Source: Bacteroidaceae bacterium (GTDB taxonomy: Bacteria > Bacteroidota > Bacteroidia > Bacteroidales > Bacteroidaceae). From it: DNA of 62,005 nucleotides. The notes below the pieces were generated by a model. The model made no database searches. It was not told the origin of the DNA and saw nothing but the letters and a program-made list of their open reading frames with translations. Both the position numbers and the translations under genes were made by a program. Location: positions 1 to 62,005 of the forward strand of contig JAGAQH010000031.1 of assembly GCA_017622815.1 (NCBI GenBank), in the 5' to 3' direction. Below, piece by piece: positions 1-62,005 of the stretch (its first letter is position 1; each line of letters starts with the position of its first letter).

Positions 1-50
1 ATAGTTGATTTCGAGGAAGTAAAGTAATTAAAGGTTAATATATTACACAG

Positions 51-88
51 ACAAATGGCGGGCGCACTATGTGTTGCTCGCCATTTGT
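51..88. other. hairpin, possible terminator of an upstream gene
   Basis: A 10-bp perfect inverted repeat (ACAAATGGCG at 51-60 and its complement at 79-88) encloses an 18-nt loop. No gene is visible before it, so it may end a transcript entering from outside the window. There is no long T-run on either side. Confidence 0.4.
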
Positions 89-262
89 CATGTTCCTGTT
101 TCCTGTTCTGTCTGCTGATGCAAGGAATTAATCGTGATGAATGCTCTTATTTACGGAAATTATTTGTAAATTTGGTTCATGAACGTAGCCACTTGCCATG
201 TAAAGTGCAGTATAGTTCTATGTCATCTGAATAATAATAACCTACGAATATATATATGCCTT

Positions 263-700
263 ATGAGAAGAACGGCAAAATTGTACAAAGATATTCCGGC
301 CAAGTATCCGCTTTGTCTGCATGCCAACTGTCCTATGGCTGATACCTGCCTGCATCAACTGGCGTTCCGTCGTCATGAAGAATTGGGAAAACACCTCACG
401 CTGATAAACCCTGCACTATGCACCATGCAGGAAGACTGCCCCCATTATGCCAATGCCAGACCAGTAAGATTTGCCAAGGGGTTCACCAACTTCCAGACAC
501 GTATGTTTCCTCAGCAATATTCCAAGTTCATGGACATGCTCGTCTTGCACTTCGGTCGCAACCAGTATTTTATGCGTAGAAGTGGCAAGGTTATCCTATC
601 GCCCGAGGAGCAGGAAATCATTCTCAATGCCTTGAAAGCCAGTGGTATAGACTCTCACTTTGATTTTGGCGAATACATCGAGTCCGTCTACTGGGAATAA
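263..700 (+). CDS. DUF6078 family protein
   Basis: A 145-residue protein that I recognise as the Bacteroidetes DUF6078 family. The typical layout is seen: an N-terminal cysteine-rich part (CLHANC, DTC, then LCTMQEDCPHY), the conserved block ARGF/AKGFTNFQ followed by MFPQQY, and a basic FGRNQYFMRRSGK segment before the acidic C-terminus. The ATG at 263 is chosen because family similarity begins with RTAKLYKDIPAKYPLCLHA; a longer frame back to 179 has no family character. The cysteines could bind a metal, but that is inference. Function is unknown. A hairpin directly follows the stop. Confidence 0.75.
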   Translation: MRRTAKLYKDIPAKYPLCLHANCPMADTCLHQLAFRRHEELGKHLTLINPALCTMQEDCPHYANARPVRFAKGFTNFQTRMFPQQYSKFMDMLVLHFGRNQYFMRRSGKVILSPEEQEIILNALKASGIDSHFDFGEYIESVYWE

Positions 701-702
701 CA

Positions 703-740
703 GCCAGTACCGATTATACAACATAAAATTCGGTACTGGC
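703..740. terminator. hairpin downstream of the DUF6078 gene
   Basis: A perfect 11-bp inverted repeat (GCCAGTACCGA at 703-713, complement at 730-740) begins two bases after the stop codon. It lies between convergent reading frames, so it may act in both directions. A clear U-tract is missing. Confidence 0.5.
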
Positions 741-754
741 CGCCTTTCGCAAAA

Positions 755-964
755 CTAAGTAGTACAGATGTGATAGGCACGATATCCTATGCTAATCACG
801 GCATCGATGTTATAGAATTGCGTCAAATAGTTCTTCTTGTCGGATTCAGTTGCCGAGAAAATCTCGGCAACTGAATCCTTTTCAAGTTCCCCGGAGGCAA
901 AGATATTCTTTAGATGCAGTCCGATGTTATCTGTAGAGCAATCAAACAGCATTTCACCATTCAT
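755..964 (-). pseudogene. RhuM-family virulence protein, internal fragment
   Basis: A 69-residue open stretch carries the RhuM-family signature: LHLKNIFASGELEKDSV, then TQFYNIDAVISIGYR. In intact family members (about 330 residues) this part follows an N-terminal segment and precedes a DNA-binding-like ATKTLKEYI region and a Fic/Doc-like end. Both sides are absent here, so this is a decayed remnant. The codons for DSVAEIFSATES fall inside a perfect 17-bp palindrome. Its presence suggests this gap once held an accessory gene. Confidence 0.65.
842..878. repeat. perfect 17-bp inverted repeat with AAA loop
   Basis: Bases 842-858 pair without mismatch to 862-878, leaving a 3-nt loop. It lies inside the RhuM remnant. 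It would form a strong hairpin on either strand; no U-tract follows. Confidence 0.7.
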
Positions 965-1075
965 GAGGTTTATCCAAACGTTATAAGTTTGTCTCAGGTT
1001 GAAACTTAATTTTGGCCACTCTTGCTATCTATGCATTAAAATTATGCCTAGATTGGCAGTTTTTTTATATAAAAC

Positions 1076-1106
1076 TTGCATAGTATGATAAAAAGAAGCA
1101 TCTTTG
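1076..1106 (+). promoter_or_regulatory. Bacteroidetes-type promoter
   Basis: TTG at 1076-1078, then 20 nt, then CATCTTTG at 1099-1106, close to the TTTG/TAnnTTTG consensus. Transcription would begin near 1112. This excludes the open frame extending to 1076 as the start of the next gene and favours the ATG at 1148 or 1151. Confidence 0.55.
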
Positions 1107-1147
1107 CATCGTCAAAAAATGCCAGTATTGGCAAAAATGTAATATAC

Positions 1148-2404
1148 ATGATGGAGATAAAAAGAGATCGATATCTGAAACAACTGATAGATAGTCGACA
1201 AAACGACTTTATCAAAGTTGTTACTGGAATCCGCAGATGTGGCAAGTCATATCTGCTGAATGTCTTGTTCTATCACTACTTATTGGATAATGGAGTGGCT
1301 GATGACCACATCATCCGCATAGACCTTGAAGACCGCATGAACAAGGAACTGAGAAATCCTGACACTATGCTCCATTATGTTCATGATAGAATCAAGGATA
1401 AAGAGCTGTATTACATCATCATTGATGAGGTGCAATTGATGGATGAGTTTGTTGATGTGTTGAACAGCTTCCGGCATATTGATAATGCTGACACATACGT
1501 GACAGGCAGTAACTCTCACTTCCTATCATCAGACATTCCTACGGAATTTCGTGGTCGAGGAGAGACTATTCATGTTAACCCATTGTCTTTTGCGGAGTTT
1601 TATTCTGCCGTTGGCGGTGACAAGCAGGATGCATGGCGTGAATATTATACCTATGGTGGTCTGCCGCTCATCCAATCTTTTGAGAGCGAAGAAAAAAAGA
1701 TAAATTATCTGAAGGACTTGTTTGAAACTGTATATTTGGCAGACATTATTGAGAGACACAAAATCAAGAATGATAATGAACTCCGTGAGTTGGTGCTTAT
1801 TTTGGCATCATCTATAGGTGCTCCATGCAATCCGACTAAATTGTCGAATACTTTCAAAAGTGTTAAGAATATAAGCATAGGCAGTCAGACAATTTCTAAT
1901 TACCTTACCTATCTGTCTGAGTCGTTCCTGCTGAACAAAGCCATACGCTACGATATAAAAGGCAAGAAATACATCAACACGCTATCCAAATATTATTTCT
2001 CGGACATCGGTTTGAGAAATGCCATCCTTGATATGCGCCAACAGGAAGAGACGCACATCATGGAGAATATCATCTACAACGAACTTATCACACGAGGATA
2101 TAGTGTGGACGTTGGAATGGTGGAGATAAAGAAGCAGGACAAGGATGGTAAGTGGGTGCGCATCCAACTGGAAGTGGACTTTATAGCCAGTCTTGGAAGC
2201 AAGAAATATTACGTGCAGTCGGCATTGTCTATCCCTGACAGGGAAAAGGAGATACAGGAGTCTCGTTCACTGACAAACATCTATGACTCTTTCAAAAAGG
2301 TTATCATTGTGAAAGACCACATCATGCCACGTCGCAATGAAGATGGCATACTGACAATAGGTCTCTTCGATTTCCTTCTAAAAGAGGATAGTTTGGATAT
2401 ATAA
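1148..2404 (+). CDS. AAA-family ATPase with DUF4143 domain
   Basis: A 418-residue protein of the AAA_14/DUF4143 type that is common as single genes in Bacteroidales. Walker A is GIRRCGKS (residues 27-34) and Walker B is IIDE (about 91-94). The TGSNSHFLSSDIPTEFRGRG segment matches the sensor region of the family. The C-terminal third has EVDFIA followed by KKYYVQ, which resembles a PD-(D/E)XK-like nuclease core. The start is set by the promoter just upstream. Its cellular role is not established; such proteins are often accessory genes. Two tiny membrane ORFs follow. Confidence 0.85.
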   Translation: MMEIKRDRYLKQLIDSRQNDFIKVVTGIRRCGKSYLLNVLFYHYLLDNGVADDHIIRIDLEDRMNKELRNPDTMLHYVHDRIKDKELYYIIIDEVQLMDEFVDVLNSFRHIDNADTYVTGSNSHFLSSDIPTEFRGRGETIHVNPLSFAEFYSAVGGDKQDAWREYYTYGGLPLIQSFESEEKKINYLKDLFETVYLADIIERHKIKNDNELRELVLILASSIGAPCNPTKLSNTFKSVKNISIGSQTISNYLTYLSESFLLNKAIRYDIKGKKYINTLSKYYFSDIGLRNAILDMRQQEETHIMENIIYNELITRGYSVDVGMVEIKKQDKDGKWVRIQLEVDFIASLGSKKYYVQSALSIPDREKEIQESRSLTNIYDSFKKVIIVKDHIMPRRNEDGILTIGLFDFLLKEDSLDI

Positions 2405-2437
2405 TAAGAGTAAACATCCAGAAGCTTTACAGATAAG

Positions 2438-2542
2438 ATGAAAAAATTCTTCAGCATATTAGAGAACATTATCGGCTATACACTATTTTTCGCATTCACT
2501 GCATTCGTCATACTTTACTTCTTGCTTCTTGGGAGTAATTGA
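2438..2542 (+). CDS. small single-pass membrane peptide (34 aa), hypothetical
   Basis: ATG at 2438, 33 bases after the ATPase stop, with AGATAAG just before it. The peptide starts with MKKFFSILENIIGY and continues as one hydrophobic stretch (about residues 13-31). Its end overlaps the next small frame, which suggests coupled translation. Length and composition are the only support, and no family is recognised. Confidence 0.4.
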   Translation: MKKFFSILENIIGYTLFFAFTAFVILYFLLLGSN

Positions 2543-2555
2543 AGAAGAAACGAGA

Positions 2556-2711
2556 ATGAAGGTAATGGGGTATATTCCTTACTGCTACCTTGGGGCTGCG
2601 ATTGTAGTTCTCTATAAATTAGTCGCTCTCGTTTTCACCTGTTTCTATCAAATAAAGATTGAAAAGCGGAAAGAATATCTTGATGAGATTCTCGCTGGGC
2701 AAAAAAAATGA
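2556..2711 (+). CDS. small membrane protein (51 aa), hypothetical
   Basis: One hydrophobic segment (YLGAAIVVLYKLVALVFTCF, about residues 8-27) is followed by a charged tail (KIEKRKEYLDEILAGQ). The ATG at 2556 is taken as the start; a TTG at 2529 in frame would overlap the preceding peptide by 14 nt. The pair could be a small two-component membrane unit or a by-product of an A+T-rich spacer. No family is recognised. Confidence 0.4.
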   Translation: MKVMGYIPYCYLGAAIVVLYKLVALVFTCFYQIKIEKRKEYLDEILAGQKK

Positions 2712-2782
2712 AGAGGCTTGCTACCAAGCAAGGAGATATGCTTAAACAATAATTAACTCCATTCATAGAAAATGTAAAGCGT

Positions 2783-3406
2783 ATGTCAGAAGGCGACACA
2801 GATGCAGTCATTAAAGAGATTCAAGACCGTCTGCCCGAAGTGGTTCAGAAGTTGGTGGATCAACGAGTGGCAGAGATTAAGCAAGACATGAACAAGGAGA
2901 ACGAAGAGCGGATCCAAGAAATCAATGTCCTATCGGCTAATGTTTCTGATGTATTGGAAAGACGAGAGCATCTGCTCAACCTTGAAGCAGAAATCAAGCG
3001 ATGCCAGGAAGATGAACGAAAGAAGCAACTGGCTAAAACAGAAGAATACACGATGTTGGCGTTCTCTTTGGCAGGCACATCTGTAGAAGATGTAGAGAAA
3101 GTATGCTACGTTGTAAAACTATTTATTGAGACTGGACAGGTGGATGCTAATAAGGATTTACGCATTCCTTTGAATAAGAAACTACGCAATGCGGAAGTGA
3201 AGCAGTTCGTCTATAATATAATAAGGTATAACGGGAAAGAAAATCTCGATGCCGAGTCATTCCTTCAAACAGCATTTGGAGAATGGTTCAGTGGCAAAAA
3301 AGAAAACATAGCCAAGAACTATTCTGTGCTGCCCAAAGACTCGTTGGTGTCAAAGGAGGGAGTGGAAACGGATTTGGAAAGATTACGAAAACATATGGAC
3401 ATCTAG
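2783..3406 (+). CDS. coiled-coil protein of unknown function
   Basis: A 207-residue soluble protein with no signal peptide or membrane segment. Residues 1-90 are highly charged and heptad-like (EIQDRLPEVVQKLVDQRVAEI, then NLEAEIKRCQEDERKKQ), indicating a long coiled coil. The remainder looks globular and helical (TSVEDVEKVCYVVKLFIETG). No catalytic motif was found and I do not recognise the family. It precedes the SIR2-type protein by 140 bp on the same strand. A functional link to that gene is possible but rests only on position. Confidence 0.65.
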   Translation: MSEGDTDAVIKEIQDRLPEVVQKLVDQRVAEIKQDMNKENEERIQEINVLSANVSDVLERREHLLNLEAEIKRCQEDERKKQLAKTEEYTMLAFSLAGTSVEDVEKVCYVVKLFIETGQVDANKDLRIPLNKKLRNAEVKQFVYNIIRYNGKENLDAESFLQTAFGEWFSGKKENIAKNYSVLPKDSLVSKEGVETDLERLRKHMDI

Positions 3407-3546
3407 CTGTTTTAATATTGGAATAATTTTTCAGTATTGGAAGATGAACGAGTTAAATTTGAATAATTCTCATTAGTGTTCATTTCACGACTCTTGAGAA
3501 CAGAACTAAAGTAAATAGAATTCCGAATTTATAAAAATAATTTGAT

Positions 3547-5970
3547 ATGACAACTCCAGAAATTATTAGCAAGGTTTTCGATGGCACCTGTATGCTATTT
3601 TTAGGTTCGGGGTTTTCTTTTGGTGCAACCAATAGCAACCCTAAAGATTCTCAATTCAAAGGAGCAGGGACTCTAGCGAATATATTGTTAGATGATGCAG
3701 GCTATTCAAGTAAAACAACCGACTTACGTAAAGCATCTTCCGCATATCTAAGAAAAAAAACTCCAGAAGAATTGATTGCATTATTAAAACAGGAATTTCA
3801 TGCCACTTCAATATCTGCATCCCATGATTATATGGGAGGTCATAATTGGTTCCGCATATACACTACCAATTATGACAATATAATGGAACTATCATACAAT
3901 AAGGCTTCAAAAAAACTGATGCCTATAACATTGTCTTCACCTCATAGAAAGAATGAGGATTATCGGCAATGTTGCGTACATCTCAATGGCTATATAGATT
4001 CACTTACACCAGACAAATTAGACAATGAGTTTAAGCTTACGTCTGCAAGTTATTTAACAGCGGATTTCGAAAAGTCTGACTGGTTTGAAATATTTAAGTC
4101 CGATATTGCCGCATGCGATGCATTAATATTCATCGGGTTTTCAATGGAGTATGATTTGGACTTAGCGAGGATAATAGTTTCAAGCGCTATCAAATCAAAA
4201 ACATTATTTGTTGTAAAACCAGATGAAGACGAACTTAATATAAGTAGTTTGTCAGAATTTGGAACCGTTCTAAAGTTGGGACTTGATGGATTTGTACAAA
4301 TGGTAAAGGATGAAGAACAGAGGTATACTCCAGCTGTCACTAAGATTTTTTCTCCAATAAGTTTTCATAAAATGGTTGTTAATAGGGATGCGCCCACATT
4401 AAAAGATGCTGATTTTTACCAGTTGATTTTAAATGGAACTATGGATGAGCATTTGGCTTTTCATTCGTTAATTAACGGTGGTTCATATCCTTATTTGATT
4501 TTTCGGAGTAAACTTCAAGAATGTATAGAGAGTATCAAAAGCGGGGTTCACAGCATTTTGGTTGAATCTGCTCTTGGTAATGGAAAATCTATATTCTTAA
4601 ACGAGCTTCAACTATTGTTAGCCCAAGAAGGGAAAGATGTCTTTGTATTTGATAATTATTCGGCAAGAGCATTATCCGAGATTGCGGAAATATGTGAAAG
4701 ATATCCTAATTCCGTAGTCTTTTTTGATGATTATCACTCTTCACGTGATCAAGTTAAAGCATTGCGTAATTATTCAAAAGATTTATGCGTCATTACATCA
4801 GAACGCAAATCTATTCATGATGTTATGTTTGACGAAATAGAGGATGTCCTGGGCGAAGATTACACAATTATTAAAATTGACAAGTTAACAGATCGCGAAA
4901 TTCTGCAATTAGATGAATTGTTTGATAAATATTCTCTATGGACGGATTTAAGTGCTTCCACAGACAGGGTTGCGTATATAAAGAATATATGTGACAATGA
5001 ATTGTGTCGTGTCATTCTAAGTAGAATAAGCAGCCCTTATCTTACTTCAAAAATTAGAAATACTATTTCTGAAATTGCAAAGAACAATGCTTTTGAAGAT
5101 GCCTTTAAATACTTAATGGTGGCCGAATGTTTTCATATTCGCTTTTCTATTATGGATTTAGCTACTTGGGTTGGTGCAGACTTATTGAACAAACCAAGTT
5201 TCCGACAGAATCTAACTATTAAAGAATTTGTCGACATAGAGAATACTGACATCAAATTTAAATCCTCTATTGTGGCAAGGTATATACTTACAACGCTCTA
5301 TTCTCCGCGAGATGTAATTAATGTACTGATACAGTTGGTTAAGCGCTTAGATGCTATATCTAAATATTCGGCACAAAATAGGAATAGGCTGATTACGTTT
5401 GTCAATTTCACAACTATCCAGTCATGCTTGAATCTTAGAAACAGTGCATGGAAAATGGAGATGTTCCGTTTTTACGAAACCATAAAAGATTGTAATTTTT
5501 GTAAGAAAAATGTCGATTTTTGGCTACAATATGCAATTGCGAGATTGTATAATAGAGAATACCCTATATCAAGGACCTTATTTGATAAATGTTATTCCCT
5601 GGCAAATGCTCTCAATAATTATAGGACATACAAGATTGACAACCATTATTGCCGTTTTCTCTTAGAGAATGAGATAGAGAATGGAACAGTTGGCACATGT
5701 ATGGAAGCGTTTAGACACGCACATGAAATACTTTCGAACACGCGCCCTGGAGATGAGAAAAAGCATTGTCCATACAAGGTAACGGGTTTATATAAAAAAT
5801 TTTATGAAACATTCAAAGGACAACTATCTGAAAAAGACAAGAAAGAATTTAAACAATCTTGTATTGAGATGTTAGAGAAATGTGTGTCCTATATGAATAG
5901 TAATGATTGTACGAATTATAAATTAGTAAAAGAAACAAAATCAAAGTTGGAGCAGATAATAGCTGACTAA
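3547..5970 (+). CDS. SIR2-like / P-loop NTPase protein, probable antiphage defence
   Basis: An 807-residue three-part protein. Residues 1-240 form a SIR2-like NAD-binding domain: FLGSGFS (18-24), TTNYD (106-110) and VHLNG (144-148, with the likely catalytic histidine). Residues 330-480 carry a P-loop NTPase with ALGNGKS (342-348) and an acidic FFDD Walker B (about 391-394). The C-terminal half is helical and repeat-like, without a named domain. A SIR2 effector fused to a STAND-type NTPase and a helical sensor is the plan of NAD-depleting abortive-infection proteins (AVS5-like, DSR2-like). That function is inferred. The gene is A+T-rich, as expected for a transferred defence gene. The start has RBS-poor upstream sequence (AAAATAATTTGAT), as is usual in Bacteroidetes. 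Confidence 0.85.
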   Translation: MTTPEIISKVFDGTCMLFLGSGFSFGATNSNPKDSQFKGAGTLANILLDDAGYSSKTTDLRKASSAYLRKKTPEELIALLKQEFHATSISASHDYMGGHNWFRIYTTNYDNIMELSYNKASKKLMPITLSSPHRKNEDYRQCCVHLNGYIDSLTPDKLDNEFKLTSASYLTADFEKSDWFEIFKSDIAACDALIFIGFSMEYDLDLARIIVSSAIKSKTLFVVKPDEDELNISSLSEFGTVLKLGLDGFVQMVKDEEQRYTPAVTKIFSPISFHKMVVNRDAPTLKDADFYQLILNGTMDEHLAFHSLINGGSYPYLIFRSKLQECIESIKSGVHSILVESALGNGKSIFLNELQLLLAQEGKDVFVFDNYSARALSEIAEICERYPNSVVFFDDYHSSRDQVKALRNYSKDLCVITSERKSIHDVMFDEIEDVLGEDYTIIKIDKLTDREILQLDELFDKYSLWTDLSASTDRVAYIKNICDNELCRVILSRISSPYLTSKIRNTISEIAKNNAFEDAFKYLMVAECFHIRFSIMDLATWVGADLLNKPSFRQNLTIKEFVDIENTDIKFKSSIVARYILTTLYSPRDVINVLIQLVKRLDAISKYSAQNRNRLITFVNFTTIQSCLNLRNSAWKMEMFRFYETIKDCNFCKKNVDFWLQYAIARLYNREYPISRTLFDKCYSLANALNNYRTYKIDNHYCRFLLENEIENGTVGTCMEAFRHAHEILSNTRPGDEKKHCPYKVTGLYKKFYETFKGQLSEKDKKEFKQSCIEMLEKCVSYMNSNDCTNYKLVKETKSKLEQIIAD

Positions 5971-6021
5971 AAAATTATTATAATTAATATCAGTAATATT
6001 GTGTGGGTGAGAAAAAGTTAG

Positions 6022-6272
6022 TACCTTTGCACCAACAAAAGAAAGGAATATATAGAAAAGGACAAGAAAGAATAGGAAGAGCATCACGCGGATGCTTCTC
6101 GATATTTGTTGATTGATAACATTAAGGATGCTTATGGTGTCCCAAATTTGTACCAAGACTTCCATAAATCGCTGATTATCAGTATATGTTAGGTTTGGGG
6201 AGCAAAATAAGCATAGAATAAATACACCGTACAAATACAAATGGCGTGCGTCTCAAAAGGTTGCATGCCATT
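6022..6272 (+). ncRNA. possible small RNA or decayed leader in a gene-free gap
   Basis: The 345-bp gap between the SIR2 and vsr genes holds no convincing ORF. It has TACCTTTG at 6022-6029 (a good -7 element), preceded at 18 nt by TTGTG. Downstream are a stem near 6078-6102 (GAGCATC pairing with GATGCTTCTC) and a second hairpin at about 6242-6272 (AATGGCGTGC with GCATGCCATT). Promoter plus two stems without a gene would fit a small RNA or the leader of a lost gene. I recognise no known RNA family. Confidence 0.3.
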
Positions 6273-6315
6273 ATTGATTCCTTCCGTCATCTCAGGAGCG
6301 TCGCATGAAGACAAT

Positions 6316-6831
6316 TTAGCTGTCGGAACTCTTTGCACCATAGTGTTGTTCTTCCTCGGCAACCTTTTGTAGTTGTTGCTCTTCTGTGGTGTAGGGGCGA
6401 GCATGGTTTTGGAGGAAGATGTGATATAAGGTGTGGGCAAGTGATTCCAGAGTCTGTTGGCGGACTTTTGGTTTCAACTGGCATTCCCATACTGTGATGC
6501 AGTGCCATCCCATGGAGGTGAGTTTGTGGCGTTCTTCTGCATCCCTGGCCCTGTTGCGCTCTACTTTTGCTTGCCAGAAGTTCACGTTGCTTTTGGGGAG
6601 GACGTAATATCTGCAACCTTCATGGCCGTGCCAGAAGCATCCGTTTACGAAGATGACGGTCCTGTACTTGCGTAGGACGAGGTCGGGATGACCGGGCAGA
6701 CGTGGATGATTGAGTCTGTAGCGAAAGCCACGGCTGAACAGGAACTTCCTGACCAGCAACTCTGGTTTGGTGTTCTTGCTCCTTATCGCCGACATGCAGC
6801 GGTGCCGTTGTTCTTTCGTTAGTTTGTCCAT
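6316..6831 (-). CDS. vsr: very short patch repair endonuclease (Vsr)
   Basis: A 171-residue DNA mismatch endonuclease. It has the family opening (TKEQRHRCMSAIRSKNTKPELLVR), the catalytic GHPDLVL aspartate, and the zinc/active-site segment GCFWHGHEGC. Vsr nicks 5' of T:G mismatches that arise by deamination of 5-methylcytosine. Family members usually accompany a cytosine-5 methyltransferase, but none is visible here. The start at 6831 (MDKLTKEQ) is chosen over a longer frame that would overlap the NUDIX gene. It is 17 nt downstream of that gene and probably co-transcribed. The C-terminal tail is low-complexity and charged. Confidence 0.93.
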   Translation of the reverse strand: MDKLTKEQRHRCMSAIRSKNTKPELLVRKFLFSRGFRYRLNHPRLPGHPDLVLRKYRTVIFVNGCFWHGHEGCRYYVLPKSNVNFWQAKVERNRARDAEERHKLTSMGWHCITVWECQLKPKVRQQTLESLAHTLYHIFLQNHARPYTTEEQQLQKVAEEEQHYGAKSSDS

Positions 6832-6848
6832 CGGGGGAGGGGAGGAGG

Positions 6849-7235
6849 TCACATTGTCTTTAGGATATCCAACACTTCTATGTCTGCAGGCAACCATTTC
6901 ACACTGTACAGTTCTTCCTTAGACAGCCATCGGGCTGCTTCGTGCTCATTCAGATGCAGGGAGTCCGTCAACAGGGCACACAGGTAGCAATGCATGGTCA
7001 GGTGAAAATCAGGGTAGTCGTATTCCACGGTACAAAGAAGCCCTTTTATGTCAATGTCTGCAGATAGTTCTTCGTGTATCTCACGCTTCAAGGCTTGCCC
7101 GGCAGTTTCTCCTGGTTCTATCTTGCCACCGGGGAACTCCCACCAACCTTTCCAATCTCCATATCCTCGCTGGGTTGCAAAGATCCGCCCTTCCACATCA
7201 TTTATTATTGCTGCTACAACTTCAATTCTCTTCAT
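6849..7235 (-). CDS. NUDIX hydrolase, MutT-like (deoxy)nucleoside triphosphate pyrophosphohydrolase
   Basis: A 128-residue protein with a complete NUDIX box: GGKIEPGETAGQALKREIHEEL fits GX5EX7REUXEE. The opening RIEVVAAII and the segment GWWEFPGGK are typical of MutT-like enzymes that clear oxidised or non-canonical nucleotides. Together with the adjacent vsr gene it forms a two-gene mutation-avoidance operon. A TATCTTTG promoter element lies about 32 bp upstream on the minus strand. The exact substrate cannot be read from sequence. Confidence 0.9.
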   Translation of the reverse strand: MKRIEVVAAIINDVEGRIFATQRGYGDWKGWWEFPGGKIEPGETAGQALKREIHEELSADIDIKGLLCTVEYDYPDFHLTMHCYLCALLTDSLHLNEHEAARWLSKEELYSVKWLPADIEVLDILKTM

Positions 7236-7796
7236 AAAAAGCGTATGCTGTGTGGTTTTCTACACACAAAGATACGGATAATTTGCGTATATAATGAAAG
7301 AACTCACAATATAACTATGGTTTTTTTAGAACAAACATGGAAATATGCAGTGTGCATTGGCTACTCAATTCTAATAGAATTCCCGTATAAATGTTTCTAC
7401 ATTAACTCCTTCTCACTTCTTGGCATTTTGATGTGTTCTGTCTGCCATTAGAGGTTTGTGCATAAAAAGGCTTCCCATCATAAAGGAATACCGAATTGTG
7501 CTTCTCAGAAAATCAAGACAATGTAATACCGGTTTGGGCTTAATCTGGAATAAGCTTATTGGCTGTGCTTGCTATACTTTTTGGGGTATATATATGATTA
7601 CAAACGGCAAAAAAGCACAGAAAGCGTCCATCATACCGATTAATTTCATACCTTTGTCCTTGCCAATCATATTGATAATTGCGTGTTATGTAATATGGAC
7701 GGGCATGGACATTCAGTGTCCCTGCGTTATGTGTCTACAATGTTCAAAGAGAGTTTGATAAACGAGTCGTTAATAAAGAAGTTCAGTAATAATATA
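7236..7796. other. 561-bp intergenic region between divergent genes
   Basis: Only short frames without family character are present; one of 100 codons at 7456-7758 has no good start. TACCTTTG at 7649-7656 could serve the lipoprotein gene downstream but lacks a matching upstream element. No repeat was seen. Confidence 0.4.
7267..7274 (-). promoter_or_regulatory. -7 element for the NUDIX-vsr operon
   Basis: TATCTTTG on the minus strand, 32 bp upstream of the NUDIX start codon. No clear TTTG lies 19-21 nt further upstream, so the promoter is half-supported. Confidence 0.45.
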
Positions 7797-8603
7797 ATGA
7801 AGTTTTCAGTCAACAGCGATGTTTTAGGCATAGTATTGGCCTTTGTATTGTGTGCATGCAGTTGCAATGGAAATCGGGGTGGTTCTGGTTCGACAGAAGG
7901 TGAGGGGGCTGTCGTGCAAAATGATGAGGAACTCCCCGGAAAGGCAGATCTTCCTTCAATTGAAGGGGACTCTGTCATGTGGTGTGAGAAATATGATTAT
8001 GGCAACAAGATTGATAGCATATATGCAGTAGTGAATGAAACATACGCTCAAAAGACGGATTCGGATTACGCGGCGGTAAGACGTATAATAGATTCTATGC
8101 TGATTGCTGAGATATACCCCAAGCCCGAGGTCGTTTTAAAGTGTGACGACAACCGTGAATTGGAGTTAGCGCAACGTGTTGCCTCAATATATTCTGATGT
8201 TCTGGAAACCTACAACTATTCCTATTCTTCAGACAGAGACTTTATAGCCTTATATTGTACGGAAGCTTTTTGTGATTTTATTAGATATGCCACTGAAAAC
8301 GAAGTTCCTCCTGCAATTTGTCCATTTACAGAAAGCCAAGAGCATCGCATCATGCATCTTCATCAAGTCGAAGTAGCTCAATTACATGGCGGTCAGGCTC
8401 AGATCCTGGTTACTATAGGGTCTTTGGATAGAGAAGGAATCGGAATGTTGAGGATAAGCTTGCAGATGCGCAAAGAGCGCAATGGTTGGTATATAAATGA
8501 TTTTCATTGTTATGTTTCATTTGTTGCCAGTCTTATTAGGGAGATGGAATCTGTAGGCGTTGAAGTACCGGCAAAGTATGTAAAGCTCATATCCGACAAA
8601 TGA
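7797..8603 (+). CDS. lipoprotein of unknown function
   Basis: A 268-residue protein. The ATG at 7797 opens a lipoprotein signal peptide: a hydrophobic core ending in AFVLCAC, with the cysteine of LCAC (residue 21) as the likely lipidation site, followed by a Gly/Ser-rich, acidic linker. The longer frame back to 7683 is rejected because it would bury the signal. The mature part is acidic and has no motif I recognise; it might be a DUF3828-like fold (EAFCDFIRYATEN, then a beta-rich second half), but that is weak. It would sit on the inner face of the outer membrane or on the surface. Confidence 0.7.
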   Translation: MKFSVNSDVLGIVLAFVLCACSCNGNRGGSGSTEGEGAVVQNDEELPGKADLPSIEGDSVMWCEKYDYGNKIDSIYAVVNETYAQKTDSDYAAVRRIIDSMLIAEIYPKPEVVLKCDDNRELELAQRVASIYSDVLETYNYSYSSDRDFIALYCTEAFCDFIRYATENEVPPAICPFTESQEHRIMHLHQVEVAQLHGGQAQILVTIGSLDREGIGMLRISLQMRKERNGWYINDFHCYVSFVASLIREMESVGVEVPAKYVKLISDK

Positions 8604-8637
8604 TGGATATCTGTGTGGCTGTCCTTGTATAGAAACA

Positions 8638-9288
8638 TTACATTCCGTCTTCCTCCACAGGCTCCAGATGCGCCTTGGGAATGTATGTAGATGCAAAGGA
8701 GATGACACCAGGAATGGTTACTACCACACGTTGTTGTGAGTGTATGCGTGCCACTCTGCCCACTACGCCCTTGAATGGGCCTTCTGTCACCCTCACCAGG
8801 CCTCCGGGTTTGTAGTGTATTTCCTGTGGAGAAACGCTGTACGACTCCGGAACGGCTGCCTCCACTATGCGTATGAAGTTCTGCATCTCGCGGAATGGAA
8901 CCGTCATTATGCGGTCACGCCCGTTCTGCTCCTTGCAAGTATGGTCAAATGCAAAGTCCACATAGGGAATCCCGTCTGCAGAATCGTGGTTGCGGTGTGT
9001 GAACTGGCGCACTCTGGAGTAAGTCCCGTATACGAAGAATGTTGTTGACATGCACGGGACCTTCTTCCAATGCCTTACTCCCTCAACAATCGTGCTCCTG
9101 CATTCCATCGGCAGGAAAGTAAGGGTGCCGCCCTGTGAAATCAGTTCGGCAGCCTTTTGTGCGCGGCAATACGTGGCACGCATCACATACCATTTGTGCT
9201 CGGGCAGTTCGCAAGCCTCTGGATGCAGTATGTCCTCTATGGTCAGTCCCTTCTCTCGGCACAACGGATCATTAAGCAATGACTCCAT
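8638..9288 (-). CDS. UpxY-family transcription antiterminator (NusG paralogue)
   Basis: A 216-residue NusG-like regulator. An NGN-type domain is recognisable from HKWYVMRATYCRAQKAAELI and the conserved VPFREMQNFIRIVEA helix. A C-terminal KOW domain (GGLVRVTEGPFKGVVGRVARI) follows. UpxY proteins bind RNA polymerase early in capsule operons and prevent premature termination in their leaders. The start at 9288 is preferred because a promoter lies at 9378-9409; the longer frame to 9408 would begin at or before it. Unusually, this gene points away from the glycan locus and is not its first gene. No UpxZ partner is visible. Confidence 0.88.
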   Translation of the reverse strand: MESLLNDPLCREKGLTIEDILHPEACELPEHKWYVMRATYCRAQKAAELISQGGTLTFLPMECRSTIVEGVRHWKKVPCMSTTFFVYGTYSRVRQFTHRNHDSADGIPYVDFAFDHTCKEQNGRDRIMTVPFREMQNFIRIVEAAVPESYSVSPQEIHYKPGGLVRVTEGPFKGVVGRVARIHSQQRVVVTIPGVISFASTYIPKAHLEPVEEDGM

Positions 9289-9377
9289 GTCTGTGTATGT
9301 TTTTGTGTTGGCAGGTATAATCTTGTCGTATGATGTGGCACTCCTCCAGCTTGTGGTGAAATTGGCGGATGCGAAGG

Positions 9378-9409
9378 CAAAGATACGAAGAAAATGTGTC
9401 ATTTCCAAG
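9378..9409 (-). promoter_or_regulatory. promoter for the UpxY gene
   Basis: On the minus strand CTTG (9409-9406), 20 nt, then TATCTTTG (9385-9378). Transcription would start near 9371, leaving a leader of about 80 nt before the ATG at 9288. Confidence 0.6.
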
Positions 9410-9563
9410 TTCTCCAGTAGGGTGGGGCAGGTGTTGGCATGCGAAGAAGTGCCTTGTTGTATGAAACTCTAATGCTTTGGCGTACAGAGTCTTTGTTGCT
9501 CTTGCTCATGCACATAATCACCTCGTGCAAGCTTAGGTGTCTATGTAAATAGTAATATTAAAA

Positions 9564-9595
9564 TTTGCACACAATGGAAAAAAGACTTAAATTTG
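9564..9595 (+). promoter_or_regulatory. promoter for the WecA-like gene
   Basis: TTTG at 9564-9567, 20 nt, TAAATTTG at 9588-9595: a full Bacteroidetes consensus. The start of transcription would be near 9602, 30 nt before the ATG. Confidence 0.7.
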
Positions 9596-9631
9596 CACTA
9601 GGAAGATGTTTTCCGAACACAAAAGTTTGAT

Positions 9632-10906
9632 ATGGATTTAAGTGTTTTTGCCATTATAGGCTTGCCGGTAGTCGTATCGCTGCTTGCTGTACGCTGGGTA
9701 TATTTCAAGATATTGAAGATAGCCAAGGAAAAGAATCTTGTGGACAATCCCGATGCACGTAAGTTGCAGAAGGTTCCGGTACCAGTTGTTGGTGGTCTTG
9801 CTGTTTTCTTCGGTCTCCTTTTCGGCCTGTTGTGCGGCATCACCATGATGAATCTCTTCGCTGATGACATAGGAATGTTTTCCGGTATCGTTTCAGTAAA
9901 CAGACTGCTGCCTATAGTGTTGGGTATGAGCATCATGCTTTATGTCGGTTGCATGGACGACATCATGGGCCTCTCCCCCAAGGCACGTTTCCTCATAGAG
10001 ATACTCGTTATCCTGGGTCTGATATACTCCTCTGGCATCAGTGTGGACTCCCTTCACGGCCTGTGGGGCATAGACGAAATCCCCTCGGTAGTGGCTGTTC
10101 CGCTCACCATCTTTGCGGGAGTGGGCATTATCAATGCCATCAACATGGTGGATGGCGTCAACGGTCTTTCCTCCGGCCTGTGCATAACATGCAGCATGCT
10201 CTTCGGCCTTCAATTCTTCTGTATTGGCGACTATGTGAATGCCGTGTTGGCATTCTCCATAGCATCTTCACTGTTCCTGTTCTTTATACATAATGTATTC
10301 GGCAATCAAAGCCGCATGTTCATAGGCGATGCCGGTACGATGGTCATGGGCGTCCTCATGACGTGGTTCGTCATGTGCTCCATGCACGATGCCGGACGAG
10401 GCATGATTCTTGATTATGCATATTGTCCAACCGCTATGGTAGTGGCTATCCTCTCCGTTCCGGTTGCCGACACACTCCGTGTCATGACCATGCGCGTCTT
10501 CCATGGCAAGAGCCCCTTCAGTCCCGACAAGACCCATCTGCATCACGCTTTTGTAGGCATTGGTGTAAGCCACAGCATAACAGCTCTCTCTGAGATACTT
10601 ATCGATGTTACCGTAGTGGCCATTTGGTATCTTTCTGTCCGTCTTGGTGCTCCCCTGCACTGCCAGCTCTACACCGTTGTGCTTGTAGCCGCCATTCTTG
10701 TGTGGGGCACATATGCCTTTCTTGTACACGAGCAGAAATCCAATAGCCGCATAGCCCGTTGGCTTCGTGGCTTTTCTCCCAAGACCCACCTTGGTTCTAC
10801 CGAATGGTGGCAACGCCTCACATATCGTTTGGACTCGCCTGAATTTGATGAGCACGAACGCAAGAACCTCCGTGAGCGCCTTGAACGCAAGTTCATGAAC
10901 AGGTAG
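9632..10906 (+). CDS. WecA/MraY-family undecaprenyl-phosphate sugar-1-phosphate transferase
   Basis: A 424-residue polytopic membrane enzyme of glycosyltransferase family 4 (WecA/TagO/WbpL). It transfers a HexNAc-1-phosphate to undecaprenyl phosphate and so starts a glycan repeat unit. Diagnostic motifs are an early DNPDARK, NMVDGVNGLSSG (171-182), FIGDAGT (230-236) and the cytoplasmic HLHH (302-305). About eleven hydrophobic segments are visible, then a hydrophilic tail of about 50 residues. It has its own promoter, divergent from UpxY, and is separated from the rest of the glycan cluster by a 1.6 kb gene-free region. Confidence 0.93.
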   Translation: MDLSVFAIIGLPVVVSLLAVRWVYFKILKIAKEKNLVDNPDARKLQKVPVPVVGGLAVFFGLLFGLLCGITMMNLFADDIGMFSGIVSVNRLLPIVLGMSIMLYVGCMDDIMGLSPKARFLIEILVILGLIYSSGISVDSLHGLWGIDEIPSVVAVPLTIFAGVGIINAINMVDGVNGLSSGLCITCSMLFGLQFFCIGDYVNAVLAFSIASSLFLFFIHNVFGNQSRMFIGDAGTMVMGVLMTWFVMCSMHDAGRGMILDYAYCPTAMVVAILSVPVADTLRVMTMRVFHGKSPFSPDKTHLHHAFVGIGVSHSITALSEILIDVTVVAIWYLSVRLGAPLHCQLYTVVLVAAILVWGTYAFLVHEQKSNSRIARWLRGFSPKTHLGSTEWWQRLTYRLDSPEFDEHERKNLRERLERKFMNR

Positions 10907-10955
10907 GAACCTCCCTTCGCCGTGCTTAGTTATTCGCTCCCTCTCTTATAGAAAG

Positions 10956-11000
10956 GTGCATCGTCCCGGATTGGTTAACTTAGGAACTATCCAATCATGT
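10956..11000 (+). repeat. partial third copy of the structured element
   Basis: GTGCATCGTCCCGGATTGG resembles GGCATCGTCCTGGATTCG in the copy at 11111-11325. It forms its own hairpin, GATTGG (10969-10974) with CCAATC (10991-10996). Confidence 0.4.
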
Positions 11001-11110
11001 TTTCCGTTTTCCGTTTTCACCTTTCCGTTCGTTAACTCTGTGTCATCGTGTTGAATAATAATTATCAACGAGATTAAACGGATTTAGACAGATGTCCTAT
11101 TCCGTGTCAT

Positions 11111-11325
11111 CAGTGTCATCGTGTTGATAGAATAGTAATCAACGAGATTAAACAGACTTTAAACAAGATTCTTGTATTGGAGATTTACAGTGCCACGCAC
11201 TCAGGGGCATCGTCCTGGATTCGTTTTCCTTGTAATAATCCAAACCCGTTTGAGTTATTCAAAGGATAACAAATCACCTAATCTCAAATTTCCCGTATCA
11301 TCCGTGTCATCGTGTTGATAGAATA
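11111..11325 (+). repeat. structured repeat element, copy A
   Basis: Matches copy B (11807-12028) over its whole length with many substitutions. Both begin and end with a phrase like ATCGTGTTGATA. Inside are a closing stem GAGATT/AATCTC, a small hairpin beginning in the shared phrase GCACTCAGGG, and a long hairpin CCTTGTAATAA...TTATTCAAAGG. The layout is that of a three-way junction. Confidence 0.6.
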
Positions 11326-11437
11326 GATAATCAACGAGATTAAACAGACTTTAAACAGATGTTATAGTATTGTACTTGCTGATTGACTCTGCCCAGATTT
11401 GCACAAGATTCCAGAGTACTCATCTTTTCTCTGGAGA

Positions 11438-11469
11438 TTTGTTCTTTTCCTAACTTTTTTATATATTTG
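11438..11469 (+). promoter_or_regulatory. promoter without a nearby gene
   Basis: TTTG at 11438-11441, 20 nt, TATATTTG at 11462-11469. Transcription would start near 11476, over 1 kb before the next gene (12529). Directly downstream are two small hairpins, GGTGTC-ATA-GACACC (11514-11528) and GTCTC-AAT-GAGAC (about 11573-11585). It may drive a long leader of the glycan operon or a non-coding RNA. Confidence 0.55.
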
Positions 11470-11806
11470 CATGCGATTTAGGTATGCTTTTCAGTAGCAT
11501 TTCCTGACGTTGAGGTGTCATAGACACCCATCTTTCATGGAGACATTGTTTAATGTTCCATCCCCGTCTGCCGTCTCAATGAGACAAATGTCAGACAAGA
11601 CACAGTTCGCCGTGGAACCCGTGTTGCCGCCAATCCTCTCGGATTCGGGGCGACCTTTGATAATATACCACATCAGCACGATTAAACAGAACTTAGACAA
11701 GAATCATATAACGGTTAGTGGTGAGAGGGTAGCGGATGAGCGACCTTTCCGTATTCCGTTCGCTAAGTTCATCGTTAAACGTTAAACTTTCAACGTTATT
11801 AAGAAT

Positions 11807-12028
11807 CAGTACAATCGTGTTGATAAAATAAAACGATCAACGAGATAGCACGTGACTTTAAACAAGATTTCCCCTATTAGAGATTACGAGTGTGTTGCAC
11901 TCAGGGATATACTCCCAAGATTAGTCTCCCTTTGAATTATCCAAACCTGTTCGAGTAATTCAAAGGGTAACAAATCCACAAATCTCTAATCTCCCGTGTG
12001 AATCTGTACAATCGCGTTGATAAAATAA
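11807..12028 (+). repeat. structured repeat element, copy B
   Basis: Same plan as copy A, with stronger stems. The long hairpin is perfect apart from its innermost pair (11928-11940 with 11955-11967). One A-T pair of copy A is T-A here, a compensatory change. The closing stem ATTAGAGATT/AATCTCTAAT is 10 bp. Confidence 0.6.
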
Positions 12029-12074
12029 TGAAACATGAAACGTATACATTAAACGTTATACGTTATTAACTCAG

Positions 12075-12330
12075 ATTCCAACAACACAGTTGCAAAAAAC
12101 AGTCTTCAAAGATGATGAGCAATAGAATCATCCAAACCAGTTTTCCGTTTTCCGTTTTCACCTTTCCGTTCGTTAATTCCGTGCCCTCTGTGTGCGATAA
12201 TAATAATTCCGTACAATCAGTGTAATCACGTTGATTAAATATTATTAAGCAGTGACAACATGTGGTGTGCGACACCCTTTCAACGTTATTCGCCTACGCT
12301 CATCAAGCTAATGCAGTCAACGTTCATCGT
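12075..12330 (-). repeat. long inverted repeat, left arm
   Basis: The reverse complement of this stretch matches 29384-29637 almost end to end. The shared core runs from AATATTTAATCAACGTGATT through CACACAGAGGGCACGGAATT to GGTTTGGATGATTCTATTGC and CATCATCTTTGAAGAC, with a few substitutions and small indels (the left arm has one extra CGGAAAA unit). The two arms enclose about 17 kb of glycan genes. Confidence 0.85.
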
Positions 12331-12361
12331 TAATCGTTCAACGTTTATCCTCCCCAAAGTC

Positions 12362-12437
12362 AGTACTACTTACTTGGCAAAGTAAAGGCCTCAACTTTGC
12401 CAAGTAAAGGCCTTTAGTTCGAGAAGTTAGTAGTACT
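12362..12437. repeat. nested palindromic element
   Basis: Outer arms AGTACTACT (12362-12370) and AGTAGTACT (12429-12437) enclose a perfect inner inverted repeat ACTTGGCAAAGT/ACTTTGCCAAGT (12372-12383/12394-12405). AAAGGCCT occurs twice within it. It resembles a small palindromic repeat unit (REP-like or MITE-like) upstream of the TPR gene. Confidence 0.6.
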
Positions 12438-12528
12438 TCCTCAAGAAGGCGATTGACAAACATAGCGAAGATATTCTGATTGCCTATTACTAATTGCAGT
12501 TTATAATCGCAGATTATCGTATAAAGTT

Positions 12529-13851
12529 ATGAAGTTATCCCAATACTTCACATTAATACTCATTGTCGTCATTGTAGTGGAAATACTGTTCCTCATACAT
12601 AAGGCAGTAGGAATGGGAATCTCTGGCGAGGAGAGCATTTCTATGGTTGATACGCTTACGATATGGGCAGCAGTAATCACTATTGTATTTCTGGTATTTT
12701 CTGTGATGGGCCTGATGAACATAGACCGCAAAATAGATGAAGTGGAAAATGTCCGTTTGAAGTTGCAGGAGGAATTCAAAAGAATAGAGAAAAAGAGTGA
12801 AGAGATAATATGTTCATCGGATGAAGTAAAGAAGGAGATTATTCAGAAATCCAACGAGCAGATAAAGGCAATAATAAATAAAAGTACGAAAAGGATAAAC
12901 TTTTTCGATGCCCTGGTGACAATCTCCAGATATCCAGACCTTGACAGACAAATAGTGGAGTACACTGAATTCCTTCGTGAGAATAAGGAAGTGGATGGAA
13001 TTGACTTGGCATATATCTACATAAACAGAGGGCATGCATACCTGCAGTTGCAGAAAATGCCGGAATCCTATGCTGATTTTGAAACGGCAATAGATATATG
13101 TCTTGAAATGAACAAAGCGAATGCCTACATGTCAATGGGGTTATGGCACGTACGCAATGGCGATTACGAGAAGAGTATAGAATATTACCAGAAGGCTTTG
13201 GCGCATAATCCCGAATCGGCAGGTTTATGCATGGATATCGGTAACTCGTATGGGAAGATAGGCAAGTTCGATGAAGCAGAAAAGTATTATATAAAGGCCC
13301 TTGCCTACAATCCGGACATGGCCGGAGTATACTACAATAAGGCAAACAAGCTCAGGAACCAGCACGGCATAGCAGATTGCGAACAGTTGATGGCATATCT
13401 CAACAAATGTTTGGAAATAAACCCTACGTTCATTCCTGCACGAATCAATAAGGCCGCTGTTTACAGAGACATGAAACAGGAGCAAGACGCCATAGACGAG
13501 CTAAATAAAGTCATTTGCCCCTTGTACAACGAAGACTTCATAATGTCAGTGCTTCAGCGAGGTATAGCATATCGGGTCACAAATCAGCACCCGTTGGCAT
13601 TGAACGACTTCCTGTTTGTGTTAACTTATTCACCCCACAACGTACAGAATCTGTCCAACCTTGCATTGACAACGTTGCAGATGGGCTATCTTCGGGAATC
13701 GTCCTTCTATGCAGACTTGGGATTGAAAGAGGCAAATGCGCAGAATAACCATTCTTGTGATAAGGAAATGCTCTTTGTCCTGAATGAATTGGTCAGAATC
13801 GGTTATGCCTCTCTTCCAAAGGGGACTCCAGATGAAAGCAAATCCCAGTAA
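12529..13851 (+). CDS. membrane-anchored TPR protein
   Basis: A 440-residue protein with two N-terminal membrane helices (about residues 8-27 and 42-65). A charged coiled coil (IDRKIDEVENVRLKLQEEFKRIEKKSEEI) follows, then at least six tetratricopeptide repeats from about residue 145. Clear repeat cores are AYMSMGLWHVRNGDYEKSIEYYQKAL and CMDIGNSYGKIGKFDEAEKYYIKAL. TPR arrays act as protein-binding scaffolds. Position at the head of the glycan cluster suggests a role in assembly or length control, but that is inference. A spacer of 180 bp separates it from the flippase gene. Confidence 0.85.
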   Translation: MKLSQYFTLILIVVIVVEILFLIHKAVGMGISGEESISMVDTLTIWAAVITIVFLVFSVMGLMNIDRKIDEVENVRLKLQEEFKRIEKKSEEIICSSDEVKKEIIQKSNEQIKAIINKSTKRINFFDALVTISRYPDLDRQIVEYTEFLRENKEVDGIDLAYIYINRGHAYLQLQKMPESYADFETAIDICLEMNKANAYMSMGLWHVRNGDYEKSIEYYQKALAHNPESAGLCMDIGNSYGKIGKFDEAEKYYIKALAYNPDMAGVYYNKANKLRNQHGIADCEQLMAYLNKCLEINPTFIPARINKAAVYRDMKQEQDAIDELNKVICPLYNEDFIMSVLQRGIAYRVTNQHPLALNDFLFVLTYSPHNVQNLSNLALTTLQMGYLRESSFYADLGLKEANAQNNHSCDKEMLFVLNELVRIGYASLPKGTPDESKSQ

Positions 13852-14031
13852 CATATACCCCCAAATCGGTCATGGGATAATCATTATGTAGAAAGTTTGT
13901 AATTAAGAGGGCAAATCCTGGGCATCAATCTTAAGGAGGTTTCCACATTTCCCGTTTCCGTTCTATAAACTCATTACATTTTCAATACGTCGTTTGTCAC
14001 ATGTCCAATCAATCAGTTAATAATAAAAGAA

Positions 14032-15450
14032 ATGAAGCGATTCTTTAAGGATTTCTTTATATATGGATTTGCATCAATATTAGGCAAGGTTGTAGCTGTC
14101 TTTTTGATGCCTATTTATACAAACATTCTGACAAAGGAGGAATATGGAGCAATGGCTCTTATTACTGCGTGTCAAGGTGTTATCGGATTGGTATCAAACC
14201 TTAACATACACTCTGGAATAGCCAGAGACTACCACGAGAAAGGTATAAACAGGACACAGCTTGTTTCAACCGGAATATGGTCCATTTTGGGAATCTCAAG
14301 CACAATACTTGTCGTTATGTTGATGACAAGTAAATTCTGGCTGACAAATGTTTTGGGACTTGACAGTATTTATATAATTCCATTCACTCTAATGCTGTTT
14401 ACAATACCAGCCGCTAGTCTTTTGTCTTATTTCGCGATACTTACAAGATTCAAGAAAAAGCCCATCCTATATTCAATTGGCACAATAATCCAATTGCTTG
14501 TCCAACTGACAGTCTCCATTACAGGAGTTGTATTTTTAAGGCTTGGAATTCTATCCATTTTTGCAGGTACGCTATGTGGTGAATTGTTTGGCATTTTATA
14601 CTATAGCTACATTAACCGCATCAATATTGCATTTACATTTAACAGGGAATATCTTAAACGAGCATTGCTATTCTCAATTCCAACATTGCCTGCCATCCTT
14701 GCTGGTTGGATTGACAGTTCTATGGGACAAATAATAATTGGCAAATATATATCAACGGCAGAGCTTGGAGTGTATTCAATCGCATTGCAATTATCGTCAG
14801 TTTTTGCCTTTATCAGCATTGGTCTTAACAATGTATGGCAACCATACTTGTATGAGAATTACCAAAAAGAGGGGTTTCTTAAGGATATCAACAAATTATA
14901 TACTGCGATTGTGCTAATACTGACAATTATTTCAGTATCAGTTTCATTGATGTCGAAAGAAATCGTATTGTTGTTGAGCAACAGTTCATACCTTGAAGCA
15001 AGCAAATACTTCACATTGTTATGCATACCAATGTGTGTTTACTTGCTATTTCCCGTTGCGACATCAGGAATAAGCATTAGTCGTGACACTAAATATATAA
15101 GTATCTCTTATATAGTAGGAAGCGTCATCAACATTGTATTCCTCTTTATTATGATAAAAAGTATTGGTATATATTCAGTGCCTATAGCACTAGGACTATC
15201 GAGAATTGCCACATACTCAATTTCATACTATGTATCAAAAAAGAAAGGTATTATAGTTCTACCAAACGGGGTATTGGTGTTGTTGATCGCATCCATTTTG
15301 GCATGTTTCTTTATTACAAAGAGCAATCTTGGAACAATTTATAGAGCTGCAATCGCTGTGCTTGTGTGTGGCATAATTGCAGCATATATAGTAAAGTCAA
15401 TAAACCCCAAGCACTTTATAACAGCAAGAAAGAAAAAAGTTTCCACATGA
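14032..15450 (+). CDS. Wzx-type polysaccharide flippase
   Basis: A 472-residue protein with about 12-14 hydrophobic segments spread over its length. The opening FKDFFIYGFASILGKVVAVFLMPIYTNILTKEEYG is typical of the MATE-like polysaccharide transport family (Wzx/RfbX). It would flip undecaprenyl-linked repeat units to the periplasmic face for polymerisation. The gene is A+T-rich and opens a run of same-strand glycan genes. The presence of an EpsG-type polymerase downstream fits a Wzx/Wzy-dependent pathway. Confidence 0.9.
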   Translation: MKRFFKDFFIYGFASILGKVVAVFLMPIYTNILTKEEYGAMALITACQGVIGLVSNLNIHSGIARDYHEKGINRTQLVSTGIWSILGISSTILVVMLMTSKFWLTNVLGLDSIYIIPFTLMLFTIPAASLLSYFAILTRFKKKPILYSIGTIIQLLVQLTVSITGVVFLRLGILSIFAGTLCGELFGILYYSYINRINIAFTFNREYLKRALLFSIPTLPAILAGWIDSSMGQIIIGKYISTAELGVYSIALQLSSVFAFISIGLNNVWQPYLYENYQKEGFLKDINKLYTAIVLILTIISVSVSLMSKEIVLLLSNSSYLEASKYFTLLCIPMCVYLLFPVATSGISISRDTKYISISYIVGSVINIVFLFIMIKSIGIYSVPIALGLSRIATYSISYYVSKKKGIIVLPNGVLVLLIASILACFFITKSNLGTIYRAAIAVLVCGIIAAYIVKSINPKHFITARKKKVST

Positions 15451-15532
15451 TATTGGGAGACTTACACGGATATAACAGAATGGTCTATACCAAACAAACA
15501 GCTTACATAACGCTATAAAAATTGAGACTCAA

Positions 15533-16729
15533 ATGAATATATTGTTCTATTGTAGTGAATATCCTCCATACGTAACAGGTGGTATAGGTTCTGCAACAAA
15601 AATTGTCGCAGAAGAACTTGCAAAGAGAGGGCATAATATATATGTCGTAGGTTACTATATATCTATGCCTACCAAAGGAGTTGTATACGAAAACATCAAC
15701 AATGTACATATCTACCGTATAAACAAGGGCTACAGGAATAGTGCTATCAAGCAAAGGATATTTGGTATATTAAGCAGAATAGGAAAATCAAACTTCGTAA
15801 TCCAGAAAGAGGTATCATATATCGACGAATTTATCCAACACATAATTGATACCAAAAACATTGAAGTTATAGAGTTTACCGACTACTTGAACCAATGTTT
15901 ATATACAAAGGGAAAATTGTCTTTTAAAAAATTCAGCATACCTTCCGTATTGCGAATTCACGGTTGTGCATCATTCCTTAATTCATTAAAGGGATTAGAC
16001 AAGAAATATGTACACGAAAACGACCAAAGGCATTTTTCTCGTTGCAACCACATTTCATCTGTAAGCCAATATTCCTTGGACTATATTTTGGAAAATTTTG
16101 ATTGTAAGCACTTTAACCTTAAAGAGGTCATTTACAACCCCATAAACAAAGCTTTCTTACAAAAAAATCCCGAAAACGACAATAATACAATATTGTTTAT
16201 TGGCAAAATAACAGAGACAAAAGGCTGTTATTCTTTGTTAAAGGCATTCAACAATATTTCGTTGCGTTACCCCAATTGGAAACTCAGACTTGTAGGAGGT
16301 GGAAATATACAGGAGGCAAAAAGTTATATTCGCCCGGACGTTGTTGATAAAGTGACATTTGTAGGGTACTGCAACCGCGATAAAATAAAAGAGGAAATTG
16401 ACAATTGTTCTTTTGCCTGCATACCCACATATTTCGAGAATTTCAGTATGGTAGCACTCGAGGTGATGGCACGAGAAAAAGCGTTGGTTTATACAGAAAG
16501 AACATCGGGAAAAGAAATAATAGAAGACAACAGCAATGGTTTCTTGGTTAATCCCGAAAACATAAAGGAAATAGAGGAAAAATGCAATGAATTGATTACC
16601 AATGCGCAAAAGAGGAGGGAGTTTGCAGAAAAAGCATATTTTACAATCAAGGACAATTTCTTGGTTGAAACTATAACAGACAAGCTCGAAGATTTATACC
16701 GAAAGGCGATAGAATTGCACAAACATTAA
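15533..16729 (+). CDS. glycosyltransferase family 4 (GT-B)
   Basis: A 398-residue GT-B enzyme. The N-terminal domain opens with NILFYCSEYPPYVTGGIGSATKIVAEELAKRGH, the glycine-rich acceptor-side loop of GT4. The donor-side domain has LFIGKITETKGCYSLLKAF and PTYFENFSMVALEVMAREKALVYTERTSGKEII, containing the E-x7-E type motif (EN..ALE). It is probably a retaining transferase using a nucleotide sugar; donor and acceptor are unknown. It follows the flippase by 82 bp and is followed by a 197-bp spacer with no visible signal. Confidence 0.9.
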   Translation: MNILFYCSEYPPYVTGGIGSATKIVAEELAKRGHNIYVVGYYISMPTKGVVYENINNVHIYRINKGYRNSAIKQRIFGILSRIGKSNFVIQKEVSYIDEFIQHIIDTKNIEVIEFTDYLNQCLYTKGKLSFKKFSIPSVLRIHGCASFLNSLKGLDKKYVHENDQRHFSRCNHISSVSQYSLDYILENFDCKHFNLKEVIYNPINKAFLQKNPENDNNTILFIGKITETKGCYSLLKAFNNISLRYPNWKLRLVGGGNIQEAKSYIRPDVVDKVTFVGYCNRDKIKEEIDNCSFACIPTYFENFSMVALEVMAREKALVYTERTSGKEIIEDNSNGFLVNPENIKEIEEKCNELITNAQKRREFAEKAYFTIKDNFLVETITDKLEDLYRKAIELHKH

Positions 16730-16926
16730 ACTACGACATAAGAATAAGACACTTCATTGTAATGGGTTCAAACCAGGCATTAGATACATAGATTATGATA
16801 GAGCATTTGCGACATACCGATTGCAACATTAATCGACAAGAGTAAGCGATGTGATAAAAAACAATCAAAGCATTTTAATATAAAAAAGATTATAAGAGAC
16901 TAAAAGTAAGGACGCAGTAAAAGGGT

Positions 16927-17649
16927 ATGGGTATATTAAGAGGATTTCTAAAAAAAATCAGACGTAAGTACGCTGAATACAAAGGTGGTGAAATATATAT
17001 CAATTATTTAAGAAGGCAAGGAATCAAAATAGGCACACGTTGCCATATAGGCAAGCCGAGCACCATAACAATTGATTACACCAGGCCTTATCTTGTTGAA
17101 ATTGGCAACAATGTCAGAATGAATAATTATTTTACATTGCTCACTCATGATTTTGCGACTTCTGTTCTAACCAACAAATATGGAGAATTCCTTCCGTCAT
17201 CGGGTAAGGTAAAAATTGGCAATAACGTTTATTTTGCACAGAGATGTACTGTGATGAAGGGAGTTACCATTGGAGACAATTGCATAATAGGATACGGCTC
17301 ATTAGTAACTAAGGACATACCCAGCAACAGCGTTGTGGCCGGTTCGCCGGCAAGAGTTATTTGCACCTTAGAAGAATATTACGAGAAGAGGAAAACAAAA
17401 GCATTGGAAGAGTCATTGGCAGTGGCCAATGAGATTGAGAAATACTACAAAAGAAAACCTGTCCCAACTGACTTTAGAGAAGAATTTGTGTACTTTGTTT
17501 CGGGCAACGAAGTAGAGGAATACCCCGAATTGCCTATAAAGCACCAACTTTCAACAATGGGAGACTGCTTTGACAGATGGGTTAGAGAACATAATGCTCC
17601 GTACAAGAGTTTTGATGAGTTTTTAGAGGCTGCGGGTATCACAAAATAA
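16927..17649 (+). CDS. hexapeptide-repeat acyltransferase
   Basis: A 240-residue protein with a left-handed beta-helix: repeats of the [LIV]-G-x4 type run through IGTRCHIGKPSTITID, IGNNVRMNN, IGNNVYFAQRCTVMKGVTIGDNCIIGYGSLV, ending in the classic KDIPSNSVVAGSPARVI cap. Such enzymes O- or N-acetylate sugars in glycan biosynthesis. The C-terminal extension of about 90 residues (from EEYYEKRKTK) is unusual for the smallest members and may recognise the substrate. The EpsG gene starts 12 bp later, so they are co-transcribed. Confidence 0.85.
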   Translation: MGILRGFLKKIRRKYAEYKGGEIYINYLRRQGIKIGTRCHIGKPSTITIDYTRPYLVEIGNNVRMNNYFTLLTHDFATSVLTNKYGEFLPSSGKVKIGNNVYFAQRCTVMKGVTIGDNCIIGYGSLVTKDIPSNSVVAGSPARVICTLEEYYEKRKTKALEESLAVANEIEKYYKRKPVPTDFREEFVYFVSGNEVEEYPELPIKHQLSTMGDCFDRWVREHNAPYKSFDEFLEAAGITK

Positions 17650-17661
17650 AGATAAGACAAA

Positions 17662-18861
17662 ATGCTACTTTTATTACAAAGTATAATAGTATATGGACTG
17701 ATGATGTGGGTAATGAACTATTTCGGGAACATTGCCTACAAGAAACAGTATCCCCAGGGAATTGATGGAACAGACCTTCTTGCCAACAAGAAAAAAGGGT
17801 TTATGTCTATGCTCACAAAAAGCTATTATGCAATACCTATATTAGTATTCTGCTTTTTCTCGGCCTTGAGATTCAGGGTTGGAACTGACAGTGTTTCATA
17901 TAAGCATTACTTCTATGAGATACAAAAATATGGCAGATTATTGATAGACGGAGCAGTAGAAGAAGGCTTTGTTGTTTTAAGTAAATTTACGTCATATTTC
18001 ACCAGTAGTCACTACCTATTATTCTTTGTACTCGCATTCCTGCAGATAGCATTCATCTACTATGCATTAAGGAAAAATAATTATGCCTTAAAGTACATTG
18101 GAGTTTCAATTATGCTTTCGGGCTTCTACCTTTCACTTATGAATGGTGTACGCCAAAATATTGTGGCCTGTGCTTTTGTTGCAATGATTCCACTGATAAC
18201 TGAAAAAAAGAAGTGGTGGTTGTTTGTGCTTGCAGTGTTCATTTGCTCGTTTATGCACAAAAGCGCCTTTTTCCTACTACTGCTGGGATTACTGTCCTAT
18301 TTTGTCCTGTCAAAAGGAATACTGAACATCAAACTGCAGCTTTTGATAGTAGCTTTTTGCTACATTATGATGGACAAAATAGATGTCAGTTTTCTTGACC
18401 AATTCTTTACTCTTGGCGAAAGTGCAGGATATGCAACCGAAAGTATCGAAGCATACACCGAACTCGAATCGACACAAAAGAGCTTTGGATTATGGGCGAT
18501 TATGTTGTTGGTTGTTAATATTTTCATAATCTTATATAGCAAAAAGATACAACAGATAACCAAAAACGACAAGGTCTTCATCATAATGTACAACTTATTC
18601 TTTTTGGGTACTTGCATTAAGACTTTGTTTTATAACAACTTTACGCTTGGCCGATTGTCATACTACCTGGTAGTATTCCAACCCGTAATGTTGTCAATTA
18701 TGTTGTACATAACATCTATTTCGAAATATAAGAAAGACAAATACATATTTAACAGTACCATTGCTTTACTGGTATTATCTTTCTTATACCTTTTATACAA
18801 AGCATCAGGAAATATAATAGCAGAAAACACTCTATACAAATTTGATATATTTCAAAACTAA
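17662..18861 (+). CDS. EpsG-family protein, probable O-unit polymerase (Wzy-like)
   Basis: A 399-residue membrane protein with about ten hydrophobic segments. The FSALRFRVGTDSVSYKHYF region near residue 70 is the hallmark of the EpsG family, as are the later SLMNGVRQNIVACAF and FMHKSAFF segments. EpsG/Wzy proteins join lipid-linked repeat units in the periplasm. It is the only polymerase candidate in the cluster. It is embedded between an acyltransferase (12 bp) and a GT2 enzyme (6 bp). Confidence 0.88.
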   Translation: MLLLLQSIIVYGLMMWVMNYFGNIAYKKQYPQGIDGTDLLANKKKGFMSMLTKSYYAIPILVFCFFSALRFRVGTDSVSYKHYFYEIQKYGRLLIDGAVEEGFVVLSKFTSYFTSSHYLLFFVLAFLQIAFIYYALRKNNYALKYIGVSIMLSGFYLSLMNGVRQNIVACAFVAMIPLITEKKKWWLFVLAVFICSFMHKSAFFLLLLGLLSYFVLSKGILNIKLQLLIVAFCYIMMDKIDVSFLDQFFTLGESAGYATESIEAYTELESTQKSFGLWAIMLLVVNIFIILYSKKIQQITKNDKVFIIMYNLFFLGTCIKTLFYNNFTLGRLSYYLVVFQPVMLSIMLYITSISKYKKDKYIFNSTIALLVLSFLYLLYKASGNIIAENTLYKFDIFQN

Positions 18862-18867
18862 TTAAAT

Positions 18868-19887
18868 ATGTCTACACCTAAGATTTCGATAATTATACCC
18901 ATATACAATGTCGAGAAATACCTCGACAAATGCGTGCAGTGTGCAAGACATCAGACTTTACAGGATATTGAGATTATTCTTGTCGACGACGAATCACCCG
19001 ACGGTTGCCCGCAGATGTGCGACGAATATGCAAAGCAGGATAGCCGCATAAAGGTTGTTCATAAAAAAAACGGTGGACTAGGCTTTGCACGCAACAGCGG
19101 ACTGGAGGTAGCAACAGGTGAATATGTGACATTTCTTGATAGTGATGACTTTGTTGACTTGTACACATACGAACACTTATATAACATAGCAAAAACCGAG
19201 AACCTCAATGCCGTATATTACAAGTTCAAACGCTTTATAAATGAAGATGAGATAGAGCAAGCTGAGCCTTCAAAAGAAATAACAAAATATGAAAAAGAGA
19301 ATATTAAAGAGCTGATGCTCGACATTATTGCATCTGAGCCATCGGCAAAAGTTGACCACAAGATACAATGTTCGTCGTGTACGGCTATGTATCGTATGAA
19401 TATTATCAAAGATAATAGGGTAAGGTTCCATAGTGAGAGAGAACTTATAAGTGAAGACCTTATATTCAATCTTGACTTCTTGAAGTATGCCACCAAAGTA
19501 GCTTTCAACAGTGGTGCACATTATCATTATCGTGTAAACCCCACATCACTGACTAGTACTATAAGAACAGATCGGATTGAAAAAAATTTCATTTTGTATG
19601 AATACATAAACAACCAGTGGAAATTTTGGGAACTTGAAAAATCAAAGGGACAGGAAAGAAATGCAAGATTCTTTATAGGAAATTCACGCAGTTCAATCAA
19701 ACACCTTTTGAAATCAGATTTTAGCGACAAAAGCCAATGGCTGAAAAAGAATCTCTCTTTACCTATTTGGAAAGAATTATACCAAACATATAAATGGAAA
19801 GAACTGCCCCAATATTCTAAAGTATTTTTTTACCTGTGTTATAAAAGATACATTTCTTTATTATTTATTTTGTGTAAATTGAAATAA
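18868..19887 (+). CDS. glycosyltransferase family 2 (GT-A)
   Basis: A 339-residue enzyme with the GT2 signature order: ISIIIPIYNVEKYLDKC at the start, VDDESPDGCP (nucleotide binding), GGLGFARNSGLE, and the metal-binding FLDSDDF (a DxD motif, about residues 88-94). The C-terminal part (RVNPTSLTST) matches capsule-type GT2 proteins. It transfers a sugar with inversion to a lipid-linked acceptor; sugar identity is unknown. It begins 6 bp after the polymerase gene. Confidence 0.92.
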   Translation: MSTPKISIIIPIYNVEKYLDKCVQCARHQTLQDIEIILVDDESPDGCPQMCDEYAKQDSRIKVVHKKNGGLGFARNSGLEVATGEYVTFLDSDDFVDLYTYEHLYNIAKTENLNAVYYKFKRFINEDEIEQAEPSKEITKYEKENIKELMLDIIASEPSAKVDHKIQCSSCTAMYRMNIIKDNRVRFHSERELISEDLIFNLDFLKYATKVAFNSGAHYHYRVNPTSLTSTIRTDRIEKNFILYEYINNQWKFWELEKSKGQERNARFFIGNSRSSIKHLLKSDFSDKSQWLKKNLSLPIWKELYQTYKWKELPQYSKVFFYLCYKRYISLLFILCKLK

Positions 19888-19921
19888 CAAACGAACATTT
19901 ATAAAAATTAAATTATTACCT

Positions 19922-20539
19922 ATGAATCTTATTAAAAAAATAAAGAATAATAGATTTATCAGAGGTCTATACTTTTTATATCGTGATTACTTTGGAAATC
20001 TGAAACGAAGCAATTTTGGATATATTGCAGACGATGTCACCTTGGCTCCGCCATTGCGTATTGCCAACCCTAAGAATGTATTTTTATATGGGAATAATGG
20101 TATTCGCAATGCCGATATAATGACAACGAATGCAAAGTTCATTATGAAGCCCAATTCAGGTGCTGCCGAGGGATTAAGAGTTACAACAGGAAATCACGCA
20201 ATGATTCTTGGACGTTTTTACCGTACAATTACCGAGGCTGAAAAACCAAAAGGTTTAGACAAAGATGTAATTGTAGAATCGGACGTTTGGATTGGAAGAA
20301 ATGTAACAATTTTGGCTGGTGTGACAATAGGACGTGGATGTACGATTGGAGCATGCTCTTTAGTAAACAAAAGCACTCCACCTTATTGCGTTGTTGCCGG
20401 TGTGCCGGCAAAACCAATAAAGTTCAAGTGGACAATTGATGAAATCATTGAACACGAGCGTATACTCTACCCCGAAGAAGAACGCTACACCCGCGAAGAA
20501 CTTGAAAAGATTTTTGCAGAAACTAAAATTAAAAAATAA
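19922..20539 (+). CDS. acyltransferase, CatB/WbbJ-like hexapeptide family
   Basis: A 205-residue left-handed beta-helix enzyme. Visible repeats include DVIVESDVWIGRNVTILAGVTIGRGCTIGACSLVNKSTPPYCVVAGVPAKPIKF, a typical C-terminal cap of sugar O-acetyltransferases. A histidine in TTGNHAMILG is at the position of the family's catalytic base. Its stop codon overlaps the next start by one base (TAATG), so the two acyltransferase genes are translationally coupled. Confidence 0.88.
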   Translation: MNLIKKIKNNRFIRGLYFLYRDYFGNLKRSNFGYIADDVTLAPPLRIANPKNVFLYGNNGIRNADIMTTNAKFIMKPNSGAAEGLRVTTGNHAMILGRFYRTITEAEKPKGLDKDVIVESDVWIGRNVTILAGVTIGRGCTIGACSLVNKSTPPYCVVAGVPAKPIKFKWTIDEIIEHERILYPEEERYTREELEKIFAETKIKK

Positions 20540-21495
20540 TGAAACGAGATATAGGTATAGATATAATTAAGTTCTTTGCGGCACTGCTTATTACAAATTC
20601 GCATTTTGAAAGTATTTATCCTCCGGAGTTATCTGTATTAACAACAGGTGGAGCCATAGGTGATGCTTTGTTTTTCTTTTGTTCAGGATTCACCCTTTTC
20701 CTGAAGCCTATGGGACGTTTCGATTCTTGGTATAAGAAACGTATAAATAGGATTTATCCCACGGTCTTTGCTTGTGCAATAATAAGCGCATTTGTGTTTA
20801 GTGTTAGTAACGATATGTACTATACGATTATTCATGGTGGTGGTTGGTTCGTTAGTTGTATAATGATATATTATGTGATAGCTTATCTTATAGATAGATT
20901 TATGTCTAAACGTTTGGGGGTTGCTTTTGTCTCTGCTATGGTGATCGTTATAATATCATATGTATTATGGGATAAACCCTCAAACTTTAGTATGTATGGA
21001 TATACGTATCTTAAGTGGGTGTTTTTCTTCCTAGTCATGCTGTTTGGGGCTATTGTCGGTAAGAACGGTGTTGTAATTAGTGGCAAGAAATCTTTGCTAT
21101 TCTTAATTGTCTGTGTTTTGGTATATTATGCGATTATCATTACTTCGTTGCGGAATGAACTTCTCAATGATATACAATTATTATCTTTGATACCATTATT
21201 AGGTATAACGTTGTCTATGTATACATTGTGCAATTGTAATACTGCTCAAAAATTGTTCAATAATAGATATATAAACTGGACTGTAATGTTTGTGGGCGGT
21301 CTGTGTCTGGAAATATATCTTATACAAACACCATTGCTGAAATTGGATTTGGGTATGCCTTTTCCTGTGAATTATATTGCGATGTTTGTTCTAATAATCG
21401 TATCTGCATATATTCTCAGATGTTGTGCAAGAATATTTTCACAGACATTTAATAAACAGGATTATAATTGGAAGGAAGTCTTAAAGGCTTTTTAA
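20539..21495 (+). CDS. acyltransferase family 3 membrane protein
   Basis: A 318-residue polytopic protein that opens with RDIGIDIIKFFAALLITNSHFE, the acyltransferase-3 signature: an Arg/Asp pair, a membrane helix and the catalytic-type histidine of NSHF. About nine to ten hydrophobic segments follow, with FFFCSGFTLF and RINRIYPTVFA as further family marks. Members move acetyl or other acyl groups across the membrane onto surface glycans. The gene overlaps the preceding acyltransferase by one base and ends 4 bp before the next glycosyltransferase. Confidence 0.9.
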   Translation: MKRDIGIDIIKFFAALLITNSHFESIYPPELSVLTTGGAIGDALFFFCSGFTLFLKPMGRFDSWYKKRINRIYPTVFACAIISAFVFSVSNDMYYTIIHGGGWFVSCIMIYYVIAYLIDRFMSKRLGVAFVSAMVIVIISYVLWDKPSNFSMYGYTYLKWVFFFLVMLFGAIVGKNGVVISGKKSLLFLIVCVLVYYAIIITSLRNELLNDIQLLSLIPLLGITLSMYTLCNCNTAQKLFNNRYINWTVMFVGGLCLEIYLIQTPLLKLDLGMPFPVNYIAMFVLIIVSAYILRCCARIFSQTFNKQDYNWKEVLKAF

Positions 21496-21499
21496 AAAT

Positions 21500-22534
21500 A
21501 TGGGCAAAAAAAATATAAAAGTTCTTTTAGTGGCCACTTCCCGTAAAACAATGGGTGGGATAACCAGTGTACTTAAAAGGTACGAGAGAATGGAGGTATG
21601 GAGCAAATACCATTGTGCCTGGTTGGAGACTCAGGTGAACAAGGGTGTTGCCCTAAAGTTGTGGTATATGATAAAAGCTTACATCACAATGTTGTTTATC
21701 GTTCCACGTTACGATATAATCCATTTCCATACAGTGCCAGGCCGAAGCATTACAATGCAGATGCCGGTATTTCTCTATTCTATTTTATGGAAGAAGAAGA
21801 CGATAATTCATATACACGTAGGTAACCAACTTTTGGGGCATAAGAATGATAGAATGTTCAATTTTGTGTTGCGCAAAGCAAGCAAGGTTGTTGTTCTTGC
21901 CAATGTCATAAAAGACTTGATGAAAGAACACTACAATATAGATGCCGAAGTACTTTATAATCCTATAGAAGAACAGAAGAAACGTGATGCCAGTAAGATA
22001 GAAAAAAGTATATTCTTTGCTGCATACCTTACTCTTAACAAAGGATATGATACATTGCTTAGAGCATTCAAGGATGTATCAACAAAACACCCAGACTGGA
22101 AACTTATACTTGCTGGCAGTGGAGAGACAGAGAATGCTAAGAAACTCATAAAAGAATTAGGAATAGAAAAGAATGTAGAGCAGCATTTATGGTTAAACAA
22201 GGAACAGATGTTCGAGTTTTATAGAAAGGTATCAATTTATTGCATAGCAAGCAAACAAGAAGGATTTCCTATGTCTTTTCTTGAGGCAGGAAGTTATGGT
22301 ATACCTATTGTGACTACACCTGTAGGTGGTTTGGTGGACATCATAGAAAATGAAAAGAACTGTATGGTTTTTGACTATGGCAAGCATAAAGTACTTGCTG
22401 AACAGTTATGTAGACTGATTGAGAACAAATCGCTACAAGATGAGATATCAAAAAACATAACCCTTATTGTCAAGGAAAAGTTTTCTATTTCTGCTATAGA
22501 AATGGAAATTCAAAAATTGTATAAAAAACTCTGA
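21500..22534 (+). CDS. glycosyltransferase family 4 (GT-B)
   Basis: A 344-residue GT-B enzyme. It has an N-terminal acceptor domain (VLLVATSRKTMGGITSVLKRYE) and a donor domain with FAAYLTLNKGYDTLLRAF, then ASKQEGFPMSFLEAGSYGIPIVTTPVGG, holding the E-G-F-P-x3-L-E retaining-transferase motif. A HIHVGNQL segment in the first half is typical of family 4. Tightly packed with both neighbours (4 and 6 bp gaps). Confidence 0.92.
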   Translation: MGKKNIKVLLVATSRKTMGGITSVLKRYERMEVWSKYHCAWLETQVNKGVALKLWYMIKAYITMLFIVPRYDIIHFHTVPGRSITMQMPVFLYSILWKKKTIIHIHVGNQLLGHKNDRMFNFVLRKASKVVVLANVIKDLMKEHYNIDAEVLYNPIEEQKKRDASKIEKSIFFAAYLTLNKGYDTLLRAFKDVSTKHPDWKLILAGSGETENAKKLIKELGIEKNVEQHLWLNKEQMFEFYRKVSIYCIASKQEGFPMSFLEAGSYGIPIVTTPVGGLVDIIENEKNCMVFDYGKHKVLAEQLCRLIENKSLQDEISKNITLIVKEKFSISAIEMEIQKLYKKL

Positions 22535-22540
22535 TAAATA

Positions 22541-23782
22541 ATGCTCAACATACTAATCAACGCATACGCCTGTAGTCCCAACTGGGGGAGTGAACCTGGT
22601 TTGGCATGGAATTGGATTTCTAACCTTGCCAAATATTGTGAGTTATATATAATAACGGAAGGGGAGTGGAGAGAAGAAATAGAGGAGGCAGTAAAGGTTC
22701 ATCCCTTTGCTCGGAATATGCATTTCTATTTCAATCCCGTTTCTGATAAGGTGCGCCGGATGTGTTGGAATCAGGGTGACTGGCGTTTTTATTATTACTA
22801 TCGTCAGTGGCAGAAGAAGACGTTGAAAATAGCTGAACAGATTTGTAGGGAGCATAAGATAGATATTACTCATCAACTCAATATGATTGGTTTCCGCGAA
22901 CCAGGTCTTCTTTGGAAAATTAAAGGAGTGAAGCATGTATGGGGACCTATAGGAAGTATGGGTGAGGTGCCTACAGAGTTTCTTAAGGATTTGCCTTTGG
23001 CTGTTCGCCTGAAGCAGTCATTGAAGAATATGATTACACGATACCAAATTAAACATGCTCCTGTAAAAAGCGCAATTAAGCATTCTGACGCTTTAATTGC
23101 AGCATTGGATGTGACAAGAGATCAGATAAAGAAGTGCTATGGTATAGATGTGCCAGTTATTGGTGAAACGGGACTTGTACCCAATAATGGACATCCTCAT
23201 AGTGAATGTATAGGACGTCCAATAGAACTATTGTGGGTAGGACGTTTTATCCCGACCAAAAAACTATCTATAGCACTCGAAACATTAGCTAAAACGACAA
23301 ATCCAAAAGATTTCCGTTTGCATATAGTAGGAAGCGGTACGGATAGAGAAGTGGCGTTGTACAAACAGCAGGCGGTAGATTTTGGTATCAATGATATTTG
23401 CACATGGTATGGCAAAATTCCCAATGTTGAGGTGCAAAAAATGATGAGGGAGAAAGATTTATTCTTCTTTACAAGTGTATTTGAAGGTGGACCCCATGTC
23501 ATTCTAGAATCCATTACCAATAACATTCCTATTCTCTGTTTTGATACATGCGGACAAGGTGTTGTAGTTGATGAAACAATAGGTTATAAGATACCTCTAA
23601 CAAATCATCAAGAAGGTGTCAAGGGATTTGCTGAAAAATTGAATTATATTAGTAATCACCGTGATGAACTGCCTGTTATTTCATCAAATTGTACAGCAAA
23701 GCAGCAAGAACTTTCATGGGAGAGTAAGGTAAAGCAGATGGTGGATATATATAATAAGGTGTTATCAGAACAGATATACTAA
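22541..23782 (+). CDS. glycosyltransferase family 4 (GT-B)
   Basis: A 413-residue GT-B enzyme starting MLNILINAYACSPNWGSEPGLAWNWI, the GSEPG loop typical of a GT4 subgroup in Bacteroidetes. Later motifs are ELLWVGRFIPTKKLSIALE (linker to the donor domain) and FFFTSVFEGGPHVILESITNNIPILCFD (retaining E-G-x-P-H-x3-E motif). It is the last intact gene of the A+T-rich glycan run. Its stop codon overlaps the ATG of a 24-codon remnant of another glycosyltransferase tail. Confidence 0.92.
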   Translation: MLNILINAYACSPNWGSEPGLAWNWISNLAKYCELYIITEGEWREEIEEAVKVHPFARNMHFYFNPVSDKVRRMCWNQGDWRFYYYYRQWQKKTLKIAEQICREHKIDITHQLNMIGFREPGLLWKIKGVKHVWGPIGSMGEVPTEFLKDLPLAVRLKQSLKNMITRYQIKHAPVKSAIKHSDALIAALDVTRDQIKKCYGIDVPVIGETGLVPNNGHPHSECIGRPIELLWVGRFIPTKKLSIALETLAKTTNPKDFRLHIVGSGTDREVALYKQQAVDFGINDICTWYGKIPNVEVQKMMREKDLFFFTSVFEGGPHVILESITNNIPILCFDTCGQGVVVDETIGYKIPLTNHQEGVKGFAEKLNYISNHRDELPVISSNCTAKQQELSWESKVKQMVDIYNKVLSEQIY

Positions 23783-23856
23783 TGTATAAGGAAAAGTTCA
23801 CTTTATCTTGTTTCGAGCATAGGTTTGCTGAAATTCTTAGGGAGATGAACGGTTAG
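23782..23856 (+). pseudogene. remnant of a glycosyltransferase C-terminus, copy 1
   Basis: Encodes MYKEKFTLSCFEHRFAEILR and four more residues before a stop. It is about 80-85 percent identical in DNA, by eye, to the end of the truncated GT4 gene at 26526-26600. The start codon overlaps the preceding stop. It marks one edge of the inserted three-gene cassette. Confidence 0.75.
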
Positions 23857-23970
23857 GGGTTAATGGTTATAGTTTAGCCTTTCAAGTTTAAAGTGACGGT
23901 TCACTACTATTAACTTTAACCCTTACAGGTATGACATAACAGAATTTATACATGGAAAAATATTTAATAT

Positions 23971-24001
23971 TTTGAATTATCGTATATTTTTTGTAATTTT
24001 G
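23971..24001 (+). promoter_or_regulatory. promoter of the Cas2-like/ATPase cassette
   Basis: TTTG at 23971-23974, 19 nt, TAATTTTG at 23994-24001. Transcription would start near 24008, exactly where a hairpin begins (ATTGGTTAAAC 24008-24018 with GTTTAAACCAAT 24040-24051). This 5' hairpin could stabilise the message or act as a binding site. Confidence 0.6.
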
Positions 24002-24066
24002 CGTCAAATTGGTTAAACTAGAATTCACATATACCTAATGTTTAAACCAATGTAAAGTGTGAAAAT

Positions 24067-24342
24067 ATGGGATTAAAGAAATATTCGATAAGTTATGATT
24101 TGCGCCAACCTGGGCGCAGCTATACAGACCTGTATGATGCAATCAAGAAGTGTGATACTAACTGCCAACATCCATTAGAGTCTAATTGGTATATACGTTC
24201 CAGTCTCTCTGCTCAAGAGATATATTCTTTTTTACGTCCTCATATTGATGACAATGACTTGCTTTTTGTCGTAGAAATCAATTCAAACAATCAGCAAGGA
24301 TGGATGTTGCGTACTTTTTGGGATTGGATAAAAGAAAAATGA
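24067..24342 (+). CDS. Cas2-like small protein (SinR-annotated family)
   Basis: A 91-residue protein. The opening KKYSISYDLRQPGRSYTDLYDAIK, then ESNWYIRSSLSAQEIYSFLRPHIDDNDLLFVVEI, matches the family often labelled SinR-like, which has the ferredoxin-like fold of Cas2 and VapD. The beta1-strand aspartate of YDLR lies where Cas2 nucleases carry their metal ligand. There is no CRISPR array or Cas1 nearby. It is the first gene of a three-gene operon: the ATPase gene begins one base after its stop. Nuclease activity is possible but unproven. Confidence 0.7.
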   Translation: MGLKKYSISYDLRQPGRSYTDLYDAIKKCDTNCQHPLESNWYIRSSLSAQEIYSFLRPHIDDNDLLFVVEINSNNQQGWMLRTFWDWIKEK

Positions 24343-24343
24343 T

Positions 24344-25459
24344 ATGATTACCAAACTTAGAATCCAAAATTTCAAATGTTTTGAGGAAGAGCGTGAGATT
24401 ATTTTCTCACGTTTTAATATTTTATACGGAAAAAACGGACGAGGTAAGTCAACCGTGACACAATCGTTATTGTTGCTGAGCCAAAATGTTAAGAAAAAGG
24501 ATACCTTGACAAATGAAGTGTCACTTAAAGGAGAACTTATAGATTTAGGAAATTATACGGATGTCCTAAATCGTTATGCAAAATCCAATCAGATTAATAT
24601 TGGTGTATCTACTGATGTTGATTTAGAACTCTTTCTTTCATATGGTAAGTCAAAGTTAGGGCCGACCATGTTGCATATGGAAGATTCGTGGCATGGTGAC
24701 ACCAGACTTGTTTCTAGTGTAGGTACTGATGGACAGGATTCTAGGGACACAAAGAACTCTGGACCGATGTCAGGAATCAAAGCATTGGAAACATTCAGAC
24801 AACTGAAGTATGTGTCGGCCAATAGAAGAGGGCCTACAAACTACGAGGAGAGGCAAGATGATTTTTATTATGATGACATTGGCGTTAACGGTGAAAGACT
24901 GATAAATTCCTTAGCTAAGAAAAGCCCAGAATTCATAGAGAAATTACAGGAGGCTTTATCATACATACTTTCTGGCGCCACAATAAATATAAACAACGAG
25001 GAGAATAGTGATAATATAGAATTATTGCTTGATTCTATGGATGATTCGTTGGGATTTAAACCAACAAATGTAGGATATGGGTACAGCTGTGTTCTGCCAA
25101 TCATATTTCAATTACTTACAGCAAATGAAGGGTGTTCTGTTATTATAGAAAATCCCGAAGCGCACCTTTATCCTGGTGCACAATCACGATTGGTTGAGTG
25201 GATGGTAGCTGTAGCAACGGAAAAGCAATTGCAGGTTATTATAGAAACTCATAGTGACCACATTATAAATGGTTTAAGAATTGCTATAAAAAATAAAAAA
25301 ATTGATAGAAGCGATGTTTCTATACAGTTCTTTGATAGGAAAGGAGCAATGTACTCACCAGATATATTAACTATTAGAGTTGATGCTAATGGAACATTGA
25401 GCGATAACCCAATAGACTTTATGGATGAATGGACAAGACAAATGTTAGCATTGTTATGA
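24344..25459 (+). CDS. AAA/ABC-type ATPase, DUF3696-like (OLD/RecF-related)
   Basis: A 371-residue ATPase. MITKLRIQNFKCFEE and Walker A GKNGRGKS (29-36) are typical of RecF/OLD-type proteins that read a nucleic-acid end or a sensor partner. Walker B with two acidic residues is IIENPEAHLYP (E269 and E272), followed by ETHSDHIING (301-310, switch histidine). There is no TOPRIM domain, so a separate effector is expected. Its last bases overlap the next start (ATGA), a sign of coupled translation. The stoichiometry and genetic linkage resemble compact defence modules. Confidence 0.85.
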   Translation: MITKLRIQNFKCFEEEREIIFSRFNILYGKNGRGKSTVTQSLLLLSQNVKKKDTLTNEVSLKGELIDLGNYTDVLNRYAKSNQINIGVSTDVDLELFLSYGKSKLGPTMLHMEDSWHGDTRLVSSVGTDGQDSRDTKNSGPMSGIKALETFRQLKYVSANRRGPTNYEERQDDFYYDDIGVNGERLINSLAKKSPEFIEKLQEALSYILSGATININNEENSDNIELLLDSMDDSLGFKPTNVGYGYSCVLPIIFQLLTANEGCSVIIENPEAHLYPGAQSRLVEWMVAVATEKQLQVIIETHSDHIINGLRIAIKNKKIDRSDVSIQFFDRKGAMYSPDILTIRVDANGTLSDNPIDFMDEWTRQMLALL

Positions 25460-26292
25460 AAAAGGATGTTTGCTTTCATGAATTATCTGTACCTTTTCCT
25501 GTCACCCACAATGAAGATATAGATTTATTGATACAAAAATATGCCGATACAATAAAAGAGGCTAATAACCAAGGATTCAATAAGGTTAGATATGAAAAGG
25601 GTGTGGAATATATTATGTTGAGGGATGATTATTCATTAGCTCAATATCTATGCGAAAATTCAACGAGACAATCTGTTAGAGTACTATTGGCAACTCAAAC
25701 CAAGCCTTACATTCCTGAGGATAGTCCTGTGGAAGAGGCTTATGTAATGAATCAGTATTATATTAAGTTTAAAGACGACGAAATCCATGCGGAGGGTTTT
25801 GCTGCTGCGGCCTTGTCGGAAAGTATAGCGGTTGGCATGGAAAATAGAGAGTGGACAGAGATTTGCTATGACGTGTTAGAGAAAAGGCCAGAGAGCAATG
25901 TTCTAAGGAAAATAAATGTCTATTATGCATATAATCCTGATTTTTTTGCAAGCCAAAGTTTTTTAAAATGGGCAAATATTAATCTACCGCCAGAGATTGT
26001 TGATTGTAGAATACCGTACATGAATAAGAAGATACAATTACCTCAACACCATGGTAAAGATGTTTTATTTAAATTGGCTAAAAGATTGGTTCGCGAACCA
26101 TATGTAAAGGAAATTCCAAATTCAATAGATCGTGATTCAAAACAAAAGAATTTCATTAGCGGAATTAATGGGAATATTATTTATATTACTTTAGTTGGTG
26201 AAGGAGGTTTTGGACTGGCCGTATCTACTACTGCGCGAAATGAGCGTGAGGCTAGTTATATTGCAACGCTAATTAAAAATAAATTTAGCTAA
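25456..26292 (+). CDS. unknown protein coupled to the DUF3696-like ATPase
   Basis: A 278-residue soluble protein that I cannot assign to a named family. The ATG at 25456 overlaps the ATPase stop by four bases, so the two are surely co-translated. The first half is acidic and helical. The last 85 residues look like a separate domain: LPQHHGKDVLFKLAKRL, NSIDRDSKQKNFISGI, then beta strands IIYITLVGEGGFGLAVSTTARN and a final helix. The conserved-looking HHGKD and TTARNxxEA segments are candidates for an active or binding site. It is the most likely effector of the cassette, by elimination. Confidence 0.75.
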   Translation: MKKDVCFHELSVPFPVTHNEDIDLLIQKYADTIKEANNQGFNKVRYEKGVEYIMLRDDYSLAQYLCENSTRQSVRVLLATQTKPYIPEDSPVEEAYVMNQYYIKFKDDEIHAEGFAAAALSESIAVGMENREWTEICYDVLEKRPESNVLRKINVYYAYNPDFFASQSFLKWANINLPPEIVDCRIPYMNKKIQLPQHHGKDVLFKLAKRLVREPYVKEIPNSIDRDSKQKNFISGINGNIIYITLVGEGGFGLAVSTTARNEREASYIATLIKNKFS

Positions 26293-26345
26293 TGCTATAA
26301 GGAGGAGTCGCAGTGAACGGTTGAGGATAATATTATGTAAGTTGA

Positions 26346-26600
26346 GACTGTGCAACATCCAAACCTATCGTTTCCACGAATGAAGGTGCTGTGCCTGATA
26401 TGGTTGTGGATGGCGAGAATGGTTTCATCTGTAAGCGCCAAGACGCTGCAGGTTTGGCAAATGCTATAGAGCGTCTTTTGCTTGATGAGGCTTTAAGACA
26501 TAGGATGGGAGAAGAGGGATATCGAATGTATAAAGAAAAGTTCACCTTGTCTTGTTTCGGGCATAGGTTTGTTGAAATTCTTCGTTTGATGAACGGCTAA
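26346..26600 (+). pseudogene. truncated glycosyltransferase family 4 gene, C-terminal part
   Basis: Open from 26346 (after an in-frame TGA) and encodes the donor-side end of a GT4 enzyme: ATSKPIVSTNEGAVPDMV, GENGFICKRQDAAGLANAI, then MYKEKFTLSCFGHRFVEILR. The N-terminal 250 or more residues are missing. The last 75 bp are duplicated at 23782-23856, so the cassette 24067-26292 lies between two copies of one gene end. Confidence 0.8.
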
Positions 26601-26719
26601 TGGACGGGAGATTAACGTTTAACGTTTAATGTTTAACGATTAGCGATGAATTTAACGAACGGAGAGCGGGAAGGTCGAAATTCTGTGGATGTTAGATTAA
26701 TCAACGTGAGGGACCCTTA

Positions 26720-26749
26720 TTGCTTTTTAAAGAAAAAATATTAACTTTG
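26720..26749 (+). promoter_or_regulatory. promoter of the AAA/PD-(D/E)XK gene
   Basis: TTG at 26720-26722, 19 nt, TAACTTTG at 26742-26749; transcription would start about 20 nt before the ATG. Just upstream (26615-26660) GTTTAAC-like heptamers repeat. Confidence 0.55.
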
Positions 26750-26774
26750 TGCTTGAAAACATCAAAGTTAGGCT

Positions 26775-28319
26775 ATGAAATTTCCTATAGGTATACAGCA
26801 GTTTGAGAAATTACGTGAAGAGGATTGGGCTTATGTGGACAAGACTGTGCATATCTTCAATCTGGTTCAAGGGGGTACATGTTATTTCCTGAGCCGTCCA
26901 CGTCGTTTCGGTAAGAGCATGCTGTTGTCTACTCTGGAAGCTTATTTCCAGGGAAAGAAACATCTGTTCAAGGGACTTGCCATAGAACAGTTGGAAACGG
27001 AATGGGCGGAGCATGCAGTACTGCATATAGATTTGAATGCCAAACCATTCCAAAAAGTAGAGGATTTATATGACTTGCTTAACGACCAGCTGACCATTTA
27101 TGAGAAGATGTATGACAGCGTGGCTGTGGACAAAAGTCCTGAGGGTCGGTTGCGCCAGCTTATTCGTGCCGCCAAGCAGAAGACAGGTAGAAATGTGGTG
27201 GTTCTTGTTGACGAGTATGACAAACCCATACTTCAGGCTATAGGCAACGAGGAGTTGCAGACGGAGTTCCGTAATGCCTTGAAAGCATTCTATGGTGTGC
27301 TGAAGAGTGCTGACGGTGACTTGCGCTTTGCCATGCTTACGGGTGTGACCAAGTTCAGCAAGGTGAGTGTGTTCAGTGACTTGAACAACCTGAACGATAT
27401 TTCCATGGATGACCGCTACAATGAAATATGCGGAATATCCCAACAGGAACTGCATGATGTCTTTGACGAAGAGATTGGCAAACTGGCTGTTGCCAATGAG
27501 CAAAGCAAGGAGGAGGCTTACGAGACTTTGCGCCAGCGTTATGATGGCTACCACTTCTGCCCAAATGCTTCGGGTATGTACAATCCGTTCAGTGTGCTTC
27601 TGGCCTTGCAGAAGAGAGAATACGGTAGTTTCTGGTTCAGTACGGGTACACCAACATACTTGGTACAGTTGATGAAAGAAGCCGACCTCAATCCCTATGC
27701 ATTGTCTGGTTACGAGGCCAGTGCCAGCGAACTGGACAGTATACAAATCAGCGTGGACAATCCCATAGCTGTGTTATACCAGAGTGGTTATCTTACCATT
27801 AAGGGGTACGACAGCCGTTTTAAGGTATATACTCTGGATTACCCCAACGACGAGGTGAAGGAAGGTTTTGTGAACTTCTTGGTACCTTACTACACTTACT
27901 CCAAATCCGTAAACCATGCTACCATCATAGGACAGTTTGTGAAGAGTCTGGAACGTGGAGATGCAGAGCACTTTATGGAACTATTACAGAGTTTCATGGC
28001 TGGTATACCCTATGAACTGGTACGCAATCTGGAAGTTCATTTTCAGAACATGATTTACATCATCATCAAACTGATGGGACTTTATGTTCAGGCAGAATAT
28101 CGTACATCCTGTGGCCGCATAGATTTGCTGATAGCTACAGAAAAGTATATCTATGTGATAGAACTAAAACTTGATGGCAGTGCAGAGGAGGCTTTGGCAC
28201 AGATAAACGAAAAGGATTATGCACTTCCGTTTACTGCCGATGGCCGTAAGGTAATCAAGATAGGTGCCAACATTACCAGTGCCACAAGAAATATCGAGCG
28301 CTGGGTGGTGGGGGAATGA
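26775..28319 (+). CDS. AAA-ATPase-like protein with PD-(D/E)XK nuclease domain
   Basis: A 514-residue protein of the AAA_ATPase-like/PDDEXK_9 type, which is heavily expanded in Bacteroidales. The opening PIGIQQFEKLREEDWAYVDKT and the P-loop SRPRRFGKS (40-48) are diagnostic. VVVLVDEYDKPI is the Walker B region. The C-terminus has the nuclease core GRIDLLIATEKYIYVIELKLDG (D...ExK). These genes have no settled function; they are usually single accessory genes of possible mobile or defence origin. It has its own promoter and is followed by a strong palindromic terminator. Confidence 0.92.
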   Translation: MKFPIGIQQFEKLREEDWAYVDKTVHIFNLVQGGTCYFLSRPRRFGKSMLLSTLEAYFQGKKHLFKGLAIEQLETEWAEHAVLHIDLNAKPFQKVEDLYDLLNDQLTIYEKMYDSVAVDKSPEGRLRQLIRAAKQKTGRNVVVLVDEYDKPILQAIGNEELQTEFRNALKAFYGVLKSADGDLRFAMLTGVTKFSKVSVFSDLNNLNDISMDDRYNEICGISQQELHDVFDEEIGKLAVANEQSKEEAYETLRQRYDGYHFCPNASGMYNPFSVLLALQKREYGSFWFSTGTPTYLVQLMKEADLNPYALSGYEASASELDSIQISVDNPIAVLYQSGYLTIKGYDSRFKVYTLDYPNDEVKEGFVNFLVPYYTYSKSVNHATIIGQFVKSLERGDAEHFMELLQSFMAGIPYELVRNLEVHFQNMIYIIIKLMGLYVQAEYRTSCGRIDLLIATEKYIYVIELKLDGSAEEALAQINEKDYALPFTADGRKVIKIGANITSATRNIERWVVGE

Positions 28320-28398
28320 AGATGAACAGATGAGCAGTAATAGGTTAAAGTTGACTGCCTGAATTGTAGATTAACTAAATTAAAAATGAAATAGACAT

Positions 28399-28422
28399 GG
28401 GTTGGAACTGCAGTTCCAACCC
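28399..28422. terminator. perfect palindromic terminator
   Basis: GGGTTGGAAC, loop TGCA, GTTCCAACCC, then CTTTAATGTT: a 10-bp perfect stem with a short T-tract on the plus strand, 80 bp after the AAA/PD-(D/E)XK stop. It ends that transcript before the WecB-like gene. Confidence 0.75.
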
Positions 28423-28467
28423 TTTAATGTTAGTGGATAATGTGATGTTGTTTGCACTAATCCCAAA

Positions 28468-28523
28468 ATATCATGATTTTTTTGGAATGGATTCCGAAAA
28501 TGTCGTGACTTTTTTGGAATTGG
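28468..28523 (+). repeat. short direct repeats upstream of the WecB-like gene
   Basis: ATCATGATTTTTTTGGAAT and GTCGTGACTTTTTTGGAAT lie 32 bp apart, with GGAATGGATTCC between them. They occupy the likely promoter region and could be a regulator site. The gap 28320-28637 holds nothing else except the terminator. Confidence 0.4.
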
Positions 28524-28637
28524 GGTGCAATGGCATCTTTATAAATAGATAGTTTTAGAGTTTTTATGGAATTCAGGAGTCGGTACAGGAACCGACTCCT
28601 TTTCTGCTTTATTCATATAGTTATTGATTAATAATAT

Positions 28638-29381
28638 ATGGAACAGTATTTCAATATCAGATACGAGTTCGACAAGGCTGAGGTGCATAATAGCATAGCT
28701 CAGCATGTAATGGAAGGGAAACCTGGATATATCTGCGTGGCGGATGGTGTGGTGCTGAATGTGGCACAGAGGGATAAGGCTTATATGAAGGTGCTGCAGG
28801 AGAGTATGTTTGCCATTTGCGATAGTAGTTGGGTGCCGATGTACGTAAAATGGATATATGGCCGCCAGAGGGCACAGTACTGTGGTGCGATGATATTTGA
28901 AGATATCGTGAGACAAAAGAAATATCGCATGGCTTTTCTTGGTACGAATACCAAGACTCTGGAGGCGCTTCGTAACAACATCGCCGAGCAGTGGAACGGG
29001 GATGTGAAGGATATGCTGTTCTATGAACTGCCTTACTGCCATGTGGATGAATTTGACTATCCTGCCATAGCAAAGATGCTGCAGGAGGATGGGGCTGAGG
29101 TTGTCTGGGTGGCGCTGGGCGCTCCGAAACAGGAGGTGTTCATGAACCGGCTGAACCAACACATGAAGAGTGGTGTGCAGATAGCCGTAGGGGCGGTGTT
29201 CAACTTCTTCAGTGGTTTCGATGAGAAACGTGCTCCACACTGGATAACAAAGCACCACATGGAGTTCCTGTACCGTATATGGCAGAGCCCGAAGAAGCAG
29301 CTTAAGAGGTGTGGTTGGATACTGATAATGCTTCCCAAAATGTTCGTTGAGGAACTGAGGAGGAAGAGGGATAGCGATTAA
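28638..29381 (+). CDS. WecB/TagA/CpsF-family glycosyltransferase (GT26)
   Basis: A 247-residue GT26 enzyme. Family marks are CVADGVVLNVAQRD near the start, MFAICDSSWVPMYVKWIYGRQ with the catalytic-type aspartate, the FLGTNTKTLEALRNNIAE helix and WVALGAPKQEVFMN with the QE pair. Members add ManNAc or ManNAcA to the lipid-linked GlcNAc made by WecA. It would thus act directly after the WecA-like enzyme at 9632, although the two genes are 18 kb apart. It is the last glycan gene before the right inverted-repeat arm. Confidence 0.92.
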   Translation: MEQYFNIRYEFDKAEVHNSIAQHVMEGKPGYICVADGVVLNVAQRDKAYMKVLQESMFAICDSSWVPMYVKWIYGRQRAQYCGAMIFEDIVRQKKYRMAFLGTNTKTLEALRNNIAEQWNGDVKDMLFYELPYCHVDEFDYPAIAKMLQEDGAEVVWVALGAPKQEVFMNRLNQHMKSGVQIAVGAVFNFFSGFDEKRAPHWITKHHMEFLYRIWQSPKKQLKRCGWILIMLPKMFVEELRRKRDSD

Positions 29382-29383
29382 AG

Positions 29384-29637
29384 ATAACGATGACAGCTTT
29401 AGCTTGATGAGCGGAGGCGAATAACGTTGAAAGAGTGTCGCACACAGACACCACATGTTCGTTGCTTACTAATATTTAATCAACGTGATTACACGGATTG
29501 TACGGAATTATTATTATCGCACACAGAGGGCACGGAATTAACGAACGGAAAGGTGAAAACGGAAAACTGGTTTGGATGATTCTATTGCTCATCATCTTTG
29601 AAGACAATGTCTCGGCAACTTTGTTGCTGGAATCTAA
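29384..29637 (+). repeat. long inverted repeat, right arm
   Basis: Near-identical, in opposite orientation, to 12075-12330. It begins two bases after the WecB-like stop codon. The match includes AGCTTGATGAGCG, GAATAACGTTGAAAG, the 120-bp block from AATATTTAATCAACG to GAAAAC, and CTCATCATCTTTGAAGAC. Confidence 0.85.
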
Positions 29638-29731
29638 TCCGGCACATAGCATTCTGTTTAGGGCCTGTTTAATCTGTTGATTAAGTTTTATCAACGTGAT
29701 GGCACGGAGAACACTGTAAATGGAAAGGATT

Positions 29732-29866
29732 GGGGTGAAAGTTTCATGTTTCTGGTTTAACGTTTCATGTGACGGACCCCTTCCCCTTCGGGACTTCCCC
29801 TAACTTAGGGGAAGAGTTGAAGGTTTCAAGTTTCTGGTTTCATGAATTTGTTTTATCAACGAGATT
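29732..29866 (+). repeat. 135-bp direct repeat, copy 1
   Basis: Matches 30665-30799 with about ten differences. It contains the hairpin CTTCCCCTAA-C-TTAGGGGAAG and the phrases GTTTCATGTTTCTGGTTT and GGTTTCATGAATTTGTTTT. The two copies flank the toxin-antitoxin genes. Confidence 0.85.
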
Positions 29867-30048
29867 GTACGGATTGAACGGAGAAGTATGAGTTGTAAGC
29901 AGGTGAGATGTTACCAATGTGTGGAGATAGAGGGAAGGAGAGAAGTGCCATAATAAATACCTTTGTTTTAATAAATGGTAGTAAATGTTAGGTTTTTTAG
30001 AAAATAATTTGTTTCTTTGCAGACAGATAAATATGAACATTTGGACTT

Positions 30049-30288
30049 ATGGCTTCAATTATATTGACAATCTCAGATGAAAGTTTGATATCCCAGATAA
30101 AGAAGGCATGCTCTTTGTTAAAGGGGGTCGGAGAGGTTAAGGTGGTAAGACCGAAATCCTCCAGGAGGAATATTACCAAGACAAAAGGATATCAGGAGGC
30201 GATGGAGGACGTCCGTCAGGGACGAGTGCATCATGCGGATAATGTAGATGAGATGTTTCAAGAGATCTTGGGCTATGTACCAAATTGA
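30049..30288 (+). CDS. antitoxin of a YafQ-type toxin-antitoxin pair
   Basis: A 79-residue acidic/basic protein with its end overlapping the toxin start by 14 bp, the classic antitoxin-first order. Residues 1-30 look like a short beta/helix DNA-binding or dimerisation part (IILTISDESLISQIKKAC). Residues 45-79 (YQEAMEDVRQGRVHHADNVDEMFQEIL) form the helical arm that typically wraps the toxin; this TKGYQEAMEDVRxGRVxxADNVDEMFxEIL tail is common in Bacteroidetes antitoxins. It probably also represses the operon. Confidence 0.85.
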   Translation: MASIILTISDESLISQIKKACSLLKGVGEVKVVRPKSSRRNITKTKGYQEAMEDVRQGRVHHADNVDEMFQEILGYVPN

Positions 30289-30547
30289 TTATACCAATCG
30301 TTTTAAAAAGGATTTGAAACGTTGCTCCAAACGAGGTTTGGATATGAAGAAGATATTTGAGGTCATCAAATTGTTGCAACAGGATGGAACATTGCCTGTT
30401 TGCTATAGGCCTCATAGACTAGTAGGAGATAGGGATGGGCAATGGGAATGCCATATTCAATCTGATTGGTTACTTGTTTGGGAGCAGAATGATGTCCAGT
30501 TGAAACTCTTATTTTTGCAGACTGGTACTCATTCAGATTTATTTTAA
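30275..30547 (+). CDS. YafQ-family mRNA interferase toxin
   Basis: A 90-residue RelE-superfamily toxin. The opening YQIDYTNRFKKDLKRCSKRGLD, the PHRLVGDRDGQWECHIQSDWLLVW core and the C-terminal TGTHSDLF match YafQ. The histidines of CYRPHRL and ECHI, the aspartate of QSDW and the final H of TGTHSDL are the expected catalytic set. It would cleave mRNA on the ribosome when the antitoxin is lost. The ATG at 30275 is chosen because family similarity starts at MYQIDY. Confidence 0.92.
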   Translation: MYQIDYTNRFKKDLKRCSKRGLDMKKIFEVIKLLQQDGTLPVCYRPHRLVGDRDGQWECHIQSDWLLVWEQNDVQLKLLFLQTGTHSDLF

Positions 30548-30958
30548 CCCCAATCGCTAATTGGGCGTCTTATCAACGTGATTAGACGGAATTAACGAAC
30601 GGAAAGGTGAACCGAAGGTCGACGCCCGAAGGGGCTGAAGTCAAAAAGGAAAACGGTAAGGGTAGGGGTGAAAGTTTCATGTTTCTGGTTTCATGTTTCA
30701 GGTGACGGACCCCTTCCCCTTTGGGACTTCCCCTAACCTAAGGGAAGAGTTGAAGGTTTCAAGTTTCTGGTTTCATGAATTTGTTTTGTCAACGTGATTG
30801 GACAGATTTAGACGGGTGTCATAATCTGTATCATCCGTGCCATCGAGTTGATGAAGAACAAATCAGCGAGATTGGGCAGGCTTTAGACGGAAGGCGAATC
30901 CATGCGTGAGTCGGTACGCGTTGAGGAAATCACATTGCGAATATCGTTAGAAGATTAA
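30548..30958. other. 411-bp repeat-filled intergenic region
   Basis: Holds the second 135-bp direct repeat (30665-30799) and fragments of the same phrases found elsewhere (ATCAACGTGATTAGACGG, GAACGGAAAGGTGAA). No gene or full promoter was seen. Confidence 0.6.
30665..30799 (+). repeat. 135-bp direct repeat, copy 2
   Basis: Second copy of 29732-29866, same orientation and same length. Recombination between the copies would remove the toxin-antitoxin genes. Confidence 0.85.
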
Positions 30959-32083
30959 ATGAATTTGTTTTTTGAGTTGCTTCAAGTGGCGTTAGGGACT
31001 CGGGAGAGTCTGAGCCACGTCCCTTCTGCCATGGAGTGGGAGGAGGTGAAAGAACTGTGCATGAAGCATGCCGTGCCCGGAGTGGGGTTCTATGCTATTC
31101 GTAAGCTTTCGGAGAGAAGTGCCGGGAGCGTGCCTCCACGCGAATTGGTGATGGAACTCTATGCGCAGGAGAGAAGAATGTCTGAGACCAATGCACGGCA
31201 GATGGCGGACGCAGGGAAGTTGACCTGGCTCTTTGAACAGGAGGGCTTTGCTTCCTGTGTGTTGAAGGGATGCGGACTGGCAGGATTGTATCCGCATGGC
31301 ATGGAGCGTGTGTCTGGAGATATAGACATCTGGGTGATGCCCAAGGGAAAGGAGGGAGAGCCTTTGCATGTCAGACGCAGAGAGGTGTTGGCCTTGTGCC
31401 GTAGGGTAGTGGGGTACAGGGACGTGTTCTATCATCACACGGATATGCCCTTGAAGGGAAAAGAGATAGAGGTACATTTCACCCCGTCGTGGATGTTTGC
31501 TCCATGGCATAATGCGAGGTTGCAACGATTCTTTCAGGAGGAATGGCACAACAGATGTTTTGTGAGGGTGCAGGAAACTGGTTTGGATGAGAAGGCGATG
31601 GGAGAGGGATTTTATGTGCCGTCTTTGGAGATGAATGCCGTGTATGTGTTGCTGCATATCTACAGGCATGTGTTTGCCGAAGGGGTCGGGTTGCGCCAGG
31701 TGGTGGACTATTTCTATGTGTTGCATCAAGACGGTCTGGATAGGGAGAGGGTGAAGGACGTATTGAAGTCTTTGGGAATGATGCGCTTTGCCGGAGCCGT
31801 GATGTGGATAATGCAGGAAACAATGGGATTGGAGAAGGAGTTTATACTCTGTGCCCCCGACGAGAGGAGAGGCCGCTTGCTGTTGGCTGAGATAATGCAG
31901 GCCGGCAACTTCGGTAAGTGGGACGAGAGGCTCTCCGGTATGAACAGAAGCAGTTTGCTGAGCAGAATGAACGAAAACATGCACAGGAACATGCGCCTGG
32001 TGTGTCATTATCCTTCGGAGGCTTTGTGTGCTCCGATATGGAAAGCATGGCAGAAACTCTGGCGCTTGACGATTGAGCGCTGA
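30959..32083 (+). CDS. nucleotidyltransferase-fold protein (NTP_transf_5-like)
   Basis: A 374-residue protein. The segment VLKGCGLAGLYPHGMERVSGDIDIWV (about residues 100-125) contains the KG and GDIDIWV marks of the uncharacterised nucleotidyltransferase family PF14907. The flanking helical region (LCMKHAVPGVGFYAI, then LLHIYRHVFAEGVGLRQVVDYFYVL) also fits. Substrate is unknown. Members often occur beside glycan, lasso-peptide or ABC transporter genes; here an ABC exporter follows after 288 bp. A terminator and a new promoter lie between them, so they are probably separate units. Confidence 0.82.
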   Translation: MNLFFELLQVALGTRESLSHVPSAMEWEEVKELCMKHAVPGVGFYAIRKLSERSAGSVPPRELVMELYAQERRMSETNARQMADAGKLTWLFEQEGFASCVLKGCGLAGLYPHGMERVSGDIDIWVMPKGKEGEPLHVRRREVLALCRRVVGYRDVFYHHTDMPLKGKEIEVHFTPSWMFAPWHNARLQRFFQEEWHNRCFVRVQETGLDEKAMGEGFYVPSLEMNAVYVLLHIYRHVFAEGVGLRQVVDYFYVLHQDGLDRERVKDVLKSLGMMRFAGAVMWIMQETMGLEKEFILCAPDERRGRLLLAEIMQAGNFGKWDERLSGMNRSSLLSRMNENMHRNMRLVCHYPSEALCAPIWKAWQKLWRLTIER

Positions 32084-32188
32084 CGGCTGGCGTTGGCCCG
32101 CTCCATTGCCTTAACGAAAAGGTTCAAAAATAAAGGTTATTGTCATTATAACGCTATTGAACCGATTTGGGTTCAAAGAACAATCTAT

Positions 32189-32219
32189 CCCCGATGCCCT
32201 TGGCGGTGTCGGGGATTTT
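32189..32219 (+). terminator. terminator after the nucleotidyltransferase-like gene
   Basis: CCCCGA, a 14-nt loop, TCGGGG followed by ATTTTC. It overlaps the upstream element of the next promoter. Just before it is GAACCGATTTGGGTTC (32158-32173), a small palindrome whose core also occurs at about 13861 and 61457. Confidence 0.6.
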
Positions 32220-32230
32220 CTGTATATTTG
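32200..32230 (+). promoter_or_regulatory. promoter of the ABC exporter gene
   Basis: TTG at 32200-32202, 20 nt, TATATTTG at 32223-32230. The sequence TATATTTGCATGC is identical to that at 11462. The leader would be about 135 nt and contains AACGGAAAAC repeats. Confidence 0.55.
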
Positions 32231-32371
32231 CATGCATTAACGGTGAACGAGATAAAACGGAAATGTGAAAACGGAAAACGGAAAACGGAAAACCAGAAAC
32301 CTTAAACTTGAAACTTGAAGCCTAAGTGTTCCGGATAACCTAATGCGAATATTAAATAATGTAGACGTGAT

Positions 32372-34207
32372 ATGCTGAAGCATTTTCTGAATATAATGGG
32401 TCGATACCTGAGGCCATACAGGAAGTATCTGGCCGGGGCGGTGTTGCTGAACTTTTTCTCACAATGGATGAACGTGTTTTCCTTTGTGGTGCTGATACCT
32501 ATACTGAACATCCTGTTCAAGATAGACCAGACGGTATATACCTATAAGGAATGGACGTGGGACACATTGTCCAAGGAAGTGGTCGTGAACAACGGCTATG
32601 CCTTTGTGCAGCAGTTGATAAACGAGCACGGGGCTTTCCTCACTCTGGTTATCATGGGTGTGGCCTTGGTGCTGATGACCGGTATAAAGACCTTTGGCTA
32701 CTTTGCTTCCAGTGCTGTGATGGTGCCATTGCGCACCGGAGTGGTCAGGGACATCCGCACGCAGTTGTATGACAAGGTGCTGAAACTTCCGCTGAGTTTC
32801 TTCTCCGAGGAGAGGAAAGGCGACATCATAGCACGTATGAGTGCCGATGTGCAGTGTGTGGAGACTGCGGTTATGTCGTCGGTGGATATGATGATACGTC
32901 AGCCCATAGCCATAGTAGTATGCTTTGTGACCCTGTTTACGGTCAGTTGGCAACTGACGTTGTTTGTCTTCGTTGTTGCGCCGCTGGCAGGATGGGTGAT
33001 GGGCAAGGTAAGCCGAAAACTGAAGAGCAAGTCAGCCAGCGTACAGCGCCGTTGGGGTGATATCATCGCCCATCTGGACGAGACATTGGGTGGACTGCGC
33101 ATCATCAAGGCATTCATTGCGGAGAAGAAGATGTCCCAGCGTTTCTATGAGAAGAACAACGAATACCGCAGGGAGATGACGGAGATGGTGGTAAGGCAGA
33201 ATGCCGCTCACCCCATGTCGGAGTTCCTGGGCACGGCTATAATAGTGGTGGTGCTGTGGTTCGGCGGTTGGCTCATCCTGAACGGTACCGACATGATAGA
33301 TGCCTCCACCTTCATCTTCTACATGGTGATTCTGTACAGTGTGATAAATCCTCTGAAGGACTTGTCCAAGGCATCGTATCAGATACCCCATGGCCTGGCA
33401 TCCATGGACCGCATAGACTTTATCCTGAAGGCAGACAATCCCATCAAGGAACTTGCTAAGCCGGAGGAACTCCATTCGTTTGAAAAGGATGTGGAGTTGC
33501 GCGATGTAAGTTTCCATTATCAGGAGGGTAGGGATGTGCTGAAGCATATCAACCTGACCATTCCGAAGGGCAAGACCATTGCTCTTGTAGGTCAGTCGGG
33601 CAGTGGCAAGTCTACCCTTGTGGACCTGATTCCCAGGTATCATGATGTAAGCAACGGTCAGATACTTATAGACGGCAAGGATGTGAAGAACGTGGGGATA
33701 CGCAATCTGCGTTCGCTGATAGGTAATGTAAATCAGGAGGCTATCCTCTTCAACGACACTTTCTACAACAACATAACCTTCGGAGTGGAGAACGCCACAA
33801 TGGAGCAGGTCATCGAGGCAGCCAAGATTGCCAATGCGCATGACTTCATCATGGAAAGTGAGAACGGTTATGATACTATGATCGGCGACCGTGGCGGACG
33901 CCTGTCCGGTGGCCAGCGCCAGAGGGTGAGCATAGCACGTGCCATACTTAAGAATCCTCCTATACTGATACTGGATGAGGCTACTTCCGCTTTGGACACA
34001 GAGTCCGAACGCCTTGTACAGGAGGCTTTGGAACGCTTGATGAAGAGCCGTACAACTATAGCCATAGCCCATCGCCTGTCCACCATCAAGAATGCCGACG
34101 AGATATTCGTCCTCTACGAAGGCGAGATAGTGGAGCGTGGCGGTCATGACGAACTGATTGCAAAGAACGGATACTATAAGCGTCTGTATGATATGCAGCA
34201 GCTTTGA
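32372..34207 (+). CDS. MsbA-type ABC transporter, ATPase and permease fused
   Basis: A 611-residue half-transporter. The N-terminal 330 residues have six membrane helices and the coupling segment LKLPLSFFSEERKGDIIARMSADV. The ATPase domain holds VGQSGSGKST (Walker A, about 408-417), LSGGQRQR (signature), ILILDEATSALD (Walker B) and AHRLST (switch). Such proteins work as homodimers and in this group export lipid A-core or other lipid-linked glycans. Substrate is inferred only. It has its own promoter; the following gene is a regulator after 203 bp of repeat-like spacer. Confidence 0.93.
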   Translation: MLKHFLNIMGRYLRPYRKYLAGAVLLNFFSQWMNVFSFVVLIPILNILFKIDQTVYTYKEWTWDTLSKEVVVNNGYAFVQQLINEHGAFLTLVIMGVALVLMTGIKTFGYFASSAVMVPLRTGVVRDIRTQLYDKVLKLPLSFFSEERKGDIIARMSADVQCVETAVMSSVDMMIRQPIAIVVCFVTLFTVSWQLTLFVFVVAPLAGWVMGKVSRKLKSKSASVQRRWGDIIAHLDETLGGLRIIKAFIAEKKMSQRFYEKNNEYRREMTEMVVRQNAAHPMSEFLGTAIIVVVLWFGGWLILNGTDMIDASTFIFYMVILYSVINPLKDLSKASYQIPHGLASMDRIDFILKADNPIKELAKPEELHSFEKDVELRDVSFHYQEGRDVLKHINLTIPKGKTIALVGQSGSGKSTLVDLIPRYHDVSNGQILIDGKDVKNVGIRNLRSLIGNVNQEAILFNDTFYNNITFGVENATMEQVIEAAKIANAHDFIMESENGYDTMIGDRGGRLSGGQRQRVSIARAILKNPPILILDEATSALDTESERLVQEALERLMKSRTTIAIAHRLSTIKNADEIFVLYEGEIVERGGHDELIAKNGYYKRLYDMQQL

Positions 34208-34216
34208 AAACGGAAA

Positions 34217-34263
34217 ACGATGACTGCTTTAGCTTGATGAGCGCAGACGAATAACGTTTAGCG
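34217..34263 (+). repeat. partial third copy of the long inverted-repeat sequence
   Basis: GATGACTGCTTTAGCTTGATGAGCGCAGACGAATAACG repeats the first 45 bp of the right arm in the same orientation. It is followed by the G/C-rich phrase CCCCTTCCCCCTTCGGGGTACTCCCCC. Confidence 0.6.
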
Positions 34264-34410
34264 AATAACGATGAAGGACGAAGGTTGAGCGGTGAGTGGT
34301 GAGCGGAGTTATATCATACCCCTTCCCCCTTCGGGGTACTCCCCCTATCTTAGAGGGAGAGAGGAGCGGGTGAGTGTGTAGAGAATATTGAATAAAGAAC
34401 AAAAGAGAAG

Positions 34411-35025
34411 ATGCATCCACATATACATCCTATGCAATTCAAGATTGCTATAGTGGATTCCAATATACTGGCCTGCATGGGCTTGGAGAGAATACTAGAA
34501 GAACTTATACCCGTGGCCGAGATAGTGGCATGCGAATCCTTTGAGGAATTGCTGTCAAAAGACGAGGCGGATTTTATTCATTACTTTGTGTCTTCCCGTA
34601 TATACTTCGAGCATACGGCATACTTCCGTGCCAAGAAGGGGCGCAGCATAGTGATGGTGGGAGGTGAAATGTCCATAAATGGTGTGGCAACGCTGAACGT
34701 TTGCCAGAGTGAGGCGGCACTGATACACGAACTGGTGGCACTGCAACGCCACGGGCATCATGAGAATATGCCCAGGCATGCTGTGGGGCAGGGGATGGAG
34801 GCTCCTCATGCGCTCTCGCCCAAGGAACCGTTGCTCTCTGCCAGAGAAACGGAGGTGGCCCTGTTGTTGTGTCAGGGATGTATCAACAAGGAGGTAGCCG
34901 ACAAACTTAATATCGGCCTGACTACCGTCATCACACACAGAAAGAACATAATGGAGAAATTGGGGGCACGCTCTCTGGCCGATGTTATTGTCTACTGTGT
35001 GATGAACGGAATATATGATGTATAG
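34411..35025 (+). CDS. LuxR-family regulator with degenerate receiver domain
   Basis: A 204-residue protein (a start at 34432, MQFKIAIVDSN, is equally possible). The C-terminal 65 residues are a LuxR/GerE helix-turn-helix: LSARETEVALLLCQGCINKEVADKLNIGLTTVITHRKNIMEKLG. The N-terminal half has the shape of a receiver domain and keeps an acidic residue in AIVDS, but the usual phosphorylated aspartate after beta-3 appears replaced (FIHYFVSSR). It therefore may not be phosphorylated in the normal way. No sensor kinase is adjacent. Confidence 0.85.
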   Translation: MHPHIHPMQFKIAIVDSNILACMGLERILEELIPVAEIVACESFEELLSKDEADFIHYFVSSRIYFEHTAYFRAKKGRSIVMVGGEMSINGVATLNVCQSEAALIHELVALQRHGHHENMPRHAVGQGMEAPHALSPKEPLLSARETEVALLLCQGCINKEVADKLNIGLTTVITHRKNIMEKLGARSLADVIVYCVMNGIYDV

Positions 35026-35043
35026 GTCTGGTATGCCGGACCT
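35024..35043. terminator. short hairpin between convergent genes
   Basis: AGGTC...GACCT with GG/CC inside, overlapping the regulator stop codon and facing the end of the Stealth operon. A weak two-way terminator at best. Confidence 0.35.
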
Positions 35044-35056
35044 CCTGGATGACGCT

Positions 35057-36007
35057 CTATTTCTCGAAAGCGGATTTCTTGGGGAACAGCCGTTCCAGCA
35101 TTTCCTTTGAGCGCAGACGGTCGGTGCCGCCTGCAGATTCCGAGTCGTTCATGCAGAAGAAGGTCGGCTGATAGTCCAGTAATTTTTTGTAGTCCTTCGC
35201 CTTGTGTATTTTCACTACAAACGAATCCTTTGCTGTGACATACTGACGATGTCCATGCTTTTCTGCCAAGGCGATGTATGAATACACGATACGCTGGATA
35301 TCGTCATCGCTGCGCATCTGGTTTTTCCAGTTGGAGCGGAATTCTTTGCACAGGATCTCTTCAGCGACACGCTTGCAATCGCTTTTCAGATATGCATCAA
35401 TATTGTGGTGCGGTATTCCTGAATAATATACTCCATACTTCTTGTTGACGAGTTTGGATGCCATATTGATAGTGACCCTGTATGTGGAAGGTGTCTTCTT
35501 CAGAAGTTTCTTGTCCAAGTACCAGCGTAATCTCCTGAAAGGCTTGCTCTTGAGGCGAATGATCGGGTATCCGTCGGGCATGAAGAAGTCGCTGGGCTTA
35601 ACCGTCTTGTAGAGGAACATGTCATCGTTGGAATACAGGAAGTGTTCTGCCAGCCCAGGTATGTTGTGAAGGAATTTCTCTATCAGGGAAGAGTTAAAGC
35701 ATGGCAGTACTTCCCTTGGCATGATTTCTGTAAGGTCTATAATCTTGACTTTCGGACATGATATGTCTAACCAACTTGGTTGTTGGTTGTCGGTGACGAT
35801 GTATATATTCCTTATCCAGGGAGCATATTTTTCTATAGAGCGCAGGCTGTACTTGAGTTCGTCGTTGTCTGCATATCTTCCTTCACAATTCCTAGAAGAG
35901 TCTTCTGATGTCTTGCCTATGAAGGCATCTCGTTTTGCACGCCAGATGGGGTCGTTGCCGTCAACCCAGAGGTATACAATGTCAATATCGAAGTTTTCTG
36001 TATTCAT
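35057..36007 (-). CDS. Stealth-family sugar-phosphate transferase 1
   Basis: A 316-residue Stealth protein. CR1 is FDIDIVYLWVDGNDPIW near the start; CR2 is HNIPGLAEHFLYSNDDMFL with the conserved NDD; the CR3/CR4 regions follow (YSGIPHHNIDAYLKS, then FFCMND). Stealth enzymes transfer a hexose-1-phosphate to a sugar hydroxyl and build phosphodiester-linked capsules. It is the last gene of a minus-strand operon, 54 bp after the second Stealth gene. Confidence 0.92.
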   Translation of the reverse strand: MNTENFDIDIVYLWVDGNDPIWRAKRDAFIGKTSEDSSRNCEGRYADNDELKYSLRSIEKYAPWIRNIYIVTDNQQPSWLDISCPKVKIIDLTEIMPREVLPCFNSSLIEKFLHNIPGLAEHFLYSNDDMFLYKTVKPSDFFMPDGYPIIRLKSKPFRRLRWYLDKKLLKKTPSTYRVTINMASKLVNKKYGVYYSGIPHHNIDAYLKSDCKRVAEEILCKEFRSNWKNQMRSDDDIQRIVYSYIALAEKHGHRQYVTAKDSFVVKIHKAKDYKKLLDYQPTFFCMNDSESAGGTDRLRSKEMLERLFPKKSAFEK

Positions 36008-36061
36008 CCTTTCTACAAATGTTCGTTAATTATATTAAGTTATGGTGCAGACGGGCATGCA

Positions 36062-37075
36062 TCAGTATAGATGCAGCCGTTTGTATATCCACTCGGTAAT
36101 AATGCGTTGTCCCTCGTCTGAGGCTTGGTCTATTGAATTGAAGCAAGCGAACTTAAACATAGGTTTCGCGGAAAAGCCACTTAATTTGTTCTGAATGTAT
36201 TTGGTGTCATGCTTTGCTTTTAAGTAGAGCAGATTTGCGCTAACCTTGCGTAAGGTGCAGCGTCCTTCCCGTGCTAACGTCAGATATTGTGTTTCCTGTG
36301 GGTTGAACTGCTTGTGAGACCTAAAACTATATGATATGTTATGTCTGAGCAGTTGCGGGTGCTCGGTGAAATATTTCTCATATACACTTTTCAGCAGTGC
36401 CTTGGGTGTATGGTGCATCTTAATGTATGAGAGATATTCGCCTGTATGCAGGGCCGCATTGACCATGGTTTCCTTGAATGTTACCTTTTTATTGCCATTG
36501 GGTCTGTATTTCAGCAGACGTGTCAACCAAACGAGCAGGATGTTTTCCTTTTTGCCGTAGCATACTACCTTGCCGTCCGATGTGAAGAAGTCTTCCGGTG
36601 TAGTGGGGGCGGCAAGAATCAGATCATCGTTGAACTCGATGTAATGTTCGCTAAGTCCGGGGATGCGCCATGTCATGGATTCAATGGATATGGAGTTGAA
36701 CGTAGGCAGGTTCTCCTCATATCCTCGGAAGATGCTTTTGTGATCCACTATCTCCATAGGGATGTGCCCGTCGGGAAAGTGCTTTTCAATGAATGGCGCC
36801 ACCGGGGGAGTCTGCTCGTCTGTAACTATATATATATTGTTCAGCCACGGAGCGTATCTGTTCAGTGATGCAACGCAATAGAGGATTTCGCCAACACTGG
36901 CATATCTCGTTGAGCCGGCAACGTCGTCTGCATGCAGGATGTCGTCGTTGCCGTATTTCAGACGTTTGGCCATATGGCGAGGGTCTTCCCCGTCTACCCA
37001 TGTGATGACGGCATCAATAGGGAAAGGCGCAAAGCCGGATGTAGTGTTTCCTCTTGCTGCTGATGCTTTCTTCAT
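36062..37075 (-). CDS. Stealth-family sugar-phosphate transferase 2
   Basis: A 337-residue Stealth protein. CR1 is IDAVITWVDGEDPRHM (about residues 22-37), CR2 is WRIPGLSEHYIEFNDDLIL, then KMHHTPKALLKSVYEKYF and a final FACFNSIDQA. The N-terminal 18 residues (KKASAARGNTTSGFAP) are an extension without counterpart in the other two. Its start overlaps the stop of the third Stealth gene by four bases, so the two are translationally coupled. Confidence 0.92.
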   Translation of the reverse strand: MKKASAARGNTTSGFAPFPIDAVITWVDGEDPRHMAKRLKYGNDDILHADDVAGSTRYASVGEILYCVASLNRYAPWLNNIYIVTDEQTPPVAPFIEKHFPDGHIPMEIVDHKSIFRGYEENLPTFNSISIESMTWRIPGLSEHYIEFNDDLILAAPTTPEDFFTSDGKVVCYGKKENILLVWLTRLLKYRPNGNKKVTFKETMVNAALHTGEYLSYIKMHHTPKALLKSVYEKYFTEHPQLLRHNISYSFRSHKQFNPQETQYLTLAREGRCTLRKVSANLLYLKAKHDTKYIQNKLSGFSAKPMFKFACFNSIDQASDEGQRIITEWIYKRLHLY

Positions 37076-37950
37076 ATTTCGTATTTTGACTTATGGGGCA
37101 GGCGTTGTTCAAAGGCCATGTGTATTGCCGCGTGTAGTTGTCCATAGCGTTTGTCACTCAGGTGAACATCGTTTATGCATACCAGTTTCCTTGTCGGGTT
37201 CTGGATGAAACTGCTTATCCTTTCTGCTGTGGTAATGGCTGTGGAGAAATGTTTCTTGCTGATTTTCTCGTCTATGGCCATGCCTGTTATGTACATGTAG
37301 TCAAGAAAGAGGTACTGCGTGTAGTTCCTGTCTGTACGTGTTCTTGTCAGCGAGGAGACTATGTCTTCATTGGCATTCCGATATATGTGCTGACATATAC
37401 TCTTGAGCATAGGTGTGCATATATGTTGTGGACGCAAAAAAGAGCATGATGGCTTCATGCCGGCCACCTTGTGTGCCAGACGGTCAGAATTCCTGCATAT
37501 CTTCTTGAACATGTCCATGGCCAGAAAGTGCCGGCTGAACTTGATTACCACCTTTCCGTTGCGGAAGAAATCCTCCGGTTTGCATGGGGCGACGGGGAAG
37601 ATGTCGTCGTTGAAGTACAGGTACTCCTCGTCTAGGTCCTTTATCCTGTGCAGATGCATTTCTATGGTATTGCTGTTGAATGTGGGCAGATGCTCTGCAG
37701 ATATAATGTCCCTGTGCAGGACCACGTTCACCTCTTCTCTGTTTATCCATGCCGGCACCTGGCTTTCTCCAGAAACTACAAGGTGGACCTTGCGGATGAA
37801 GGGCATGTTCTTTTCTATGCCGCGGAACAGGTACTTCAGTGTGCCCCAATCGCGGAAACGTTTTTCCAGGATAGGGGTATTTGTATGTGCCTCGTATTCC
37901 TTCTGCCATTCGGGGTCAAGGCCGTTTACATATGTGATAACTATGTCCAT
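37072..37950 (-). CDS. Stealth-family sugar-phosphate transferase 3
   Basis: A 292-residue Stealth protein, the shortest of three. CR1 is MDIVITYVNGLDPEW (VNG replaces the usual VDG), CR2 is HRIKDLDEEYLYFNDDIFPV, followed by CVCIND-type CR4 (KLVCINDVHLS). The start gives CR1 at the very N-terminus. It begins 28 bp after the LpxL-like gene in the same operon. Three different Stealth enzymes in a row suggest several phosphate linkages or acceptors. Confidence 0.92.
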   Translation of the reverse strand: MDIVITYVNGLDPEWQKEYEAHTNTPILEKRFRDWGTLKYLFRGIEKNMPFIRKVHLVVSGESQVPAWINREEVNVVLHRDIISAEHLPTFNSNTIEMHLHRIKDLDEEYLYFNDDIFPVAPCKPEDFFRNGKVVIKFSRHFLAMDMFKKICRNSDRLAHKVAGMKPSCSFLRPQHICTPMLKSICQHIYRNANEDIVSSLTRTRTDRNYTQYLFLDYMYITGMAIDEKISKKHFSTAITTAERISSFIQNPTRKLVCINDVHLSDKRYGQLHAAIHMAFEQRLPHKSKYEI

Positions 37951-37978
37951 AGTTTCTTTTCTTGGAGTTGTAACTGCT

Positions 37979-38914
37979 TCAGTCCGTGTCCGTCAGTGTG
38001 CTTTTGCCGAACAGGCGGGTCTGTTTCTCCGGAGTGTGTTTCCATCTGTTGTGCGACCACATCCATAGTTCGGGACACTCCTTTATCATGGATTCAAGCA
38101 TGCGGGCATATCTGCCGGTAATCTCGTGCGGCGCAACAGCCTCTTTGCCGTCGTAGAGTTGGTTCAGGCGAACTTCGTATCTGCCCGGAGCAATCTTTGT
38201 GGTGTGGGCGAAGTAGATGGGCAACTTGTATTTCAGTGCTATGTTTTCTGCTCCGTCGATAAATGCGGTGTCTTGGTTCATGAACTTGAACCAGTGGGTA
38301 TCTTCCCGAAGGTGCGGACTTTGATCAGAAAGCAGACCTAATATCATACCTTTGTTGCGGTTCCTGAGATAATGCGGTATGGCGTTGCGCATAGGTATCT
38401 GCACTATATTTTCCGAAACCTTGCGTATCCTCTGGTAGAAATGTTCGAAGACAATGCTTTTCAAGGGATGGTATACGCTCATGAAGGTGTTGCTTGGCTG
38501 CATCATGCTCCAGAGGGGCAGGTATTCCCAGCATCCGTAGTGTCCTCCCATGGCAATCCAGTCCTTGCCGTCGGTATTCTCCCTTATTTCCTGTGCGTTT
38601 ATCCAGTTTACGGCTTTCTGCTTGCGTTCCTCGCTTGCCCCCACGAGACTGATGGTATCCACAATCACTTCAGCCAGGAACTGGTAGTTGCGCCGGCGCA
38701 GGGTCTTGATTTCTGCATGGTTCTTCTCAGGGAAGGATTTGCCGAGGTTGCGTGTTATCACCTTCTTGCGGTAGCCCACCAGTATCAGGATGGATGCTAT
38801 GAAGGGCTTGAGCATGTGGTATCTGAAGAACCGTGGAGTGTGGCTCAGCAGGAATAAGCATGCCCATAGGGATTCCAGGCAAACCTTCTGGTACCATTTT
38901 AATGTCATATCCAT
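37979..38914 (-). CDS. LpxL/HtrB-like lipid acyltransferase
   Basis: A 311-residue membrane-associated acyltransferase. An N-terminal hydrophobic segment is followed by the catalytic HX4E motif in GGHYGCWEY (about residues 122-130) and LLSDQSPH, both typical of the lipid A late acyltransferase family. It would acylate lipid A or a lipid anchor. Sharing an operon with three Stealth genes hints that its target is a glycolipid of the same surface structure. The promoter is the TATCTTTG about 52 bp upstream. A start two codons later is possible. Confidence 0.88.
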   Translation of the reverse strand: MDMTLKWYQKVCLESLWACLFLLSHTPRFFRYHMLKPFIASILILVGYRKKVITRNLGKSFPEKNHAEIKTLRRRNYQFLAEVIVDTISLVGASEERKQKAVNWINAQEIRENTDGKDWIAMGGHYGCWEYLPLWSMMQPSNTFMSVYHPLKSIVFEHFYQRIRKVSENIVQIPMRNAIPHYLRNRNKGMILGLLSDQSPHLREDTHWFKFMNQDTAFIDGAENIALKYKLPIYFAHTTKIAPGRYEVRLNQLYDGKEAVAPHEITGRYARMLESMIKECPELWMWSHNRWKHTPEKQTRLFGKSTLTDTD

Positions 38915-38965
38915 GTTTTATGTAGAACGCAATGCTGTGCGTAAAAGTCTCTTTGATTGTATGTG

Positions 38966-38973
38966 CAAAGATA
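38966..38973 (-). promoter_or_regulatory. -7 element of the LpxL-Stealth operon
   Basis: TATCTTTG on the minus strand, about 52 bp before the start codon. No clear TTTG lies 19-21 nt further upstream. Confidence 0.5.
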
Positions 38974-39090
38974 GCAAATAAATGGACTATTCATGCGTAT
39001 TCATGTACAAATGTGCAATAAATACGGATAATCAGGCGTTATGTCTGCGTTTTTTTGTATATTCGCACTTGAAAACTAATATCATTACAG

Positions 39091-40074
39091 ATGCTGTATC
39101 CGTTGTTGTTTGAGACCAGCCTGTTCCCTATTGTGTGGGGTGGTCACCGTTTGAGGGAGATGAAAGGCATGTCTCCGATTGCAGAGCCTGTGGGCGAGAG
39201 TTGGGAGGTCAGTGCCGTGCCCGGCAAGGAGTCGGTTGTGGTTAACGGTCCTCTTAGTGGCAGGAACCTGCGTGACCTTACTCAGGAGTATGGGAGCGAT
39301 TTGTTGGGAAAGGCTGTTCTGGAGAAGTTCGGAAGCGAGTTCCCCATGCTGGTCAAGTTCATCGATGCCGAGAGCGACCTGAGCATTCAGGTGCATCCTG
39401 ACGATGCCGTTGCCATGCAACGCCATGGCAGCATGGGCAAGACAGAGATGTGGTACGTGGTGGATGCCAAGCCCGGAACATACCTCTATGCCGGTTTTGC
39501 CAAGAGCATAACCAGCGAGGAGTACCGCCGCAGGGTGGAGGACGGCACCATTTGCGAGGTCCTTGCCAAGCATCCCATCCGTATGGGCGATGCATTCTTC
39601 ATACCGGCCGGCCGTGTGCATGCCATCTGTGGAGGTGCGCTGATTGCCGAAGTTCAGCAGAGCAGCGACATCACTTATCGTATTTATGACTACGGCAGAA
39701 TGGGAATGGACGGCAAACCGCGTGAACTGCACACGGAACTTGCGGCAGATGTACTGGACTATACCGTGCACAAGGAGTATTCCATCAGTTATCCCATGGT
39801 GCTGAACAAGTCCAACCTGGTGTGCGAGTGTGAGTTCTTCACCGTGAGGATGCAACGCCTGAATACTCCTGTAAAACGCGACCTGAAGCACAAGGACTCA
39901 TTTGTCGTCTACGTTTGCATGCGTGGCGAGTGTATGATAGGCGACTCCGTCCACCTGAAGCAGGGATTCAGTTGTCTTGTGCCTGCCGCCTGTGCCGACA
40001 TAGAGATTACACCTATTGGCGAGAAGGGAATGGTGGAACTGCTGGAGGTTTTTGTAGATAACGAGAAGTTCTGA
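39091..40074 (+). CDS. manA: mannose-6-phosphate isomerase, class I
   Basis: A 327-residue zinc-dependent isomerase interconverting mannose-6-phosphate and fructose-6-phosphate, so feeding GDP-mannose and mannose use. Zinc-ligand motifs are seen: SIQVHPDD and KTEMWYVVDA in the first cupin, then FFIPAGRVHAICGGALIAEVQQSSDITYRIYDYGR. The length fits the short Bacteroidetes/Firmicutes form. TATATTCG at 39059 may be an imperfect -7 element. A terminator follows immediately. Confidence 0.95.
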   Translation: MLYPLLFETSLFPIVWGGHRLREMKGMSPIAEPVGESWEVSAVPGKESVVVNGPLSGRNLRDLTQEYGSDLLGKAVLEKFGSEFPMLVKFIDAESDLSIQVHPDDAVAMQRHGSMGKTEMWYVVDAKPGTYLYAGFAKSITSEEYRRRVEDGTICEVLAKHPIRMGDAFFIPAGRVHAICGGALIAEVQQSSDITYRIYDYGRMGMDGKPRELHTELAADVLDYTVHKEYSISYPMVLNKSNLVCECEFFTVRMQRLNTPVKRDLKHKDSFVVYVCMRGECMIGDSVHLKQGFSCLVPAACADIEITPIGEKGMVELLEVFVDNEKF

Positions 40075-40081
40075 TAATATA

Positions 40082-40123
40082 TGTCGCGGGGAGATGTTTA
40101 CAACTCCTCGCGACAGTGTTTTT
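40082..40123 (+). terminator. terminator after manA
   Basis: TGTCGCGGGGAG (40082-40093) pairs with CTCCTCGCGACA (40104-40115) with one mismatch, followed by GTGTTTTTG. Confidence 0.8.
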
Positions 40124-40157
40124 GTCCTCTTAGACAACGCGCCCTTGTTGTCCCGGG

Positions 40158-40242
40158 TGACTCGTCCTTGTCACCCTCGGTGACTCGCTCCTGTCACCCT
40201 CGGTGACTCGTCCTTGTCACCCTCGGTGACTCGCCCTTGTCT
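40158..40242 (+). repeat. 23-bp tandem repeat, about 3.7 units
   Basis: Units TGACTCGTCCTTGTCACCCTCGG begin at 40158, 40181 and 40204, with a partial fourth at 40227. More degenerate pieces of the same pattern lie on both sides (about 40136-40157 and 40243-40270). There are no spacers. The rest of the gap 40124-40377 holds no gene. Confidence 0.85.
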
Positions 40243-40377
40243 TCATAGACGACTCGCTTGCGTCCTCGGGGAGGCCTTTTTGTATCATCATAATGTTAAT
40301 AGATTGGGGACAAATGCTCCATTCATTTGCCGGATAGTAGTGTAAAAAGCGTTCTTGTTGCCCCTGTTGGCAGGGCA

Positions 40378-41040
40378 TCATAGTATAGTGGCAACCTCGT
40401 CCTCAACCTTGAAACGGATGGTGATGTCGTTGAACTCAAAACTATAGATGCGTTCAGGGTCGCTTTGGTAATGGGGTCGTGGATCTCCTGCCAGGATACC
40501 TTCTATTGCCGTCCATTGACGGGGAGTGAAAGGGTAGGAGGCTCGGGCGGAGTCGGGAATGACTACTTTCAGTGGAGTGTTGTCGGCTTCTGTCGTCCAT
40601 CCGGATGAGGCTTCGGGGTGCGAGTCGGTAAAGGGCAGGTAGGGTTTGATGTCCAGTATGGGAGTGCCGTTCATCAGGTCGGCTCCCTCAACGTGGATTA
40701 CAGGTCCTTCTGGGGTGTCCAGTTCTATGCGCAGTATGCGCACAGAGGACAGGCCTATGTTGTTGGGACGGAAAGGCGAACGGGTGGCCCATACCCCCAT
40801 GCGCTTGTTGCCCCCAAGGCGCGGAGGGCGTACGGTGGGCGACCATTTGTCGGTGTGTGCCTGACTGAAATCCCACAGAAGCCAGATATGCGAGAAACCT
40901 TCCAAACCACGCAAGGCATCGGCATTGCGGTATTCGGGACAGAAGACGATGCGCGCCTCCAGTCCCTCTACAAGTCCGCTCTGCCGGGGGATGCCGAACT
41001 TGCCGTTGAAGTCGTTATGGATGTGGGCAATGGTTACCAT
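40378..41040 (-). CDS. trmO: tRNA (N6-threonylcarbamoyladenosine37-N6)-methyltransferase TrmO
   Basis: A 220-residue TrmO/TsaA/YaeB protein that methylates t6A37 of certain tRNAs using SAM. The N-terminal domain has GKFGIPRQSGL, the EARIVFCPEYRNADALRGLEGFSHIWLLWDF core and GVWATRSPFRPNNIGLSSV. The C-terminal subdomain (FTPRQWTAIEGILAGDPRPHYQ) is typical of the full-length form. Its start overlaps the end of the DUF554 gene by seven bases, so the genes are coupled. Confidence 0.95.
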   Translation of the reverse strand: MVTIAHIHNDFNGKFGIPRQSGLVEGLEARIVFCPEYRNADALRGLEGFSHIWLLWDFSQAHTDKWSPTVRPPRLGGNKRMGVWATRSPFRPNNIGLSSVRILRIELDTPEGPVIHVEGADLMNGTPILDIKPYLPFTDSHPEASSGWTTEADNTPLKVVIPDSARASYPFTPRQWTAIEGILAGDPRPHYQSDPERIYSFEFNDITIRFKVEDEVATIL

Positions 41041-41765
41041 AGGTTCAGGTTCTCGACAAGGTTTTTAATAAGGAAGAACACCACGGGGACGAAGAGCGAG
41101 GGCAGCAGGTTCAAGGTCTTGCAATCCTTTATGCCCAGAATGCCAAGGCCCGAGGCGGCAATCAGTGTACCGCCCACGATGCTCATTTCGCAAAGCATGT
41201 CGTCGGGGATGACATTGCCGAACATCTTTGCCAACATATACCATGTGCCCTGCCAACAGAAAAGCACAGGTGCCGCCCATACCATGCCATAGCCGTAGGT
41301 GGCCGCCAGGACGGCACTGGTGACGAGGTCCAGGGTGGCGTTTGTGAGCAGGAAGGTCTCGTCCCCCAGCAGGGCGCTGTTTATCGGGCCAAGTATGCTC
41401 AGCGTGCCTATGCAATAGAGCAGGATGCCCGTGGATAGTCCCTGTGCCAGGTTCTGGCCGCTTGGCTTGTTGGTGGAGGCAGTTTGCTTCTTCCGCTTCA
41501 ACTTGTCAACGAGGGCATCAAAGCGTCCTGCCAGATTCATCATGGTGCCAAGCAGGGAACCGAGGGCCAGCGATATGACAAAGAGCACAGGGTAGCGGCT
41601 CTCGGGCATGTTCTTGCACACGGCATTGAAGCCAAGGGCCAGCGAAGCCAATCCCATGGCGGTATAGAGCACACCCTGCCATTCCGGGCGGATGCGCTGT
41701 TTCAGTTTTGCTCCGGCAAGGCTGCCGATGATTATTGTGCAGGTGTTAACTATGGTGCCAATCAT
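41034..41765 (-). CDS. DUF554 membrane protein
   Basis: A 243-residue protein with six to seven hydrophobic segments. The opening IGTIVNTCTIIIGSLAGAKL is diagnostic of DUF554, as are AMGLASLALGF, QNLAQGLSTGILLYCIGTLSILGPI and the closing TLIAASGLGILGIKDCKTLNLLPSLF. It is probably a transporter of unknown substrate. The start at 41765 is chosen; the frame continues upstream only through a G/C-rich intergenic repeat. Confidence 0.9.
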   Translation of the reverse strand: MIGTIVNTCTIIIGSLAGAKLKQRIRPEWQGVLYTAMGLASLALGFNAVCKNMPESRYPVLFVISLALGSLLGTMMNLAGRFDALVDKLKRKKQTASTNKPSGQNLAQGLSTGILLYCIGTLSILGPINSALLGDETFLLTNATLDLVTSAVLAATYGYGMVWAAPVLFCWQGTWYMLAKMFGNVIPDDMLCEMSIVGGTLIAASGLGILGIKDCKTLNLLPSLFVPVVFFLIKNLVENLNLW

Positions 41766-41798
41766 GGTTATTGAAGTGAAGAATGGACCCCTCCCCAG

Positions 41799-41881
41799 CC
41801 CTCCCACAAGGGGAGGGAGTATAATGTTCCGCTGATGTGGGCACAAGTAGGTTGTAACTACTCCCCTCCCTTGTGGAGGGG
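41799..41881. repeat. G/C-rich inverted repeat between two genes
   Basis: CCCTCCCACAAGGGGAGGGAGTA (41799-41821) has an imperfect inverted counterpart at 41859-41881 (TACTCCCCTCCCTTGTGGAGG). Each arm is itself palindromic. Related CCCCTCCC...GGGGAGG phrases occur at 34313 and 49371-49490. Confidence 0.7.
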
Positions 41882-41906
41882 TAAGGGGGAGGGTCTTTGG
41901 GTCTGC

Positions 41907-42392
41907 TCATAGTTCTATTACTTCCAAGTCCTTGAATTGCTTTCCGTCAATGGTGAAGCGTACCAGGGTGCGTACCGTTTGCCATCCTTGCAGGCCTGCG
42001 GCACCGGGGTTGATGTGCAGGCAGGATAGGGTAGGGTCGTACTGGACCTTCAGTATATGGCTATGTCCGCTGATGAACAGGTCGGGCATGGTGGCATAAA
42101 GTTGCTTGCGTATGCGAGGGTCATACTTCCCTGGGTATCCGCCTATGTGGGTCATCATAATCTTTGCCTCCTCGCATTGCCATGTCAGGGTTTCGGGGTA
42201 GATTCTGCGTAGGTCGCCTCCGTCTATGTTGCCGTGCACGGCCTTGAGGGGACGGATGTCCTGAAGGCGGTTGGCCAGTTCCAGGGAACCGATGTCGCCG
42301 GCATGCCATATCTCGTCGCATTCGGCGAAGTATTTGGCATAGCGTTCGTCCCAGTAGGCGTGGGTGTCGGAGAGGAGGGCGATGCGGGTCAT
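41907..42392 (-). CDS. YfcE-type metallophosphoesterase
   Basis: A 161-residue calcineurin-like phosphoesterase. All metal-binding motifs are present: SDTH (8-11), GDIG, GNID and GHSH near residue 115, then HINPGA. This matches YfcE/MJ0936, small phosphodiesterases with unknown natural substrate. Neighbours are the DUF554 gene 142 bp downstream and tyrA 29 bp upstream on the same strand. Confidence 0.92.
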   Translation of the reverse strand: MTRIALLSDTHAYWDERYAKYFAECDEIWHAGDIGSLELANRLQDIRPLKAVHGNIDGGDLRRIYPETLTWQCEEAKIMMTHIGGYPGKYDPRIRKQLYATMPDLFISGHSHILKVQYDPTLSCLHINPGAAGLQGWQTVRTLVRFTIDGKQFKDLEVIEL

Positions 42393-42420
42393 GGGGGGAG
42401 ATTTCTATAGGAATTGAGGG

Positions 42421-43194
42421 TTATTCGATGTTCTTGCGGATTTTGGTGAGGTAGGCGTGCATGGCGTCCTCGTCCTTGTCGTCTATTATCTGTATGAGGT
42501 GCTTCAGTTCGGCTCGGACATTCTCCACGTGGTTCTTTGTACGGGGGTTGAAGAGTATTTCGCGAAGCAGGGTGTCGTCTTCCGACAGGACTCCGCGTGC
42601 TATCTCGTGGTGCCGTTTGAAGGTGGTGCCCGGGGCATCCTGATGCTTCATTACGGCAGAGAACACGAAGGTGCTCACGAAGGGCACGGAGAGAGAGTAG
42701 GCCATGGCCTCGTCGTGCTCGTCAAAGCTATATTCGTGCACGTTAAGGCCGAGGCGGCGGTAGAGGTCCAGGAAGAAGATGCGCCCCATGTAGTCGCCCT
42801 GAGTGATGACGATGGCATTCTCCGTGCGCAGTTTGCCCAAGTTGGCAAACGTGGGGCCGAACATGGGGTGGGTGCTCACGTAGCGCATTCCTGTCTGTTC
42901 GTAGAAGTCCAGGAAACCGGTCTTCACACTGGAGATGTCGCTGATGATGCAGTCCTTGGGCAGGTGGGGGATTATTTCCTCGAACACCGACAAGGTGTAT
43001 TTCAGCGTGACGGCATTTATCACGAGTTCGGGACGGAAGTCCTCTATCTCCTGCAGGGTGGTGAAGCGTCTGGTGTTGTAAAGGAAGCGCATGCGCCGAG
43101 GGTCTATTTCGTAGACGGCACACTCGTGGTCGAAACTCAGAGTGTCCGTAAAGAAACTGCCCATCTTGCCGGCACCGAGGATAAGTATTCTCAT
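42421..43194 (-). CDS. tyrA: prephenate dehydrogenase
   Basis: A 257-residue NAD(P)-dependent enzyme of tyrosine synthesis. The Rossmann motif is GAGKMG (7-12), followed by CIISDISSVKTGF, THPMFGPTF and the helical C-terminal half with DEHDEAMAYSLSVPFVSTFVF. It lacks the C-terminal ACT domain of many relatives. It lies downstream of the DAHP synthase/chorismate mutase gene in the aromatic operon, separated by a 156-bp spacer with a tandem hairpin repeat. Confidence 0.92.
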   Translation of the reverse strand: MRILILGAGKMGSFFTDTLSFDHECAVYEIDPRRMRFLYNTRRFTTLQEIEDFRPELVINAVTLKYTLSVFEEIIPHLPKDCIISDISSVKTGFLDFYEQTGMRYVSTHPMFGPTFANLGKLRTENAIVITQGDYMGRIFFLDLYRRLGLNVHEYSFDEHDEAMAYSLSVPFVSTFVFSAVMKHQDAPGTTFKRHHEIARGVLSEDDTLLREILFNPRTKNHVENVRAELKHLIQIIDDKDEDAMHAYLTKIRKNIE

Positions 43195-43216
43195 ATTATT
43201 GATAAGTTGAACTTTG

Positions 43217-43362
43217 TTCTTCTTTTACTCGCCAAGGCATAACTCAAACAAGTTTGGTTCTGCTCTTATGGCTTAACGTAAAAGTTGAATGATATTCTTC
43301 TTTTACTCGCCAAGGCATAACTCGAACAAGTTTGGTTCTGCCCTTATGGCTTAACGTAAAAG
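43217..43362. repeat. tandem duplication (78-bp period) with hairpins, overlapping a gene end
   Basis: Two copies (43217-43284 and 43295-43362) share TTCTTCTTTTACTCGCCAAG through TATGGCTTAACGTAAAAG. Each folds on itself: CTTTTAC with GTAAAAG, GCATAA with TTATGG, and GAAC...GTTC at the tip. The second copy includes the last bases of the upstream gene, so part of the gene end was duplicated downstream. Confidence 0.8.
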
Positions 43363-44412
43363 CTCCACCTGCTGGCGCACACTCTCCTCGTGTATGCATT
43401 CAAATATCTTCTTGATGCACTCTGCATCTATGCCCTTCAGCACACCCTGTGCGGCACGCTTGTCCAGGATTTCGCTATAGCGCTTTGTCTGTACGATGGT
43501 CATGCCGTTGTCGCGCTTGTATGCACCGATTTCGCGTGATATGCCCATGCGCTTTGCCAGCAGGTCGATGAGTTCGTTGTCTATCTCGTCAATACCCTTT
43601 CGCAGAGTGCTGAGCGAAGCCGTCAGGTCCACCGTCTCGCGGATGGTGAGCATGGACAGGATGTAGTCGAGCACATCTGGCGTAACTTGTTGTGAAGCAT
43701 CGCTCCAGGCCTTGTCCGGGTCGCAATGGCTCTCCACCATAAGGCCGTCCATACCGAGGTCCATGGCCTGCTGGCACAAGGGAGCGATGAGGTCGCGCCG
43801 GCCGCTGATGTGGCTGGGGTCGTTCACCACGGGAAGGTTGGGCAGACGGCGGTGCAACTCGATGGGAATCTGCCACATGGGCACGTTGCGGTACAGTTTC
43901 TTCTCATAACTGGTAAAGCCACGGTGTATCGCCCCCAAACGCTTAATGCCGGCACCGTTCAGACGTTGCAGGGCACCTATCCACAGTTCGAGGTCGGGGT
44001 TCACGGGGTTCTTTACGAATACCGGCAAGTCCACACCCTTCAGTGCATCTGCCAGGGATTGCATGGCAAAGGGGTTTGCCGTGGTTCGTGCACCTATCCA
44101 CAATATGTCGATGCCGTATTTCAGGGCCAGTTCCACATGTTCGGGAGTGGCCACCTCGGTGGCGGTAAGCATGCCCGTTTCCTGTTTCACCATCTGCATC
44201 CAAGGCAAGGCCTTTTCTCCGTTGCCCTCAAAGCCGCCCGGTTTGGTGCGGGGCTTCCATATTCCTGCACGGAATACGTGGAAACCCTTGCCTGCCAGTT
44301 GCTTGGCGGTGTTCATTACCTGGTCCTCTGTCTCGGCAGAGCAGGGACCTGCAATTATGAAAGGCCTCTCTGTGCTGCAAGGGAGGTTGAGGGGTTGCAA
44401 ATCTAATTCCAT
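43351..44412 (-). CDS. bifunctional DAHP synthase / chorismate mutase
   Basis: A 353-residue fusion. Residues 1-250 are a class I 3-deoxy-D-arabino-heptulosonate-7-phosphate synthase of the KDPG-like type (RPFIIAGPCSAETEDQV, KPRTKPGGFEG, WIGARTTANPFAMQ, then SHISGRRDLI and VESHCDPDKAWSDA). Residues 262-353 are an AroQ chorismate mutase (LRKGIDEIDNELIDLLAKRM, KRYSEILDKRA). It starts the shikimate pathway and also makes prephenate, a fusion common in Bacteroidetes. The C-terminal mutase may convey feedback control. It is the third gene of the Phe/Tyr operon. Confidence 0.95.
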   Translation of the reverse strand: MELDLQPLNLPCSTERPFIIAGPCSAETEDQVMNTAKQLAGKGFHVFRAGIWKPRTKPGGFEGNGEKALPWMQMVKQETGMLTATEVATPEHVELALKYGIDILWIGARTTANPFAMQSLADALKGVDLPVFVKNPVNPDLELWIGALQRLNGAGIKRLGAIHRGFTSYEKKLYRNVPMWQIPIELHRRLPNLPVVNDPSHISGRRDLIAPLCQQAMDLGMDGLMVESHCDPDKAWSDASQQVTPDVLDYILSMLTIRETVDLTASLSTLRKGIDEIDNELIDLLAKRMGISREIGAYKRDNGMTIVQTKRYSEILDKRAAQGVLKGIDAECIKKIFECIHEESVRQQVELLR

Positions 44413-44478
44413 ATTGTAGTGTCGTAGTTTTTTGTTGTTGATGATATGTGTTGATGTCGTGTTGATGATATATTGGCG

Positions 44479-45651
44479 TTAGCGTGTCCATTCGAGGGCC
44501 TTGATGCGCTCCACCGCCTCGCGGAACTTCTCGTCCTTGGCGCAGAGGCTGATGCGTATGAACCTCTTGCCGTTGGAACCGAAGATGAAGCCCGGTGTGA
44601 TGAATACCCTGGCCTCGTGCAGGACGCGCTCGGTCAGTTCCTCCACGTCGGCATAGGAGTCGGGAATCCTGCCCCAGAGGAACATGCCCACCTGATTGGG
44701 GTCGTAGGAGCAATGCAGGGTGTCCATTATTTCCTGAGCCATGGCACGTCTTCTTGCGTATGTGGCAATGTTGGCCTCCGTGTGCCACTGCTCCGTGTTG
44801 GCATAAGCCTGTGCCGCCGCCAACTGGAGGGCACGGAAGGTGCCGCTGTCTATGTTGCTCTTCACCTTCAATATCCATGAAATGAACTCGCCGTTTGTGG
44901 CCAGCATGCCCACACGCCATCCCGGCATGTTGTGGCTTTTGGACATGGAGTTGAACTCTATGCAATGGTCCTTTGCTCCCGGAATCTGCAGGATGCTGAG
45001 TTTCTCGCCCTCGTTCAGGATGAAAGAGTAGGGGTTGTCGTTCACCACTATGATATCGTGCTCCCGTGCAAAGCGCACCAGACGCTCGTAGGTTTCCCTT
45101 TGCGCACGGCCTCCCGTGGGCATGTTGGGGTAGTTTGTCCACATGAGTTTCACGCCCGTAAGGTCCATGCTCTCCAACTGGTCGAAGTCGGGTTGCCAAC
45201 CATTGTCCTCCACCAGGTCGTAGTTCACGATACGTGCCCCCAGCAGGTTGCTCAGCGATGTGTATGTCGGGTAGCCGGGGTTTGGCACCAGCACGGCGTC
45301 GCCCGGATTCACGAAGGCAAGGGTGACATGCAGGATGCCCTCCTTGGAACCTATGAGAGGCTGTATCTCCTTGGCAGGGTCCAGTTCCACACCATACCAG
45401 CGGCGGTAGAAATCGGCCATGGCCTGACGCAGTTGCGGTATGCCCGTGGTGGGTTGGTAGCCATGCGCGTCGGCCTTGCGTGCCTCACGGCAAAGTGTCT
45501 CGACGGTTTCTTCCGAGGGAGGCATGTCGGGGCTTCCGATGGCCAGAGAGATGATGTCCATGCCCTTGGCGTTCATGGCGGCAATCTCCTTGCCCTTGCG
45601 CGAGAAATAGTACTCGTTTACGGTGCTGAGTCTTTCTGCTGGTCTTATCAT
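44479..45651 (-). CDS. class I/II aminotransferase of the aromatic operon
   Basis: A 390-residue PLP enzyme. Visible motifs are SLAIGSPDMPPS (start of the fold), YPNMPTGG (substrate Asn region is here MPTGG after TNYPN), NDNPYSF and the PLP-lysine segment SMSKSHNMPGWRVG. A C-terminal arginine in FIRISL binds the carboxylate. It is annotated in relatives as aspartate or LL-diaminopimelate-like aminotransferase. Its location between prephenate dehydratase and DAHP synthase suggests it makes phenylalanine and tyrosine from their keto acids. Confidence 0.9.
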   Translation of the reverse strand: MIRPAERLSTVNEYYFSRKGKEIAAMNAKGMDIISLAIGSPDMPPSEETVETLCREARKADAHGYQPTTGIPQLRQAMADFYRRWYGVELDPAKEIQPLIGSKEGILHVTLAFVNPGDAVLVPNPGYPTYTSLSNLLGARIVNYDLVEDNGWQPDFDQLESMDLTGVKLMWTNYPNMPTGGRAQRETYERLVRFAREHDIIVVNDNPYSFILNEGEKLSILQIPGAKDHCIEFNSMSKSHNMPGWRVGMLATNGEFISWILKVKSNIDSGTFRALQLAAAQAYANTEQWHTEANIATYARRRAMAQEIMDTLHCSYDPNQVGMFLWGRIPDSYADVEELTERVLHEARVFITPGFIFGSNGKRFIRISLCAKDEKFREAVERIKALEWTR

Positions 45652-45681
45652 TGTAGTGCTTGTGTGTTCCGGATGTTTGGG

Positions 45682-46527
45682 TTATATTGTCTGCTCGCCC
45701 TCGCGGTAGATGCCCAAGGTCTGAAGTTCCTGGGTGAGGGGAGCGATGGCATTGATGGCCTGGTGCAGGCGTTGGATGTCGTTGAAGCAGATGTCCACAT
45801 AGAACATGTACTGCCACTCCTGTCCTATGATGGGCAGGGACTGTATCTTGGTGAGGTTCAGTTTGTAGAACGACAGGACGGAGAGTATGGCCGAGAGCGA
45901 ACCCTCCTCGTGCGGAAGGGTGAAGGCCAGGCTTGCCTTGTTGGACAGGTTCACGTCGCGCAACTTTCCCGCCCTTGCTATGCTGGCGAGCACCAGGAAG
46001 CGTGTGAAGTTGTGCTTGTTTGTCTCTATGCCCTCCTGCAGTACCTTGAGCCCGTATATCTTGGCCACGTCCTTGTGGCAGATGGCGGCATGTCCGCGCA
46101 GTTTCTCCCTGCTTATCTTCGCCGCCGCGCTGGCCGTGTCGTCGGCCTCCACCACCTTGATGCCCTGCATTGACTCCAGGAAGGCACGGCACTGCATCAG
46201 TGCCACGGGGTGCGAGTTCACCTCGGTGATGTCCTCCATGTTGTCCTCCGGCAGGCACATAATGCTATGCTGGATGCGCAATTTGTGCTCGCCTATGATG
46301 GTAAGGCCCGAATCGCGCAACAGTTCATAGTTGTGCAGGAGCGAACCCGCGATGGTGTTCTCTATGGCCACCAGCGCTATCATGTCGGGGTTCTGCTTCA
46401 TGGCAAGGAAGACCTCCTCGAAGTTGCTGCATTGCACGAGGTCCAGTTCCTCGCCCTGGAAGAAACGGTGCGAGGCAATGTCGTGGAAGCATCCCCTTAT
46501 TCCTTGTATGGCTACTTGTTTTCTCAT
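45682..46527 (-). CDS. pheA: prephenate dehydratase with ACT domain
   Basis: A 281-residue enzyme turning prephenate into phenylpyruvate. The catalytic part shows VAIQGIRGCFHDIA, MIALVAIENTIAGSLLHNYELL and the loop TRFLVLA (the T-R-F triad). The ACT domain (LAFTLPHEEGSLSAILSVLSFYKLNLTKIQSLPI) with a G-S-L type site is for phenylalanine feedback. The ATG at 46527 matches the family start; its predicted transcript starts only a few bases upstream. It is the first gene of the operon pheA, aminotransferase, DAHP synthase/mutase, tyrA. Confidence 0.94.
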   Translation of the reverse strand: MRKQVAIQGIRGCFHDIASHRFFQGEELDLVQCSNFEEVFLAMKQNPDMIALVAIENTIAGSLLHNYELLRDSGLTIIGEHKLRIQHSIMCLPEDNMEDITEVNSHPVALMQCRAFLESMQGIKVVEADDTASAAAKISREKLRGHAAICHKDVAKIYGLKVLQEGIETNKHNFTRFLVLASIARAGKLRDVNLSNKASLAFTLPHEEGSLSAILSVLSFYKLNLTKIQSLPIIGQEWQYMFYVDICFNDIQRLHQAINAIAPLTQELQTLGIYREGEQTI

Positions 46528-46535
46528 TGTATTGG

Positions 46536-46543
46536 CAAAGGTA
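46536..46543 (-). promoter_or_regulatory. -7 element of the Phe/Tyr operon
   Basis: TACCTTTG on the minus strand, with only eight bases between its last G and the ATG of pheA. Transcription would start 5-8 nt downstream, so the message would be nearly leaderless. Confidence 0.55.
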
Positions 46544-46619
46544 TATATTTTTGGTAGTACGCGCATGTTTCTACCATTAAAAAAGATAGATATTACGCAT
46601 TAAGGTAGAATATAGACCA

Positions 46620-46823
46620 TTATTTCTTGAACTCGCCGGTGATATTGTCCACGATGGACGGGTCGAGGCTTACCGCCTGGCGGAGGTCCTCCATGGCTCC
46701 CTTCTTGTCGCCTGCCAGCATCTTCAACCGGCCACGTTCCTTCAGTATGTTGGCGTTAGGTCCTCCCTTCTCCAGTTCTTCGTCCATGGCGGCTATCATG
46801 GCCATGATCATGTGCTTTTCCAT
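46620..46823 (-). CDS. small TPR-like protein (67 aa)
   Basis: One tetratricopeptide-like helix pair is visible: AMIAAMDEELEKGGPNANIL and ERGRLKMLAGDKKGAMEDLRQAVSLDP, the last with the G-x-A...A-x-P spacing of TPR. Start at MEKHMIMAM. It may be a small protein-binding subunit; nothing shows its partner. It stands alone between the aromatic operon and the nucleosidase gene. Confidence 0.6.
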   Translation of the reverse strand: MEKHMIMAMIAAMDEELEKGGPNANILKERGRLKMLAGDKKGAMEDLRQAVSLDPSIVDNITGEFKK

Positions 46824-46887
46824 ATACCTTATATTGTTCGTTTTTATTGTTGATACTATGTGTGGATTATCGCCTCCCGACGCGAGG

Positions 46888-46953
46888 GGCTCTCACAATA
46901 CGTTGTCAAGGCTCTCACAATACGTTGTCAAGGCTCTCACAATACGTTGCTAC
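46888..46953. repeat. 22-bp tandem repeat, three units
   Basis: GGCTCTCACAATACGTTGTCAA occurs at 46888 and 46910, and a third copy at 46932 ends GCTAC in place of GTCAA. Next to it, at 46990-47035, CTCAAACGGCATTG occurs twice and runs into the end of the nucleosidase gene. Confidence 0.9.
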
Positions 46954-47021
46954 GCCCCTCGCAACGGGGCGCGTTTTCACGGGCATTGCAGAGGTTTCTC
47001 AAACGGCATTGCGTGGACACC

Positions 47022-47744
47022 TCAAACGGCATTGGTCAGGTGGTCGATTACCCTGATATTCGTCTCCTTCAGTGCCTGGCTGGCTTTGGCCAGATTGCGC
47101 GAGAACTCCTCGAATGTCTCCGCACCGCTATCGCAAAGGTCGGTGACGCTCTTCACGAAGAGTATGGGCGTGGCCATGAGCGAGCACACGAAGGCAACGG
47201 CCGCTCCCTCCATGTCCTTCAGTTCGCCCCCGTTTTCCTGTATTATCTTGAGGTCGCAGGGTTGCATGTCCAGGGATGAACCTGTCGTCACCTTGCCCAT
47301 GGGCAGATGCAACTGCCCGGCAAGAGCCTCCGCCCCTTCCCACACGGGATAGTTGCCCAAGGCCTGTGTGCCCCACTGGTCGTCGCCCGGAACACGGCGG
47401 TCGTGGAACATGCATGCGTTGCCTATGTACACCTTGGCTATGTCCGCCCCCCTGGATTGGAAGCCTCCGCACGTGCCGCTGTTGATGACCAGATCCGGGT
47501 GCAGACGCTCTATGGCGGCCAGTGTGGCCATGGAGGCCGCCTCGCATCCTACCAGGTCGCTCCCGTGTTGCTGTCCGTTGAGCACCACACTTAGCGTGGA
47601 GGTTTCTCCGTTGGCGCCCTTGATGCTTGTCTGATAAAGTTTGCAAGGCAACGGAGCGAAGAAATCCTTCACCTCCTGAACCCCGTAGTGGTCAATGAAA
47701 GGCTGGGCCTCTGCCTGCATGGCTATGATGTAGAGAATGTTCAT
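47022..47744 (-). CDS. MTA/SAH nucleosidase-like phosphorylase-superfamily protein
   Basis: A 240-residue protein of the nucleoside phosphorylase fold. MNILYIIAMQAEAQPF opens with the acidic residue of MTA/SAH nucleosidases; LVINSGTCGGF is the glycine-rich phosphate/ribose loop; DMEGAAVAFVC holds the ribose-binding glutamate and SVTDLCDSG the catalytic aspartate. It probably recycles methylthioadenosine or S-adenosylhomocysteine, but may be a divergent subgroup. The gene end includes a short repeated phrase shared with the downstream spacer. Confidence 0.87.
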   Translation of the reverse strand: MNILYIIAMQAEAQPFIDHYGVQEVKDFFAPLPCKLYQTSIKGANGETSTLSVVLNGQQHGSDLVGCEAASMATLAAIERLHPDLVINSGTCGGFQSRGADIAKVYIGNACMFHDRRVPGDDQWGTQALGNYPVWEGAEALAGQLHLPMGKVTTGSSLDMQPCDLKIIQENGGELKDMEGAAVAFVCSLMATPILFVKSVTDLCDSGAETFEEFSRNLAKASQALKETNIRVIDHLTNAV

Positions 47745-47832
47745 GTATGTAGTGTTTGTGTGCGTGTGTTAATCTTTCTTGCAAAGTTATGAAAAGATAT
47801 TATATAATAGGTGTACTTTGGCGGAAAAATAG

Positions 47833-47840
47833 TATCTTTG
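47833..47840 (+). promoter_or_regulatory. -7 element of the antiporter gene
   Basis: TATCTTTG, about 35 nt before the ATG at 47875. TTTG at 47817-47820 is closer than usual (12 nt). On the other strand TAACTTTG at 47782-47789 may serve the divergent nucleosidase gene. Confidence 0.5.
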
Positions 47841-47874
47841 CATCCGTTTATCCGGAAATCCTAACCAATACGAT

Positions 47875-49329
47875 ATGATATTTACCGCAGAAAACATTCT
47901 GTTGATAGGTGCGATACTGATATTCTGCGCCATTATGATCAGTAAGACCGGCTACCGCTTCGGTATCCCCACCTTGTTGTTGTTCCTGCTCGTGGGCATG
48001 GGCTTCGGCACCGACGGTCTCGGTCTTGAGTTCAACAGTGCCAAGGATGCCCAGTTCATAGGTATGATAGCCCTGAGCATCATCCTGTTCACCGGTGGTA
48101 TGGACACCAAGTTGCGCGACATAAAGCCCGTCATGGCACAGGGTATGATACTCTCCACCGTGGGCGTGTTGCTCACCACTCTGCTCACGGGCGGCTTCAT
48201 CTTCTGGCTTTCCGGATTCTCGTCCATGAACATAGCCATGCCCATACTGACCAGCCTTCTGCTGGCCGCCACAATGTCCTCTACCGACTCGGCATCCGTC
48301 TTCAACCTGCTCCGTTCGCAGAGGATGAACCTGAAGGAGAACCTCAAGCCCATGCTGGAGTTGGAGAGCGGTAGTAACGACCCCATGGCATACATGCTCA
48401 CCATAGCCCTCATACAGGTAATTGCCAGCGGTAGCGGTTTCGACATTGGCCTTCTGGTCAAGGACCTGCTTGTCCAGTTCTTCGTGGGCGGTGTAATGGG
48501 TTATGCCTTCGGACGCCTGGCCGTATGGCTTATAAATAAGGTGAACCTCTCCAACAGTTCCCTGTATCCCATCCTCTTGCTGAGCCTTGTGTTCATCACC
48601 TTCACCATCACCGACCTGCTCCATGGCAACGGTTATCTGGCCGTGTACATCCTGGGCGTTATCGTGGGCAATGCACGGCTCGTCTTCCGCAAGGAGATAA
48701 ACACCTTCATGAACGGCCTCACATGGTTCAGCCAGATAGTGATGTTCCTTTCTCTGGGCCTTCTGGTCAACCCCCACGAGATGCTGGGAGTCTCCGTCTG
48801 CGCCATGCTCATAGGCCTCTTCATGATATTCGTGGCACGTCCGCTCACCGTAATGCTATGCCTCCTGCCCTTCCGCCAGATGACCTTCAAGGCCAAGTGC
48901 TTCGTCTCCTGGGTGGGTCTCCGTGGTGCCGTGCCCATCATCTTCGCCACCTATCCCGTGGTGTCCGAGATTCCCGGTTCGCAGGTCATCTTCAACATAG
49001 TGTTCTTCATCACCCTCCTGTCCCTGATTTTCCAGGGCATGACCATCGCCCCCGTGGCAAAGTGGCTCAGCCTTGACCTCCCCGAGGAGAAGGAGGGCAA
49101 CGAGTTCGGCGTGGAGATTCCCGAGGAGATAGACAGCCAGTTGACCGACGTTACCCTCACCCCCGAGATGCTTGAGGACGGAAACCGCCTGATGGACATG
49201 AACATCGCCCCCGGCACTCTGGTGATGCTCGTGAAGCGTGGCTCCGAGTTTATGATTCCCAACGGACGCATGGAATTGAAGGTGGGAGACAAACTCCTGT
49301 ACATCTCCGAGAACAAGAAGGAAGAGTGA
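47875..49329 (+). CDS. CPA1-type K+/H+ antiporter with TrkA-C domain
   Basis: A 484-residue transporter. The first 390 residues are membrane-embedded with about 12-13 helices, including SSTDSASVFNLLRSQ and LELESGSNDPMAYML (the ND pair of cation exchange), and ISWVGLRGAVPIIFAT-like VSWVGLRGAVPI. The last 70 residues form a TrkA-C regulatory domain (LEDGNRLMDMNIAPGTLVMLVKRG). It resembles NhaP2/CvrA and would exchange potassium for protons under alkaline or salt stress. Single gene with its own promoter. Confidence 0.93.
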   Translation: MIFTAENILLIGAILIFCAIMISKTGYRFGIPTLLLFLLVGMGFGTDGLGLEFNSAKDAQFIGMIALSIILFTGGMDTKLRDIKPVMAQGMILSTVGVLLTTLLTGGFIFWLSGFSSMNIAMPILTSLLLAATMSSTDSASVFNLLRSQRMNLKENLKPMLELESGSNDPMAYMLTIALIQVIASGSGFDIGLLVKDLLVQFFVGGVMGYAFGRLAVWLINKVNLSNSSLYPILLLSLVFITFTITDLLHGNGYLAVYILGVIVGNARLVFRKEINTFMNGLTWFSQIVMFLSLGLLVNPHEMLGVSVCAMLIGLFMIFVARPLTVMLCLLPFRQMTFKAKCFVSWVGLRGAVPIIFATYPVVSEIPGSQVIFNIVFFITLLSLIFQGMTIAPVAKWLSLDLPEEKEGNEFGVEIPEEIDSQLTDVTLTPEMLEDGNRLMDMNIAPGTLVMLVKRGSEFMIPNGRMELKVGDKLLYISENKKEE

Positions 49330-49564
49330 AGGGAAACGGAAAGGTGAAAACGGAAAACGGAAAACTAACATACCCCCTCCGCTTCGCTCGTCCCCCTATC
49401 TTAGGGGGACAAAGTAAACTGAAAACTGAAACTAACCCCCCCCCTCCTCTTTCCTCCCCTGAGACAGGGGAGGTGCCCGTAGGGCAGAGGGGTATGACAA
49501 ATAGGAAAACGGAAAACTGAAATCTACGAGTAAGCAGATGAGTAATTAACGTTTGTGATTGGCA

Positions 49565-51052
49565 ATGGTATTCTCGGATTTATTCTTTCTCTTTGTCTTC
49601 CTGCCGGCATTCTTCCTCTCCTATATGCTTGCCGCATACGTGGACAGGAAGTGGCTCTCCTCGCACAGGTGCCGCAATGCCTGCCTTGTGCTCTTCTCCC
49701 TGCTCTTTTATGCATGGGGCGAACCGGTGTATGTGTTCCTGATGTTCGCACTGGTGTTCGTCAACTTCCACATAGGCAAGTTCATAGACACGCAATCCTC
49801 GCACCGGAAACTGGCACTGAACATAGGCGTCATCACCAACGTGCTGGCACTGGGCATATTCAAGTACGCCTCGCTTACGGCAACTACCCTTACCATGATT
49901 GGCATACCCGTGCCCGACCCCAGGATAGCCCTGCCCATAGGCATCAGTTTCTACATCTTCCAGAGCATATCCTATCTCATCGATGTCTACAAGCGGGAAA
50001 GCCCTGCCCAGAGGCGCTTCATGGACCTCCTGCTCTACATAAGCATGTTCCCCCAACTCATTGCCGGCCCTATCGTGCGCTACGGCACCATTGCCGAGGA
50101 GATAAACGGGCGCGAGGTGAAGATGGGCGACGTGGCCGACGGAGTATTCCGCTTCATCTACGGCCTGGGCAAGAAGGTTATCATTGCCAACCAGATGAGC
50201 ATCGTGGCGGAACAGTTCCTGGTGAACGGCTTCGACGGATGCACCACCACGGGTGCCTGGATAGGCATACTGGCATACTCCCTGCAGGTCTACTTTGACT
50301 TCTCCGGCTATTCCGACATGGCCATAGGCATTGGGCGTTGCCTCGGGTTCCACTTCAACGAGAACTTCCGCCACCCGTACTGCTGTAACTCCATCACCGA
50401 CTTCTGGCACCGTTGGCATATCTCCCTGGGAAGTTTCTTCCGCGACTATGTCTACATACCCCTGGGCGGTAACCGCCGGCACCAGTGGTTCAACATCCTG
50501 GCCACGTGGTTCCTGACCGGTTTCTGGCACGGTGCCAGTTGGAACTTTGCATGCTGGGGCCTCTACTTCGGCATCATCCTCCTGTTCGAGAAATACACCC
50601 TCATGAAGAACGTGGGCAAACCTCTGCCCACCCCCGACCACAAGGGACGTCCCCGATACCGCAAGGTGATGGATTTCATCCCCTCGCCCTTCCTGCACCT
50701 CTATGCCATGGGGCTTGTCACCCTGGGACGAGGCCTGTTCTACTTTACCGACTTCGGCCAGATGAAGGAGTTCTTCGTGAAGGCATTCGGCGGAGCGGAG
50801 GAACTCCACTCGTATGTCAGCGTAAGCGCCATAACCGACCACTTCTGGTTGTGGGTGGTGGCAATCCTCTTCTGCATGCCCGTCAGGGAATGGTGCTACG
50901 GGCACCTTGTCCGTGTGGCAGGCGAGGACAGCACCACCACCAGGAACGTGGTGTTCCTGAGCCGTACCGTGCTCTCCGTGGCAATCATGGTGCTCAGCGT
51001 GGCGCTGCTTGTGGGCGAGACAAACAATCCGTTCATCTATACACGATTCTAA
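49565..51052 (+). CDS. MBOAT-family membrane O-acyltransferase
   Basis: A 495-residue polytopic enzyme. Marks are MVFSDLFFLFVFLPAFFLSY, PIGISFYIFQSISYLIDVY, the HRWHISLGSFFRDYVYIPLGG block and the catalytic histidine of TGFWHGASWNF. It belongs with AlgI/DltB and passes acetyl groups across the inner membrane. The DHHW gene starts 16 bp downstream, matching the AlgI plus AlgJ/AlgX arrangement for glycan O-acetylation. The ATG at 49565 is used; a TTG two codons earlier is in frame. Confidence 0.93.
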   Translation: MVFSDLFFLFVFLPAFFLSYMLAAYVDRKWLSSHRCRNACLVLFSLLFYAWGEPVYVFLMFALVFVNFHIGKFIDTQSSHRKLALNIGVITNVLALGIFKYASLTATTLTMIGIPVPDPRIALPIGISFYIFQSISYLIDVYKRESPAQRRFMDLLLYISMFPQLIAGPIVRYGTIAEEINGREVKMGDVADGVFRFIYGLGKKVIIANQMSIVAEQFLVNGFDGCTTTGAWIGILAYSLQVYFDFSGYSDMAIGIGRCLGFHFNENFRHPYCCNSITDFWHRWHISLGSFFRDYVYIPLGGNRRHQWFNILATWFLTGFWHGASWNFACWGLYFGIILLFEKYTLMKNVGKPLPTPDHKGRPRYRKVMDFIPSPFLHLYAMGLVTLGRGLFYFTDFGQMKEFFVKAFGGAEELHSYVSVSAITDHFWLWVVAILFCMPVREWCYGHLVRVAGEDSTTTRNVVFLSRTVLSVAIMVLSVALLVGETNNPFIYTRF

Positions 51053-51068
51053 CCCCCCCGAGGCAACA

Positions 51069-52649
51069 ATGAAGCATGACAAGATATACCTGACACTCGT
51101 TGGCATCGTCTTTGCGGCCTTTGCCTTGGTGTTCGACACCTTCCCGCGTCCGCGCTATTCCGAGTTGGAGAAGCGCGACCTTGCCACCTTCCCTGCCTTC
51201 ACTCTGGACAGCCTCTGGAGTGGCGACTATGCCGAGGCGATAGGCAAGTGGTTTTCCGATACACAGCCTTTCCGCGACAGGTTCATGGCCTTCTCCATGA
51301 CGGTGGAGGACTGGACGGTGCTGAGGGTAGGCGACGACCATGTCACATACCATGCCTCCACCGAGGGGCTTGCCGACTTTGCCGAGGGCGAAGGGATGGT
51401 TGCCGAGGAGCAGCCTGACGGGGACGACGGACGCAATCCGGGCGGATACGTCAACAAACTTACGGCCGACGAGAAGGCCAAGGTCTCCAATGCCGGCATA
51501 GTGATAATAGGGCGCGGTGAGAACGTGCGTGCTCTCATGTGTTACGGGGGTAGCGCCAAGGCCGGAACCCCCTATGCCAACGTGTGCAACAAGTACTGTG
51601 AAACCTTCCCCGGCGTGAACATCTATTGCATGATAGTGCCCTCTGCCGCGGCGTTCTACATGCCCGAGAAGGTGCAGAAGATGAGCAAGGACCAGTCGGC
51701 CACCATACGCAACATATACACCCATCTGGATTCTGCCGTGCATGCCGTGGATGTCTACACGGTGCTTGGCGAACATGCCGATGAGGACATCTACCTGAGG
51801 ACCGACCACCACTGGTCGCCCCTCGGGGCATACTATGCCGCCAGAAAGTTTGCCGAGGTGGCGGACGTGCCTTTCCACGACCTGGACGAACCGGGATATT
51901 ACCAGCCGGATACGGTATTCCGCTTCGTGGGTTCCATGTATGGATACTCCAAGGACATAGCCGTGAAGAAAGCCCCCGAGGACTTCATCTACTACAAGCC
52001 CCTGAAGGCCGTGTACGAAACCACGTTCGAGCAGTATCAGGTGGACGAGGACTATCAGGTCATCTCCGTTGGCCGTCCGCACAAGGACGAGTTCTTCAAG
52101 AAGTTCAAGGACGGCAGTTCCCTGGCATACAGCACTTTCATGGGCGGAGACACCAAGTTGACACAGGTGCGCACCAACGTGGGCAACGGCAGGAGGCTCA
52201 TTATCCTGAAGGACAGTTACGGCAATGCCCTGCCCGGCTATCTGTTCTACTCCTTCGAGGAGATACACGTCATAGACGGCCGCTACTTTACCCACAACAT
52301 GAAGGAATACGTGCGCGAGCATAAGATAACCGACATCCTCTTTGCCAACAACATCTTCCAGGCATGCGGAAGCCGCTATCGTGCCTACGAGTTCTTCCTG
52401 ACCATGAGCGAGGGTTGCCGCGAGAACCCCAGTACCGCCTTCTTCAAGAACAGGCCGAAGGACACTCTGGACGTGAAGGCGGATACCATTGCTCTGCAGA
52501 AGAGGGACTCATCCACTATTTCTGTGCCAGAAGACGTGACTCCAGATTCCTCGCTTTCCGACTCTGTACGCAATAAAGATAACAAACCGGTGGAGAGTGT
52601 TCCGGAAACGGACACCAAGGAACGTTCCGACTCCATTGTTGTTCAGTAG
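51069..52649 (+). CDS. DHHW/AlgJ-like periplasmic acetyltransferase partner
   Basis: A 526-residue protein with one N-terminal membrane anchor (IYLTLVGIVFAAFALVF). The DHHW motif occurs in LRTDHHWSPLGAYYAA (about residue 258), and IILKDSYGNALPGYLF carries the SGNH-type serine. These features match the AlgJ/AlgX family that accepts acetyl groups from the MBOAT protein and places them on periplasmic polysaccharide. The last 55 residues are a Ser/Thr/Asp-rich, likely disordered tail. The start at 51069 is favoured over a longer overlapping frame. Confidence 0.9.
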   Translation: MKHDKIYLTLVGIVFAAFALVFDTFPRPRYSELEKRDLATFPAFTLDSLWSGDYAEAIGKWFSDTQPFRDRFMAFSMTVEDWTVLRVGDDHVTYHASTEGLADFAEGEGMVAEEQPDGDDGRNPGGYVNKLTADEKAKVSNAGIVIIGRGENVRALMCYGGSAKAGTPYANVCNKYCETFPGVNIYCMIVPSAAAFYMPEKVQKMSKDQSATIRNIYTHLDSAVHAVDVYTVLGEHADEDIYLRTDHHWSPLGAYYAARKFAEVADVPFHDLDEPGYYQPDTVFRFVGSMYGYSKDIAVKKAPEDFIYYKPLKAVYETTFEQYQVDEDYQVISVGRPHKDEFFKKFKDGSSLAYSTFMGGDTKLTQVRTNVGNGRRLIILKDSYGNALPGYLFYSFEEIHVIDGRYFTHNMKEYVREHKITDILFANNIFQACGSRYRAYEFFLTMSEGCRENPSTAFFKNRPKDTLDVKADTIALQKRDSSTISVPEDVTPDSSLSDSVRNKDNKPVESVPETDTKERSDSIVVQ

Positions 52650-52820
52650 GAATACAAAGTATAATATTCCTCGTATTTTTAAAACTTTTACAATACGATG
52701 TGATACCCACATAAATGTGAGATCTTTTCCTATGTTGACACAGCTTCTTATTAGGAGTGCATGAAGGAATAGATAGTATAGTGTTGATTGATTTCTTATT
52801 TTATCAATTATACATAAAAG

Positions 52821-52853
52821 TTTTGGTATGTTCTTCTTTAATTAGTATCTTTG
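52821..52853 (+). promoter_or_regulatory. promoter of the secreted-protein gene
   Basis: TTTTG at 52821-52825, 20 nt, TATCTTTG at 52846-52853. The start of transcription near 52860 leaves a leader of about 40 nt. The rest of the 52650-52900 gap is A+T-rich and holds nothing else. Confidence 0.75.
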
Positions 52854-52900
52854 TGCATGTTTTTAAGTGATAAACATAGTTTGTTATTCTGTATTAGCAT

Positions 52901-53701
52901 ATGAAGAGAATACTTCTGTTATTATTCGTGGTTTTGTTTATTTGCGATTGTATTGCACAACGTGAGGTTACAGAGTTTATGGGTATACCTGTAGACGGCC
53001 CAATACATGAGATGAAAGCAAACCTGTTGAAGAAAGGTTTTGTTCCAGCTGAGACATTAGGCAATAACATTATGACAGGTGAATTTAATGGTCGAAATGT
53101 AATGTTGAGCATTGATGGTCACAAGGGGCAAACATATTCGGTAAATGTGATGATTCATGTGTCAGGTGTAGAGAATGCAAAGGAATTAGCGAATTTATTT
53201 TATATGCAGTTGTCTCAAAGTTGCAAATATTTAAGTGCAAAAGGTATCAAGGATTCTTTCATTGCTGATGATGAAGGTGGTGACCGAAATATATTTTTGA
53301 ATGCCAAGGTATATTACGAAACTTTCTATCAGGTATTTACTGATTCTGACGATTTGTCAATGTTTAAGGATTTTGTTATTAAGGAACTTGGTGTAGATAG
53401 ACCTGAATTGTTGTTGCCCAGGGAAAGGGAAGAGGCATTAAAGTTATTTATGGAATTCCAAGAGGTATGTGCAAAGATGAAAGTAGTTACTGGAATATGT
53501 GGCAATGATACAACCAAGGTCCATACTAATGAGGAAATAAATGCTGTAACTAAGGCATTGAATGAATTTAATAAAACTTATAGGCAGCCTGCGTATGATA
53601 GGCTTGTGTCACTTCAACTTATGCATTTAATGGATAATATCTATAGTGTTTCGCTGACATATTTTAATCCATGGAATTTTTCTCCTGGTGAGGATTTGTA
53701 G
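52901..53701 (+). CDS. secreted protein of unknown function
   Basis: A 266-residue protein with a clear signal peptide (KRILLLLFVVLFICDCIAQ, cleavage near residue 19-20). The mature part starts REVTEFMGIPVDGPIHEMKANLLKKGF, a fold-like opening seen in Bacteroidetes secreted proteins. I cannot name the family. It is strongly A+T-rich, unlike the genes on both sides, and has its own full promoter, so it looks like a recent insertion. Confidence 0.75.
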   Translation: MKRILLLLFVVLFICDCIAQREVTEFMGIPVDGPIHEMKANLLKKGFVPAETLGNNIMTGEFNGRNVMLSIDGHKGQTYSVNVMIHVSGVENAKELANLFYMQLSQSCKYLSAKGIKDSFIADDEGGDRNIFLNAKVYYETFYQVFTDSDDLSMFKDFVIKELGVDRPELLLPREREEALKLFMEFQEVCAKMKVVTGICGNDTTKVHTNEEINAVTKALNEFNKTYRQPAYDRLVSLQLMHLMDNIYSVSLTYFNPWNFSPGEDL

Positions 53702-53707
53702 TTTGAG

Positions 53708-54565
53708 TTGTATGCTCTAAGAATGAAGTTGCAGAAGATAATGCTGGACGGAGGCTTTTCCTGTCCCAACCGCGACGGCAGGGTGGGGCAGGGAGGATGC
53801 ACGTTCTGCCTGTGCGAGTCGTTCAATCCCGCATATTGCCGCAGACATTCCACCATCACGGAACAGATGGAGGCAGGAAAGAAGTTCTTCGAGGGCAAGT
53901 ACCCGAGGATGCAGTACCTTGCCTACTTCCAGGCATACAGTTCCACCTATGCCCCCTTGGAGGTCCTGCGCCGGCGCTACGATGAGGCCCTTGCCGTGGA
54001 GGATGTAGTGGGCCTGGTGGTGGCAACAAGGCCCGATTGCATAGACGACGATGTGCTTGCCCTTCTGGTATCCATCCGCGAGAGAGGTTATTCCGTGGCG
54101 ATAGAATTGGGATGCGAGACCTTCCACGACCGTACCCTTGCACGTGTGAACCGCGGGCACACTTCGCGCCAATCCGTGGAGGCCATACGCCTTTGCCATA
54201 AGTACGGCCTCCCCGTGACGGTGCACCTCATGTTCGGCCTCCCCGGCGAAGACAGGGACGACATCCTTGCCGAGGCAGACATCCTGAACGCCTTGCCAGT
54301 GGCATCCCTGAAAATCCACCAGTTGCAAATATTGCGCGGCACCCGCATGGCAAGGGAGTGGGAAGAGCGGAAGGAGGATTTCCTCTCCTTCACCCTGGAC
54401 ACCTATGCCCAACTTGTGGCCGATTTCGTGCAAAGGCTCAGAGGCGGCATACGTATAGAGCGTTTTGCCTCGTCCGCACCCAAGGACATGCTCATTTCGC
54501 CCCGTTTTGGCGTCAAGCAGAGCGTGGTGGAGGCGCGTATCCGGGCACTTATGGACAAGAGTTGA
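53708..54565 (+). CDS. radical SAM protein, YhcC/TIGR01212-like, N-terminus shortened
   Basis: A 285-residue radical SAM protein. The iron-sulfur motif is in SCPNRDGRVGQGGCTFCLC, with the family's long spacing before CxxC. VGLVVATRPDCIDDDVL, AIELGCETFHDRTLARVNRGH and VTVHLMFGLPGEDRDDI are diagnostic of TIGR01212. Function is unknown. Relatives have about 15-20 more N-terminal residues before this point; here only a TTG (53708) or an ATG (53723) is available after an in-frame stop. The upstream boundary coincides with an abrupt change in base composition. Confidence 0.88.
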   Translation: MYALRMKLQKIMLDGGFSCPNRDGRVGQGGCTFCLCESFNPAYCRRHSTITEQMEAGKKFFEGKYPRMQYLAYFQAYSSTYAPLEVLRRRYDEALAVEDVVGLVVATRPDCIDDDVLALLVSIRERGYSVAIELGCETFHDRTLARVNRGHTSRQSVEAIRLCHKYGLPVTVHLMFGLPGEDRDDILAEADILNALPVASLKIHQLQILRGTRMAREWEERKEDFLSFTLDTYAQLVADFVQRLRGGIRIERFASSAPKDMLISPRFGVKQSVVEARIRALMDKS

Positions 54566-54581
54566 TGATTTGTCTATCCGA

Positions 54582-54615
54582 TTTTTGCCGTTATCAGGAA
54601 TAATCCTTATCTTTA
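54582..54615 (+). promoter_or_regulatory. promoter of rmlA
   Basis: TTTTTG at 54582-54587, 20 nt, TATCTTTA at 54608-54615. Start of transcription would be about 25 nt before the ATG. Confidence 0.6.
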
Positions 54616-54646
54616 CACTGAAAAACTTTATCCATCCCAACGAAAT

Positions 54647-55549
54647 ATGAAAGGTATTGTATTGGCAGGTGGTTCGGGAACACGTCTGTATCCCATCACC
54701 AAGGGCATATCCAAGCAACTGATGCCCATCTACGACAAACCGATGGTGTATTACCCCATCAGCGTTCTGATGCTGGCCGGCATACGCGAGATACTGATCA
54801 TCTCCACTCCCCACGACCTGCCGGGCTTCAAGCGCCTGTTGGGCGACGGTTCGGATTATGGCGTGGAGTTCACATACGCCGAGCAGCCTTCGCCCGACGG
54901 CCTGGCACAGGCATTTACCATCGGCGCGGATTTCATAGGCGATGACAGCGCCTGCCTGGTTCTGGGCGACAACATCTTCCACGGTGCCGGATTTACGGGC
55001 ATGCTCAAGGAGGCCGTGCGTACCGTGGAGGAGGAGGACAAGGCCACCGTATTCGGATATTGGGTGAACGACCCCGAGCGCTATGGCGTGGCAGAGTTTG
55101 ACCGCGAGGGCAACTGCCTCTCCATCGAGGAGAAACCTGCCAATCCCAAGAGCAACTATGCCGTGGTGGGCCTCTACTTCTACCCCAACCGTGTGGTGGA
55201 CGTGGCACGCAACATCAAGCCCTCGGCACGCGGAGAGTACGAGATAACCACCGTGAACCAGCATTTCCTGGAGAAGGGTGAACTGAAGGTGCAGACATTG
55301 CAACGCGGTTTTGCGTGGCTCGATACGGGTACCCACGACTCTCTGAGCGAGGCATCCACCTACATAGAGGTTCTCGAGAAGCGCCAGGGCCTGAAGATAG
55401 CATGCCTGGAGGGTATAGCCTACCGTCAGGGCTGGATTACCGAGGAGCGCATGCGCGAACTGGCGCAACCCATGATAAAGAACCAGTACGGCCAGTATCT
55501 GCTCAAGGTGATAGAGGAACTGAAGGAGACTGGCGAGTCAAATTTGTAA
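54647..55549 (+). CDS. rmlA: glucose-1-phosphate thymidylyltransferase
   Basis: A 300-residue nucleotidyltransferase making dTDP-glucose from glucose-1-phosphate and dTTP. The signature [44 protein letters not shown] is complete, as are VLGDNIFHG, the sugar-binding [21 protein letters not shown] and the [10 protein letters not shown] segment. Length fits RmlA. The partner genes rmlC and rmlB lie 4-5 kb downstream, not adjacent. The next gene (ugd) follows after 62 bp. Confidence 0.97.
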
Positions 55550-55611
55550 AGTGGAGGCTGCCCATACCTTACAAATAGTGTAGGCATGGCACTAAAAGAC
55601 ATACGCAGACA

Positions 55612-56967
55612 ATGAGGAACTTTGAGGACCTGAGGATAGCCGTTGCCGGCACGGGATACGTCGGGCTTAGCATAGCCACCCTTTTGGCGCAGAACCACCA
55701 GGTGACCGCCGTGGATGTTATTGCGGAAAAGGTGGACAAGATAAACCGCCGCATATCCCCCATCCAGGACGAATACATAGAGAAGTACTTTGCGGAGAAG
55801 CAGTTGGACCTTACCGCCACTTTGGACGGCCGCTCTGCTTATGCCGATGCCGACTTTGTGGTGATAGCGGCCCCTACGAACTACGACCCCGTGAAGAACT
55901 TCTTCGATACGCACCACATAGAAGACGTTATCGACCTGGTGCTGGAGGTAAATCCCGAGGCAACGATGGTGATAAAATCTACCATCCCCGTGGGCTATTG
56001 CCGGAGCCTGTACGCGAAGTATGCCGAACTCTTCGCCCGCCGCGGTTGGACGGACAGGAAATTCCGCCTGCTCTTCTCGCCCGAATTCCTGCGCGAGAGC
56101 AAGGCCCTGTACGACAATCTCTATCCCTCGCGCATCATCGTGGGCTTCCCCAAGATGCTCAGTGCCGAGGACGAGGATGGAAGGCACAACGAAGCCATCA
56201 GAAACGTGGCGCCCGGCGATCTGGAGGAGGCGGCGCATACCTTTGCCATGCTTCTTCAGGAGGGTGCGCTGAAAGAGGACATCCCCTGCCTGTTCATGGG
56301 CATGAAGGAGGCCGAGGCGGTGAAACTCTTTGCCAACACATACCTGGCGCTCAGGGTAAGTTATTTCAACGAACTGGACACCTATGCCGAGATGAAGGGT
56401 CTGGATTCCGCGGCCATCATCCAGGGCATAGGACTTGACCCCCGTATAGGCACGCACTACAACAACCCCAGTTTCGGCTATGGCGGATACTGCCTGCCCA
56501 AGGACACCAAGCAACTCCTGGCCAACTATCAGGACGTGCCCCAGCAGATGATGACGGCCATAGTGGAGAGCAACCGCACCCGAAAGGACTATATTGCTGA
56601 TGCCGTCCTTCGCAAGGCAGGTTGGTACGGCTATAGCAACAACAACCAGTACCTCGGTTCCGCCTCTCGCGAGACGGGCGATGTCCCCGTCGTAGGCATC
56701 TACCGCCTGACCATGAAGTCCAATTCGGACAACTTCCGCCAGAGTGCCATCCAGGGCATCATGAAGCGCATCAAGGCCAAGGGTGCACAGGTGGTGATAT
56801 ACGAACCCACGCTGGAGGACGGAAGCACCTTCTTCGGTTCCCTCGTGGTGAACGACATGGAGAAATTCAAGCGTATGAGCCGTGCCATCATTGCCAACAG
56901 GTACGACGCCATACTGGACGACGTGCAGGACAAGGTCTATACGCGCGACATTTTCCGCAGGGATTAG
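55612..56967 (+). CDS. ugd: UDP-glucose 6-dehydrogenase
   Basis: A 451-residue NAD-dependent dehydrogenase giving UDP-glucuronate (or a related UDP-uronate). The Rossmann motif is [11 protein letters not shown] (residues 10-20), then [44 protein letters not shown], and the catalytic cysteine in [17 protein letters not shown]. It is longer than the E. coli enzyme (388 residues), with an insert after the KML segment and a longer C-terminal domain. The last part ([21 protein letters not shown]) matches Bacteroidetes Ugd. A 9-bp tandem repeat and a terminator follow the stop. Confidence 0.93.
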
Positions 56968-56972
56968 CGGAT

Positions 56973-57035
56973 TACTCCGAGTACTCTGAGTATTCCGAGT
57001 ATTCCGAGTAATCTGAGTACTCCGAGTACTCCGAC
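56973..57035 (+). repeat. 9-bp tandem repeat, seven units
   Basis: TACTCCGAG, TACTCTGAG, TATTCCGAG, TATTCCGAG, TAATCTGAG, TACTCCGAG, TACTCCGAC. It begins five bases after the ugd stop codon and precedes a terminator. Copy number may vary between strains. Confidence 0.9.
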
Positions 57036-57055
57036 AACTACTCCCCCCCAAAAAA

Positions 57056-57095
57056 AATACCGCCGGAGTCCCTCCTGGGAGCTTCCGGCGGTATT
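57056..57095. terminator. two-way terminator between convergent genes
   Basis: AATACCGCCGGA (57056-57067) pairs perfectly with TCCGGCGGTATT (57084-57095). An A-run precedes it and T-rich sequence follows, so it can end both the ugd and the PepSY-like transcripts. Confidence 0.85.
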
Positions 57096-57136
57096 TGCCA
57101 TTATTGTGATTAAGAGTTATTTCTGTGGGAGGGGAC

Positions 57137-57586
57137 TTAGTCGTCTATGCGTAGGAAGTTGCCCTTGCCGTCAAAGACGAGTTCCATGTCGTTGGTCAGT
57201 TCCACTACCTGGGTGTTTTTCTTCTTCTTCCATTCGATAATCTTGGCATGAGGGAACTTGCCCTTTACGTGCTGGGTTATCTTCACGGGGAGGATGGAGT
57301 TGGGTAGGGGAGTCTTGTCGTCTGTTGACTCGATGTCTGTCACATTGCCTCTCTTGTCAAAGTCCAGTTTGTAGGTGGTCTTGTTGTTGCTTACGTAAAC
57401 CTTGTGTTCTACGTCGAGGATTTCTCTGTCCATTTCGTAGTGGCTGATGTTGAAGCCCTTGAAATGCTTGTTTATGTACTCCTTTATGCTTTGTGGCATG
57501 TTCCTATACTCTTGTGCCTTGAGCGGCTGGATGTAAAGTGTTGCGATTATTGCAACCAATGCGCAGAGTAATGCTGATTTCTTCAT
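57137..57586 (-). CDS. secreted PepSY-like (DUF2874) protein
   Basis: A 149-residue protein with a signal peptide (KKSALLCALVAIIATLYIQPLKAQ). Two PepSY-like repeats follow: MPQSIKEYINKHFKGFNISHYEMDREI and LPVKITQHVKGKFPHAKIIEWKKKKN, each ending in a beta hairpin such as YKLDFDKRGNVTDIE and LVFDGKGNFLRID. This is the PepSY-like/BLIP-like secreted family common in Bacteroidetes, with an unknown or inhibitor-type role. It is convergent with ugd across a two-way terminator. Confidence 0.88.
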   Translation of the reverse strand: MKKSALLCALVAIIATLYIQPLKAQEYRNMPQSIKEYINKHFKGFNISHYEMDREILDVEHKVYVSNNKTTYKLDFDKRGNVTDIESTDDKTPLPNSILPVKITQHVKGKFPHAKIIEWKKKKNTQVVELTNDMELVFDGKGNFLRIDD

Positions 57587-57979
57587 AATGTGGTATTTTT
57601 TGTTTTGTTGATTTCTGAGTGTGTCTCTCTATTATAATTTATATATAATGTGTCTCTTGTCGGTGTCAGCCATTTTTGGTCATAACTTCCGTTTTGCTGT
57701 TCAAAAGTATATCATATTATGTTATCCGCCAAATGTCTTTTTGCATATGTAAACACTTACATTTGCTTATTAGTTTTTTTTTACAAAATTCTTCCTCTTC
57801 TTTTCTTTTGTATACAGGAGGTTGTGATATTTGCGGAAATAATCCTCGTGTAGCCTTTGCCGTTTGGACAAAAAAGTGTAACTTTGGGTCGTAATACCGA
57901 TGCCACATGCCGTCTTTCGGGCAGAAGTGGTGTCGTTGGCATGGTAAAAATGATATTAACCCAATAAAGAAAACTGACT
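57587..57979. other. 393-bp intergenic region between divergent genes
   Basis: A+T-rich. No gene seen on either strand. It contains the kbl promoter at 57856-57886. No clear promoter for the PepSY-like gene was found. Confidence 0.6.
57856..57886 (+). promoter_or_regulatory. promoter of kbl
   Basis: TTTG at 57856-57859, 19 nt, TAACTTTG at 57879-57886. The leader would be about 85 nt. Confidence 0.65.
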
Positions 57980-59167
57980 ATGTACGGAAAAATGAAAGAA
58001 CATCTTTGCCAGACTTTGGCAGAGATCAAGGAAGCAGGACTTTACAAGAACGAGCGTTTGATAGAGAGCCCCCAGCAGGCTGAAATCCAGGTGGCTGGCA
58101 AGGAAGTGCTGAACTTCTGTGCCAACAATTATCTGGGCCTTTCCAACCATCCCCGCCTCATCGAGGCTGCCAAGAAGGCTCTGGACAGCCGTGGCTTCGG
58201 TATGTCCAGCGTGCGCTTCATCTGCGGTACTGCCGATATTCACAAGGTTCTGGAGGCTGAAATCAGCGAGTACTTCAAGACCGAGGACACCATCCTGTAT
58301 GCCGCTTGCTTTGATGCCAACGGCGGTGTGTTCGAGCCTCTGCTGACCGACGAGGACGCCATCATCTCCGATGCCCTGAACCACGCTTCCATCATCGACG
58401 GCGTGCGTCTGTGCAAGGCAAAGCGCTACCGCTATGCCAATGCCAACATGGAGGAACTGGAGAAGTGCCTTCAGGAGGCTCAGGCCCAGCGCTTCCGCAT
58501 CATCGTTACCGACGGTGTGTTCTCTATGGACGGCAACGTGGCTCCCATGGACAAGATCTGTGACCTGGCAGAAAAGTACGACGCACTGGTAATGGTGGAC
58601 GAGAGCCACTCCGCAGGTGTGGTGGGCGCTACCGGTCATGGCGTGAGCGAGTTCTTCAACACCTACGACCGTGTGGACATCTACACTGGCACACTGGGCA
58701 AGAGTTTCGGCGGTGCCATGGGTGGTTTCACCACCGGCAAGAAGGAGATTATCGACCTGTTGCGCCAGCGCAGCCGTCCCTACCTCTTCTCCAACTCTCT
58801 GGCTCCCTCTCTGGTGGGCGCAGGCATAGAGATGTTCCGCATGCTCAAGGAGAGCAACGCCATCCACGACAAGTTGGTGGAGAACGTAAACTACTTCCGC
58901 GACAAGATGATAGCAGCCGGCTTCGACATCAAGCCCACACAGAGCGCCATCTGCGCCGTTATGCTCTACGATGCCAAGTTGAGCCAGGACTTCGCCGCAC
59001 GTCTGCAGGACGAGGGTATCTACGTGACAGGTTTCTACTATCCCGTAGTTCCCAAGGGCCAGGCACGTATCCGCGTGCAGGTTTCTGCCGGCCACGAGCG
59101 TGAGCATCTGGACAAGTGTATCGCCGCCTTCACCAAGATCGGTAAGGAAATGGGCGTGCTGAAGTAA
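57980..59167 (+). CDS. kbl: glycine C-acetyltransferase (2-amino-3-ketobutyrate CoA ligase)
   Basis: A 395-residue PLP enzyme of the alpha-oxoamine synthase family that splits 2-amino-3-ketobutyrate with CoA into glycine and acetyl-CoA, the second step of threonine breakdown. Marks are EVLNFCANNYLGLSNHP, GFGMSSVRFICGT, VMVDESHSAGVVG and the PLP lysine in TGTLGKSFGGAMGG. Length and start match the family. No threonine dehydrogenase gene is in view, so the partner step is elsewhere. A terminator follows. Confidence 0.95.
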   Translation: MYGKMKEHLCQTLAEIKEAGLYKNERLIESPQQAEIQVAGKEVLNFCANNYLGLSNHPRLIEAAKKALDSRGFGMSSVRFICGTADIHKVLEAEISEYFKTEDTILYAACFDANGGVFEPLLTDEDAIISDALNHASIIDGVRLCKAKRYRYANANMEELEKCLQEAQAQRFRIIVTDGVFSMDGNVAPMDKICDLAEKYDALVMVDESHSAGVVGATGHGVSEFFNTYDRVDIYTGTLGKSFGGAMGGFTTGKKEIIDLLRQRSRPYLFSNSLAPSLVGAGIEMFRMLKESNAIHDKLVENVNYFRDKMIAAGFDIKPTQSAICAVMLYDAKLSQDFAARLQDEGIYVTGFYYPVVPKGQARIRVQVSAGHEREHLDKCIAAFTKIGKEMGVLK

Positions 59168-59196
59168 TCCGCTGAGCGCAAGGATAAAACAATACC

Positions 59197-59231
59197 GTCC
59201 CCGATTCCGCCAAGATGACGGTTTCGGGGAC
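59197..59231 (+). terminator. terminator after kbl
   Basis: GTCCCCGA (59197-59204) pairs with TCGGGGAC (59224-59231), with further imperfect pairing inside (TTCCG/CGGT), followed by GCTTTTAGG. Confidence 0.75.
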
Positions 59232-59260
59232 GCTTTTAGGACAACAGAAACACACAAGCG

Positions 59261-59728
59261 ATGAACGTAGGAGACAGAATACCCGAAGTTCTGGGCAAGG
59301 ACCAGGACGGCAACGAGATAAAGGCCAGCGACTACAAGGGGCGCAAGATAGTGCTCTATTCTTACCCCAAGGCCAACACCAGCGGCTGCACCGCCGAGGC
59401 TTGCTCCCTGCAGGCACACAAGGCCGAACTGGAGGCCGCCGGCTACTCCATCATCGGCGTGAGCAAGGACAGGGAGGGATTGCAGAAGAAGTTTGCCGAG
59501 GCACAGGGGCTGGAATTCCCCCTGATTGCCGACACGGACACCACGCTCCTCCAACTGCTCGGATGCTGGGGCGAGAAGGTGGCATGCGGACGACGCACCA
59601 TTGGTACCCTGCGCACCACCTACCTGGTAAACGAGGACGGAGTGATAGAGAAGATTTTCACGCCCAAGGAGATAAAGACCAAGATTCACGCCGAACAGAT
59701 ACTTTCTTATATAAATGAACGTAATTGA
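59261..59728 (+). CDS. bcp: thioredoxin-dependent peroxiredoxin, Bcp/PrxQ type
   Basis: A 155-residue peroxiredoxin. The active site is YPKANTSGCTAEACSLQ, with the peroxidatic cysteine and the second cysteine five residues later, as in PrxQ. GVSKDREGLQKKFAEAQGLEFPLIAD and GRRTIGTLRTTYLVNEDGVIEKIF complete the family pattern. It reduces hydrogen peroxide and organic peroxides with thioredoxin. Its last 14 bases overlap the rmlC start, so the two genes are co-translated although unrelated in pathway. Confidence 0.95.
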   Translation: MNVGDRIPEVLGKDQDGNEIKASDYKGRKIVLYSYPKANTSGCTAEACSLQAHKAELEAAGYSIIGVSKDREGLQKKFAEAQGLEFPLIADTDTTLLQLLGCWGEKVACGRRTIGTLRTTYLVNEDGVIEKIFTPKEIKTKIHAEQILSYINERN

Positions 59729-60281
59729 GACTGGCATCGAGGGTCTGCTCATACTGGAGCCCCGTATTTTCCAGGATGCACGTGGATACTTCTTCGAATC
59801 CTTCTCCCAGCGCGAGTTTGAGGAGAAGGTGGGGCCCGTCCGTTTCGTGCAGGACAATGAAAGCATGAGCACCTATGGCGTGATGCGGGGGCTCCACTTC
59901 CAGCGCCCGCCCTACACGCAGACGAAGCTGGTGCGTTGTGTCAGCGGCCGGGTGCTCGACGTGGCCGTGGACATTCGCCTTGGGTCGCCCACCTACGGGC
60001 AGCACGTTGCCGTGGAACTCTCCGCCGAGAACCACCGCCAGTTCTTCATTTCCAAGGGCTTCGCCCACGGTTTTGCCGTGCTGAGCGAAACGGCCGTCTT
60101 CCAGTACAAGTGCGACGAGTTCTACCATCCCGAGGCAGACGACGGCATCAGCATCCTGGACGGAAGTCTGGGCATTGACTGGCGCATACCCACGGACAAG
60201 GCCATCCTGTCAGAGAAGGACACGCGCCATGGCATGTTCGTTGATTTCAAGAGTCCTTTCACCTATCCATATAACCAATAA
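59715..60281 (+). CDS. rmlC: dTDP-4-dehydrorhamnose 3,5-epimerase
   Basis: A 188-residue cupin-type epimerase of dTDP-L-rhamnose synthesis. Marks are LEPRIFQDARGYFFESFSQREF, FVQDNESMSTYGVMRGLHFQRPP with the catalytic histidine, LVRCVSGRVLDVAVDIRLGSPTYGQ, then FFISKGFAHGFAVLSETAVFQYKCDEFYHPEADDGI. It overlaps bcp by 14 bp and is followed by rmlB after 12 bp. Confidence 0.96.
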   Translation: MNVIETGIEGLLILEPRIFQDARGYFFESFSQREFEEKVGPVRFVQDNESMSTYGVMRGLHFQRPPYTQTKLVRCVSGRVLDVAVDIRLGSPTYGQHVAVELSAENHRQFFISKGFAHGFAVLSETAVFQYKCDEFYHPEADDGISILDGSLGIDWRIPTDKAILSEKDTRHGMFVDFKSPFTYPYNQ

Positions 60282-60293
60282 CACCGAGGCAAA

Positions 60294-61430
60294 ATGAAGA
60301 GAAGCATAGTCATCACCGGCGGAGCCGGATTCATAGGCAGCCATGTGGTACGCCTGTTCGTGAACAAGTACCCCGACTACAACATTATAAATCTTGACAA
60401 ACTTACCTATGCCGGCAATCTGGCAAACCTGAAGGACGTGGAGGACCGCCCCAACTACAAGTTCGTGCGCATGGACATCTGCGACTTCGAGGCCTTCTAT
60501 GCCCTCATGCAGGAGGAGAAGGTGGACGGCATCATACACCTGGCCGCCGAGAGCCACGTTGACCGCAGCATCAAGGACCCCTTCACCTTTGCCCGCACCA
60601 ACGTGATGGGCACGCTGAGCCTCCTCCAGGCGGCCAAACTCTACTGGGAGTCACTGCCCGAGCGGTACGAAGGAAAGCGCTTCTACCACATCTCCACCGA
60701 CGAGGTGTATGGTGCACTGGAACTCACTCATCCCGAGGGTATTGAACCTCCGTTCACCACCACCGCCTCGTCTTCGGAGCACCACCTGGCCTACGGCACG
60801 GATTTCTTCTACGAAACCACCAAGTACAACCCCCATTCGCCATATTCTGCCGCCAAGGCAAGCAGCGACCACTTCGTGCGTGCCTATCACGACACCTACG
60901 GCATGCCCACCATTGTCACCAACTGCTCCAACAACTACGGCCCCTACCAGTTCCCCGAGAAACTGATACCTCTGTTCATCAACAACATCCGCCACCGCCG
61001 TCCCCTTCCCGTCTACGGCAAGGGCGAGAACGTGCGCGACTGGCTTTATGTGGAGGACCACGCACGTGCCATAGACCTGATTTTCCACAAGGGCACCGTG
61101 GCCGAAACATACAACATCGGCGGCTTCAACGAGTGGAAGAACATAGACTTGATCCGGGTGATGATAAAGACCGTGGACCGTCTGCTGGGCAACCCCGAAG
61201 GCTCGTCCCTCGAGTTGATTACCTATGTCACCGACCGTGCCGGCCACGACCTCCGCTATGCCATCGATTCAACGAAACTCCAGAAGGAACTCGGCTGGGA
61301 ACCCAGCCTTCAGTTCGAGGAGGGCATAGAAAAGACGGTAAGATGGTATCTCGACAACCAGGAATGGATGGACAACATCACCTCCGGCGAGTACGAGAAG
61401 TACTACGAAAGCATGTATGCAGGCAGATAG
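60294..61430 (+). CDS. rmlB: dTDP-glucose 4,6-dehydratase
   Basis: A 378-residue extended short-chain dehydrogenase. The NAD loop GGAGFIGSH (residues 8-16), LAAESHVDRSI, the active-site ISTDEVYGAL, YSAAKASSDHFVRAYHDTYG (the YxxxK pair) and NCSNNYGPYQFPEKLIPL are complete. It converts dTDP-glucose to dTDP-4-keto-6-deoxyglucose. There is an insert of about 20 residues after the DEVYG motif (EPPFTTTASSSEHHLAYG) that occurs in Bacteroidetes RmlB. rmlD is not in the window. Confidence 0.96.
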   Translation: MKRSIVITGGAGFIGSHVVRLFVNKYPDYNIINLDKLTYAGNLANLKDVEDRPNYKFVRMDICDFEAFYALMQEEKVDGIIHLAAESHVDRSIKDPFTFARTNVMGTLSLLQAAKLYWESLPERYEGKRFYHISTDEVYGALELTHPEGIEPPFTTTASSSEHHLAYGTDFFYETTKYNPHSPYSAAKASSDHFVRAYHDTYGMPTIVTNCSNNYGPYQFPEKLIPLFINNIRHRRPLPVYGKGENVRDWLYVEDHARAIDLIFHKGTVAETYNIGGFNEWKNIDLIRVMIKTVDRLLGNPEGSSLELITYVTDRAGHDLRYAIDSTKLQKELGWEPSLQFEEGIEKTVRWYLDNQEWMDNITSGEYEKYYESMYAGR

Positions 61431-62005
61431 TGCCTGTCCGTTACCCCGTTTTAACCCAAATCGGTCATTAGCGTTTACCCCATCAAAACACTCATAGGTA
61501 TGTCCTGTGGGTGTTTTTTGTGCTCATTTTCCTCGTTTTTTCTTGCAAAATTCAATGCAAAAGGGGTGGTGGGTGTAGTGGCTATGACTAACCGTCTTAT
61601 GAAAATTCTTTACACATGTTCAGTGTCAGTGCAGGGCGGAAATCCTCGTTTTATCCAGGCTTATTCCTCGTGTGGACTATGTCCTGAACATGTATTGCTG
61701 AAGACCTGACAATATGTCAGCACTGCCAAGACAAAACGACGACGATGATGGATGTTCTATATTGTACTGCTACTGCTTCGATTTTTACTTCTATAACACA
61801 CTGATAATCAATAGTGTATGTTTATACCTATCTGTGTCGGTGTTGCTATTGTAGCAGTGCAGTGACGTGTATTATGCCTCTTGTTTTCTATCTGTGTTTT
61901 GGATGAAAAATCATTACACAGCAAGAAGGGTGTCTACAGTTCTACAGTTCTACAGTTAGAAAATGAAAGACTGCTATTTAGACATTATAATATATATATA
62001 TAATA
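61431..62005. other. 575-bp region after rmlB without a recognisable gene
   Basis: Apart from the terminator and an 8-bp tandem repeat (TCTACAGT three times, 61933-61956) nothing is recognisable. A 69-codon frame at 61500-61709 has no protein-like composition. The window ends in an A/T repeat. Confidence 0.5.
61485..61516 (+). terminator. terminator after rmlB
   Basis: AAAACACTCATAGG pairs with CCTGTGGGTGTTTTTT with one or two mismatches; the T-run is part of the stem. The phrase AACCCAAATCGGTCATTAGCG just upstream shares its core with 13861 and, inverted, with 32160. Confidence 0.7.

Follow-up and report, generated by a model that had tools for sequence, protein, structure and literature searches.

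The cassette at positions 24067-26292 of the window (the whole 62,005-nt stretch of DNA that was analysed) is genuine and represents a conserved variant of the known defence system Menshen. On the evidence of its predicted proteins and their relatives, it is probably an anti-phage operon of the Menshen type that has a Cas2-like protein in place of the DUF262 protein NsnA. We take Nsn to be the name of the components of this system, which was reportedly described by Millman et al. in 2022 (NsnA-NsnB-NsnC). The features of the locus are as follows.

23781-23855, + strand: glycosyltransferase tail, left copy, a 75-nt direct repeat
23971-24001, + strand: Bacteroidota-type promoter, TTTG-N19-TAATTTTG (pattern match)
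24008-24051, + strand: leader hairpin (z -0.65)
24067-24342, + strand: gene A, 91 aa, phrog_1090 protein with a predicted Cas2/VapD fold, in the slot of NsnA
24344-25459, + strand: gene B, 371 aa, NsnB-type OLD-like ATPase with a C-terminal DUF3696
25456-26292, + strand: gene C, ATG at 25456, 278 aa, predicted NsnC-type two-part effector
25456-26010, + strand: N-terminal part of gene C, related among NsnC proteins whose ends differ
26044-26289, + strand: C-terminal HG(K/N)D...TT(G/A)R domain of gene C (residues 197-278), predicted toxin
26525-26599, + strand: glycosyltransferase tail, right copy, a 75-nt direct repeat

The three genes form a tightly coupled unit, with a gap of 1 bp between A and B and an overlap of 4 bp between B and C, and the coordinates and spacing given by an earlier, sequence-only reading of this DNA were all correct. 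That reading also assigned the unit a promoter of its own, and this assignment held: the pattern TTTG-N19-TAATTTTG, which we take to be the Bacteroidota promoter consensus, occurs 7 times in the window compared to 1.15 +/- 1.22 times in shuffled sequence, and 7 of 14 relatives likewise have it in the 250 bp that precede gene A. The 5' hairpin that it proposed is present, but does not exceed chance, as 50 of 200 shuffles fold equally well; a notable leader hairpin was seen in one of the three relatives folded (L013, z -2.0). The two remnants of one glycosyltransferase tail said to flank the cassette are indeed present as direct 75-nt repeats that are 87% identical, with starts 2,744 bp apart. 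The repeat was found at only these two places of the genome (genome search, with 7 of 17 candidates scored). This arrangement fits acquisition or rearrangement at the end of a glycosyltransferase gene, and a search of 100 further genomes of the genus found no empty site lacking the cassette. Judged against the nearest relative, L013, protein change is constrained in all three genes (dN of 0.13 for A, 0.16 for B and 0.22 for C, with synonymous sites near saturation). Positions 26775-28319 (+ strand) encode a 514-aa protein that resembles the AAA-ATPase-like/PD-(D/E)XK proteins common in Bacteroidota.

Gene B matches the PADLOC NsnB model PDLC03878 (E 9e-91) over residues 1-371 and profile positions 1-343 of 345; among the matches listed, the next-best PADLOC family is far weaker (1.4e-35). 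In Pfam it matches AAA_15 (1.1e-29) and, at its end, DUF3696 (E 9.8e-5, 23.0 bits against a cut-off of 22), in agreement with its earlier description as a DUF3696-type ATPase. It had also been described as free of an effector domain, and no Pfam nuclease or TOPRIM domain is listed for it at E up to 1; nor is an OLD-type TOPRIM domain listed for gene C in Pfam at E up to 1. Gene C had been left without a family. This was mistaken, as it matches the PADLOC NsnC model PDLC03895 (E 4.9e-45, residues 4-278); its AF2 model has a pLDDT of 92. PADLOC thus named genes B and C but not gene A, so a caller requiring NsnA would miss such operons. The cassette is like Menshen in that NsnB is followed by NsnC in the same order and with tight spacing, and in that the first gene lies directly upstream of NsnB. 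In contrast to Menshen, it has no DUF262 NsnA, and the 91-aa Cas2-like protein stands in its place. According to a passage of PMC10952713, the DUF262 gene of Menshen is required for resistance, and the system also includes a protein predicted to be an OLD nuclease, with a domain of the TOPRIM family. Such a domain is not listed for gene B or gene C of the cassette, although gene B still fills the NsnB model.

Gene A is confidently predicted to adopt the ferredoxin-type fold of Cas2 and VapD, which agrees with the Cas2/VapD-like opening noted in it earlier. The role for which Cas2 is chiefly known is that of a partner in the acquisition of CRISPR spacers. The predicted model of gene A shares the fold of CRISPR Cas2, but the protein does not match the Pfam Cas2 family (PF09827) at E up to 1, and no cas1 gene was recognised by eye among the ORFs near the trio. 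The phrog_1090 profile also matches two genes that Pfam calls Cas2. Gene A has no match to Pfam GmrSD_N (E up to 1) and none in PADLOC. The solved structure nearest to the model is BPSL1038, a Cas2/VapD-type dsDNA nuclease, and the Cas2 aspartate, D11, is an acid in all 15 operon members (D in 13/15, E in 2/15). Both observations would suit a reading in which gene A is the effector, a nuclease directed at DNA, with NsnC sensing or restraining it, as would the proposal in the available text of PMC11980606 that DUF262 is a nuclease. We nevertheless consider this reading unlikely, since gene A alternates with DUF262 and not with toxins, and the known toxin domain sits in relatives of NsnC, as described below. 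Among relatives of gene A that stand alone, L127, L128 and L129 have, by eye, no acidic residue where Cas2 has the aspartate and are therefore probably not nucleases of the Cas2 kind, though L098, L099 and L125 are among those that keep the YD. The available text of PMC10491678 describes no ATPase or effector partner for BPSL1038, and the D(X20)SST motif of that protein is not present as such in gene A.

Across genomes, the first gene and the C-terminal domain of NsnC are exchanged and the gene order is conserved. Relatives of NsnB were collected from 84,980 species genomes by alignment via two short patterns, and the best 80 of 382 were kept. L064 had no upstream gene in the scan, which left 79 loci with a co-directional upstream gene. 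Among these best relatives, the upstream gene was A-like at 14 of the 79 loci and of another kind at 65. DUF262 (GmrSD_N) was detected in 61 of the 65, and in L038, the one of these loci scanned with PADLOC, the upstream gene matches NsnA (7.7e-128). The sequence-only reading had taken the three genes to belong together, and they do co-occur elsewhere: the ten loci nearest to the NsnB of the window (L013-L022) all have an A-like gene directly upstream of NsnB, and NsnC is intact in nine of them and decayed in L018. The third gene can thus be lost while A and B stay. The decayed NsnC start lies directly after NsnB (L018:6126-6200). At the loci found via NsnC, with the window excluded (L003, L004, L005 and L093-L097), NsnB lies directly upstream in seven of eight cases and the eighth, L005, is at a contig end; homologues of gene C occurring apart from the ATPase, the occurrence that would have spoken against a coupled system, were not found among them. 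L003 and L015 are the same place in one genome, and the NsnB-based and NsnC-based sets overlap there. L009, with an NsnC match of E 6e-4, contained no recognisable B or C.

The NsnB tree has 81 rows, and all 65 non-A upstream genes carry the label D in it, though only 61 of the 65 match DUF262. On this tree the first-gene label requires two changes, compared to a mean of 13.9 changes in shuffles, none of 500 being as low. Thirteen A-type rows, including the window, form one group (99/93), and L030 and L043 form another. All 14 A-type loci are from Bacteroidota, as named in their records. The A-like gene is found with third genes of the HG class at 10 loci, of the GYIG class at 2 and of the HGEN class at 2, and other first genes are found with every class. 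This pairing of A with three kinds of third gene, each of which also occurs with other first genes, suggests that A replaces NsnA and not the effector. Distances between A and B were correlated over nine loci (rho 0.49, 7/2000 permutations as high), as were those between B and C (rho 0.61, 2/2000), and the correlation between A and C was weak (rho 0.35, 145/2000); L021 was left out here as a near copy of L019. The trios of L019 and L021 are 98-99% identical in protein, and their records name Amulumruptor and Phocaeicola, which belong to different families, suggesting recent transfer; L019 is a metagenome bin.

NsnC is modular, with related N-terminal parts that bear the HG/TTGR domain, YoeB or another family. 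Third genes were classified by their C-terminal ends at 77 loci and the window (n=78), leaving out L018, because its NsnC is decayed, and L051 and L089, where the downstream ORF was by inspection not a third gene. The HG class has 18 members, the GYIG group 39, HGEN 9 and YoeB 5, with 7 unassigned, the seed classes CEPH, GYIG and SLHIK having been merged into the GYIG group because their profiles match one another with E values of 1e-47 or lower. Profiles of the N-terminal parts match between HG and YoeB (1.1e-38), between HG and GYIG (7.5e-20) and for the third pair of these classes (5.4e-20), while those of HGEN and of the 7 unassigned rows gave no profile match to HG, YoeB or GYIG. In 5 of 10 gene C relatives scanned, the position of the HG/TTGR domain is filled by the toxin family YoeB (PF06769, best 8.3e-21). 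Gene C itself has no Pfam YoeB match, and the profiles of the HG and YoeB classes show no link; the two may share a fold. Given the modularity of NsnC, with ends such as YoeB, gene C is most likely the toxic effector, and the trigger module is the part that the Cas2-like protein replaces. The small nuclease-like subunit of the sequence-only reading was right as to its Cas2-like predicted fold, but the protein more likely replaces a trigger than acts as a toxin.

This makes the HG/TTGR domain a specific candidate for a toxin domain of a new kind. Residues H199, G200, T258, T259 and E265 are invariant in the 17 sequences aligned, and the model of residues 201-277 consists of a helix, four strands and a helix, for which no solved structure was found as a counterpart at a convincing score. 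The domain also gives a weak match to the last part of the PADLOC model CARF7--CARF_DUF2103, starting at profile position 263, and this model is matched by 17 of 77 third genes (best 1.6e-15). The match hints at use of the HG domain in CARF effectors. The model recovered six CARF proteins, none of which reaches past profile position 282. Pfam DUF2103 (PF09876) has no match in gene C (E up to 1) nor in the window genome, and is absent from the 7 families matched by the 77 third genes (E up to 0.01).

We infer that gene A would be an infection trigger, gene B an ATP-driven switch and gene C a toxin, the whole protecting against phage. In PARIS, Septu, Gabija and other systems of this kind, an OLD-like ATPase gates an effector; the cassette shares the OLD-like ATPase and differs in its trigger and effector modules. 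A dimer of the Cas2-like protein A would bind a nucleic-acid structure or a protein made during infection, and would act on the NsnB ATPase, as the operon linkage and co-inheritance suggest. NsnB would then change state with ATP, and NsnC, docked via its shared N-terminal part, would be released or activated. The HG/TTGR domain may cut an essential nucleic acid, most likely RNA; the exchange with YoeB points to cleavage, and the target is a guess. The infected cell would arrest growth or die before the phage multiplies. The compact defence plan put forward in the sequence-only reading is supported by the NsnB and NsnC matches, by the recurrence of the trio at ten further loci, with a decayed C at one of them, and by YoeB in half of the gene C relatives scanned, but as a variant of Menshen and not as a wholly unknown system. 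A Cas2-like protein in place of the DUF262 trigger would give orphan Cas2-like proteins a function, and the variant would be evidence that this ATPase family exchanges its trigger and its toxin independently of each other.

As described in the available text of Gerdes 2025 (PMC11980606), ptuXYZ is an operon of a DUF262 gene, a P-loop ATPase gene and a gene for a PIN-like and YoeB protein. It resembles the cassette in having three genes, the last of which encodes a two-part protein. In contrast, its first gene is DUF262, and the third gene of the cassette ends in HG/TTGR. The YoeB-type third-gene loci of our scan fit ptuXYZ, as judged by its description and not by its sequences. The word Menshen is absent from PMC11980606, and section 26 of that paper does not mention Cas2. 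Diversity within Menshen is already in print, judging by the title of Li et al. 2025 (cited in PMC12839542 and PMC12704722), and that study may already cover the effector swap and possibly also the Cas2-like first gene. No Cas2-like variant is mentioned in the titles and abstracts listed for Menshen, among which Li et al. 2025 is represented by its title only, and the library searched held no paper that has both DUF3696 and Cas2. In the available text of the review PMC12926258, Menshen and Cas2 are each mentioned once.

The surroundings of the trio were read by eye from ORF listings. In the window and in L013, L014, L015, L020 and L022 it lies among genes for sugar or polysaccharide synthesis, and in L019 and L021 it adjoins type III restriction-modification genes. 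The 72 flanking ORFs of L013-L022 gave both glycan-type and defence-type profile matches (25 of 85 and 25 of 57 families listed), with type III restriction-modification and AbiLi models among the matches listed. These defence matches bear on whether the trio could be toxin-antitoxin-like, with C as the toxin and A, or A and B, as its neutraliser, serving stabilisation and not primarily defence. A toxin domain does end relatives of gene C, the genes are short and form a single operon, and A-like genes elsewhere adjoin membrane proteins or a HEPN protein. We regard such a role as improbable, because the layout of three genes, one of them for an OLD-like ATPase, and the match to Menshen, together with these neighbours, point to an infection-triggered system. 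Glycosyltransferase genes surround the cassette in the window and, partly by eye, in several relatives, which might suggest that its genes are part of a glycan locus or a chance run of unrelated genes. This is scarcely credible given the PADLOC defence matches, the constrained protein change and the conservation of gene order and tight spacing in other families whose sequences have diverged, among them loci that by eye are without obvious glycan genes (L017, L018, L019 and L021).

One DUF262 gene was found in the window genome, on contig 37, in an operon of its own. This second Menshen-like operon (L134, G000:C37:77500-81800) occupies positions 442-3342 of that locus on the + strand. Its NsnA matches PADLOC at 3.2e-100 (the same gene was read as L123), and its NsnB-like ATPase matches gene B in phmmer at 3.9e-21. 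The third gene differs, and contains an HDRYVIVDD stretch that by eye is phospholipase-D-like.

Relatives of gene A also occur outside Nsn operons. Neighbours were read for 12 stand-alone A-like loci of Bacteroidota, a set that does not include the weak hits L108, L110 and L130. By hydropathy, a hydrophobic protein of 122-261 aa adjoins the A-like gene in 7 of the 12, upstream in L099 and L125-L129 and downstream in L102, and several of these pairs have an overlapping stop and start. It is possible that the A-like gene and the hydrophobic-protein gene form a two-gene cassette. The membrane partners are mostly dissimilar, with only those of L126 and L128 aligning well. In L098, a HEPN_RiboL-PSP gene (737-1773, 7.2e-10) overlaps the A-like gene by 4 bp, and the A-like genes of L101, L103, L104 and L105 have no obvious partner. 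Phage relatives of gene A are found in 48 records, 35 of them staphylococcal; in phage phi 13 (L122), the phrog_1090 relative lies at 9528-9782 on the - strand, just before the replication initiation gene and on the opposite strand to it. We tentatively suggest, as a reading we would not favour at present, that phrog_1090 Cas2-like proteins are a general portable infection sensor, replacing DUF262 in the Menshen of Bacteroidota and working with membrane or HEPN RNase partners elsewhere. Killing via membranes, via an RNase and via an ATPase gate would then all be under a single type of sensor. The presence of phrog_1090 relatives in phages means that the trigger could even be a phage Cas2-like protein in a mixed dimer with the host one. 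In L106 and L111, proteins of 221-257 aa match phrog_1090 and by eye apparently have two copies of the domain per chain. On the plasmid NZ_CP051473.1 (L133), a Cas2-like gene lies directly before a CBASS-like set with a nucleotidyltransferase and a SAVED domain.
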